In this document: one piece after another, positions 1 to 29,323 of the stretch
Layout: every line of letters begins with the position of its first letter
How positions within the stretch are numbered: position 1 is the stretch's first letter
Virus record (IMG/VR): IMGVR_UViG_3300042526_000039
Coordinates: 1 to 29,323 of that record
DNA: 29,323 nt
From: a virus
Strand: one strand, 5' to 3'
Translations under genes and position numbers: made by a program
Notes under the pieces: generated by a model
Databases searched by the model: none
What the model was told of the DNA's origin: nothing
The model's input: only the letters and a program-made list of their open reading frames with translations

Positions 1-302
1 TTCTGCTCAGTCGAAATCTGGAACTGGCTCGTGCCATCCATTGATTGACTGCCAGTCATCAAGTAGTTATCGCCAGCACCAATTGGAACATCAGGACGAG
101 GAAACCGCAGGTTGATACGCTCGGTCTTGCGGGCGGCAAGGCGGTAGGGGTCGAATTGATCCCGGCACCCTTGGTCGCACACCCGCAGGCCGGGGAAGTT
201 GGGGTCTGGCCCCAATTGCACAAAGGCGCGTTTCATCTTGCATCGGTCGCATACACCGATGGCAATTGAAGTCAGTCCCGTTGTGTCAAGAAAGATTGGC
301 AT
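1..302 (-). CDS. Zinc-ribbon-like virion-module protein, C-terminus cut off by the window edge
   Basis: The visible 100 residues start MPIFLDTTGLTSIAIGVCDR and run off the left edge. Two cysteine pairs are visible (CDRC near residue 18 and CDQGC near residue 42), spaced as in a small zinc ribbon, followed by a DPYRLAARKTE stretch. Similar short proteins occur after the head-tail adaptor gene in other phages I recall, without a proven function. The ATG overlaps the adaptor stop codon by one base (TAATG), so translation is probably coupled. Zinc binding is inferred from cysteine spacing; a structural or assembly role is inferred only from position. Confidence 0.7.
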   Translation of the reverse strand, partial: MPIFLDTTGLTSIAIGVCDRCKMKRAFVQLGPDPNFPGLRVCDQGCRDQFDPYRLAARKTERINLRFPRPDVPIGAGDNYLMTGSQSMDGTSQFQISTEQ

Positions 303-1363
303 TACGCTGTGTACACCGATATGTTCGGTGCCCAGTAAATTGGTGAGCGATCACGCTCCTCTTGCTCTGCAATGTAGAGGTGTTTCTCGGCCATCTTTTC
401 CAGATAGCCAACGCGATCCATTGCAACTTGCGGCAGTTCGAGGCTCATCTTGTGAGCCAGCATCATTTGCACAGCCTCGTACCAACGCTGCGGAATTTCC
501 AACTCATCGGTCAAAGCGCCCACATCATCAATCTGACGCGAGTACCAGCAAGTCATCTGCACAAAAGCAGTCGATGGCACGGGCCAAATGTAGATTTGTG
601 GGTTTGGAATCTGGCGGTTGTACCAATACTGGTACGGCTGGTTGGCCGTAAAGTTCTTGTTGGGCAGATTGGTGTAGTCGTCACGGTTCAACGAGGACAT
701 CTGCACTTCAAGCGAGTTGTTGCCAAAATACAACTCGCGAACAGACAAGGTCGTGCCGTTGTAAACGCGGCAACGATAGTAGGGAACAGTCTGGCCTGCT
801 TCAATGTCAGTCCAAATCCACTCGTTGTTCACAACAGCAACAGAACCAAGGTCAACAAGTGTTGCCCATGTCACACCATCTTCTGACCATTCGTAGATGA
901 TTGACCAAGTCCCAGTGGACGCAGGCAACAAGCCGATGGAGCCAATGTAGGTGGGGTTTGAGGTGCCGTAATTGACTGAAATGTTGCCATTTGTCGATGT
1001 CTGAGTGCAAATGGTGTCCACATCGCCGTCATACGCGTTTGCAACGGTTCCGCCAGCAGAAGTGGTGTATGACCCACTAGGACGGCTCATCGTGCGATAC
1101 AGCGTGTTCCAGAGGTCAATAGAACCCTTGGGCAGGTCGTAGATGTACTTGTCAGGGGTCAGGCCAATAACCTTCTTGGTCATTGTCCAGAATTGAATGC
1201 CTCGGTTGCCTAGATCAGACAAAAGGAAAAAAAGCGATTGGCGTGCAGACAAAACCTGCTCAGAGGTCAACTCTTCGGCGAGTTTCCCACAGCGCCGAGC
1301 GCCGTGATCAATCAATGTCTGAACATTGATGACTGTCTGACCAACAGTTCCTGAGTACGCCAT
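302..1363 (-). CDS. Head-tail adaptor / tail accessory protein with an inserted discoidin-like beta domain
   Basis: 353 aa. Residues 1-92 (helical, with VLSARQSLFFLLSDLGNRG and a DKYIYDLPKG turn) and 215-353 (IYIWPVP, WYSRQIDD, then IPQRWYEAVQMMLAHKMSLE) resemble podoviral adaptor or tail accessory proteins of the P22 gp4 type, which bolt the tail to the portal ring. Between them, about residues 95-213, lies a Ser/Thr/Gly-rich segment with AYDGDVDT, WSEDGVTW and YYRCRVYNG, a pattern typical of F5/8-type-C (discoidin) beta-sandwiches that bind carbohydrate or surfaces. It follows the two small basic genes directly and ends overlapping the next start. The adaptor call rests on remembered family pattern and gene order; the domain insertion is an inference from composition and motifs. 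Confidence 0.65.
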   Translation of the reverse strand: MAYSGTVGQTVINVQTLIDHGARRCGKLAEELTSEQVLSARQSLFFLLSDLGNRGIQFWTMTKKVIGLTPDKYIYDLPKGSIDLWNTLYRTMSRPSGSYTTSAGGTVANAYDGDVDTICTQTSTNGNISVNYGTSNPTYIGSIGLLPASTGTWSIIYEWSEDGVTWATLVDLGSVAVVNNEWIWTDIEAGQTVPYYRCRVYNGTTLSVRELYFGNNSLEVQMSSLNRDDYTNLPNKNFTANQPYQYWYNRQIPNPQIYIWPVPSTAFVQMTCWYSRQIDDVGALTDELEIPQRWYEAVQMMLAHKMSLELPQVAMDRVGYLEKMAEKHLYIAEQEERDRSPIYWAPNISVYTA

Positions 1364-1364
1364 A

Positions 1365-1748
1365 TTAACATTTCCATCTGTTTAAAGCCGCCGCCTTACG
1401 AGTTGGCTGACCTTTTTCATCTTTCATTGGCCCCGGCATCCCGCTCATTCTTGCGCAAAAAGAATCTTTGCGTGAGCCACCTTGAGGTTGAGGAGCCTTG
1501 AGGTTTGAACCAGTCTCTCGATTGTACTTCTCGCGACCTTTTTGCGTAAGACCTGCGCCTTGTTTTGTTGGCAATTTTTCGCCACGGCTAACAGAAAGGT
1601 TTGGCCCACCTTCTTTAAATTTTTTACCCTCATCAGCCTTGGCAAACTCTTTGCCCAACTTTTGAGGGATGCCAACTTTTTTGGCAAACGAAGGGTTGTG
1701 CGCAACCGCTTCCATCAATTTGTGTTGGGAAGATGATTTGCTTGGCAT
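1365..1748 (-). CDS. Small basic virion-module protein with conserved cysteine-containing C-terminus (DUF6321-like)
   Basis: 127 aa, strongly basic. The C-terminal half (LTQKGREKYNRETGSNLKAP, SFCARMSGMPGPMKDEKG, PTRKAAALNRWKC) matches a motif block I recall from small proteins of cyanophages, pelagiphages and freshwater phages, labelled DUF6321 as far as I remember; no biochemical role is known to me. Charge and position between virion genes suggest a DNA-contacting internal or head-completion protein, which is inference. It shares the start MPSKSxxQ with the gene just upstream, so the two may be relatives by duplication. A KEGG motif near residue 47 joins it to the Lys/Gly-Gly motif set of this phage. 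Confidence 0.7.
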   Translation of the reverse strand: MPSKSSSQHKLMEAVAHNPSFAKKVGIPQKLGKEFAKADEGKKFKEGGPNLSVSRGEKLPTKQGAGLTQKGREKYNRETGSNLKAPQPQGGSRKDSFCARMSGMPGPMKDEKGQPTRKAAALNRWKC

Positions 1749-1750
1749 GA

Positions 1751-2077
1751 TTACCAGCAGGATTTGGTTGAGCCGCCAGTTTTCATTTTGGCGGTTTTTG
1801 CCGACTGCTTAAAGTCACCAGCCGTTGGCGCACCCTTGCTACCCACTCGGCGCATCTTTTCGCCAGAGCCTTCAGCAATTCTTTCACGCTTTGCATTGAT
1901 GTTGGCATAGAGGCCACCGCCTTTCATTTTTTTGCTTGAAAATAATTTTTCCACAATTTCCAACCTTTCAGGTTTAGTTGTTGCTTGGCTGACAATCTTC
2001 AAACGCTCTGGCTTGCTTTTGCCTTCTTCATAAAACCCAGCGTCTTTTAAAGATTGGGCTGGAGATTTGCTTGGCAT
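1751..2077 (-). CDS. Small basic virion-module protein (GLYANINAKRERIAEGSGE motif)
   Basis: 108 aa, lysine/arginine-rich. It carries KMKGGGLYANINAKRERIAE, then GSGEKMRRVGSKGAPTAGDF and FKQSAKTAKM, a block I recall from small phage proteins usually encoded next to DUF6321-type proteins, as here. An internal repeat KPERLKIV / KPERLEIV is visible near residues 22 and 35. The N-terminus MPSKSPAQ resembles the neighbour's MPSKSSSQ. No function is established; a nucleic-acid-binding structural role is a guess from charge and location. The start lies 2 nt after the stop of the upstream gene, with no strong Shine-Dalgarno, which suggests coupled translation. Confidence 0.7.
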   Translation of the reverse strand: MPSKSPAQSLKDAGFYEEGKSKPERLKIVSQATTKPERLEIVEKLFSSKKMKGGGLYANINAKRERIAEGSGEKMRRVGSKGAPTAGDFKQSAKTAKMKTGGSTKSCW

Positions 2078-2079
2078 GG

Positions 2080-2859
2080 TTAGTCTGGGTTCTTGATGTA
2101 GATGCCTTCAAATTCAGCAGACACATTAGAAGCCCCTGCTGAAGCAATTGCTCTAATTTCAATGTCTGTCTTTTCAGCAAAAACAATAGGGGTGTGCAAA
2201 TCAAGAATGAAGTCACCATTACCAGCAACCCTAGCCGAAGTTTGTTGTCTAAAAACTCCGCCTAATGGACGCTGATTCATTTGAAAGTTTGTCCAAGTAT
2301 TTGCGGTTGCGTTTCCAGATGTGTAGAAAACTCCCATCAAATACAAGGTGTACCCAGCAGGTACAGTCCAAAATGCCATTTGCGTTTGGTTTGCACCAAT
2401 AGCAACCATGCCGTATATGTTTGCAGGGACGCCAGAAGTAACAGTGCCAGTGCCAGCGTAAATAGTTCCTACGGCAGTTGCACCAGAACCCGCTGTGGTT
2501 ACATACATACGAGAAATACGCAAATAACTGTTGCCAGTGTTGACTGCTGTTTGCCCATCTAAAAGGACAGACTCGCTAATTTCGTTGTAATTTGCATCAA
2601 GACCAAAAATAGCAATTGATCTTGCGCCAGTGCCAGCCGACGCGTCATCCGCGCTGGAACTAGAAATTTTCATAACAGTTGCGGAGGCAGGATACACATA
2701 TGTTCCACCTTGCGCCCAAACTGTTTCAATAGATGTACCGACATCGCCATTGATGCCAAACTTAAATAAGGCATTGTGACCATCAACTTGCCCACGGGCT
2801 ACTTGCAGTTCAAATGGTTCATACGCACCTTGGCGTGTTGCAGAAGAATAAGTTCCCAT
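2080..2859 (-). CDS. Beta-rich structural protein of the neck, fibre or capsid-surface type
   Basis: 259 aa from the ATG at 2859; GGAGAG lies 4-5 nt upstream, which favours it over an in-frame TTG 12 nt earlier. The sequence is rich in Ser, Thr, Gly and Ala with alternating hydrophobics typical of beta-sheet. Motifs (FELQVARGQVDGHN, FGINGDVGTSIETVWAQGG, YPASATVMKISSSSADDASA, FGLDANYNEISESVLLDGQT) resemble a structural protein recurrent in pelagiphage and freshwater podovirus genomes that I remember mostly as putative virion protein. No enzyme motif or signal peptide is seen. It follows the KGG-repeat gene and a post-stop hairpin. Virion role fairly likely, exact location unknown. Confidence 0.7.
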   Translation of the reverse strand: MGTYSSATRQGAYEPFELQVARGQVDGHNALFKFGINGDVGTSIETVWAQGGTYVYPASATVMKISSSSADDASAGTGARSIAIFGLDANYNEISESVLLDGQTAVNTGNSYLRISRMYVTTAGSGATAVGTIYAGTGTVTSGVPANIYGMVAIGANQTQMAFWTVPAGYTLYLMGVFYTSGNATANTWTNFQMNQRPLGGVFRQQTSARVAGNGDFILDLHTPIVFAEKTDIEIRAIASAGASNVSAEFEGIYIKNPD

Positions 2860-2879
2860 AAATCTCTCCAATTAGAAGC

Positions 2880-2895
2880 GGGGGCCGCAGCCCCC
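2880..2895 (-). terminator. GC hairpin after the KGG-repeat gene (post-stop hairpin, copy 1)
   Basis: On the minus strand GGGGGC-TGCG-GCCCCC forms a perfect 6-bp GC stem with a tetraloop. It begins 8 nt after the stop of the 351-aa gene and ends about 20 nt before the next start. No U-run follows, so a simple intrinsic terminator is unlikely; a transcript-stabilising or processing hairpin is more plausible. It is one of four similar elements in this window. Confidence 0.6.
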
Positions 2896-2903
2896 ACTCG
2901 TTT

Positions 2904-3959
2904 TCAACAAGCGCCACCGCCACGCTTTTTGGGCACTGGTGCAACCGTTACAGACTCTTTAGTCTTGGTCACACTCTCACCCTTTGGCATGAAGTAGTCC
3001 TTCGCTTTGCCTGCCAGTTCCTTCACCATGCTCAGAGGATTCATGGCCTCCTCCAACTCACGACTTGCTTTGTCGCTCACAGATTTTGGGTCTACTTTGT
3101 TTTTGTCAAAGAAAGACTCATTTGGAGTTGGAGAACCACCGCTCTGCATCTTCTGGTACTTGCTGTACTTCAAGTTGGAGTCAGCCTTGGCCTGTTTCAT
3201 AGCCGTAGCGTTCTCCGCCCCAAAGTTAGCTTGCAAGCGGCCTTCGGCAGGAGTTACCTTGCCACCGCTTTTATATGTACCCGAAAGCTGATTGATGCTT
3301 ACTGGAGGTGAAGGTTTTTTAGCGCCTTGGGGCATCGCGACGGGCTTGCCTGAATCAACAGTTCCCCCCGTCGCGTAGGCTTTTTTTGAGGCTTTACCCC
3401 CCATTTTGTAGCCACCGCCGTTGCCTAAAGCAACTCCACCAGTTTTGTAACCGCCTTGGCCGTCCGTTACGCCACCAGTCTTGTAGCCGCCGCCGTTGCC
3501 AAGAGCAACACCGCCAGTTTTAAGACCTTTGTGGCCCTTAGAAGCCGCCTTAGAAGCGTGTTTGGTCAATTTCTTGTCCACACCCTTAATGGCGTTCATT
3601 TCGGCTTTGTGAGCGGCTTTGGACTCTCCACCTTCAGCCTTGCCACCTTTTTTCATTGGTGTCGAAGGCATCGAGGGGTTGCCAATAGGCATCTCAGGCT
3701 TCTTTGCCATCATTGCCTTGCGGCGTGAGGCCATTGACGGCTTGCCGGGGGCGCGAACAGGTGCATTGACGGCAGGACGGCCAATTAAGGCTGGAGTCCC
3801 TGCCAATGCTTCCATTGCACCACCGCCCATAGCCATCTTCTTGTGACCACCTTCTGCCATGCCACCTTTTTTCATGTTGACATGACCGCCTTTTTTGAGT
3901 TTCAGCATTACTGAAGGCTCAGTGGTCTCCATCTTCACCATTGGTTTGAATTGACCCAT
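2904..3959 (-). CDS. Lys/Gly-rich KGG-motif repeat protein, probable internal virion protein
   Basis: 351 aa, very basic and low in complexity. Short KGG/TGG/EGG units recur all along it: KKGGHV and KKGGMAEGG near residues 22-38, KKGGKAEGG near 103-111, a tandem Gly-Asn-Gly block at 147-189, then ATGG and KSGGK. The C-terminal third (SRELEEAMNPLSMVKELAGK) is more ordinary and probably helical. I do not recognise a named family, though similar KxGG-rich proteins recur in uncultured freshwater phages I recall. Its place between decoration-like genes, and good Shine-Dalgarno TAAGGAG, argue for a virion or DNA-condensing protein. Function unknown; motif pattern directly visible. Confidence 0.65.
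   Translation of the reverse strand: MGQFKPMVKMETTEPSVMLKLKKGGHVNMKKGGMAEGGHKKMAMGGGAMEALAGTPALIGRPAVNAPVRAPGKPSMASRRKAMMAKKPEMPIGNPSMPSTPMKKGGKAEGGESKAAHKAEMNAIKGVDKKLTKHASKAASKGHKGLKTGGVALGNGGGYKTGGVTDGQGGYKTGGVALGNGGGYKMGGKASKKAYATGGTVDSGKPVAMPQGAKKPSPPVSINQLSGTYKSGGKVTPAEGRLQANFGAENATAMKQAKADSNLKYSKYQKMQSGGSPTPNESFFDKNKVDPKSVSDKASRELEEAMNPLSMVKELAGKAKDYFMPKGESVTKTKESVTVAPVPKKRGGGAC
3393..3521 (-). repeat. Gly-rich tandem repeat inside the KGG protein
   Basis: Codes for residues about 147-189: three related units of the form K(T/M)GGVALGNGGGY or KTGGVTDGQGGY. The first and third units are nearly identical at the protein level but differ at synonymous sites in the DNA, so the repeat is old or selected rather than freshly copied. 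Confidence 0.8.
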
Positions 3960-3970
3960 GATGTTGCTCC

Positions 3971-4420
3971 TTAAACTTTCTGAGCATACACAACGGTCAG
4001 GCGGATAACGCCCTGAGTTGTGCTGATCGTGCCGTTAGGGTCAAGCGTAACAACAACAGAGGTATTGCTACCAATGTCGCTCATCGCAAGCAACTGTGCG
4101 GCTGTAAAAGTTAGGGCGGCGCGACCACCAGCAAACACATCAGTCGAAGACACATATTGTGTGCCTGCGGCGGCTGTGCCGATAGTCATCGGGATTGTCG
4201 TAGCGGTTCCGCCACCAACCACCTCATCCACAACCATGTCAGCAAAAAAGCTGATGATCTGTGAAGAAGCGGGAAGAGTGATGGTTGCGCTAGTAGCAGT
4301 GCCTGCGGCGGCTGTGGTCACGGTGGTTGTCTGTGTCATAACGACGAAGCCGCCATCCACAGTGTCAGTCAAAGTGCCAGAACCTGCACGCAGGGTAGAA
4401 CCAAAATAGGTTTGTGCCAT
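3971..4420 (-). CDS. Small beta-rich protein after the capsid gene, probable capsid decoration protein
   Basis: 149 aa, rich in Thr, Ala, Val and Gly with no charged domains, as expected for a compact beta-sandwich. A central block reads ATITLPASSQIISFFADMVV followed by DEVVGGGTATTIPMTIG. It is the first gene after the major capsid gene, where many phages place head decoration or head-completion proteins. The start has TAAGGAG 7-8 nt upstream. Only a capsid-to-gene hairpin separates it from the capsid gene. No family is named with confidence; the decoration role is inference from position, size and composition. Confidence 0.65.
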   Translation of the reverse strand: MAQTYFGSTLRAGSGTLTDTVDGGFVVMTQTTTVTTAAAGTATSATITLPASSQIISFFADMVVDEVVGGGTATTIPMTIGTAAAGTQYVSSTDVFAGGRAALTFTAAQLLAMSDIGSNTSVVVTLDPNGTISTTQGVIRLTVVYAQKV

Positions 4421-4442
4421 TGTCTTGCTCCTTATTAGCGCA

Positions 4443-4456
4443 GGGGCCGAAGCCCC
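4443..4456 (-). terminator. UUCG-loop hairpin after the major capsid gene (post-stop hairpin, copy 2)
   Basis: Minus strand GGGGC-TTCG-GCCCC, with outer GC pairs beyond one A/C mismatch. The loop is the extra-stable C(UUCG)G tetraloop. It starts 9 nt after the capsid stop (4466) and lies just upstream of the next ribosome-binding site. No U-run follows, so mRNA 3'-end protection or partial termination that keeps capsid expression high is plausible but untested. Confidence 0.65.
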
Positions 4457-4465
4457 CGCTTGGGT

Positions 4466-5380
4466 TTAGACGCCGGGTGTACCGTACATCGCACGAGGGT
4501 CAGTAAAGCCGACTTGGTAACGCTCTGTCGCTTTGTAGCGCATAGAGTCAGTTTCAAAATCGCCTTCCATCGTCTTCTCCAACTTGCGACGCATCAGCAA
4601 CTTCATGCCTTCAGGAGCGTCTGTCTGTACCCACCATGCGGTAGATGAAGTCAAACGGCTAATGACAGCGGCACCTTCGTCCAGCAAGCCAATAGACTTG
4701 ACGGGGTTGATGTCGTTGTTGGCATTGCCAGCACGCAGAACGGATTTCAACAGCACTTCGGCTTGGAAGACATTGCCGGGGGCCACGATCAATTGACGCG
4801 GAACCAAGCGAATTTTCTTCTGATTGTTGTCCACAGCCTGACGGATTTGGATCAACATCTGCTCAAGAGAAGTCTGAGACAAGTTAGCGGCAGTGGTCAG
4901 CAGATTGCTGAATGTGCCGTTCACGATGGGGTGTGAAGCACTGTTAAGTGCCACGCCGTCGCCGCCGGGGTAAGACGCATTGAACGCACGGTTCAAAATG
5001 TTTGCCGACAGAGTCTCTTTGGTCTCAATCAAAGACTGAGCCAAGTGACGAGCGTACACCTGACCGATACGGATGTGGTCACCGTCCTCAACCAAAACTT
5101 TGGTCAAAGCGAATGCCAAACCAAAGACTTGGTAGACATAACGCTGGAGGAACAGCACGCCACCTTGTTGGTACGACACAGGAGTGCCGTCAGGCAACTG
5201 AGGTGCAGCACCAAATCCATACAGGACTGGCTCTTCGTGGTAGTTACGGGGGATGCCTTCTTGTTCAGTGAAGACACGGCTCCATTCGTCTGTGCGTTGA
5301 TCGTATACACCATCAAAGCACTCATTCAGAATGGGTTCGACAATCGCGCGAAAGTCGGTACTGCGCATTGGAGCGGCCAT
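4466..5380 (-). CDS. Major capsid protein (HK97-type fold expected)
   Basis: 304 aa. It forms the head shell. The protein opens with MAAPMRSTDFRAIVEPILNE, contains a long amphipathic helix region (YVYQVFGLAFALTKVLVEDG, then RIGQVYARHLAQSLIETKET) and ends with WWVQTDAPEGMKLLMRRKLE and FTDPRAMYGTPGV, a pattern I recall from Mu-F-like/HK97-fold coat proteins annotated in environmental phages. Size fits a coat lacking a long delta domain. It lies downstream of scaffold-like and GroES-like genes, which supports the assignment. GGGGA precedes the start by 6 nt. No protease gene is visible here, so assembly with a separate scaffold is inferred. Confidence 0.85.
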   Translation of the reverse strand: MAAPMRSTDFRAIVEPILNECFDGVYDQRTDEWSRVFTEQEGIPRNYHEEPVLYGFGAAPQLPDGTPVSYQQGGVLFLQRYVYQVFGLAFALTKVLVEDGDHIRIGQVYARHLAQSLIETKETLSANILNRAFNASYPGGDGVALNSASHPIVNGTFSNLLTTAANLSQTSLEQMLIQIRQAVDNNQKKIRLVPRQLIVAPGNVFQAEVLLKSVLRAGNANNDINPVKSIGLLDEGAAVISRLTSSTAWWVQTDAPEGMKLLMRRKLEKTMEGDFETDSMRYKATERYQVGFTDPRAMYGTPGV

Positions 5381-5393
5381 TTTTCAGTCCCCT

Positions 5394-5966
5394 TTAGATT
5401 GCGTTAACGGACGCATTGAACTGCGACTCGTTAACTTGAACTTGCACAACAGTGTATGCATCTCCCCATGCGTTATCAACGCCGGGGGTCAAACCAATGA
5501 TCTTCATTTGCGCAGAAGAACCAGCGGCAACAACCGAGGTGCTAATGGTGCATTGAGACAGGCCAGTGGTCGTGGAGCCAGCAGTGATTGCACTGAAGTC
5601 GGACTGAGCGCCCAAAGTTGCTTGTGCCAACGAGCCATCGGCTTGTATGTCATAAACGATTGAAGGGTCTTGGTAGTAATACGCAATGGCAGAGCCAGTT
5701 GTGTACGCAGTGTTGGCAGGGAAATAGTTGCTCACACGACGACGACCAGTGGTGTCAGTCCACTCAAAACCCGCAAAGGCTCCGAGGAACGAATCACCAG
5801 CGGCGGCGGCTTGAAGAACACCAGTGGTCGCCAATTTGACGGGCTGGCCCTTCAAAATGTCGCTGGCATAAGCGGAAACGATACCATCAGCCAACGCAAC
5901 CGCACGATCCAGACCCGAGGGGTGGAACGAGGGACGCAGACCAAACGGCTGGTTCAATGAAGACAT
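5394..5966 (-). CDS. Capsid-associated structural protein encoded just before the coat protein
   Basis: 190 aa. Contains GLRPSFHPSG, an internal ILKGQPVKLATTGVLQAA, a FEWTDTTGRRRVSNYF block and a beta-rich Ser/Thr C-terminal half. I remember close relatives directly next to coat genes in podovirus-like genomes, annotated only as structural or capsid proteins. AAGGAG lies 7 nt before the ATG. The neighbouring coat gene follows after 13 nt, so the pair is probably co-translated at high level. A decoration or head-stabilising role is inferred; no catalytic motif is visible. Confidence 0.7.
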   Translation of the reverse strand: MSSLNQPFGLRPSFHPSGLDRAVALADGIVSAYASDILKGQPVKLATTGVLQAAAAGDSFLGAFAGFEWTDTTGRRRVSNYFPANTAYTTGSAIAYYYQDPSIVYDIQADGSLAQATLGAQSDFSAITAGSTTTGLSQCTISTSVVAAGSSAQMKIIGLTPGVDNAWGDAYTVVQVQVNESQFNASVNAI

Positions 5967-5999
5967 AGTCTTACTCCTTGTTTGGTTAAATTAGCCCGC

Positions 6000-6533
6000 T
6001 CAAAAAACTGGTGCGGGCAACTGTTTATCAGCAAAATCCAAACCTTCGCCCTCGACCTGTCCCAACTTCCGCCCAGAACTATCTCGGCCCACGGCTTGCT
6101 CTGCCTGAAGGCGAATCTTGTTCGCTTCCTCAAGTGGCGCTTCGTGGTGAAAATGAGCCATAACATCTTGATAAAGTTCCATTGGAATTTTGTACAAGAG
6201 CATCTCATTACACGAAATAAATCCAGCGTGTTCCCCAGCCTTGACTTTGTTGTTATCCATACCGGGCAATTCTTCCGCTTTCACGGGTACATAGCCAAGG
6301 CGAATACGCTTGTCAATACTGTCATAACTGTTGGTCGTAGATAACCAGCAAAGGTGCCATCCCTTCATATCGGGGACAGACGGCAATGCACTTTGTGTCC
6401 ACTCATCCTTCCACATCTTGCGACGCTCATCGGTTGACACGAAATTATCTTCTGGTGCCTCTCGGCTTTTGTCAAGACTCGCGCGATTTTCGCGTCCACC
6501 AGCAGATAGAGATTTTTTTAAACGAGAATCCAT
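6000..6533 (-). CDS. Head-module protein of unknown function
   Basis: 177 aa, soluble and charged. Visible blocks are DKSREAPEDNFVSTDERRK, a conserved-looking middle GWHLCWLSTTNSYDSIDKRI then GYVPVKAEELPG, and an ISCNEMLLYKIPMELYQDVM stretch. Similar proteins sit between scaffold and coat genes in related phages I recall; no activity is known. A clear AGGAG lies 8 nt before the start. Because it is encoded between scaffold-like and coat genes, an assembly or minor head role is the simplest guess. It has no signal peptide, membrane segment or enzyme motif. Confidence 0.65.
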   Translation of the reverse strand: MDSRLKKSLSAGGRENRASLDKSREAPEDNFVSTDERRKMWKDEWTQSALPSVPDMKGWHLCWLSTTNSYDSIDKRIRLGYVPVKAEELPGMDNNKVKAGEHAGFISCNEMLLYKIPMELYQDVMAHFHHEAPLEEANKIRLQAEQAVGRDSSGRKLGQVEGEGLDFADKQLPAPVF

Positions 6534-6537
6534 TTTC

Positions 6538-7521
6538 TTAACTCCTATAACCTTGATTTTGTTTGGCTTCCAATGCGTAGCGTCGAATCATCTTCGCTCG
6601 TTTATCGGCGTCATCCCACATTCCAGCATCTTTCATGGCTTGGACTTGATCGCGTGTTAACGCAAACTGGTTTTTTCCAATCGCACTACTCGAAGAGCTT
6701 TCGCGGCCTGAACTTGTCACAACATTCCTTGGTCTAGAATTCCGAATCGGTTTCTCATTGGTATCGCCAGTATAACGGTGTGGCAAATACTTTAGCAAGC
6801 GGTTGTCAAGTTCTTCCCAATACTGAGGCGTTTTTGGGTTCCAACCCTCTTCAGCCATCGCTTGATCAATGGTCAAAGCGACCTTTGAGTCAGGGTCTTT
6901 GCCATTTGGGTCGTACCACTGGTTGTTTTGCATCCAATTGGTTGCATGGCGCTGTAGTTGCGGGTCAGGAGCGCGAATTGTGCGTTCACGCTGGGGTGCT
7001 GTGGCCTTTTTAATCACATTGTCAAGGGCTTCATACTCCCTGCGGGCGTCAAACCACAATTCCTGCGCCGCAGTCTGCATTTTGCCGTTGCCAGTCTGCG
7101 TTGCCTCGGCCATTTTTTCCTTGGCAAACAAAATCTTGTTGTGCTTTTCCTGTCTGGCCGCATTCAAGCGTGCAAGGTCGCTTCCTTGCGCCTTTTTCTC
7201 CAAAACCGACAATCTTTCAATCAATTCTTGGTTTTGGCGGCTCAAAAAGTCCAGTTTGTGGTCTTTTTCGGTCGAAACCTGCTTGTGGTACTCCTTGCGC
7301 TTGACCCGTTTGAGGCGTTTTTGCGCTCTTAGGGCTTCAGCTTGGGGGTCAACACCGCCGCCATCAGCCATTTCGGCTTGTCTGGCGCGTTCATCGGCCT
7401 CGTCGGAGTCTTCGTTCTCGTTTCGCGTTGGTGATGGGATGCTTGGAGGTAAATCGATGGTTGCAGAACCGTCTTTTTCCTCTTGGATCACAATCACTTC
7501 TTGTTCTGTTTCGGTACTCAT
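6538..7521 (-). CDS. Scaffold-like head assembly protein
   Basis: 327 aa. Acidic, disordered N-terminus (about residues 1-65, with EEVIVIQ-like and DSDEADERARQAEM patches), then a long charged coiled coil (about 70-170: QNQELIERLSVLEKKAQGSD, RLNAARQEKHNKILFAKEKM), and a C-terminal globular part with WDDADKRAKMIRRYAL. Such an acidic, coiled-coil, portal-to-coat-located protein is typical of phage scaffolds, which shape the procapsid and leave before or during packaging. Its ATG overlaps the stop of the GroES-like gene (ATGA). The identification is by context and composition, not by a sequence signature. Confidence 0.7.
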   Translation of the reverse strand: MSTETEQEVIVIQEEKDGSATIDLPPSIPSPTRNENEDSDEADERARQAEMADGGGVDPQAEALRAQKRLKRVKRKEYHKQVSTEKDHKLDFLSRQNQELIERLSVLEKKAQGSDLARLNAARQEKHNKILFAKEKMAEATQTGNGKMQTAAQELWFDARREYEALDNVIKKATAPQRERTIRAPDPQLQRHATNWMQNNQWYDPNGKDPDSKVALTIDQAMAEEGWNPKTPQYWEELDNRLLKYLPHRYTGDTNEKPIRNSRPRNVVTSSGRESSSSSAIGKNQFALTRDQVQAMKDAGMWDDADKRAKMIRRYALEAKQNQGYRS

Positions 7522-7952
7522 AGGAATGCCTTCATTGCAAGTGGGTTGCCAGTCAATTTGGCAATAACTTCATGGTCGTTGAGAACCATAAAGAGGGCTG
7601 GGTCATCATCACGGGTCTCGCCGGGGACTGGAACCTCCCAACGATCACCGCCCCACTTAGGGACGCGGATGAAATCACCAACCTCGCACCAAGTGCCCTC
7701 TACCCATGACTCCATCGTGTCGCGCTTTTTAAACGCCAATGGGCCAAGAGAGATCACCTTTGCGACCATGTTCTGCCACTTCTCGGTTTCTTTGGTCTCT
7801 GAGACCAAAATAATCCCGGCACTCGTTACCGTCTTCTTCGTTCGACGCAGTTGTACTAAAACTCTTGCGCCAAGGGGTATCGCACCGGGGTCTACAGCAG
7901 GAAAGGCTTCCCGCAAATCGGCTGAATCACCAGCCACCGTGCTATCTGTCAT
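7518..7952 (-). CDS. GroES-like co-chaperonin (Cpn10 family)
   Basis: 144 aa. Residues 26-133 follow the Cpn10 pattern: IPLGARVLVQLRR (beta strand), a flexible loop with the hydrophobic tripeptide-like GIIL (residues 46-49) at the position where GroES has GIVL for GroEL contact, VAKVISLGP, then WCEVGDFIRVPKWGGDRWEV and a C-terminal MVLNDHEVIAKL equivalent to the GroES ILRENDILA strand. Cpn10 lids close the GroEL chamber; phage versions such as T4 gp31 adapt it to fold the coat protein. It lies upstream of scaffold and coat genes, which fits that job. The N-terminal 25 residues are an extension over host GroES. Fairly sure of the family, role inferred. Confidence 0.8.
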   Translation of the reverse strand: MTDSTVAGDSADLREAFPAVDPGAIPLGARVLVQLRRTKKTVTSAGIILVSETKETEKWQNMVAKVISLGPLAFKKRDTMESWVEGTWCEVGDFIRVPKWGGDRWEVPVPGETRDDDPALFMVLNDHEVIAKLTGNPLAMKAFL

Positions 7953-8127
7953 CGTTGTCTTCCTTTAGAAGGTTGTTAAGGATTTCAAGGGCCTCCTCAA
8001 GACCTGCGATATGTCCGACCAGACGCTGGTACGAGGCGTAGTCAGCGGCATTACCCGTTGACAAACCCTGCACCACCGCCTCTTTACGCGCTTTTACAGC
8101 GCCAATAAAGTCGGATACATACCTCAT
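7942..8127 (-). CDS. Small helical protein between portal and scaffold genes
   Basis: 61 aa, predicted all helix. It contains YQRLVGHIAGLEEALEILNN and an acidic tail KEDNDDR. Comparable small proteins directly downstream of portal genes are common in podovirus-like genomes I recall, without function. Its ATG overlaps the stop of the tiny upstream gene (ATGA), and its end overlaps the co-chaperonin start by 11 nt, so the three are translationally coupled. Role unknown. Confidence 0.65.
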   Translation of the reverse strand: MRYVSDFIGAVKARKEAVVQGLSTGNAADYASYQRLVGHIAGLEEALEILNNLLKEDNDDR

Positions 8128-8303
8128 GCGTTTCTCTTGTCTACGCCCTTGTTTTGGGAGAAATTCCCGTGGTCGCTGTTAGCCTCTGGTAGGGTCGCTT
8201 TTGATTGCTCTTTTAAGGTTTCACCTGTAACCCAAGCGCCAGCGGCCATGCGCTGGTGTTGCTTGACTTGTTCGCTCTGTTGGTCTTTGTCAGTAGTAGC
8301 CAT
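8124..8303 (-). CDS. 59-aa hydrophilic protein directly after the portal gene
   Basis: Translation from the ATG at 8303 gives MATTDKDQQSEQVKQHQRMA and continues with AGAWVTGETLKEQSKATLPE to an RNA stop overlapping the next ATG (ATGA at 8127-8124). AGGAAAAT overlaps the portal stop just upstream of the ATG and can serve as ribosome-binding site. The protein is polar, without domains I recognise. The exact fit between portal stop and next start leaves little doubt that it is a gene, despite its size. Confidence 0.65.
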   Translation of the reverse strand: MATTDKDQQSEQVKQHQRMAAGAWVTGETLKEQSKATLPEANSDHGNFSQNKGVDKRNA

Positions 8304-8304
8304 T

Positions 8305-10812
8305 TTATTTTCCTAAGTTTCGTTGTGTGAGGTTTTGCAGTTGGACAGCAGTCTGCTCCTGCTCTTGTCGAAGTTTGACCTCGTCCACGGTCAACTCGGC
8401 AGTCTTCATTCGCTCTGTCGTGAGGTTGTCCTCGGCGTTCATCGCGATCTTGATCTGACGATCCTTGTCCTTCTGTCCCATTTCCGCTTGGAACTTCTGC
8501 GTATCAAAGGCAAGGCGTGCTTGATCTTCGGCGGCGCGGCGTTGTGTCTCGGCCATAGAAGCCTGCAACACGGCTTGTGCCTCGCCGTCCATTGGCGGTG
8601 CTGGTGGCTTGAACTGTTGCATCATCTGGCCCAACTGCTCCAGCGCAGGCAACAAGCCTTTGAACACTTCTTCGGTGTCCATTGACAGGTGTGTAGAGGC
8701 CAGAGCCACCGCGTTGTCGATCTGCTTGACCAACTTGCTGTCCTCGTACTTACCAAACTGCACGCCTGTCTCGCCCTGCACATAGGTGGACATCTGGCTG
8801 GTGTACCAGAGCATCATGTGCTGCTTGATGTGCTCCAACACATTTGGGATGTACTTTGGCGCAATCAAGCGGTTTGACCCCAAGGCGGGATCGAGCGCAA
8901 AAGCCAAGTGGGTTTGAATGTGAGCCAACTGATCCTGACGCGGGTAAGCAAAGGCTGGTCGGCCCAACGCCATAGCAGAATTCTCGTCTGCGGCATTCAT
9001 CTCCGCAGGCTTGCTGGCATTTGGTATTAACTCGTTTACATTCGGAATCTTCAACTGCTTGAGCATTCGGTTCACGACGGCACGCTGGTCAAAAATCTGC
9101 GGGAACTGCGCAGACAACTGCAACACAGACTGCATCTGGGCCACACGCTGTGTCTCAGAGAAGATGTGGGGATCACTGACAGGCACAATGTCGCTGTTGC
9201 GCTTGAAGTCTTCCTTTTTGACGGGCAACTCTGCCACCATGTCGCCGCGCTTTTGCTCATCCAAGTACCAACGGTTCAAGCGGCCAATAATGCCAATGAC
9301 TCGGCGCTGGCTTTCGTGCAAGCGTGCGTGGATGGAGGAGAACACTACAGCGCCCTGCTCAATCAATGCCTGCGTGGTTCCCACGGGCATCGTAGACTTG
9401 GCATCGGCAATCTTCTCTTCGGCGGTTGTCACCACGCCTTTGGCGGCGTCGGTGATAAAGCCCAACAACTGGAACAGCACAGGCGACGGCGGGTTGAAGG
9501 GCATAGGCATTGCAATCTTGCGGATGTCATCCACACCGGGGGCGCTTTCCACCTCGGTCACCTGCGTTACCTCGATCTGCTGACTTGCACCAGAAATGCG
9601 GGCACCCTTCAACTTCAGCATCGTGGCCGAGTTGTTGATGTGCGCAGTGTCCAGCAAGGCCCGTAATGCACCCGTCAAGGCCGCGCTGAGACCTCCAATG
9701 AGGTGAGGTAGCCCCACAGCGTATGCGCCCCGCCAAGGGATGAATTTGAACTCGACCATCCAGTCCAGTTTTTCCATTGACTCGTCGCCCTCTTCCCAGT
9801 TGCGGTAGAGGCCAAGCACTTTGCTCTCCAACTCGTCAACCATCAAAATGTAGGGGGCCGAGTCGCCGTTGGTAATTGAGTCGTCGTCAATTGACAGCCA
9901 TGTGTGGATGTGGAACACGCGGCGCAGGCCGTCTTCGTTGTCATCCCACGACTTGCCTTCAATCTTGTTGTTGGCCTTCTCGGCGGCTGTTTGTTCTGGC
10001 TCGGCGGATGCGCGGATCAAATTGATGTCGCGGTACAGGCCACGGTCGATGCGTTGTTGCATCTCCCAGCCAGTGATGTCTTGTTGCTCTGTCACGCGCT
10101 GGGCTGTGTAGAAATTCACAGCGGCGTAAGGCAGGAGGATGTTGTCAATGGGCACAAACTCAGCGCAGGGACGGCGCTTCTTGTCGTCGTACCAAATCTT
10201 CATAAACTGTGAGCCACCAAGGGGCAACTGCGTGAGCAACTGCTCCTGCTCGTCGCGGAACTCAACCATTTGCTCGGTCAACTGCCAATTAAGGTAGTCG
10301 CGTTTGCGCTCGGCGGTCTCGGTCTTTTCTTCAGTGACCTCACCCAAAATCTTGGTGCGCACTGGGCCGTCAGGGGGGAACATCTCTTTGATGGCGCGGG
10401 CGGCAAAGTCAACGCAAGCCTCGGCCATGATGGGGTGGACAACCTTGCTGGCACCAAAGAAGTTTGCACCACCGGGGGCATCATCCCCCAAGCCCGTGCG
10501 CTTGAGACCCTCCTCGTACTGCTTGTCGCGTTTTTCGCGGGCTTCCTTGTCCTTCTCGACTAGATCGAGGTATCGCGAGCCAATCTTCTCAAGGTCAAAG
10601 ATGTTGATGGTCTCTGCAAGGTTCTCGTAAAAGTCTGGGTTTTCTTCCGGGCCTTTGAACTCGCCTAGCGTCACGATGGCCGAGCCATCCTCCAACTCCT
10701 CGACATCTTGATTCTCTTCTTCCAACTCAGCAACAGCACCGCCGTCATCAGTCATCTTCAGCCCGTCAATGAAGCGGTCTGCGTTGGGGTCGTTTGGAAA
10801 TTGGGTTGCCAT
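8305..10812 (-). CDS. Portal protein
   Basis: 835 aa, in the size class of large podoviral portals. Portals form the twelve-fold ring through which DNA enters and leaves the head. Acidic N-terminus (residues 1-70), then a core with GGANFFGASKVVHPIMAEAC (about 114-133), FAARAIKEMFPPDGPV, and QLPLGGSQFMKIWYDD, which match portal proteins I recall. A long C-terminal coiled coil (about 745-835: TQRRAAEDQARLAFDTQKFQ and beyond) fits the barrel or crown extension. It is encoded after the terminase and polyvalent genes and before scaffold and coat, the expected order. AGGA lies 8 nt before the ATG. Confident. Confidence 0.88.
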   Translation of the reverse strand: MATQFPNDPNADRFIDGLKMTDDGGAVAELEEENQDVEELEDGSAIVTLGEFKGPEENPDFYENLAETINIFDLEKIGSRYLDLVEKDKEAREKRDKQYEEGLKRTGLGDDAPGGANFFGASKVVHPIMAEACVDFAARAIKEMFPPDGPVRTKILGEVTEEKTETAERKRDYLNWQLTEQMVEFRDEQEQLLTQLPLGGSQFMKIWYDDKKRRPCAEFVPIDNILLPYAAVNFYTAQRVTEQQDITGWEMQQRIDRGLYRDINLIRASAEPEQTAAEKANNKIEGKSWDDNEDGLRRVFHIHTWLSIDDDSITNGDSAPYILMVDELESKVLGLYRNWEEGDESMEKLDWMVEFKFIPWRGAYAVGLPHLIGGLSAALTGALRALLDTAHINNSATMLKLKGARISGASQQIEVTQVTEVESAPGVDDIRKIAMPMPFNPPSPVLFQLLGFITDAAKGVVTTAEEKIADAKSTMPVGTTQALIEQGAVVFSSIHARLHESQRRVIGIIGRLNRWYLDEQKRGDMVAELPVKKEDFKRNSDIVPVSDPHIFSETQRVAQMQSVLQLSAQFPQIFDQRAVVNRMLKQLKIPNVNELIPNASKPAEMNAADENSAMALGRPAFAYPRQDQLAHIQTHLAFALDPALGSNRLIAPKYIPNVLEHIKQHMMLWYTSQMSTYVQGETGVQFGKYEDSKLVKQIDNAVALASTHLSMDTEEVFKGLLPALEQLGQMMQQFKPPAPPMDGEAQAVLQASMAETQRRAAEDQARLAFDTQKFQAEMGQKDKDRQIKIAMNAEDNLTTERMKTAELTVDEVKLRQEQEQTAVQLQNLTQRNLGK

Positions 10813-10834
10813 ATGTTCAATCCTGTATTACACT
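10806..10834 (+). promoter_or_regulatory. Plus-strand sigma70-type promoter opposing the structural operon
   Basis: TTGCCA (10806-10811), 17-nt spacer, TACACT (10829-10834). Transcription would start near 10841, which is the first base of the plus-strand ATG, so the mRNA could be leaderless. Hexamers equal those of the minus-strand promoter at 22442-22469. The box overlaps the portal gene start on the other strand. Confidence 0.55.
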
Positions 10835-10840
10835 TAGGTT

Positions 10841-11164
10841 ATGCATCGATCTCGCACCATCCACGAACGCTACCCTTACTTTGCCTTTGCAACGGGGACG
10901 GGTTGGCGCGTGCTTGACTGTAAAGCCGAGGGGCGCACTTTTGTCAGTGAGGAGTACGACGATAAAGAAGATGCTTTGGTTCATGTCAAGTCTCTTAACG
11001 AACGGTACTGGTTAGAGTGGAGGGCTGGGATTGACGCCCAGATTGCGATACGGACGGCCCGCGAACAATCCGCTCCTCCGCCTTCTTCAAGCGGTTCCTC
11101 ATCTCTGTGGACTCGGCTGAAGGCGGTCTTGCGCCCATCTTTTCGTAGTCACCACGGAACATAA
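10841..11164 (+). CDS. Probable moron-like plus-strand gene of unknown function
   Basis: 107 aa, the only convincing plus-strand reading frame within the structural module. Residues 10-75 look like genuine protein (YPYFAFATGTGWRVLDCKAE, then GRTFVSEEYDDKEDALVHVK and NERYWLEWRAGID). The 182 nt between the portal start and the end of the polyvalent gene have no minus-strand gene, so this frame fills the gap. Its last 170 nt overlap the 3' end of the opposing gene. A consensus-like promoter ends seven bases upstream of the ATG. I recognise no family. Single host-effect genes with private promoters inside late operons are known as morons; that label is inference. It could also be a chance open frame. 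Confidence 0.5.
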   Translation: MHRSRTIHERYPYFAFATGTGWRVLDCKAEGRTFVSEEYDDKEDALVHVKSLNERYWLEWRAGIDAQIAIRTAREQSAPPPSSSGSSSLWTRLKAVLRPSFRSHHGT

Positions 11165-14100
11165 TGTCCTTGGTGCTGTCGGCTTTGCCAAACTGAACCT
11201 TGGCACCTTTGCCCAATATTTCATTTGCTGCTTGCGCCGCCTTCTTGTAGTCAAGCGCGTCACCCTCAAAAGGCGCGACAAACATAGAATTGTTTTTTGG
11301 ACTGTGCGTGACAATCATTCCGGGGAGCATATCGGCCAGACTCTGTATCTGCCCCTTTGTCAAACGCTCTGAGCCACCAATCATCATGGCCGTTGCATCC
11401 TTTGGATTCTTAAACATCAACGGCGTAAATTTATGCGCCGCCACCATCTCTTGACCTAACTCCTGCCCAGCGGTGCCGATGTCTGCAATCAGCCGCTTGT
11501 TAGTGGAAAGGTTGCCTGCGCGTGGAATGGTGATACCCACCATAGGGTTGGTTTCCTGCTGGCCCGCAAAGTTCTCATACAAGCCTTGGCCCAGCGTCTT
11601 TTCGGTTTTGCGACCACCCATTCGTTCCATGCTGACGGGTGCCCCTTCGCCAGAGATCATGCGCTTGGTCACTAAGTCCTTAAACTTGTCGCCGCCCTTT
11701 TGACCCAAGTCGGGGGCAACGGCCTCCATCGTCAAAGTGGCTGGTCTAAATGGTCGCTGTGCATTGGCAGACATGGTCTCTAGCCCGCCTCGGACGGTGT
11801 TTAAAGCCTCTGGTGCCTTCTTAGCCAAGTCTGCGGTTTTCTGTGCGCCTTTAATCATGCCAGTGGGCGAGAACAGGCTCAACGCCGTTTCAGTCATAGG
11901 ACGATCCTCCCCAGAGGTCACGCCGTATTTGTTCATCAGGTCTTTGATGTGTTCTGATCCAGCGAATGGCTTTTCACTCGATAACCGAGTCGGTTTCCCC
12001 ATCATGCCAGTCAGCGCGTCTACACCACCCAGACCCATGTTGATCATGTCCACAGGCAGGCCAAGTGCTGGCGCAAGAATGCCTCGGTTGCCGATGTCAG
12101 TTGCGGCGCGGGGCTTCTTGTAGGACTCGTACTCTTTCTTGCTTTGATCCATAGCCAACTTGCCCAATTGCTCGGCGATCTCTCTGGCTGTAGGCTCATC
12201 AGATGAGCCACCCTTGGACATCCGCTGAACTGGCTTGTCAAAGATGCTGGCTCTGCCACCCTCTGCCATTTTCTTTACTGGCCTACTGCTGACACGGCCA
12301 CCAAGGGCTTTGTGCATAGCGAATCGCTTGTGGAATCGGGCCATGTCCTCTGGCGACTCCTTGCTGTTGACTGCGCCGCCGTCCTTGCGCAGGAAGCCCT
12401 TGCCTGTGACCATGTCGTTCATCACCTCGGTAGGCGACTTGCCAGTCTGCTCGGCGGTGCGCTTGATCAGTCGTTCAAGGTTGTCCACATAGTTCTCTGG
12501 CTTGGTTTTGAGTGCCGTTACATCAGCGGAGCCGTACCAGCCCAAAGCCTGCGCCTCTGCTGGCTCAACACCGTGGCGCTTGGCACCGCGTTGCCACAGT
12601 TCCTCAAAGCCTGCGTACTCGGAGCCAGAGGGCGCGGCCTCCCAGAAGCCGGGACGCTGTTGCGCCTCACGCATCGACATCTCGCCACTGTTATACATCT
12701 CACGCGGCTTGTACGAGTTGATGATCTTGCCAGTCTCATCCTTCTCCACCAACTTGCTCGTCAGCCAACGCGGGTCACCCTGCTCAATGATGGGGCCACG
12801 CAGTGCGTTCACATCCACCGTCACGGGCTTGACATTACCAAGCAGGTTCTCATAGAAGGTGCCCAACTTCTTGTTTGGGGGCAGAGCGCCAGCAATGTCG
12901 CCTTGGCCGATCATCACGGCGCGGTTAAAGATGTCACCCTGCGCCAGCGATCCGTATCCTGTGGGCAACTCCACCAGTTGGCGACCTTGAGCCAGCGATG
13001 GGTCTTCCTTGAGCGCCTTTTTGAGTTTGTTCGTCAGCAGGAGTGAGTTCTCAGGCAGTTGGCCTGTCTCACTCAGGTGATACAAATACGATCCCATCTG
13101 GTTCTGTTTGTCCACTGGGTTGCGCTGGCTGGCGCTGGCAAACTGCGCCAACATCGACTCAAACTGCTCCGGGGTTCGGCCAGCATTGAGCGCTACTTGG
13201 CGTAGAGGCTCGGTGCCGTACCACTCTTGCACATTGAGGTCTTTGCCCTTGTTGATCAGGTTGTCCACCTTCTTGCGGGCCTTGGGGCTGTCAAGCAAGT
13301 CTTGCATCCGCTCGTTGTACTTGGGCGACTTGCCCTCGGCACGGGCCTTGTCCACCATTGGCATACGCGGCAAGTCCTTCTGCTCACGCAAGGTGTACAT
13401 CCCATTGTCGCGGGGCATCAGTGGCAGGCCAGTGCCTTGCGGGCGCGTCATCGGCGCTTGCTGAGACTCCAGCACATCGGCAATCTTGGACTCGCTTGCC
13501 TTCTTGGCTTGCGCCATCTCTTTAGCCTTGGTCAGAGCGCCTGTGATGCCTCTGCTTACTTTTCCTGCGTCTGCCATGTGAAGGACTCCTCCGTGAGAAT
13601 ATTTCTCTTCTGACTTCTTACCGTATGTTGGTTTCTTCGCCAACACCAACGGGCCAATCTGGATAACCTCTTCAGCGCCGTGGACTGGCTCCATTGATGC
13701 GCGGTCGTAGAAATAACCATGCCGCTCTGGATCGTATCCAACTTGCTTCCACTCTGGATGATCAAGGTACTCTTGCGCTTTGGCTACAGCGGCCTCTTCG
13801 CTCATTGGGTTCCAGTCACCTCTGATTACAGCAAACGGTGCCTTTGGGCCACCTTGCGCAACCTTCAACGCCTTATCAGGTGAGCCAATCATTGTGGCGT
13901 TCTTGACCGATGATGTCGAGCCATACACGGTTGGTTGATCCTTGCGGTGGATCGAATTTACCCAAACACCATGATCCTTGTATGCGGGAATATCTAAACG
14001 CAAATCAGCCTGTTCACCAGCGGTCATGTCTTTTGACTTGCCAAACATTGGTTTTTTATTCGCGGTCAGCGCCTTCATTGCGTCCTCAATAGTCGCGGGG

Positions 14101-14342
14101 GCTGGAACAAATGAATAGGGTGTAACAGGCTTTAATCGGGCCACCATTGCGTCATACTGAGAGGCTGTAATCTTACCCTTTGCCAGCAAATTAGCGGCTT
14201 CTGTCAACTCAGGCACCCGCTTGGTCACATCCTTGAAATTCATATCAAGACGATTGACCATAGGCTTCTCTGCCGTCGCCATCTGCTTGGCCTGCGCTAA
14301 TGCGCCAGTCATGCCCTTGCCAAGTTTGCGGAGGTCAGCCAT
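10995..14342 (-). CDS. Large polyvalent-type protein, probably injected or internal virion protein
   Basis: 1115 aa between TerL and portal. Residues 98-237 (FGKSKDMTAGEQADLRLDIP, then YKDHGVWVNSIHRK, YGSTSSVKNATM, YDPERHGYFYDRASMEPVHG and AEEVIQIGPLVLAK) resemble one of the large polyvalent protein-associated domains described in phage multi-domain proteins thought to enter the host with the DNA. Residues 5-22 and 260-277 are a duplicated helix (TGALAQAKQMA / TGALTKAKEMA). A KGG/EGG-rich linker lies near 675-715. The rest I cannot assign; no catalytic site stands out. AAGGA precedes the ATG. The last roughly 25 residues are Ser/Arg-rich and antisense to the plus-strand gene. An internal start at residue 256 is possible. 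Confidence 0.65.
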   Translation of the reverse strand: MADLRKLGKGMTGALAQAKQMATAEKPMVNRLDMNFKDVTKRVPELTEAANLLAKGKITASQYDAMVARLKPVTPYSFVPAPATIEDAMKALTANKKPMFGKSKDMTAGEQADLRLDIPAYKDHGVWVNSIHRKDQPTVYGSTSSVKNATMIGSPDKALKVAQGGPKAPFAVIRGDWNPMSEEAAVAKAQEYLDHPEWKQVGYDPERHGYFYDRASMEPVHGAEEVIQIGPLVLAKKPTYGKKSEEKYSHGGVLHMADAGKVSRGITGALTKAKEMAQAKKASESKIADVLESQQAPMTRPQGTGLPLMPRDNGMYTLREQKDLPRMPMVDKARAEGKSPKYNERMQDLLDSPKARKKVDNLINKGKDLNVQEWYGTEPLRQVALNAGRTPEQFESMLAQFASASQRNPVDKQNQMGSYLYHLSETGQLPENSLLLTNKLKKALKEDPSLAQGRQLVELPTGYGSLAQGDIFNRAVMIGQGDIAGALPPNKKLGTFYENLLGNVKPVTVDVNALRGPIIEQGDPRWLTSKLVEKDETGKIINSYKPREMYNSGEMSMREAQQRPGFWEAAPSGSEYAGFEELWQRGAKRHGVEPAEAQALGWYGSADVTALKTKPENYVDNLERLIKRTAEQTGKSPTEVMNDMVTGKGFLRKDGGAVNSKESPEDMARFHKRFAMHKALGGRVSSRPVKKMAEGGRASIFDKPVQRMSKGGSSDEPTAREIAEQLGKLAMDQSKKEYESYKKPRAATDIGNRGILAPALGLPVDMINMGLGGVDALTGMMGKPTRLSSEKPFAGSEHIKDLMNKYGVTSGEDRPMTETALSLFSPTGMIKGAQKTADLAKKAPEALNTVRGGLETMSANAQRPFRPATLTMEAVAPDLGQKGGDKFKDLVTKRMISGEGAPVSMERMGGRKTEKTLGQGLYENFAGQQETNPMVGITIPRAGNLSTNKRLIADIGTAGQELGQEMVAAHKFTPLMFKNPKDATAMMIGGSERLTKGQIQSLADMLPGMIVTHSPKNNSMFVAPFEGDALDYKKAAQAANEILGKGAKVQFGKADSTKDIMFRGDYEKMGARPPSAESTEMRNRLKKAEERIVRGPSVSQSGRQSQPSTLTSTVR
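13577..13592 (-). promoter_or_regulatory. Internal Shine-Dalgarno and ATG within the polyvalent gene
   Basis: Minus strand GGAGGAG (13592-13586), 8-nt spacer, ATG at 13577. This ATG is in frame (residue 256) and opens the sequence MADAGKVSRGITGAL, which parallels the true N-terminus MADLRKLGKGMTGAL. An 860-aa second product, or an in-frame fusion of two formerly separate genes, would explain it. Confidence 0.55.
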
Positions 14343-14350
14343 ATTGATCC

Positions 14351-15781
14351 TTATGCGGAGTACGGGTTCACCCGCTTCGGTTGGGTGAACTCCAAATAAT
14401 CGTCGTCATTATCAGGGGGTTCTGGATTGATGTCGAGCCAGTTCATGTCCTTCAATAACCGAATCGCTTGCGTTGCGCTATCGACATAGTCGTCGTGCGC
14501 CGCATCGGGGAACGCGCATATCTGGGACAGGAACCCCTCGGCCCAACTGCGGACATATCCACGGTGGGTGTCGGACTCAGGGAGCCAGACACGGCCAGTC
14601 GCGAAGATGGACGCAGTGATCTGGAGTCTTTGCATCTTGTCAGCCCTGCCGGGGTTGTACGCCCGCACAGGCAGGTGGGCATAGCGCAACTCTTGGATCA
14701 GGGAGATGCCTGCCGCCTTGTCCTCCACGAGGATCAGGTCTGGCCGCTTGGCATCGCGCCCTTCGCCATACGACACACGCCACTCCTCGATGACCTTGGG
14801 CTTGAGTTTAGGGAAGGACAGGTGTTCAGCCCAGCAGTCGATCAGAAGCACGCTCATAGGCCCGTCCTGCGGCTTGAACACGCCCCATGTGGTCATGGCC
14901 GTCGGGTCGTTGTGTTCCTTCTCACTGAAGGCGCAGTCGTAGGACTGGACAATGTACTCGAACTTGGGGAAGGGCTTGTTACCCGGCCACAGCTTGAACA
15001 TATCGCGGGACACCACCTTGCCGTCTTCCAGATCGACGATGGCACCCATCACCTCCTGCTCGTACAGCTTGGAGCCACGGTAGGTCTCCAACTGCTTCTG
15101 GAACGCCTTGTCGAGGTTCTTGGCGTTGTCGTAGGTGCTGGCGCGGGACACCACCACATCGTCACCCTCACGGCCCACCAGATCGAGGATCAAGTCCTTG
15201 GGGCGAGGTGTCGTGGTCACGATCACACGCGGGTGGCTGTGGGGCTTGTCGTCGGGCTTGATACGCAGGCCAAGCATCATGTTGTCCCATGCCTCGTTCG
15301 GGCCGAGGTATGAGAACGCTGCCAACTCATCACACCAGCAAAACGACGAGTTGATACCGCGCAGGCGGTCGTAGGAGTCAGCCGACACACCCCTGATCTT
15401 GGAGCCGTTGGACAGCCTGATCAAGTGATCCTGCTTATTGTAATCAGTTACAAGCGCCTCGGGTATGCACGCCAGCAGGCCAGATGGCCCCTCAAAGCAG
15501 GTGAACTTCAGGTCGCCACTGGTGGGGGCCAGAACGATGCTCATCGTGTTCGGGTGCGTCCACGCCCACCACCACAGGGCTTCTGCCGCACTACGGGTTT
15601 TCCCTGCCCCTCGGCCAGCCAGCATCAGGAAGACGGTGTAGTCCAGATGTAGGTCAGGCGGTATCTGGTATGCGTGCGCCTTGGCGATCCACTGCGCATG
15701 GGCGATGAAAGCGATTCGGTTATGTTCGGGCAGAGTCTCAAACTCGGCCACCGTCTGGTCATCGAACAGGTCAGCCAGCAC
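14351..15781 (-). CDS. terL: Terminase large subunit (ATPase and nuclease)
   Basis: 476 aa, the motor that pumps DNA into the head and cuts it. ATPase domain: Walker A AGRGAGKT (residues 55-62), Walker B FCWCDE (147-152), coupling motif VIVTTTP (186-192). Nuclease domain: acidic residues in SYDCAF (D282), LVEDKAAG (E353) and AHDDYVDS (D430/D431), the RNase H-like triad. All key residues are present and length is normal. The start overlaps the TerS 3' end by 11 nt; the polyvalent gene follows after 8 nt. This is the Terminase_6-like type; packaging mode (cos or headful) cannot be told from it here. Very confident. Confidence 0.95.
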   Translation of the reverse strand: MLADLFDDQTVAEFETLPEHNRIAFIAHAQWIAKAHAYQIPPDLHLDYTVFLMLAGRGAGKTRSAAEALWWWAWTHPNTMSIVLAPTSGDLKFTCFEGPSGLLACIPEALVTDYNKQDHLIRLSNGSKIRGVSADSYDRLRGINSSFCWCDELAAFSYLGPNEAWDNMMLGLRIKPDDKPHSHPRVIVTTTPRPKDLILDLVGREGDDVVVSRASTYDNAKNLDKAFQKQLETYRGSKLYEQEVMGAIVDLEDGKVVSRDMFKLWPGNKPFPKFEYIVQSYDCAFSEKEHNDPTAMTTWGVFKPQDGPMSVLLIDCWAEHLSFPKLKPKVIEEWRVSYGEGRDAKRPDLILVEDKAAGISLIQELRYAHLPVRAYNPGRADKMQRLQITASIFATGRVWLPESDTHRGYVRSWAEGFLSQICAFPDAAHDDYVDSATQAIRLLKDMNWLDINPEPPDNDDDYLEFTQPKRVNPYSA

Positions 15782-16388
15782 GCTTGGTCATCTCCATGTT
15801 GCGGATGATCTCCTCGAACTTGCTGGCCGTGGCGTCCATCGTGGCAATGGGAGCGGCACCATCCACGCCATGCAGGCCCAACTTGTCGCCGTACTTCTTT
15901 GGCTTGAGTTTCATGGCCGTCCACTTACGCGCCTCGATGCGGTTCTTCTGCCATTGCAGGAAAGCGCCGTCCAACTTGTGTTCGATCAACTCCCCCGTCC
16001 TCTTGTCCACCACCGCGATGATCTCAGGTTGCTCGTCGGCAATGGCGATGATCTCGTCAGCCAGCGTGTCAGCCTGCTCCTCACGAGCGCGTGTGTACTG
16101 GTCGGCGAAGTCAGGGTGGCGCAACAGCCAATCGTAAACCGCTGACCTGTCTGGCATCCCTGCTGTCTTCACTATCTCTCTCAGGCTCTCTCCCTCTGCT
16201 ATGCGTATGCATATGATGGAAGCAATGCGAGTGTTGTATGTGGTCGGAGCGCCCATTGGTCGCTTTGCGGGCGTAGGAGCCTTTGCGGCCTTGGATGTCA
16301 CCTTGGCCTTCACAATGGCTTTTGCGGCCTCCTGTGCCGCTTTGATGTTCTTTGCGGGCCTCCTTGGCCCCTTCGGTGTTTCTGGCAT
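15771..16388 (-). CDS. terS: Terminase small subunit
   Basis: 205 aa. TerS recognises the packaging site and hands DNA to TerL. An Ala/Lys-rich N-terminus (1-45) precedes a helix-turn-helix (about 52-95: RIASIICIRIAEGESLREIV, KTAGMPDRSAVYDWLLRHPD), then a helical oligomerisation region (REEQADTLADEIIAIADEQP) and KLKPKKYGDKLG, a tail motif familiar from TerS proteins. Position directly upstream of TerL and the overlap confirm it. The ATG at 16388 has GGGG about 9 nt upstream. The gene is preceded by a 258-nt gap that may hold its promoter and packaging site. Confidence 0.9.
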   Translation of the reverse strand: MPETPKGPRRPAKNIKAAQEAAKAIVKAKVTSKAAKAPTPAKRPMGAPTTYNTRIASIICIRIAEGESLREIVKTAGMPDRSAVYDWLLRHPDFADQYTRAREEQADTLADEIIAIADEQPEIIAVVDKRTGELIEHKLDGAFLQWQKNRIEARKWTAMKLKPKKYGDKLGLHGVDGAAPIATMDATASKFEEIIRNMEMTKRAG

Positions 16389-16646
16389 GACCCATATTCC
16401 CCATAGTGTCGAATTGATCGCAGTGTAATCGATTCGCTTATGGTTCGCCAGTGTGGGCTGTTGGTGGCCTTGAGTGGCTCGGGGCGCTGGTACATCCTAA
16501 CGGGCAGGCTCTCTCACTTTGCCTAAGTACCTTGCTTTCACCAACACGACTGGGGGCTGCTCTCTTTGTGGTCGCCGTGGCCTACGGCATCGCAATCCCC
16601 ATGCGTGATGGCTCTCGGCTTTGAGGGCCGAGAAACCCATTCGGTT
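16389..16646. other. Gene-free gap upstream of the terminase genes, with a perfect hairpin and a possible late promoter
   Basis: No convincing coding frame on either strand. TCTCGGC-N7-GCCGAGA (16613-16633) is a perfect 7-bp stem without a following U-run on either strand, just after the last gene of the small-gene train. A minus-strand TACACT (16427-16422) preceded by a weak -35 region lies 34 nt upstream of terS. AAGCGAATCGATTA at 16426-16439, minus strand, repeats the leader motif seen before two small genes. A packaging-site or late-promoter role is inferred from position only. Confidence 0.45.
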
Positions 16647-16865
16647 TTACTTCGCTTTCGGTTCGCTACATAGTTTCCCTACATATGCACGAGGGTCTTG
16701 GTTTTTGCAGTCTTCCTCACTCAATGTGAAGTCGGGAACCCACACTATCAAAAGAAAAACCACAATCAACATTATAGTGACTTTCATCTTTTGAATCAAT
16801 GTCTCGTCGGGTAATTGCTGGCTGGGTAGGTCTTTCATCATGTCATCGATCTCCTGTTTGTTCAT
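16647..16865 (-). CDS. Single-pass small membrane protein
   Basis: 72 aa from the ATG at 16865, chosen because AAGGA sits 9-10 nt upstream and because the ATG overlaps the previous stop (ATGA); an in-frame TTG 9 nt earlier is too close to the Shine-Dalgarno. One hydrophobic helix (about residues 28-46, VTIMLIVVFLLIVWVPDF) follows an acidic N-terminus. The C-terminal tail has two cysteines (EEDCKNQD, KLCSEP). No signal-peptidase site is clear. It is the last gene of the small-gene train. Function unknown. Confidence 0.6.
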   Translation of the reverse strand: MNKQEIDDMMKDLPSQQLPDETLIQKMKVTIMLIVVFLLIVWVPDFTLSEEDCKNQDPRAYVGKLCSEPKAK

Positions 16866-17056
16866 GTGTTGCAATCCTTTGGCTTGGCTTCATCAAAATC
16901 AAACCAATCATGTATTTCGTTAATTATTTCGTTAACGATTGATTGGTTAATGTCCGATTCACTAGGCGAATCGTTGTGCTTGTATGCTCTTTTGTGCCCC
17001 AAAACTACTCCGTCGAGGATGCACTTTTCAAGTAGTTGTGTGAATTTTGGTGTCAT
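16862..17056 (-). CDS. Small hypothetical protein
   Basis: 64 aa, soluble and acidic. Contains TQLLEKCILDGVVLGHKRAY and INQSIVNEIINEIHDWFDFD, both probably helical. Both ends overlap neighbours by the ATGA arrangement, which supports it as a gene. I do not recognise a family. Confidence 0.55.
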   Translation of the reverse strand: MTPKFTQLLEKCILDGVVLGHKRAYKHNDSPSESDINQSIVNEIINEIHDWFDFDEAKPKDCNT

Positions 17057-17304
17057 GTGTTGCGCTCTTTTAAGAAAATTGAAACCTCTTTGTAAAAGCT
17101 AATGCTGTCAAATTCTTCAGCGATTAAATTAGTGTCCGTCACTTTGTCGTAACCCGCATTGAACAGCTTTCTGTAAAACTGCAACTCCTCTTCCGTCAGC
17201 CCTAACCACTCACGCTGGGGTGCATGGCAAATTTCGCACAGCTCAATTCGCAACCAACCATGACTACACCTTCTGTTAATTTTGCGCCATTCATCATCAG
17301 CCAT
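17053..17304 (-). CDS. Small protein with a cysteine/histidine cluster and GLTEEE motif
   Basis: 83 aa. The N-terminal part has C-S-H and CEIC-H (about residues 13-27), suitable for one zinc ion. It continues with REWLGLTEEELQFYRKLF, a motif shared with the next gene downstream in coordinates, and ends in LKERN, also shared with that gene. ATGA overlap with the following gene. Zinc binding is inferred; function unknown. Confidence 0.55.
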   Translation of the reverse strand: MADDEWRKINRRCSHGWLRIELCEICHAPQREWLGLTEEELQFYRKLFNAGYDKVTDTNLIAEEFDSISFYKEVSIFLKERNT

Positions 17305-17809
17305 AATTCCGCTCCTTCAGCATGGCTTCCAAGGTTCGGACTTTGAGTAGTATTTGGTACGGATTGATATTTGAGTCTGATGGCCCCATCCAAGGGTCTG
17401 CGCGTAAAATTTCCCAAGGGTCTGCGCGTAAAATTTCCTCATCCGTCAGCCCTACCCACGGGCGCTGTGCTGCGACTTTCTTAATACGCAGCAGCACCTC
17501 TCCATCGCTTATATCTGTTCGCCCCTCACGCGATGGTTTGAATATTGCATACCCGCATGGCTCCCCCAAAGTCTGCGGATCATCGCATTCCAAATGAACA
17601 GGGAACGCATTGTCAAAAGCCCAATACTCAGGCTTGCCATCGACAAAGTTTTTCCACAGCCACAATTTCTTCGGCTCCTGCTCTGGCTGTGCCAGTGCGG
17701 TGCGTAGGTCTGCCATCAAATCAGCGGTCGGGCCTTGGTCGCGCCACTCCCAAGCTGGCGTATCCCAGCGTTCTACCACCGCCTGCGCGGCTTGTCTTAG
17801 TTCAGTCAT
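17297..17809 (-). CDS. Accessory phage protein with GLTDEE motif and a recent internal duplication
   Basis: 170 aa. Helical N-terminus (LRQAAQAVVERWDTPAWEW), an AQPEQEP linker, a middle with KNFVDGKPEYWAFDN, then RPWVGLTDEEILRADPW and a terminal coil LEAMLKERN. The WxGLTDEE and AQPEQ pieces recur in many small proteins of betaproteobacterial phages I remember. Residues near 129-144 are duplicated (EILRADPW twice) because of a 24-bp tandem repeat. It overlaps its downstream neighbour by 8 nt. Function unknown; no catalytic motif seen. Confidence 0.6.
   Translation of the reverse strand: MTELRQAAQAVVERWDTPAWEWRDQGPTADLMADLRTALAQPEQEPKKLWLWKNFVDGKPEYWAFDNAFPVHLECDDPQTLGEPCGYAIFKPSREGRTDISDGEVLLRIKKVAAQRPWVGLTDEEILRADPWEILRADPWMGPSDSNINPYQILLKVRTLEAMLKERNYG
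17391..17438. repeat. Perfect 24-bp tandem duplication in a coding region
   Basis: Two identical 24-bp units (17391-17414 and 17415-17438), each beginning CAAGGGTCTGCGCG. Length divisible by three keeps the frame and duplicates eight residues. Zero divergence between copies points to a recent slippage event. Confidence 0.9.
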
Positions 17810-18180
17810 GTCCCCTCCTTGATGTTGTGGGCGGCTTCAATGGCACGGGCAAACTCCATCAGTGCGCCATCGTATTCCATCGGTATGGTGCTTGGCATCA
17901 TGTTGCCGATTGTGGTTGCGGTCAGCGGCTTGCGCTGTGCTGCGGGTGGGGTGGTGTAGAGCATTGAGCGGTCTGCTGGCTTGGCAAACCACAGGACTTG
18001 ACCACGCCCGTATATACACTCCTGCAATTGACCTGCAGGCTTGACCGGCTCGGCTTGCTGCTCTGGCTGTGCTGCTCTCTTGCCATCGGCAAAACCGCGC
18101 TGATACACAATGGTCAGCGTGTCTGCCTCATCGTTCACCTTGTCCTGCGCTGCTTGGCGCTTTGAATCAAATCCTGTCAT
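17806..18180 (-). CDS. Accessory phage protein of unknown function
   Basis: 124 aa. Visible segments: a charged helix SKRQAAQDKVNDEADTLTIV, a Pro/Gln linker (AAQPEQQAEPVKPAGQ), and a C-terminal MEFARAIEAAHNIKEG that I recall from many unnamed proteins of betaproteobacterial phages. The start and end both overlap adjacent genes by 4 nt. No motif of known function. Confidence 0.55.
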   Translation of the reverse strand: MTGFDSKRQAAQDKVNDEADTLTIVYQRGFADGKRAAQPEQQAEPVKPAGQLQECIYGRGQVLWFAKPADRSMLYTTPPAAQRKPLTATTIGNMMPSTIPMEYDGALMEFARAIEAAHNIKEGT

Positions 18181-18518
18181 TTCATACTCCTTCCAATTTC
18201 AGCCGCTGCGCGGGTGATGGCGCGGCGGGTTGCTGCGTAGGGGTCTTTTTCGTTGTGGCTCCAGATGACAATTTCTTTTGCACCGTCATGCAAAGGCGCG
18301 GCGTTTACATAGTTGTCGTACCTACCAACAATGATTTGCAACTGCACCGCAAGCCGCAGCGCATCGCCATCGTCGGTTAAGGGGTTCCATGTATGCAAGT
18401 AAGACCCCTCCAACATTGGCAAAGAACGAGGCGTGTAAATTCGATCACTGATTGGGTCATAGCTGTGAATCTCAATCCCCGCAGCCTTCGCCGCGAGTTC
18501 AAGTAGTTCTCTGTCCAT
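18177..18518 (-). CDS. Small phage protein with WNPLTDDGDA motif
   Basis: 113 aa from the ATG at 18518, chosen because GGGGA lies about 7 nt upstream and because a longer frame would run deep into the preceding gene. It opens MDRELLELAAKAAGIEIH and carries WNPLTDDGDALRLAVQLQ near residue 44, a block found in many short phage proteins I recall, then a C-terminal helix YAATRRAITRAAAEIG. Probably a small alpha/beta fold. Function unknown. Confidence 0.6.
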   Translation of the reverse strand: MDRELLELAAKAAGIEIHSYDPISDRIYTPRSLPMLEGSYLHTWNPLTDDGDALRLAVQLQIIVGRYDNYVNAAPLHDGAKEIVIWSHNEKDPYAATRRAITRAAAEIGRSMK

Positions 18519-18519
18519 A

Positions 18520-18846
18520 TCACATCCCCTCATCGGCCAGTGCTTCGGCCACAAGCAACAAAAACACATAGCGATCATTTGGCGACAGCGCGTGTAAATC
18601 TCCGTCACTGTGCAGCGCCAAACGAGCAAACCAGCAAGTTCCGGTCAGAGGCAGGCCAAGTGCATAGTTCCGTACCTCCGTGCTGATCGGGCCATATTGA
18701 AGGTGTTCGTCTGCCGGGTGGATGCGGTAATAGCGCATATCGTCAACCAAAACAAGTTGTCCGGTTGTTTGCCAAGAGTCTCCTGAGTCCACCCATTTGG
18801 TTTGCATCTTCGCCCCTCTCGCGGCAGCGTGTAGTAAGCGGCTCAT
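18520..18846 (-). CDS. Small hypothetical protein (RLLHAAARGA start)
   Basis: 108 aa. N-terminal RLLHAAARGAKMQTKWVDSG followed by YYRIHPADEHLQYGP and a hydrophobic C-terminal helix (YVFLLLVAEALADEG). Similar N-termini occur in accessory genes of Burkholderiales phages I remember. Its ATG overlaps the stop of the tiny membrane gene upstream. The C-terminal helix is too short and charged nearby to be a convincing membrane anchor. Function unknown. Confidence 0.55.
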   Translation of the reverse strand: MSRLLHAAARGAKMQTKWVDSGDSWQTTGQLVLVDDMRYYRIHPADEHLQYGPISTEVRNYALGLPLTGTCWFARLALHSDGDLHALSPNDRYVFLLLVAEALADEGM

Positions 18847-18962
18847 GTCAAATACCCCGCCATAAAAAACAACGCAGCTATCGCAAACAGCGCGAGGACA
18901 ATGGCAATGCTGGTGTCAAGCCAGCCGTAGGCAAATAAATCTTCAACATCGTCGTCTTTCAT
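18843..18962 (-). CDS. 39-aa single-pass membrane protein
   Basis: The frame MKDDDVEDLFAYGWLDTS continues with a hydrophobic helix IAIVLALFAIAALFFMAGYL. Acidic N-terminus and helix suggest a small inner-membrane peptide. It fits exactly between two genes with ATGA overlaps on both sides, which is strong support at this length. Function unknown. Confidence 0.6.
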   Translation of the reverse strand: MKDDDVEDLFAYGWLDTSIAIVLALFAIAALFFMAGYLT

Positions 18963-19198
18963 TTTGCTTCTCCTTTAGCTATTGCGGTACGGGCAATCAT
19001 GTTGCCGTCGCTATTTCCGTAAGTTTCGCCGTTTCCCAACCGCGCCAGCTTTTCCAACGCCGCCAGCAGTTCCTGATTCACTGCATGGAGTCGGCGTAGT
19101 TCGGCGACGGCTAAGGAGCAATGTTTGGCATAGCCGCTACGGGTTGCGTCATACCGTTCCAATCTTTCAGCCAGCCGCAAGGCTTCTGGTTGTGTCAT
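18959..19198 (-). CDS. Small coiled-coil phage protein
   Basis: 79 aa from the ATG at 19198, with GAGGGA 4-5 nt upstream; a longer in-frame start would overlap the preceding gene. It reads TQPEALRLAERLERYDATRS, then a coiled coil VAELRRLHAVNQELLAALEK and a tail MIARTAIAKGEAK. This layout (helix, RRLHxxNxELL coil, ARxAIAKxE tail) is very common among unnamed betaproteobacterial phage proteins I recall. No function is known. Confidence 0.65.
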   Translation of the reverse strand: MTQPEALRLAERLERYDATRSGYAKHCSLAVAELRRLHAVNQELLAALEKLARLGNGETYGNSDGNMIARTAIAKGEAK

Positions 19199-19401
19199 GC
19201 TTCCCTCGCTTTCAGCATGGCGTCTGCCCGTGCGTAACACCACTGTGCGGCATCTGAATGGCTATTTAATGGGCATTTGTTGATTGCCTTCGCCGCAAAG
19301 TAATCGCGCAGGGTCATGCCCTCGCTGTAGCCCGTGGAAATTGGCACAATCGCTCCGTAGTTGGAAGTGGGGTAGGCTGGGCCTCCTGTGTTTGTTGTCA
19401 T
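19195..19401 (-). CDS. Small phage protein with GMTLRDYFAAKA motif
   Basis: 68 aa. GGPAYP near the start, GMTLRDYFAAKA in the middle and YARADAMLKARE at the end form a widespread but functionally unknown phage protein pattern that I recognise from many genomes. ATGA overlaps join it to both neighbours. Predicted soluble, mostly helical. Confidence 0.65.
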   Translation of the reverse strand: MTTNTGGPAYPTSNYGAIVPISTGYSEGMTLRDYFAAKAINKCPLNSHSDAAQWCYARADAMLKAREA

Positions 19402-19583
19402 GTGAACTCCTTTACCTTCAGTCCGTACACCGTGTACAGGTAGTTTGACCTTTTGTTTTTCCTGTCGGCTTCTGCTTTGGCCTCGGCGCGGTTTCGGTAC
19501 TGGCCGTGGATGGTGAATGCTTCAAGGTTACCCCTGCTGTATGGGTATGGCGGATGCTTTCGCACAATCCAAATAGTATTCAT
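19398..19583 (-). CDS. Small basic hypothetical protein
   Basis: 61 aa, basic. Reads NTIWIVRKHPPYPYSRGN, then AFTIHGQYRNRAEAKAEADR and YLYTVYGLKVKEF. It looks like a small alpha/beta fold with strand, helix, strand. The stop overlaps the next start. No family recognised. Confidence 0.55.
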   Translation of the reverse strand: MNTIWIVRKHPPYPYSRGNLEAFTIHGQYRNRAEAKAEADRKNKRSNYLYTVYGLKVKEFT

Positions 19584-19861
19584 GGCAACCCCTTCAGTTG
19601 TGCCTGTAACCGCTTGTGAAAACTATCCTCGCCGTCATCGCAAGACAACAGCCAGTCAATGCGTTGTGCATAAACATAGGCCAGCTTCAGTGCCTTCACT
19701 GCCTTGCTAAACTCGGCAATGGTTTCGGGGCTGTAGTGCCGACCAATGTTGTAGCCCCATTCATCCTTCTCGGTGCTATCGTTATTCAGAATGGCAGAGC
19801 CAATACTGTCAACCATGTCCAGCAAATGGTGCTGCTGGTAGTTAAAGTGTCCGCCACTCAT
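19580..19861 (-). CDS. Conserved phage protein of the MSGGHFNY type
   Basis: 93 aa. The start MSGGHFNYQQHHLLDMVDSI and the end AYVYAQRIDWLLSCDDGEDS, with HKRL, are recognisable from a small protein family spread over many phages and prophages; no function is known to me. Middle helix SPETIAEFSKAVKALKLA. Predicted soluble. Overlaps both neighbours by 4 nt. Confidence 0.7.
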   Translation of the reverse strand: MSGGHFNYQQHHLLDMVDSIGSAILNNDSTEKDEWGYNIGRHYSPETIAEFSKAVKALKLAYVYAQRIDWLLSCDDGEDSFHKRLQAQLKGLP

Positions 19862-20091
19862 GTCCGATTCCCCCGTGCCGTTATTGCCCTGTTAAAAGCC
19901 TTAGACAGGCCTCGGTTGCGATCTTTGGTGCCAAGGGGTATCTGGGCCTTGGCAAACAGGTGTGCGTTGGCCTCGGCCTCCTCGGTGCTGTGAGCAAGCC
20001 ACACTGCCTCAGAGCGGTGTTTGCGTTTAGCAATTGCCTGCTTGATTTGCAGGTCAGTTGCTTTTCTGTTGACCATTTCGGTGTCGCTCAT
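19858..20091 (-). CDS. Small basic hypothetical protein
   Basis: 77 aa from the ATG at 20091, which overlaps the upstream stop (ATGA); the longer frame would be antisense-like over the preceding gene. It is basic and helical: VNRKATDLQIKQAIAKRKHR, then VWLAHSTEEAEANAHLFAKA and a tail SKAFNRAITARGNRT. No family recognised; a nucleic-acid-binding role would be only a guess from charge. Confidence 0.55.
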   Translation of the reverse strand: MSDTEMVNRKATDLQIKQAIAKRKHRSEAVWLAHSTEEAEANAHLFAKAQIPLGTKDRNRGLSKAFNRAITARGNRT

Positions 20092-20282
20092 GCTGTCACC
20101 TCTTGAGCCAGCACGGCCTGCAGGCCAGCCAGCAGTTGCTCGGCCTCGGAACGAGTGAGAACCGCAGACGCAGTCCCGTGCCTCATTGACAGGTGCAGCC
20201 AAGCACCGCCTTCATCCCATGAGTCAATGCTGACACGGACTCCTTCTTCGGTCTTAATGATGGTCTCAATTTCGTTTGTCAT
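20088..20282 (-). CDS. Small hypothetical protein
   Basis: 64 aa. Strands GVRVSIDSWDEGGAWLHLSM followed by a helix LTRSEAEQLLAGLQAVLAQE, a compact beta-beta-alpha pattern seen in many short phage proteins. No Shine-Dalgarno of the AGGAGG type precedes the ATG; instead the leader motif GAAAGCGAATCGATTATG is present, identical to that before the gene at 22054. Function unknown. Confidence 0.6.
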   Translation of the reverse strand: MTNEIETIIKTEEGVRVSIDSWDEGGAWLHLSMRHGTASAVLTRSEAEQLLAGLQAVLAQEVTA

Positions 20283-20319
20283 AATCGATTCGCTTTCGGT
20301 TGGTTATTGATTCGGTAGT

Positions 20320-20335
20320 GGGGGCCGAAGCCCCC
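20320..20335 (-). terminator. UUCG-loop hairpin (post-stop hairpin, copy 3)
   Basis: Minus strand GGGGGC-TTCG-GCCCCC: perfect 6-bp stem with the stable C(UUCG)G loop, beginning 7 nt after the stop of the upstream gene (20343). No U-run follows. The spacer reads TAAACCAACA, close to the one after the capsid gene. Confidence 0.65.
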
Positions 20336-20342
20336 TGTTGGT

Positions 20343-20606
20343 TTACGCTAAATCCAAGTCCTTGATGTCTTGGCCCGATGCCAGCCTGCCGTTGGCGGCG
20401 ATGCTGTACTCGATCTGCTCAAGTGTTGGCTTGTAGCAGTCGCCGTAGTCTGTCCACTGACCACATTTGCGGGTGCCCTCAAACCATATGACATGGATGT
20501 TGAAGCCCCGTATTGCGGCAATGGTGTAGACCTGTGCGTCTGCGTGTTCACCACGGACGACCAGTTGGCCGATGCGGATTTGTTTGAGTGTGAGGCGTTT
20601 TGCCAT
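20343..20606 (-). CDS. Small conserved-looking phage protein
   Basis: 87 aa. Begins AKRLTLKQIRIGQLVVRGEH and contains VYTIAAIRGFNIHVIWFEG, then WTDYGDCYKPTLEQIEYSI. Alternating strands suggest a small barrel. First gene after the promoter at 20662-20689. The upstream leader contains AGCGAAAG but only a weak Shine-Dalgarno. I do not recognise a named family. Confidence 0.6.
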   Translation of the reverse strand: MAKRLTLKQIRIGQLVVRGEHADAQVYTIAAIRGFNIHVIWFEGTRKCGQWTDYGDCYKPTLEQIEYSIAANGRLASGQDIKDLDLA

Positions 20607-20661
20607 TTTCGCTGTCTTTCGCTTTTAACTGACTATGCGGAATTGCTGTGTCAGTGAAGAT

Positions 20662-20689
20662 AGTGTAACACGGTATTTCACCTTGACAA
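20662..20689 (-). promoter_or_regulatory. Minus-strand promoter, repeat family copy 1
   Basis: TTGTCA (20689-20684), 16-nt spacer, TACACT (20667-20662). The spacer contains AAGGTGAAAT and GTGTTACAC, both conserved in the other copies. Upstream lies an A/T-rich stretch and AGGGTTTGTCCCT, an inverted repeat also present in part near copy 3. Drives the gene starting at 20606. Confidence 0.65.
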
Positions 20690-20722
20690 CACTTTTTTAA
20701 ATTATTTTGTAGGGACAAACCC

Positions 20723-20977
20723 TTAGTCATTCATGTACTGATCGATTTCCCGTTCGATGCGAGACTCGTCCTTCTTGGTCAGCTTCTTGGTCAGCCAAGG
20801 GGCAGGACGGCCACGGCGGTCGCACACTTCCCACTGGCTTTCGCTGTAGCCGTGGTAGTCCCAGTCGCTGGCGGCGTTCTGGCTGTAGGAGCCAGACACG
20901 CTGATGTAGTCAACGACACCGATCACGCAGGGGATGCCTGCGACGCGGGTTTCGATTTCGGCAATGTAGTTTGACAT
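20723..20977 (-). CDS. Conserved phage protein with WEVCDRRGRPAPWL motif
   Basis: 84 aa. N-terminal strands EIETRVAGIPCVIGVVDYI, a Ser/Tyr-rich turn, then SQWEVCDRRGRPAPWLTKKL and a charged helix to the end. The WEVCDRRGRPAPWL block is familiar from small proteins in many betaproteobacterial phages and prophages, with no known function. First gene downstream of promoter copy 2. Its stop codon lies within the upstream element of promoter copy 1. Confidence 0.65.
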   Translation of the reverse strand: MSNYIAEIETRVAGIPCVIGVVDYISVSGSYSQNAASDWDYHGYSESQWEVCDRRGRPAPWLTKKLTKKDESRIEREIDQYMND

Positions 20978-21018
20978 TCTCTGTTCCTTCGCTGTTACCT
21001 GCTTATTGCAGTGATGCT

Positions 21019-21048
21019 AGTGTAACACCATATTTCACCCTTGAGCAA
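21019..21048 (-). promoter_or_regulatory. Minus-strand promoter, repeat family copy 2
   Basis: TACACT (21024-21019) preceded by the conserved AAGGGTGAAATATGGTGT; the -35 is weak (TTGCTC with 18-nt or TGCTCA with 17-nt spacing). It overlaps the 3' end of the gene ending at 21035. Drives the gene starting at 20977. Confidence 0.5.
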
Positions 21049-21229
21049 TACCCCTCAACTTATGGGGGTCTTTGTCTTCCATCTTCAGGTGGGCCAACAG
21101 ATTCAGCAATGGGCCTGTGATGCGTGGCTCGTAGTCGTGGCGCTTGATGTACTGCTCCACCTCGTTGAGCGCGTAGCCGTAACCAGCATCGAAGCCTTTG
21201 ATGTATTCGCTCATTGTTGTCTCGTTCAT
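21035..21229 (-). CDS. Small hypothetical protein
   Basis: 64 aa from the ATG at 21229, with a strong GGAGGAA 2-4 nt upstream and ATGA overlap with the preceding gene. It reads SEYIKGFDAGYGYALNEVEQ, then YIKRHDYEPRITGPLLNLLA and ends in a polar tail. Probably helical. No family recognised. Its last codons lie inside promoter copy 2. Confidence 0.55.
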   Translation of the reverse strand: MNETTMSEYIKGFDAGYGYALNEVEQYIKRHDYEPRITGPLLNLLAHLKMEDKDPHKLRGIAQG

Positions 21230-21666
21230 ATTTCCTCCAGTGCCAGAAAACCTTCGGGGGTTACAGACCACACCACCGCGTCTTTGCGCTGGTGCGTTTT
21301 CCTGCGGTTGCCGCTGTCAACGACAAAGCCCCTATCCATCAAGGTGACCCTGCATGGGCGGTATGAGTTTCCCTCCATCCCCATCGTGTTCTGGGCTTCC
21401 TCATCTGTCAGGCCAAGGGGGTATGAACACAGATGCGCCAGCACATTGCGGGTGATAGTGCCGAACTTGGGCGCAATGGCCTCTGCGGCGGCTCTGGAGG
21501 TGTCGCTGTGCCATTGGTGCGGGGGTAGGTAGCCTTTGCCCTTACGACGGCCTAGATCAGCCTCTAGCAGGGCAATGCAGGTCTTGATAGTGTCAGCCAC
21601 AAAGATGTCGTCAGAGTGGATGGATTTAAGTTCGGCCAACACGCGGCCCACTATGCGCTTGCTCAT
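21226..21666 (-). CDS. Winged-helix DNA-binding-like protein
   Basis: 146 aa. N-terminal helix (RIVGRVLAELKSIHSDD), then DTSRAAAEAIAPKFGTITRN, VLAHLCSYPLGLTDEEAQNT, YRPCRVTLMDRGFVVDSGNR and DAVVWSVTPEG. The second half follows a winged helix: helix, turn, recognition helix with RVTLMDRG, and a beta wing ending in VVWSVT. Phage proteins with the DTSxxAAxxIAP lead-in and this domain are common in my memory and are taken as regulators, but targets are unknown. It could regulate the nearby promoters; that is speculation. ATGA overlaps on both sides. Confidence 0.65.
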   Translation of the reverse strand: MSKRIVGRVLAELKSIHSDDIFVADTIKTCIALLEADLGRRKGKGYLPPHQWHSDTSRAAAEAIAPKFGTITRNVLAHLCSYPLGLTDEEAQNTMGMEGNSYRPCRVTLMDRGFVVDSGNRRKTHQRKDAVVWSVTPEGFLALEEI

Positions 21667-21869
21667 GCTGTTTCCTCGATTGTTTCGGTCACCACAAACT
21701 CACCACGATCACCATTCCATGTGCAGTCTGGCAGAGTGATCTTGTAAAACTTGACCACTTCCATGACCTCTGCTTTGGTCTTTTTGTAGTCGCACAGTGG
21801 CGAACCTTGGTTGATCAAAATCCAGCCGCGTTCGCTGTAACTCAAATGAATTGAAGGGTCTTTTTTCAT
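21663..21869 (-). CDS. Small hypothetical protein
   Basis: 68 aa from the ATG at 21869, which overlaps the upstream stop; the longer frame would be antisense-like across the neighbour. Reads SIHLSYSERGWILINQGSPL, DYKKTKAEVMEVVKFYKI and ends GEFVVTETIEETA. Probably a small alpha/beta domain. No family recognised. Confidence 0.55.
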   Translation of the reverse strand: MKKDPSIHLSYSERGWILINQGSPLCDYKKTKAEVMEVVKFYKITLPDCTWNGDRGEFVVTETIEETA

Positions 21870-22054
21870 ACTGACACCTCTGGTGCATTGATGTAGCCCT
21901 GCTCGATGAGCGAGGCGGCGGTGCGGCCAAAGAAACCTTGCAGTTGCCATGCGAGGCCAGTATCGACAAGGTGTTGCCACGCCTCCAACACCTGCTCTTC
22001 GCTCTCGGCTTCGATGAAGCCCTCTGCCAAACCTGTCGCTGTATAGTTGTCCAT
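21866..22054 (-). CDS. Widespread small phage protein (AWQLQGxFGRTA motif)
   Basis: 62 aa. YTATGLAEGFIEAESEEQVL is followed by AWQHLVDTGLAWQLQGFFGR and TAASLIEQGYI. The TGLAWQLQGxFGRTAxxLIE block is one I recognise from very many phages of Gram-negative hosts; its function is unknown. The ATG carries the leader GAAAGCGAATCGATT instead of a normal Shine-Dalgarno, identical to the gene at 20282. Confidence 0.7.
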   Translation of the reverse strand: MDNYTATGLAEGFIEAESEEQVLEAWQHLVDTGLAWQLQGFFGRTAASLIEQGYINAPEVSV

Positions 22055-22081
22055 AATCGATTCGCTTTCGTTTTAGTTAAG

Positions 22082-22093
22082 CCCCCGAAGGGG
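22082..22093 (-). terminator. UUCG-loop hairpin (post-stop hairpin, copy 4)
   Basis: Minus strand CCCC-TTCG-GGGG, 4-bp stem plus a possible G-U pair, with C(UUCG)G loop, 8 nt after the stop of the 94-aa gene (22102). No U-run follows. Stem order is reversed relative to the other copies (C-rich first), so it is not a simple sequence copy. Confidence 0.5.
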
Positions 22094-22101
22094 TGGGTGG
22101 T

Positions 22102-22386
22102 TTACTTGCTGGTGACCTTGACAGAGAACACAGCAGACACCTTGGTGTACTTGGCGTATGCCTCGGCACCAAAGGCTTTGATGAATGCGTCCTTGTCAAA
22201 CACAGAGCGGTTGCTCTCGATGTAGGTGGCCTTGAAGAGCGCACCCTCGACAACCTTGGCACCGCCTGCCGAGGCAGACTCTTTGATGCTGTCTTTGATT
22301 GCGTCAGCCTGCTTGGTCAGATCAGCGATCTGAGCCAAGAGTGAACCGAGTGTGTCGATGCTGGTGAAGTTGATGTCGTTGTTCAT
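22102..22386 (-). CDS. Small phage protein with coiled coil and conserved FKATYIESNR domain
   Basis: 94 aa from the ATG at 22386, which carries the AGAAAGCGAATT leader; a longer in-frame start would lie upstream of the promoter. Helical coil LGSLLAQIADLTKQADAIKD, then VVEGALFKATYIESNRSVFD, KDAFIKAFGAEAYAKYTK and a final strand SAVFSVKVTSK. Similar two-part proteins are common in betaproteobacterial and gammaproteobacterial phages I recall, next to recombination genes, with no proven role. First gene after promoter copy 3. Confidence 0.65.
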   Translation of the reverse strand: MNNDINFTSIDTLGSLLAQIADLTKQADAIKDSIKESASAGGAKVVEGALFKATYIESNRSVFDKDAFIKAFGAEAYAKYTKVSAVFSVKVTSK

Positions 22387-22441
22387 AATTCGCTTTCTGT
22401 TCGCTGGTTCTGCCTTGCGGTATTGCTTGGTCAGTGAGGTA

Positions 22442-22469
22442 AGTGTAACACCAAATTTCACCTTGGCAA
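22442..22469 (-). promoter_or_regulatory. Minus-strand promoter, repeat family copy 3
   Basis: TTGCCA (22469-22464), 16-nt spacer AAGGTGAAATTTGGTG-like, TACACT (22447-22442). Upstream: an A/T-rich stretch and AGGGTTTGTCC directly after the stop of the Ref-like gene, the same element as near copy 1. Drives the gene starting at 22386. Confidence 0.65.
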
Positions 22470-22491
22470 CATATTTTTATTAGGACAAACC

Positions 22492-22791
22492 CTAATGTTG
22501 CTCTTCTGCAACACCAAGCAGTTTGAGTGTGTCCTTCAGCAGAGCAGCTTCGTCGTAGCCGTAGTGTTTCTCGAACCCCTTCGTGCCAAGGCCGTGGAGG
22601 CCCATAGAGCCTCTGTGATGCTCTGGGCATAGCGGTATGACACTCATGTGGCTGGAACGCCCCCAGCCCCCCGCCAATCGCCTTGGATGGTGCAACTCAG
22701 CAGGCGTGCCCTCATACCCCATCCTCCTGCATACCGCGCAACCCAAATCGGCCACTGCGCTCATGTGTTTCTTTTCCTTCAGTGTTGTCAT
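22492..22791 (-). CDS. Ref-like HNH-type nuclease
   Basis: 99 aa. Zinc/metal residues are visible: CAVC (C18, C21), AELHHPRR (H34, H35), SSHMSVIPLCPEHHR (H48, C55, H58, H59) and GLHG (H67). This matches the short phage proteins related to P1 Ref, a RecA-dependent nuclease of the HNH beta-beta-alpha-metal group that cuts at D-loops and aids recombination. The ATG at 22791 matches the usual family N-terminus (helix then HMSAVADLGC); the inner ATG at 22764 is an alternative. The 5' 80 nt overlap the zinc-ribbon gene in another frame. Family fairly sure, activity inferred. Confidence 0.75.
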   Translation of the reverse strand: MTTLKEKKHMSAVADLGCAVCRRMGYEGTPAELHHPRRLAGGWGRSSHMSVIPLCPEHHRGSMGLHGLGTKGFEKHYGYDEAALLKDTLKLLGVAEEQH

Positions 22792-22912
22792 ATATTTCCA
22801 GTGTTTTAAATTTGTGCCCGTTAAAGCATTCGCGCTTGCGCGTCACCTCATTTGGCTTTGTCATTCGCGTGTCTTTGACATCTGTGGCCGCACCGCAGTG
22901 AGGGCACTTCAT
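22712..22912 (-). CDS. Short zinc-ribbon protein like the NrdR N-terminus
   Basis: 66 aa. MKCPHCGAATDVKDTRMT, then RKRECFNGHKFKTLEIY gives Zn ligands C3, C6, C29 and H33 in the layout of the NrdR or Ogr-type zinc ribbon (CPxC...VxDxR...RRRxC...RFxTxE). The ATP-cone of NrdR is absent, so it is only the nucleic-acid-binding ribbon. The 3' part overlaps the Ref-like gene by 80 nt. ATGA overlap with the preceding gene. A DNA-binding regulatory role is inferred. Confidence 0.65.
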   Translation of the reverse strand: MKCPHCGAATDVKDTRMTKPNEVTRKRECFNGHKFKTLEIYDNTEGKETHERSGRFGLRGMQEDGV

Positions 22913-23073
22913 TCGTGTTTGTCATCTGGTGTTTTTATGCAAATGCTCCACATTGAATAAATTAAAAACACAAAGCCAAGTTCGGCCACCCAATGTGTGT
23001 GCATTACCCACCCATCTAACAACACGAGGAACCAGCCAGCCGCGTGCATCACAGTTGTTTGGTAGTTGTTCAT
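22909..23073 (-). CDS. 54-aa membrane protein, two hydrophobic segments
   Basis: From the ATG at 23073, which overlaps the preceding stop. Hydrophobic stretches VMHAAGWFLVLLDGWVM and VAELGFVFLIYSMWSICI could span the inner membrane as a hairpin; the tail is polar (KTPDDKHE). No family recognised. Confidence 0.55.
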   Translation of the reverse strand: MNNYQTTVMHAAGWFLVLLDGWVMHTHWVAELGFVFLIYSMWSICIKTPDDKHE

Positions 23074-23405
23074 ATCGTTGCCTTTCCTTCGGCCCTGTTG
23101 TTGGCCTGCTCGGTGCGCCATATTTCCACACGCATTTCTGCGGCTGTGATGTCCCACTTTAATTTCTCCTCGATCTCCACCGCCGCTTGCAAACCCTTGA
23201 GCAACTCAATCATCTCTGGGTGTGCATATGCTTCACGCTCCTGCGCCCCGATGGCGGTCTCCATTGACCGCTTCATCAAGATGCCCTTGAGGCTCTTGCG
23301 GTAATGCTCGATGTATGTGCGCTCTGCCTTCGCACGAGCAAACAGCGATGCGTGCTTCAGGATGTAATCCACGGCCCTGTGCGGGTCGCGCTCTTCATTG
23401 CTCAT
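23070..23405 (-). CDS. Conserved phage protein near recombination genes (AVDYIL...AQEREAYAHPE)
   Basis: 111 aa from the ATG at 23405, with GAGGGG 6 nt upstream; the longer frame is in the small membrane gene's antisense-like region. Nearly all helix: DPHRAVDYILKHASLFARAK, RTYIEHYRKSLKGILMKRSM, AQEREAYAHPEMIELLKGLQ, then EEKLKWDITAAEMRVEIWRT. I recognise this pattern from many phages, where it usually lies beside recombinase, SSB or resolvase genes; no biochemical function is known to me. Context here (RusA, Ref-like nuclease) agrees with a DNA-metabolism role, which is inference. Confidence 0.7.
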   Translation of the reverse strand: MSNEERDPHRAVDYILKHASLFARAKAERTYIEHYRKSLKGILMKRSMETAIGAQEREAYAHPEMIELLKGLQAAVEIEEKLKWDITAAEMRVEIWRTEQANNRAEGKATI

Positions 23406-23532
23406 AAAAACCCCTCTTCTTGTTGCGATTGCGTTTGATGACCATGCCGACAAAAATTGCCAAACAAATCCAAAACATAAAGCCACTCATTGCCATGAAT
23501 GTCCAAAAAAAATCTCCGAATGTCTCAAACAT
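23395..23532 (-). CDS. 45-aa single-pass membrane protein
   Basis: Start chosen at the second of two adjacent ATGs (23532) because GGAGG is 5 nt upstream of it and only 2 nt from the first. Reads MFETFGDFFWTFMAMSGF, helix FWICLAIFVGMVI, then a basic tail KRNRNKKRG, typical of an N-out, C-in inner-membrane peptide. It overlaps both neighbours in other frames by about 10 nt. Function unknown. Confidence 0.55.
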   Translation of the reverse strand: MFETFGDFFWTFMAMSGFMFWICLAIFVGMVIKRNRNKKRGFYEQ

Positions 23533-23701
23533 CATTACCTCCATCACTGTTAAATTTTTCACGCACATCCATCATTGCCTCTGCTTGGATGTACGCCTCG
23601 TTTGCGATCTCTTCAACCCGTGCGTTCTTTGGCGCTACCTGCAACAGCGCGTGCATCGCAATCAATGCAACGATGTCAATCCATTCTGGTTCTTGTTTCA
23701 T
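23525..23701 (-). CDS. 58-aa hypothetical protein
   Basis: From the ATG at 23701, overlapping the RusA stop (ATGA) with GGAGATCG upstream. Reads KQEPEWIDIVALIAMHALLQ, then a helix ARVEEIANEAYIQAEAMMDV and an acidic tail. Similar short proteins that pair a hydrophobic helix with an AYxxAEAM helix are common in phages I recall. Soluble, helical. Function unknown. Confidence 0.6.
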   Translation of the reverse strand: MKQEPEWIDIVALIAMHALLQVAPKNARVEEIANEAYIQAEAMMDVREKFNSDGGNDV

Positions 23702-24045
23702 TCGATCTCCTCGATCTTGATTTTTAACATCCCACCAATGTCTGGTGCCCAGTAAATACGCAGGTCAACGATCTGTGAATCGTCTTCGTACACACCAGCG
23801 TGAGCCAGTCCGTCGAGTGTTGCCTTCAGCAGGTTGTCTAAGTCCCTGCGTCTTTTATCTGGCCTCCATGCCTCAATGACTACACGCAGTGGGCCAGTGA
23901 AATGCTTGACCATCCTTTGCAGCGTCATCTGGTCACCAACGGTCTCACGGTACTCGCGCCCCTTTGCACTGATGATCATGCGGCCATCAAAATTGCGCCA
24001 GTAAGTGTTGACCGATGGAGGCCAAGGCAGTGTGATCTCAATCAT
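23698..24045 (-). CDS. rusA: RusA-type Holliday junction resolvase
   Basis: 115 aa, the normal RusA length. RusA dimers cut four-way junctions symmetrically during phage recombination and before packaging. The N-terminus has LPWPPSVNTYWR, the family hallmark, and the catalytic acids appear as D68 and D70 in RRRDLDNLLK and D89 in YEDDSQI, matching D70, D72 and D91 of the E. coli prophage enzyme. A basic stretch DKRRR lies at the active site. Its start overlaps the previous gene by 8 nt. Confident. Confidence 0.9.
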   Translation of the reverse strand: MIEITLPWPPSVNTYWRNFDGRMIISAKGREYRETVGDQMTLQRMVKHFTGPLRVVIEAWRPDKRRRDLDNLLKATLDGLAHAGVYEDDSQIVDLRIYWAPDIGGMLKIKIEEIE

Positions 24046-24286
24046 TAAATGGTCTCATGCGATTCATAATCGCCAAGGCGGCATCAAAGAGCGCCTGTGA
24101 CAACTCACCCTCATCCCCCTGCTCTGCAAGGCGCTTGCACACCTCTGCGCAGGCTTGGCGCTCGATTAAAATTGCCTGCTTACTGGTTTGAATTGCAATC
24201 GCCATGATCTCCGCTTTCGCTTCGGCCAAGGCATCATTGAATTCGTTCTGCGTGTATAGGGTCTTGCCCTGTTCAAATATATTCAT
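24038..24286 (-). CDS. Small helical protein before rusA
   Basis: 82 aa from the ATG at 24286; GGAG lies 7 nt upstream, whereas the earlier ATG at 24292 is only 1-2 nt from it. Helices: EFNDALAEAKAEIMAIAIQT, IERQACAEVCKRLAEQGDEG and ALFDAALAIMNRM. The ACAEVCKRLA pattern is frequent in unnamed phage proteins. No function known. Confidence 0.6.
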   Translation of the reverse strand: MNIFEQGKTLYTQNEFNDALAEAKAEIMAIAIQTSKQAILIERQACAEVCKRLAEQGDEGELSQALFDAALAIMNRMRPFND

Positions 24287-24515
24287 TTCCATTCTCCTTC
24301 GTTTCCTCGATTACCCTTTGTCCACTGTTCTCGAACATCCCCCTCAACACGCGACTTGGGATGTAGTTCGTTCCATCCTTTTTTGTATTGCCCCAAGTGG
24401 TCACGGTAGCCGTTGAGCCACTTGTAAGCACCGTCACGATCTTGAAGTCTTTTTTGTATGACCCAACGAACGAGACAGCGATGCCGATGCTCATCTTCTC
24501 CTTTGCCTTCTTCAT
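24273..24515 (-). CDS. Small hypothetical protein after the helicase gene
   Basis: 80 aa. The ATG at 24515 follows the helicase stop immediately (TGAATG) and has GGAGGAAGG about 6 nt upstream. Reads EKMSIGIAVSFVGSYKKDFK, then IVTVLTSGSTATVTTWGNTK and SRVLRGMFENSGQRVIEE: beta-rich then helical. An overlapping frame with a TTG start covers almost the same span but lacks these advantages. No family recognised. Confidence 0.6.
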   Translation of the reverse strand: MKKAKEKMSIGIAVSFVGSYKKDFKIVTVLTSGSTATVTTWGNTKKDGTNYIPSRVLRGMFENSGQRVIEETKENGNEYI

Positions 24516-25517
24516 TCAAAACCTTCCTCCATTGTCAAAAGACATCGGCACGCTGTTGTCGTACTCAACAAACTGCTGGCTGTCTTTGTGATACCAAAGC
24601 GAGTACCAGTCTTCGGCCTCGCCGTTCCTTTGCTTCTCGCACATCAACATGGCGTCAGGGATCATTGGATCGACTGGGCCTGTCTGCGCTTGATGCTCTT
24701 TCTTTTTATTGCGCCAGACCATCAACACATTGTCAACTTGGTCACTGATCGCGCCAGAGCCTTTGATGTCGTTTTTGTTTGGCTGAATCTCTTCACTTGC
24801 CAACTTGCGAATGTGATGGATCAAATGGATGTGAACATTGTGGTCACGCGCAAGTGAAGTCAACTCATCGACAAACATTTTCTGCGCGTTGTAATCGTCT
24901 TCACCCGACACACACTTCATCAGCGAGTCAATGAAGATGTGCTGCACACCCAACTCGACGGCGCTGTATCGAGCCACCGCAATCACCTGTTGTGATGTGA
25001 CCGTGCCCTGCTGGTCGTACAGCCATAACTTACCGTGCGAGAAGTCCTGCAACCTTGTGACAAATTCCATCAAGTGCTTTTGCTTGTTTACAAAAATTGG
25101 GCTGTAAATGTTCTCGCCCGCAAACTGGCGAAGCATTCGCGTCAGCGTGCGCTTGGGTTTCATTTCAAACGACGCAATCATCACGCGCTGGCCCTGCTTG
25201 ATCAAGTGCAACGCAATCTGTCCAGTGACCATCGACTTGCCACCACCATTACCACCAGCGTACAAGGTCACCTCGCCTGCACGGAACCTAAAACCCTGAT
25301 GCGTCTTCGGCCACGGCATCGTTTGGTGCAACTCTTCTTTCGGATTGATGAAGTCTTCGCGCACCTCTTCTAAAAATTCCATAGCGCCGCGCACCTTTTG
25401 ACCAACATCGTTGGCCTTGATGTACTTCTCGAAGTCAACCTCATCAGGTTTGACAATCCGAATGCGACGCGCCTCGTCCAATTCCTTGGCCCGGTTTAGT
25501 ATTTCAGACACCTGCAT
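24516..25517 (-). CDS. DnaB-like replicative helicase (RecA-type ATPase)
   Basis: 333 aa, hexameric helicase core of the DnaB/T7 gp4 C-terminal type, unwinding the fork ahead of the polymerase. Walker A AGGNGGGKS (residues 87-95), catalytic-glutamate region SFEMKPKR (E118), Walker B HIFIDS (193-198), motif HLIHHIRK (231-238) and GSGAISDQVDNVLMVWRN (253-270) with the arginine finger region. The DnaB N-terminal collar is missing; residues 1-75 are a short linker-like region. It overlaps the primase-type zinc gene by 14 nt, so the two are probably made together. Confident in the family. Confidence 0.88.
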   Translation of the reverse strand: MQVSEILNRAKELDEARRIRIVKPDEVDFEKYIKANDVGQKVRGAMEFLEEVREDFINPKEELHQTMPWPKTHQGFRFRAGEVTLYAGGNGGGKSMVTGQIALHLIKQGQRVMIASFEMKPKRTLTRMLRQFAGENIYSPIFVNKQKHLMEFVTRLQDFSHGKLWLYDQQGTVTSQQVIAVARYSAVELGVQHIFIDSLMKCVSGEDDYNAQKMFVDELTSLARDHNVHIHLIHHIRKLASEEIQPNKNDIKGSGAISDQVDNVLMVWRNKKKEHQAQTGPVDPMIPDAMLMCEKQRNGEAEDWYSLWYHKDSQQFVEYDNSVPMSFDNGGRF

Positions 25518-25932
25518 AAACCACTACCTCCTCAATTCGCTGTTGTGCCACTTTTAGTCTATCCATATCCTCATTGCTGAGTCGTTTGCCCTTTGCCATG
25601 TCGTATGCCGCAATCATCACCACGAGACACTCAAACGACGCAATGCGTAAGAGGTCGCTGGCGTAGAAGGCTGGCTTGACCTGTCGGCTGGGCTGGCCGT
25701 CCACCCGCTCTGGCCGATCTGGGAATAGGTCGGTCATGTCCATGCCAACTGCACCCAGCACTGACTGAACATCGCAACCGCCAAAGCAATGCACCAGCAC
25801 GCGGCCATCTTCGGTTTCTCGAACTGACAACGATGGTGACTTATCCTCGTGTGCTGGACACTGAGCAGTCCAAGAACCGTTGCGGCCCCTGACCTTGCCT
25901 AGACGCGAAACAAAACGCTCGGCTGGGGTCAT
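25504..25932 (-). CDS. Stand-alone CHC2-type primase zinc-binding protein
   Basis: 142 aa. WTAQCPAHEDKSPSLSV then RVLVHCFGGCDVQSVLGAVG gives ligands C25, H28, C49 and C53 of a CHC2 zinc ribbon, which in DnaG and T7 gp4 reads the template for primer start. The TOPRIM catalytic domain is absent: the remaining 70 residues are a helical tail (LLRIASFECLVVMIAAYDMA). With the helicase next door the pair looks like a T7 gp4 primase-helicase that has lost or outsourced its polymerase domain. Primer synthesis by this protein alone is doubtful. Confidence 0.75.
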   Translation of the reverse strand: MTPAERFVSRLGKVRGRNGSWTAQCPAHEDKSPSLSVRETEDGRVLVHCFGGCDVQSVLGAVGMDMTDLFPDRPERVDGQPSRQVKPAFYASDLLRIASFECLVVMIAAYDMAKGKRLSNEDMDRLKVAQQRIEEVVVYAGV

Positions 25933-26225
25933 GTTTGCTCCCTAAACTCAACAGCAATAGTTCCAAAACAATCAGCCAACAACTCGACTGGCATGGTTTC
26001 AAAAACCTTACTGTCAATGTCCTTCCTTATTTTGACCAAGCCTTTTGGGGTCATAGACTTAATCTCAATGCAAACCCTAAACTTAGGAATTGACTGGTCA
26101 TCTTTTTGCATTCGTTGTTGTAGCAAGTTTGTATAACGAGCCAAAATTTCAACAAATTGGGGCTGGCTCATCAATTCACCAAAACCAGCCTTATTTGCAA
26201 GTGAGTGCAAAATGTCGCGGTTCAT
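25929..26225 (-). CDS. Hypothetical replication-module protein
   Basis: 98 aa. Helix ILHSLANKAGFGELMSQPQF, then QFVEILARYTNLLQQRM, a strand KFRVCIEIKSM and ends with PVELLADCFGTIAVEFREQ. Probably alpha/beta. AAGGAG lies 7 nt before the ATG; its stop overlaps the zinc-protein start. I do not recognise a family; replication role inferred from neighbours. Confidence 0.55.
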   Translation of the reverse strand: MNRDILHSLANKAGFGELMSQPQFVEILARYTNLLQQRMQKDDQSIPKFRVCIEIKSMTPKGLVKIRKDIDSKVFETMPVELLADCFGTIAVEFREQT

Positions 26226-26872
26226 ATGACTCTCCTTGTTGTTTGCTGTTCGCCTGAGTCATCTTCCCAGCGCCGCTGGTTGATGTAGGTCAATGGCGCA
26301 GGATCAAACCCTGTCGTCCACTGCTCGGTGCGCTTCAACTTGCTGACACTCGAAATGATGATGTCGGCAACCATGTCAAGGTTGTGCTTGTCCCACTTCT
26401 TCTCGCATTCTGCGCGGGCCACCTTCCTTTTTGACGAAGGCCAAGCAGACCAAAAGTCTTCAAATCGCGATGTTGTCGGTGCAACCGACGATGTATTCTT
26501 ATTCTGTATCTGTATCTGTTTAGGGTTAACCTTCGGTTTCGGTTCGGTTATCGATTCGGTTTTCTTCGGCCTGCCGCCTCGCTTTCCGAGTTGTCGATTA
26601 TTTTCGACTTGATGTTGATACTTCGCGATTTCCATGTCACAACGACTGTTGCGATACCCGTCAACACCCTTGTCAAAAAATTCCCCCAAAACCGATTCGG
26701 TTATGTCCAAATCAAGGCGTATCTTGCGTGCAACCGATTCGGTTTCAAGTGGGATTGGCTTCTCGCTGATGTAGTACAGATCAAGCAGGCGGCGGTATGC
26801 CAAGTCTTCGGCGTCCGACAGATGGTTGGTGTGTGTAATGTAGTCGCCCAGATAGAATTTGTACCAGATCAC
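26222..26872 (-). CDS. DUF1376 (YdaU-type) replication-module protein
   Basis: 216 aa, GTG start at 26872 overlapping the upstream stop (GTGA), with GGAG 8-9 nt before. Residues 1-85 are the DUF1376 domain: WYKFYLGDYITHTNHLSDAE, DLAYRRLLDLYYISEKPIP and a KIRLDLDITESVLGEFF helix. A basic Pro/Lys/Gln linker (95-130) follows, then a C-terminal SRFEDFWSAWPSSKRKVARA domain with WTTGFDPAPLTYINQRRWED as in phage replication initiators. Such two-part proteins sit where lambda has its O gene and are thought to bind the origin and load helicase. Function inferred, family confident. Confidence 0.8.
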   Translation of the reverse strand: MIWYKFYLGDYITHTNHLSDAEDLAYRRLLDLYYISEKPIPLETESVARKIRLDLDITESVLGEFFDKGVDGYRNSRCDMEIAKYQHQVENNRQLGKRGGRPKKTESITEPKPKVNPKQIQIQNKNTSSVAPTTSRFEDFWSAWPSSKRKVARAECEKKWDKHNLDMVADIIISSVSKLKRTEQWTTGFDPAPLTYINQRRWEDDSGEQQTTRRVI

Positions 26873-27078
26873 TTAATTTCTCCAAAGATGTCAGGCCGCA
26901 GGGTTGCACGCAACACCTTGCCCTTCGTGTACCGCTCAATCGCGGCGCATACCTCTGCACTTGCCAGCCCGCGCCCCGTGATGATTGCCGCCATCCACTG
27001 CTTGGTGATGCCCAAGTGTCGCGCCAGCGCGATCTTCGATCCTCGCGGCTTGTCTTCAAAAAATTCTTCCAATGTCAT
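26869..27078 (-). CDS. Cro/YdaS-like helix-turn-helix regulator
   Basis: 69 aa. SKIALARHLGITKQWMAAII is a helix-turn-helix, followed by TGRGLASAEVCAAIERYTKG and KVLRATLRPDIFG, the tail typical of small Cro/YdaS proteins. Length is normal for this group. It is the first gene of the leftward replication operon, with AAGGGG before the ATG, and lies next to the divergent promoter pair. It most likely binds the inverted repeats there and controls both units, its own included, like Cro in lambda. Operator binding is inferred from position. Confidence 0.8.
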   Translation of the reverse strand: MTLEEFFEDKPRGSKIALARHLGITKQWMAAIITGRGLASAEVCAAIERYTKGKVLRATLRPDIFGEIK

Positions 27079-27106
27079 TGTGGCCCCTTAGTGTTGGTGA
27101 AACTTG

Positions 27107-27134
27107 ATCATACACCAAAAAATCATTTGTGCAA
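27107..27134 (-). promoter_or_regulatory. Leftward promoter for the replication operon
   Basis: TTGCAC (27134-27129), 16-nt spacer, TATGAT (27112-27107) on the minus strand. Start of transcription near 27100, about 22 nt before the regulator ATG. Confidence 0.7.
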
Positions 27135-27140
27135 GCACTA

Positions 27141-27168
27141 TTGCAAAATAAGTTAATTTGTGTATGAT
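27141..27168 (+). promoter_or_regulatory. Rightward promoter for the SSB/exonuclease operon
   Basis: TTGCAA (27141-27146), 16-nt spacer, TATGAT (27163-27168). Start of transcription near 27175, about 20 nt before the first ATG and its AAGGAGG (27185-27191). Confidence 0.7.
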
Positions 27169-27195
27169 ACCAACACCAACAGCGAAGGAGGGCGT

Positions 27196-27375
27196 ATGTA
27201 CAGCGAAGCAGAGTTCAACCAAGCGATGCTGGAGAGGCAACAGATGCTTGAGGAAGCCCTAGAACGGGCTGAGACAGGCGTTGCAATGAGGGCTGACTGG
27301 GACACTATCCGCTTTGAATGCGGGGTGACCAGAAGGTCAAATTTAACCGAAACTAGGAGCGAATCATGGCTTTAA
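27196..27375 (+). CDS. Small first gene of the rightward operon
   Basis: 59 aa from the ATG at 27196, chosen for AAGGAGG 5 nt upstream; an in-frame ATG at 27160 lies inside the promoter. Reads YSEAEFNQAMLERQQMLEEA (helix), then GVAMRADWDTIRFECGV. The DWDTIRFECG block recalls small phage proteins upstream of replication genes in my memory; no function known. Its stop overlaps the SSB-like start in another frame by 10 nt. Confidence 0.65.
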   Translation: MYSEAEFNQAMLERQQMLEEALERAETGVAMRADWDTIRFECGVTRRSNLTETRSESWL

Positions 27376-28007
27376 TAGCGAAAGAAAGTGGCGGCGGAAC
27401 CTTTACCCCTGTGCCACCGGGGATGTACTTGGCAAGATGCTACCGCATCGTTGACCTTGGCACACAGAAGAGTGAGTACCTTGGGCAGGTCAAGAACTTG
27501 CAGAAGGTCATGTTGCAATTTGAGGTTCATGGCGAAGACGATGAAGGCAAACCATTGCTCACGACCAAGGGTGAACCTATGTCAATCAGCAAGAACTTCA
27601 CACTGTCTCTGGCTGAGAAGGCCACCCTGAGAAAAGACCTACAGACTTGGCGCGGCAAAGAGTTTACCGCCGATGAACTGCGTGGCTTTCAGATTGACAA
27701 TGTGCTTGGCGCTTGGGCCATGATTGCCATCACCAAAGCGGTGGGCAACAACGGCAAGGAGTACACCAACATTGCCAACATCAACTCAGTGCCCAAGGCA
27801 ATGAAGGCAAGCCTGCCTGAAGGCCACAACAAGTGCGCCGCCTTTTACCTTGACAGCCCAGACATGACTATGTTTGAGACTTTCAGTGACAACCTGCGGG
27901 CCAAGATCGAGCAATCACCTGAGTGGCAGTCTCGTGGTAAACAGTCAACCAAAGAGTCCTCTAAAGGTTCAGGCTTTGACGACATGGACGACGACATCCC
28001 GTTTTAA
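27366..28007 (+). CDS. SSB-like single-stranded DNA-binding protein with bacterial SSB C-terminal tip
   Basis: 213 aa. Beta-rich core (residues 11-165) including GTFTPVPPGMYLARCYRIVD, QKVMLQFEVHGED, KNFTLSLAEKATLRKDLQTW and AWAMIAITKAVGNNGKEYTN, similar to phage ssDNA-binding or DUF669-type replication proteins; then a polar linker and the acidic tip DDMDDDIPF. DDDIPF is identical to the end of E. coli SSB, which docks host repair and replication proteins (RecQ, ExoI, PriA, RecO). TAGGAG precedes the ATG by 7 nt. It would coat and protect ssDNA and recruit host enzymes. Family moderately sure, tail directly visible. Confidence 0.75.
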   Translation: MALIAKESGGGTFTPVPPGMYLARCYRIVDLGTQKSEYLGQVKNLQKVMLQFEVHGEDDEGKPLLTTKGEPMSISKNFTLSLAEKATLRKDLQTWRGKEFTADELRGFQIDNVLGAWAMIAITKAVGNNGKEYTNIANINSVPKAMKASLPEGHNKCAAFYLDSPDMTMFETFSDNLRAKIEQSPEWQSRGKQSTKESSKGSGFDDMDDDIPF

Positions 28008-28024
28008 ACCAAAGGAGAGTGGCA

Positions 28025-28273
28025 ATGTTTATTTCATATAAAGAAAAAGCAACACTGAAACGAGACATCCGCGAACTGGAAACGCTCGTGGACAACCTCA
28101 ATTCGCAAGTGATTTATTTGATAGCCAAGGTCAAGACTCTTTCCACCATAACTCCACGAATAGTCATGGCAGAAGATAGGATTGCAAAGAAAAAAGAATA
28201 TTCGCGCAAATATTACGCAAAGAAAAAATTGGAGAGAAAAAATGCTACAAGCATCAGCACCACGGGCCAGTGA
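28025..28273 (+). CDS. Small coiled-coil protein
   Basis: 82 aa from the ATG at 28025 (AGGAG 8 nt upstream; the GTG at 28019 is only 2 nt away). Reads FISYKEKATLKRDIRELETL, then VDNLNSQVIYLIAKVKTLST, a leucine-heptad coil, and a very basic tail (KKKEYSRKYYAKKKLERKN). The tail overlaps the exonuclease start by 32 nt. Could bind nucleic acid; no family recognised. Confidence 0.6.
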   Translation: MFISYKEKATLKRDIRELETLVDNLNSQVIYLIAKVKTLSTITPRIVMAEDRIAKKKEYSRKYYAKKKLERKNATSISTTGQ

Positions 28274-29009
28274 GTCCAACCATTGGTACACCCGTGACGG
28301 GGTGCCTATGTACACCGTAGAGGCCAAGAAGGGTGGGCAGCGCAACACGACCCTTCGCGACGCCCGCACGATGAACTTGGTGCCCAGCGTCACTACAATC
28401 CTCAACATCGCCGCTAAACCAGCCCTGCTTGCTTGGATGCAACAGCAGGTGCTGTATGCGGCGCTCACGCTTCCACGCCGCCCCGACGAGCCTGAAAAGG
28501 AATACATCGACCGAATCATCAACGATTCTAAAGAGCAGGGCCGTTCTGCGGCGGATGCTGGAACAGACATCCATGCATCGATACAAGGACACTATGAAGG
28601 AAAGACAACAGGTAAGCACGCCGAGATGGTTGCCGCCTGCACGCAAGCAATTGAAAACTGGGCTGGCCCGCGCACATGGATTAGTGAACGAGCCTTCTCT
28701 CACGAGGCAGGCTTTGGGGGCAAATGCGATCTCTATTCTGACTCGGACGGCGGCTTTGTGGCTGACATCAAAACCAAAGAGTTCACTGACCCAGACAAGG
28801 TTGGTGGCTACGACGAAAACTTGATGCAGTTGGCCGCGTACCGTGTTGGCCTTGGCATCCCTACCTCTCGGTGTGCAAATGTGTTTGTCTCCCGCAATGT
28901 GCCGGGTCTTGTGGTGGTCAAGGAGTGGCCCCTTGAAGACCTCAACACGGGTTGGGAGATGTTCCTGCACCTTCTGGCATTCTGGCAACTTAAGAACGAC
29001 CATAAGTAA
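28242..29009 (+). CDS. PD-(D/E)XK exonuclease (RecB/Cas4-like)
   Basis: 255 aa from the ATG at 28242; GGAGAG lies 6-7 nt upstream and the longer frame is in the previous gene. Motifs of the phage RecB/Cas4-like nuclease: AGTDIHASIQGHYEG (H111), ERAFSHEAGFGGKCDLY (E149, D163), GFVADIKTKE (D175, K177) and QLAAYRVGL (Q196, Y200). These supply the metal-binding acids and catalytic lysine. Such enzymes resect DNA ends to make 3' overhangs for phage recombination, here beside an SSB-like protein. No Fe-S cysteine set of Cas4 is visible. Confident in the superfamily, direction of degradation unknown. Confidence 0.82.
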   Translation: MLQASAPRASESNHWYTRDGVPMYTVEAKKGGQRNTTLRDARTMNLVPSVTTILNIAAKPALLAWMQQQVLYAALTLPRRPDEPEKEYIDRIINDSKEQGRSAADAGTDIHASIQGHYEGKTTGKHAEMVAACTQAIENWAGPRTWISERAFSHEAGFGGKCDLYSDSDGGFVADIKTKEFTDPDKVGGYDENLMQLAAYRVGLGIPTSRCANVFVSRNVPGLVVVKEWPLEDLNTGWEMFLHLLAFWQLKNDHK

Positions 29010-29011
29010 TC

Positions 29012-29224
29012 ATGGAAAAAATAGAAGCATTCAAAGCCAGCGATGGCTCTTTGTGGGAGAGCAGGGAGAAGGCCGAGCGCCAAGAACTGTTCCTGCAAAA
29101 AGACATGATCGTTGAAGAGTTTCTCGACGACAACATCAATCCCTATAAGGCGCTGGCGCAACGATCAATTGCACGAACCACTATCATCAACTGGGAACTC
29201 TGGAAGAACAAAAATGCTGAGTGA
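29012..29224 (+). CDS. Small hypothetical protein after the exonuclease
   Basis: 70 aa. The ATG follows the exonuclease stop by 2 nt without a good Shine-Dalgarno, so it is probably coupled. Reads EKIEAFKASDGSLWESREKA, then ERQELFLQKDMIVEEFLDDN and RTTIINWELWKNKN. FKASDGSLWESREKAERQE is typical of small phage proteins of unknown function that I recall. Helical, soluble. Confidence 0.6.
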   Translation: MEKIEAFKASDGSLWESREKAERQELFLQKDMIVEEFLDDNINPYKALAQRSIARTTIINWELWKNKNAE

Positions 29225-29323
29225 AGAGACCATCAAACAAATCTTTTTCTACTGCGATCTGCATGAACCAAACGCGGTTGTTGCCGACGATGTGGACATT
29301 GTTCAATTTGCGCATAAGATTGC
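29214..29323 (+). CDS. Partial gene at the right edge
   Basis: The ATG at 29214 overlaps the previous stop by 11 nt and the frame stays open to the window end. Visible residues: MLSEETIKQIFFYCDLHEPN, then AVVADDVDIVQFAHKIA. Too short to assign. Confidence 0.5.
   Translation, partial: MLSEETIKQIFFYCDLHEPNAVVADDVDIVQFAHKI

Follow-up and report, generated by a model that had tools for sequence, protein, structure and literature searches.

The window, that is, the whole 29,323-nucleotide stretch of viral DNA analyzed here, carries a gene for a polyvalent-type modular protein of 1115 amino acids (10995..14342, minus strand, ATG start), located between the genes for the terminase large subunit (TerL; 14351..15781, minus strand), its left neighbor, and the portal protein (8305..10812, minus strand), its right neighbor. 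The plus strand contains many stop codons across 10995..14342, and the open reading frame (ORF) runs on the minus strand from 14342 to 10995. An AAGGA sequence (14348..14352, minus strand), the probable Shine-Dalgarno (SD) sequence of the real gene start, overlaps the TerL stop codon. In related IMG/VR phages, a single long ORF fills at least 80% of the TerL-portal gap in 55 of 58 distinct complete intervals, and the longest ORF takes up a median of 99% of the interval. In the window and in these 58 intervals, the gene lies among the late or virion genes of a phage with terminase-portal packaging. Loci were merged only if their sequence stretches were identical, so that near-identical contigs are still counted separately in the interval tally and in the tallies of arrangements and C1-only ORFs given below. 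Three of the five viral scans covered the best 80 loci each (for the N module, the best 80 of 414 candidates). A scan of the contigs of the genome collection with the full protein gave three pattern matches and no relatives. Among annotated phages, the 860-residue part of the protein (residues 256-1115) was matched by three records and the N part by three, all with identity below 60%. Three of these six regions were inspected: in two the matching protein follows the portal gene rather than preceding it, and the third has no gene named as TerL or portal.

The protein can be divided into several modules, all encoded on the minus strand. The N module (residues 27-249; 13596..14264) shows weak similarity to phage L5 gp82 and phrog_586 and is absent from four relatives (L002, L003, L004 and L005). 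The C1 module (residues 284-650; 12393..13493) holds a DUF7178-like stretch and is followed by a second linker type with GG motifs (residues 651-705; 12228..12392; boundaries set by us), of which some relatives (for example, L019) have two copies. No family match at E ≤ 1 falls within the C-terminal C3 region (residues 706-1115; 10998..12227), which was scanned as part of residues 256-1115. The N, C1 and C3 parts occur apart from each other in relatives, and the order of N and C1 varies, with either module coming first.

Residues 1-255 match Phage_L5_gp82 (PF25735) with 18.3 of the 27 bits required by the curated cut-off (E 0.0023), and DUF7178 (PF23802) scores 27.2 of 27 bits for the 860-residue part and 26.6 for the whole protein, with a match spanning only positions 93-140 of the 193 profile positions. 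No enzyme domain reaches its curated cut-off in the window protein; DUF7178 alone just reaches its own. The preliminary description, in which the N part held the one recognizable polyvalent domain, was thus imprecise, since N lies below the Pfam cut-off while it is in residues 256-1115 that DUF7178 just reaches its own. The predicted model of N is good (mean pLDDT 81.9) and matches 17 viral models at E ≤ 0.001, including phage proteins named ART-PolyVal-like, PcfJ-like, LT_GEWL, tail lysozyme and zeta toxin; against the PDB it gave no match at E ≤ 0.001, and a sequence profile gave none at E ≤ 1. The predicted model of C1 is poor (mean pLDDT 51.8), also with no PDB match at E ≤ 0.001. Profile matches of C1 to designed ankyrin proteins (best E 0.00045) cover short stretches and were regarded as spurious.

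The N module is flanked by two copies of a leader. As originally noted, residues 1-22 are paralleled by residues 256-277; the analysis found 13 of 22 identical and the coding sequence on the minus strand. GGAGGAG (13586..13592, minus strand) lies 8 nt before an in-frame ATG at Met256 (13575..13577, minus strand), a candidate internal start for an 860-residue product next to the full-length one of 1115; both sizes are correct. The GGAGGAG falls within the codons for GGV of the sequence HGGVLHM. When the whole protein is compared with itself without gaps, the top match is at offset 255, with a BLOSUM62 score of 77 (200 shuffles: mean 40, maximum 75). Within the protein alone this is barely above chance, and the duplication is settled by the relatives, in which a profile of the segment was found 123 times. 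The gene-start leader (residues 1-26; 14265..14342, minus strand) and the internal joint (residues 250-283; 13494..13595, minus strand) match this profile at 1.7e-7 and 2.9e-19, respectively, in the locus identical to the window (L001), values that are not independent because the profile was built from such matches.

The joint is a repeat of about 39 residues (approximately KxKGGVLH-MADAGKVTKGIxGALTKAKEMA), in which a GG-rich module tail is followed by a leader resembling a gene start. Its profile was iterated from 19 regular-expression seeds, so the matches are not independent of it, and identified 123 phylogenetically non-independent copies in 62 of 109 ORF proteins, 83 of them internal and 40 at gene starts; the other 47 proteins (40 of the 100 with at least 300 residues) have no match. 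The segments between joints form 25 clusters, and 38 complete joint-bearing ORFs show 30 module arrangements, a few near-identical ORFs not having been collapsed. Pfam searches (E ≤ 0.01) of 28 proteins chosen by us, including that of the window, revealed ART-PolyVal in 14, DUF7178 in 13, Phage_L5_gp82 in six, PcfJ in three and ParB_N in one, and PHROGs added ParB-like, methyltransferase and endolysin families in one or two members each. Several disparate domains (ART-PolyVal, DUF7178, PcfJ and ParB_N) are combined differently in single polypeptides of the relatives. The pooled pN/pS of the joint is 0.33 (721 non-independent pairs), which indicates that it is also constrained as protein. No description of the joint was found in the literature searched, a search that cannot show absence from print.

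Comparison of relatives pointed to exchange of modules at the joints. The proteins of L121 and L122 are identical at 199 of 201 residues before the joint and at 37 of 37 within it, and unrelated thereafter (7 of 40, 5 of 40, then fewer), a clean swap at a joint. Homology breakpoints lie within five residues of a joint in 84 of 296 cases, compared to 5.8% for random positions (200 draws, maximum 10.1%). The joints are not the sole exchange points, as the other 212 breakpoints are farther away, many of the 60 listed being near the C1 end or in C3. Except for L121 and L122, joints before different modules share at most 93% of their DNA sequence, mostly far less, suggesting that most exchanges are old or that the joint is kept for a role in the protein. 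The forms without N (L002, L003 and L005) have one leader, which switches from the N-leader to the C1-leader sequence: among the 36 coding sites at which the two leaders of the window differ, the first 20 are N-like at 13, C1-like at three and neither at four, whereas 15 of the last 16 are C1-like and one is neither. The leader of L004 has a similar pattern. Eighteen more informative sites upstream of the ATG provide no evidence of a switch because of the shared gene-start context.

These observations bear on how the duplicated leader arose. Chance self-similarity together with a chance SD has practically nothing left to recommend it: the self-match does stand only two points above the shuffle maximum, but the segment belongs to a profile found 123 times, which refutes this reading. 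The preliminary description came close in suggesting two genes fused in frame, and the leader resembling a gene start behind a module tail would fit such an event, as would the near-free-standing C1 ORFs of a distant lineage (470-482 residues, six of 38 complete C1-only ORFs at the loci in the scans), one of which, L200, shows a TGATG stop-start overlap among the three inspected (L191, L195 and L200). However, the same joint stands between many other modules, and no complete N-bearing ORF shorter than 708 residues was present among the loci examined (best 80 of 414 N candidates), where N and C1 share one ORF at 10 of 10 distinct loci containing both. A simple recent fusion of two adjoining genes, special to this phage, is thus very improbable, and the fusion proposal was too small in scale for a single ORF that is built as an array of cassettes with a recurring joint. 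The proposed search for separate genes succeeded in part, with C1 almost alone in the distant lineage and no free N gene among the loci examined. A polyprotein reading, in which a protease would cut the ORF product at the KxGG motif of the joint to release the modules, is also rather unlikely. In its favor, module tails and other late proteins of the window repeatedly show KxGG motifs, the joint is under constraint at the protein level, and processing by embedded peptidases has been proposed for polyvalent proteins (PMC5512222, available part). Against the predicted cleavage, no peptidase family was matched by the window protein in Pfam (E ≤ 1) or by any of the 28 chosen proteins in Pfam and PHROGs.

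Internal initiation is a somewhat better candidate, although on balance we doubt it. The joint ATG and the purine-rich Gly codons would start an 860-residue product lacking N, like the two-polypeptide phage endolysins; in-frame internal starts are proven in some phage endolysins (PMC9430671, available part), and here too an SD and a start codon lie at a domain boundary. With an assumed anti-SD tail, the duplex energy is -9.5 kcal/mol at Met256, compared to -6.0 at the real gene start, and nine of the 1044 ATGs on both strands of the window reach -9.4 or better. The ATG is kept in six of six N-to-C1 joints (four distinct sequences), with GGAGGAG in four of the six (two of the four distinct) and GGCGGGG and GGCGGAAAGG in the other two. 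In joints of the GGV[LI]HM type, 20 of 21 distinct contexts use GGG or GGA for the second Gly, compared to 37 of 218 GG[VI] without a nearby downstream Met; for GG[GV]..HM, the numbers are 27 of 40 and 19 of 158. On the other hand, GG dipeptides with a Met three to six residues on have no stronger SD than those without (E ≤ -9 in 13 of 201 and 57 of 1004, Fisher p 0.62; E ≤ -7 in 43 of 201 and 167 of 1004, p 0.13), 14 of 71 distinct internal joints lack a Met (chosen by a simple rule, under which a few joints could be assigned otherwise), and the strongest in-frame SD-ATG of the gene (-11.3) is at Met816 in the C-terminal region, away from any joint. In the GGV joints, Ala9 is GCA and Val12 is GTA in 17 of 17 cases each, as frozen as the SD codon yet outside the SD, which points to common descent of a single short stretch of DNA, but not conclusively, because initiation can also depend on the codons that closely follow a start. 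That the joint serves a double purpose, as a coding homology block through which phages trade predicted effector modules in frame and as an inbuilt ribosome-binding site with a start codon for nested shorter products, is a speculative proposal that we regard as unlikely; if true, a newly acquired cassette would also be expressed from its own start.

The explanation that we favor, and consider quite probable, is a polyvalent-type gene at a fixed terminase-portal site, built of exchangeable modules linked by a standard joint. The modular architecture, the repeated joint, the breakpoints at joints, the cassette-free form and the one clean joint swap are observed directly. The duplication noted in the window would represent the two leader copies flanking an N cassette that can be present or absent between them. 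Cassettes would be added, dropped or swapped with the frame intact when joints recombine by homology, either inside a single phage or between two that share a cell; the direction in which the N cassette moved and the recombination pathway are conjectural. The main product would be one long polypeptide which, by analogy with polyvalent proteins, may be carried in the virion, injected with the DNA and act on the new host. Both packaging and injection are proposed from that analogy, and any roles of N, C1 and C3 are likewise putative.

Polyvalent proteins of phages and conjugative elements have been described as large multidomain proteins encoded near packaging genes, with 2-15 disparate domains including ART and ParB-like domains in variable architectures; up to 35% are phage-encoded, and they are probably packaged and were probably assembled out of solo modules (Iyer et al. 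2017, PMC5512222, available part). The window protein resembles them as a large modular phage protein encoded near packaging genes, with ART and ParB-like domains in variable architectures among its relatives, but has an alignable joint repeat of about 39 residues between unrelated modules and a fixed TerL-portal site. The variation of polyvalent proteins is known, whereas the available part of PMC5512222 gives no route of in-frame rearrangement, and its main text in that part contains none of "linker", "shuffl", "repeat" and "glycine". Ongoing shuffling of fragments between phages also links our proteins to the domain mosaicism of phage proteins (Smug et al. 2023, PMC10684548), for which the abstract lists receptor-binding proteins, endolysins, DNA polymerases and neck passage structures; neither "polyvalent" nor "linker" appears in the available main text. 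The window gene, with an SD and ATG at a border between domains, recalls the phage endolysins that have in-frame internal starts (Pinto et al. 2022, PMC9430671, available part), in which two products are proven, whereas here there is a sequence signal alone, partly explained by the GG codons. N resembles the Mycobacterium phage L5 gp82 family (PF25735, phrog_586) through a weak profile match and partial fold matches to small phage proteins, but scores below the curated cut-off and is found inside a large ORF at the loci examined. With the joint profile, such proteins can be divided into their modules, many of which have no known function, and a common coding joint at one fixed site would offer phages a concrete and testable means of exchanging effectors predicted to act early in infection, with an effect comparable to that of cassette systems.

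The 1115-residue gene between TerL and the portal gene is encoded on the minus strand from 14342 to 10995, with its first nucleotide lying 8 nt past the terminase stop codon. The preliminary description reported that residues 1-22 are repeated at 256-277 and that the second copy has its own Shine-Dalgarno (SD) sequence. Both observations were borne out: 13 of the 22 residues are shared, and GGAGGAG (13592-13586) is located 8 nt upstream of the Met256 ATG (13577-13575). The repeat is the top self-match of the protein (score 77, against a mean of 40 and a maximum of 75 in 200 shuffled sequences), and the calculated SD duplex energy is -9.5 kcal/mol at Met256 and -6.0 kcal/mol at the real gene start. 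However, Met816, in the C-terminal C3 region, has a stronger SD than any other in-frame ATG of the gene (-11.3, at about 11897 on the minus strand), and -9.4 is reached by 9 of the 1044 ATGs of the window, so the Met256 SD alone is little proof of a second start. An SD-ATG of -9 or better is retained at the position matching Met816 in the related viral loci L002, L003 and L004.

Relatives (loci L001-L148) were collected from IMG/VR contigs in three scans, which gave 47 loci for the 860-aa part, 48 for the 255-aa part and the best 80 of 228 for TerL. The parts N (residues 1-255), C1 (256-650), the C2 linker (651-705), and C3 (706-1115) were then mapped onto them, with L001 encoding the window protein itself (100% identity across both parts). 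Identical pieces recur in varying combinations: C1 and C3 without N in L002, L003 and L005, N without C1 in L049-L051, the order C1-N in L063, L035 and L037, and other stretches interposed between the pieces in L019 and L048. The longest ORF (606-2124 aa) occupies at least 80% of the TerL-portal interval in 55 of 58 distinct complete intervals, and a second non-nested ORF is present in three loci (L045, L055, L067). In L022, the ORF at 4308-7932 is interrupted by a frame change within C1 that its relative L013 does not have; an error in sequencing may account for it.

The modules are separated by a recurrent segment of approximately 39 residues, the joint (rough consensus KxKGGVLHMADAGKVTKGIxGALTKAKEMAxAxK). 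A profile seeded with 19 regular-expression matches and iterated found 123 copies in 62 of 109 distinct ORF proteins (60 of the 100 with at least 300 aa). Of these copies, 40 are at gene starts and the other 83 are internal. Cutting the ORFs at joints produced 142 segments in 25 clusters, and the 38 complete joint-bearing ORFs display 30 different arrangements.

The cleanest case of exchange at a joint is the pair L121/L122, which shares 199 of 201 residues upstream of the joint and 37 of 37 within it, whereas downstream blocks share 7/40, 5/40 or fewer each. The ends of high-identity ORF-ORF alignments are enriched at joints: 84 of 296 breakpoints fall within 5 residues of one (expectation 5.8%; highest of 200 random draws 10.1%); the remaining ends, among 60 breakpoints listed, are mostly close to the C1 end and within C3. 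The two leaders of the window gene, its gene-start and internal copies, differ at 36 coding sites. In the single leader of L002, L003 and L005, the first 20 of these sites are 13 N-like, 3 C1-like and 4 neither, and the last 16 are 15 C1-like and 1 neither; L004 has a similar pattern. Such a mixed leader is what recombination between two direct repeats would leave, and would be compatible with either gain of N by the window phage or its loss from L002, L003 and L005.

The repeat and SD had been interpreted as two genes fused in frame or one gene with two products (1115 and 860 aa), and this interpretation is supported in part. Two later profile scans kept the best 80 of 414 loci for N and the best 80 of 94 for C1. 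Among the loci kept, 133 distinct ORFs contain N or C1, of which 38 run off contig ends. The complete ones include 48 with N alone (708-2736 aa), 38 with C1 alone (470-1700 aa), and 9 with both (853-1385 aa). In all ten distinct loci having both parts, these share a common ORF. In a distant lineage, C1 forms a gene by itself, as six free-standing ORFs of 470-482 aa. In those inspected (L191, L195, L196, L200), C1 lies directly downstream of another large ORF, with a TGATG overlap in L200, which fits the joint being a fused gene boundary. A simple fusion of two genes is improbable, and slightly more so in view of the L121/L122 comparison, which adds a case of exchange at a joint. Internal initiation, with the joint ATG and SD starting a second product, is a possible but rather doubtful reading. 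The ATG is conserved in all six N-C1 joints (four distinct sequences; L001/window, L008, L009, L016, L030, L043), GGAGGAG occurs in four of these loci (two of the four sequences), and GGG or GGA encodes the second Gly in 20 of 21 distinct GGV[LI]HM-type joint contexts versus 37 of 218 GG[VI] contexts without a nearby downstream Met. Against this, over all distinct GG dipeptides the SD is no stronger where a Met follows: an SD of -9 or lower accompanies 13 of 201 with Met 3-6 residues downstream and 57 of 1004 others (p 0.62), and counting under other rules gives mean energies of -5.89 and -5.84 with and without downstream Met. Moreover, Met is absent from 14 of 71 distinct internal joints, and SD strength spans a wide range among joints having the ATG.

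In the GGV joints of L013, L016, L030 and others, a number of synonymous positions near the joint ATG do not vary, which suggests either that a short block spread recently or that the DNA itself is under selection. Across 19 distinct GGV contexts, Ala9 is GCA in 17/17 and Val12 is GTA in 17/17. These codons lie outside the SD yet are just as invariant as the SD codon, which counts against internal initiation: it seems that a short block of DNA has spread and brought the SD with it. They are also compatible with a role in initiation, which codons just past a start can affect.

Judged by its sequence, the gene at 7518-7952 (minus strand) looks like one for a co-chaperonin of the GroES type. Annotated phages whose TerL is related carry a chaperonin gene within this cluster as well. 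Caulobacter phage RW (L279) also has a related TerL; downstream of it come a tRNA gene and a single large hypothetical protein the size of a portal protein, with no other large gene annotated between TerL and the co-chaperonin. GG motifs resembling those of module tails are also present in the late proteins at 2904-3959 (which has many), 1751-2077 and 1365-1748, all on the minus strand; the last (127 aa) matches DUF6321.

N gives a good structure model (mean pLDDT 81.9). Its matches are all to viral models, including proteins named PcfJ-like, ART-PolyVal-like, tail lysozyme, LT_GEWL and zeta toxin and, as partial matches, small phage proteins; the PDB has no match at E ≤ 0.001. C1 contains a DUF7178-like stretch at threshold and its structure model is poor, while C3 had no family match in a Pfam scan of residues 256-1115 (E ≤ 1). 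Family matches in 28 hand-picked proteins, including that of the window, were ART-PolyVal (14), DUF7178 (13), Phage_L5_gp82 (6), PcfJ (3) and ParB_N (1). These ORF products are polyvalent proteins as Iyer et al. (PMC5512222) define them, and by analogy with that class the protein would be delivered into the host.
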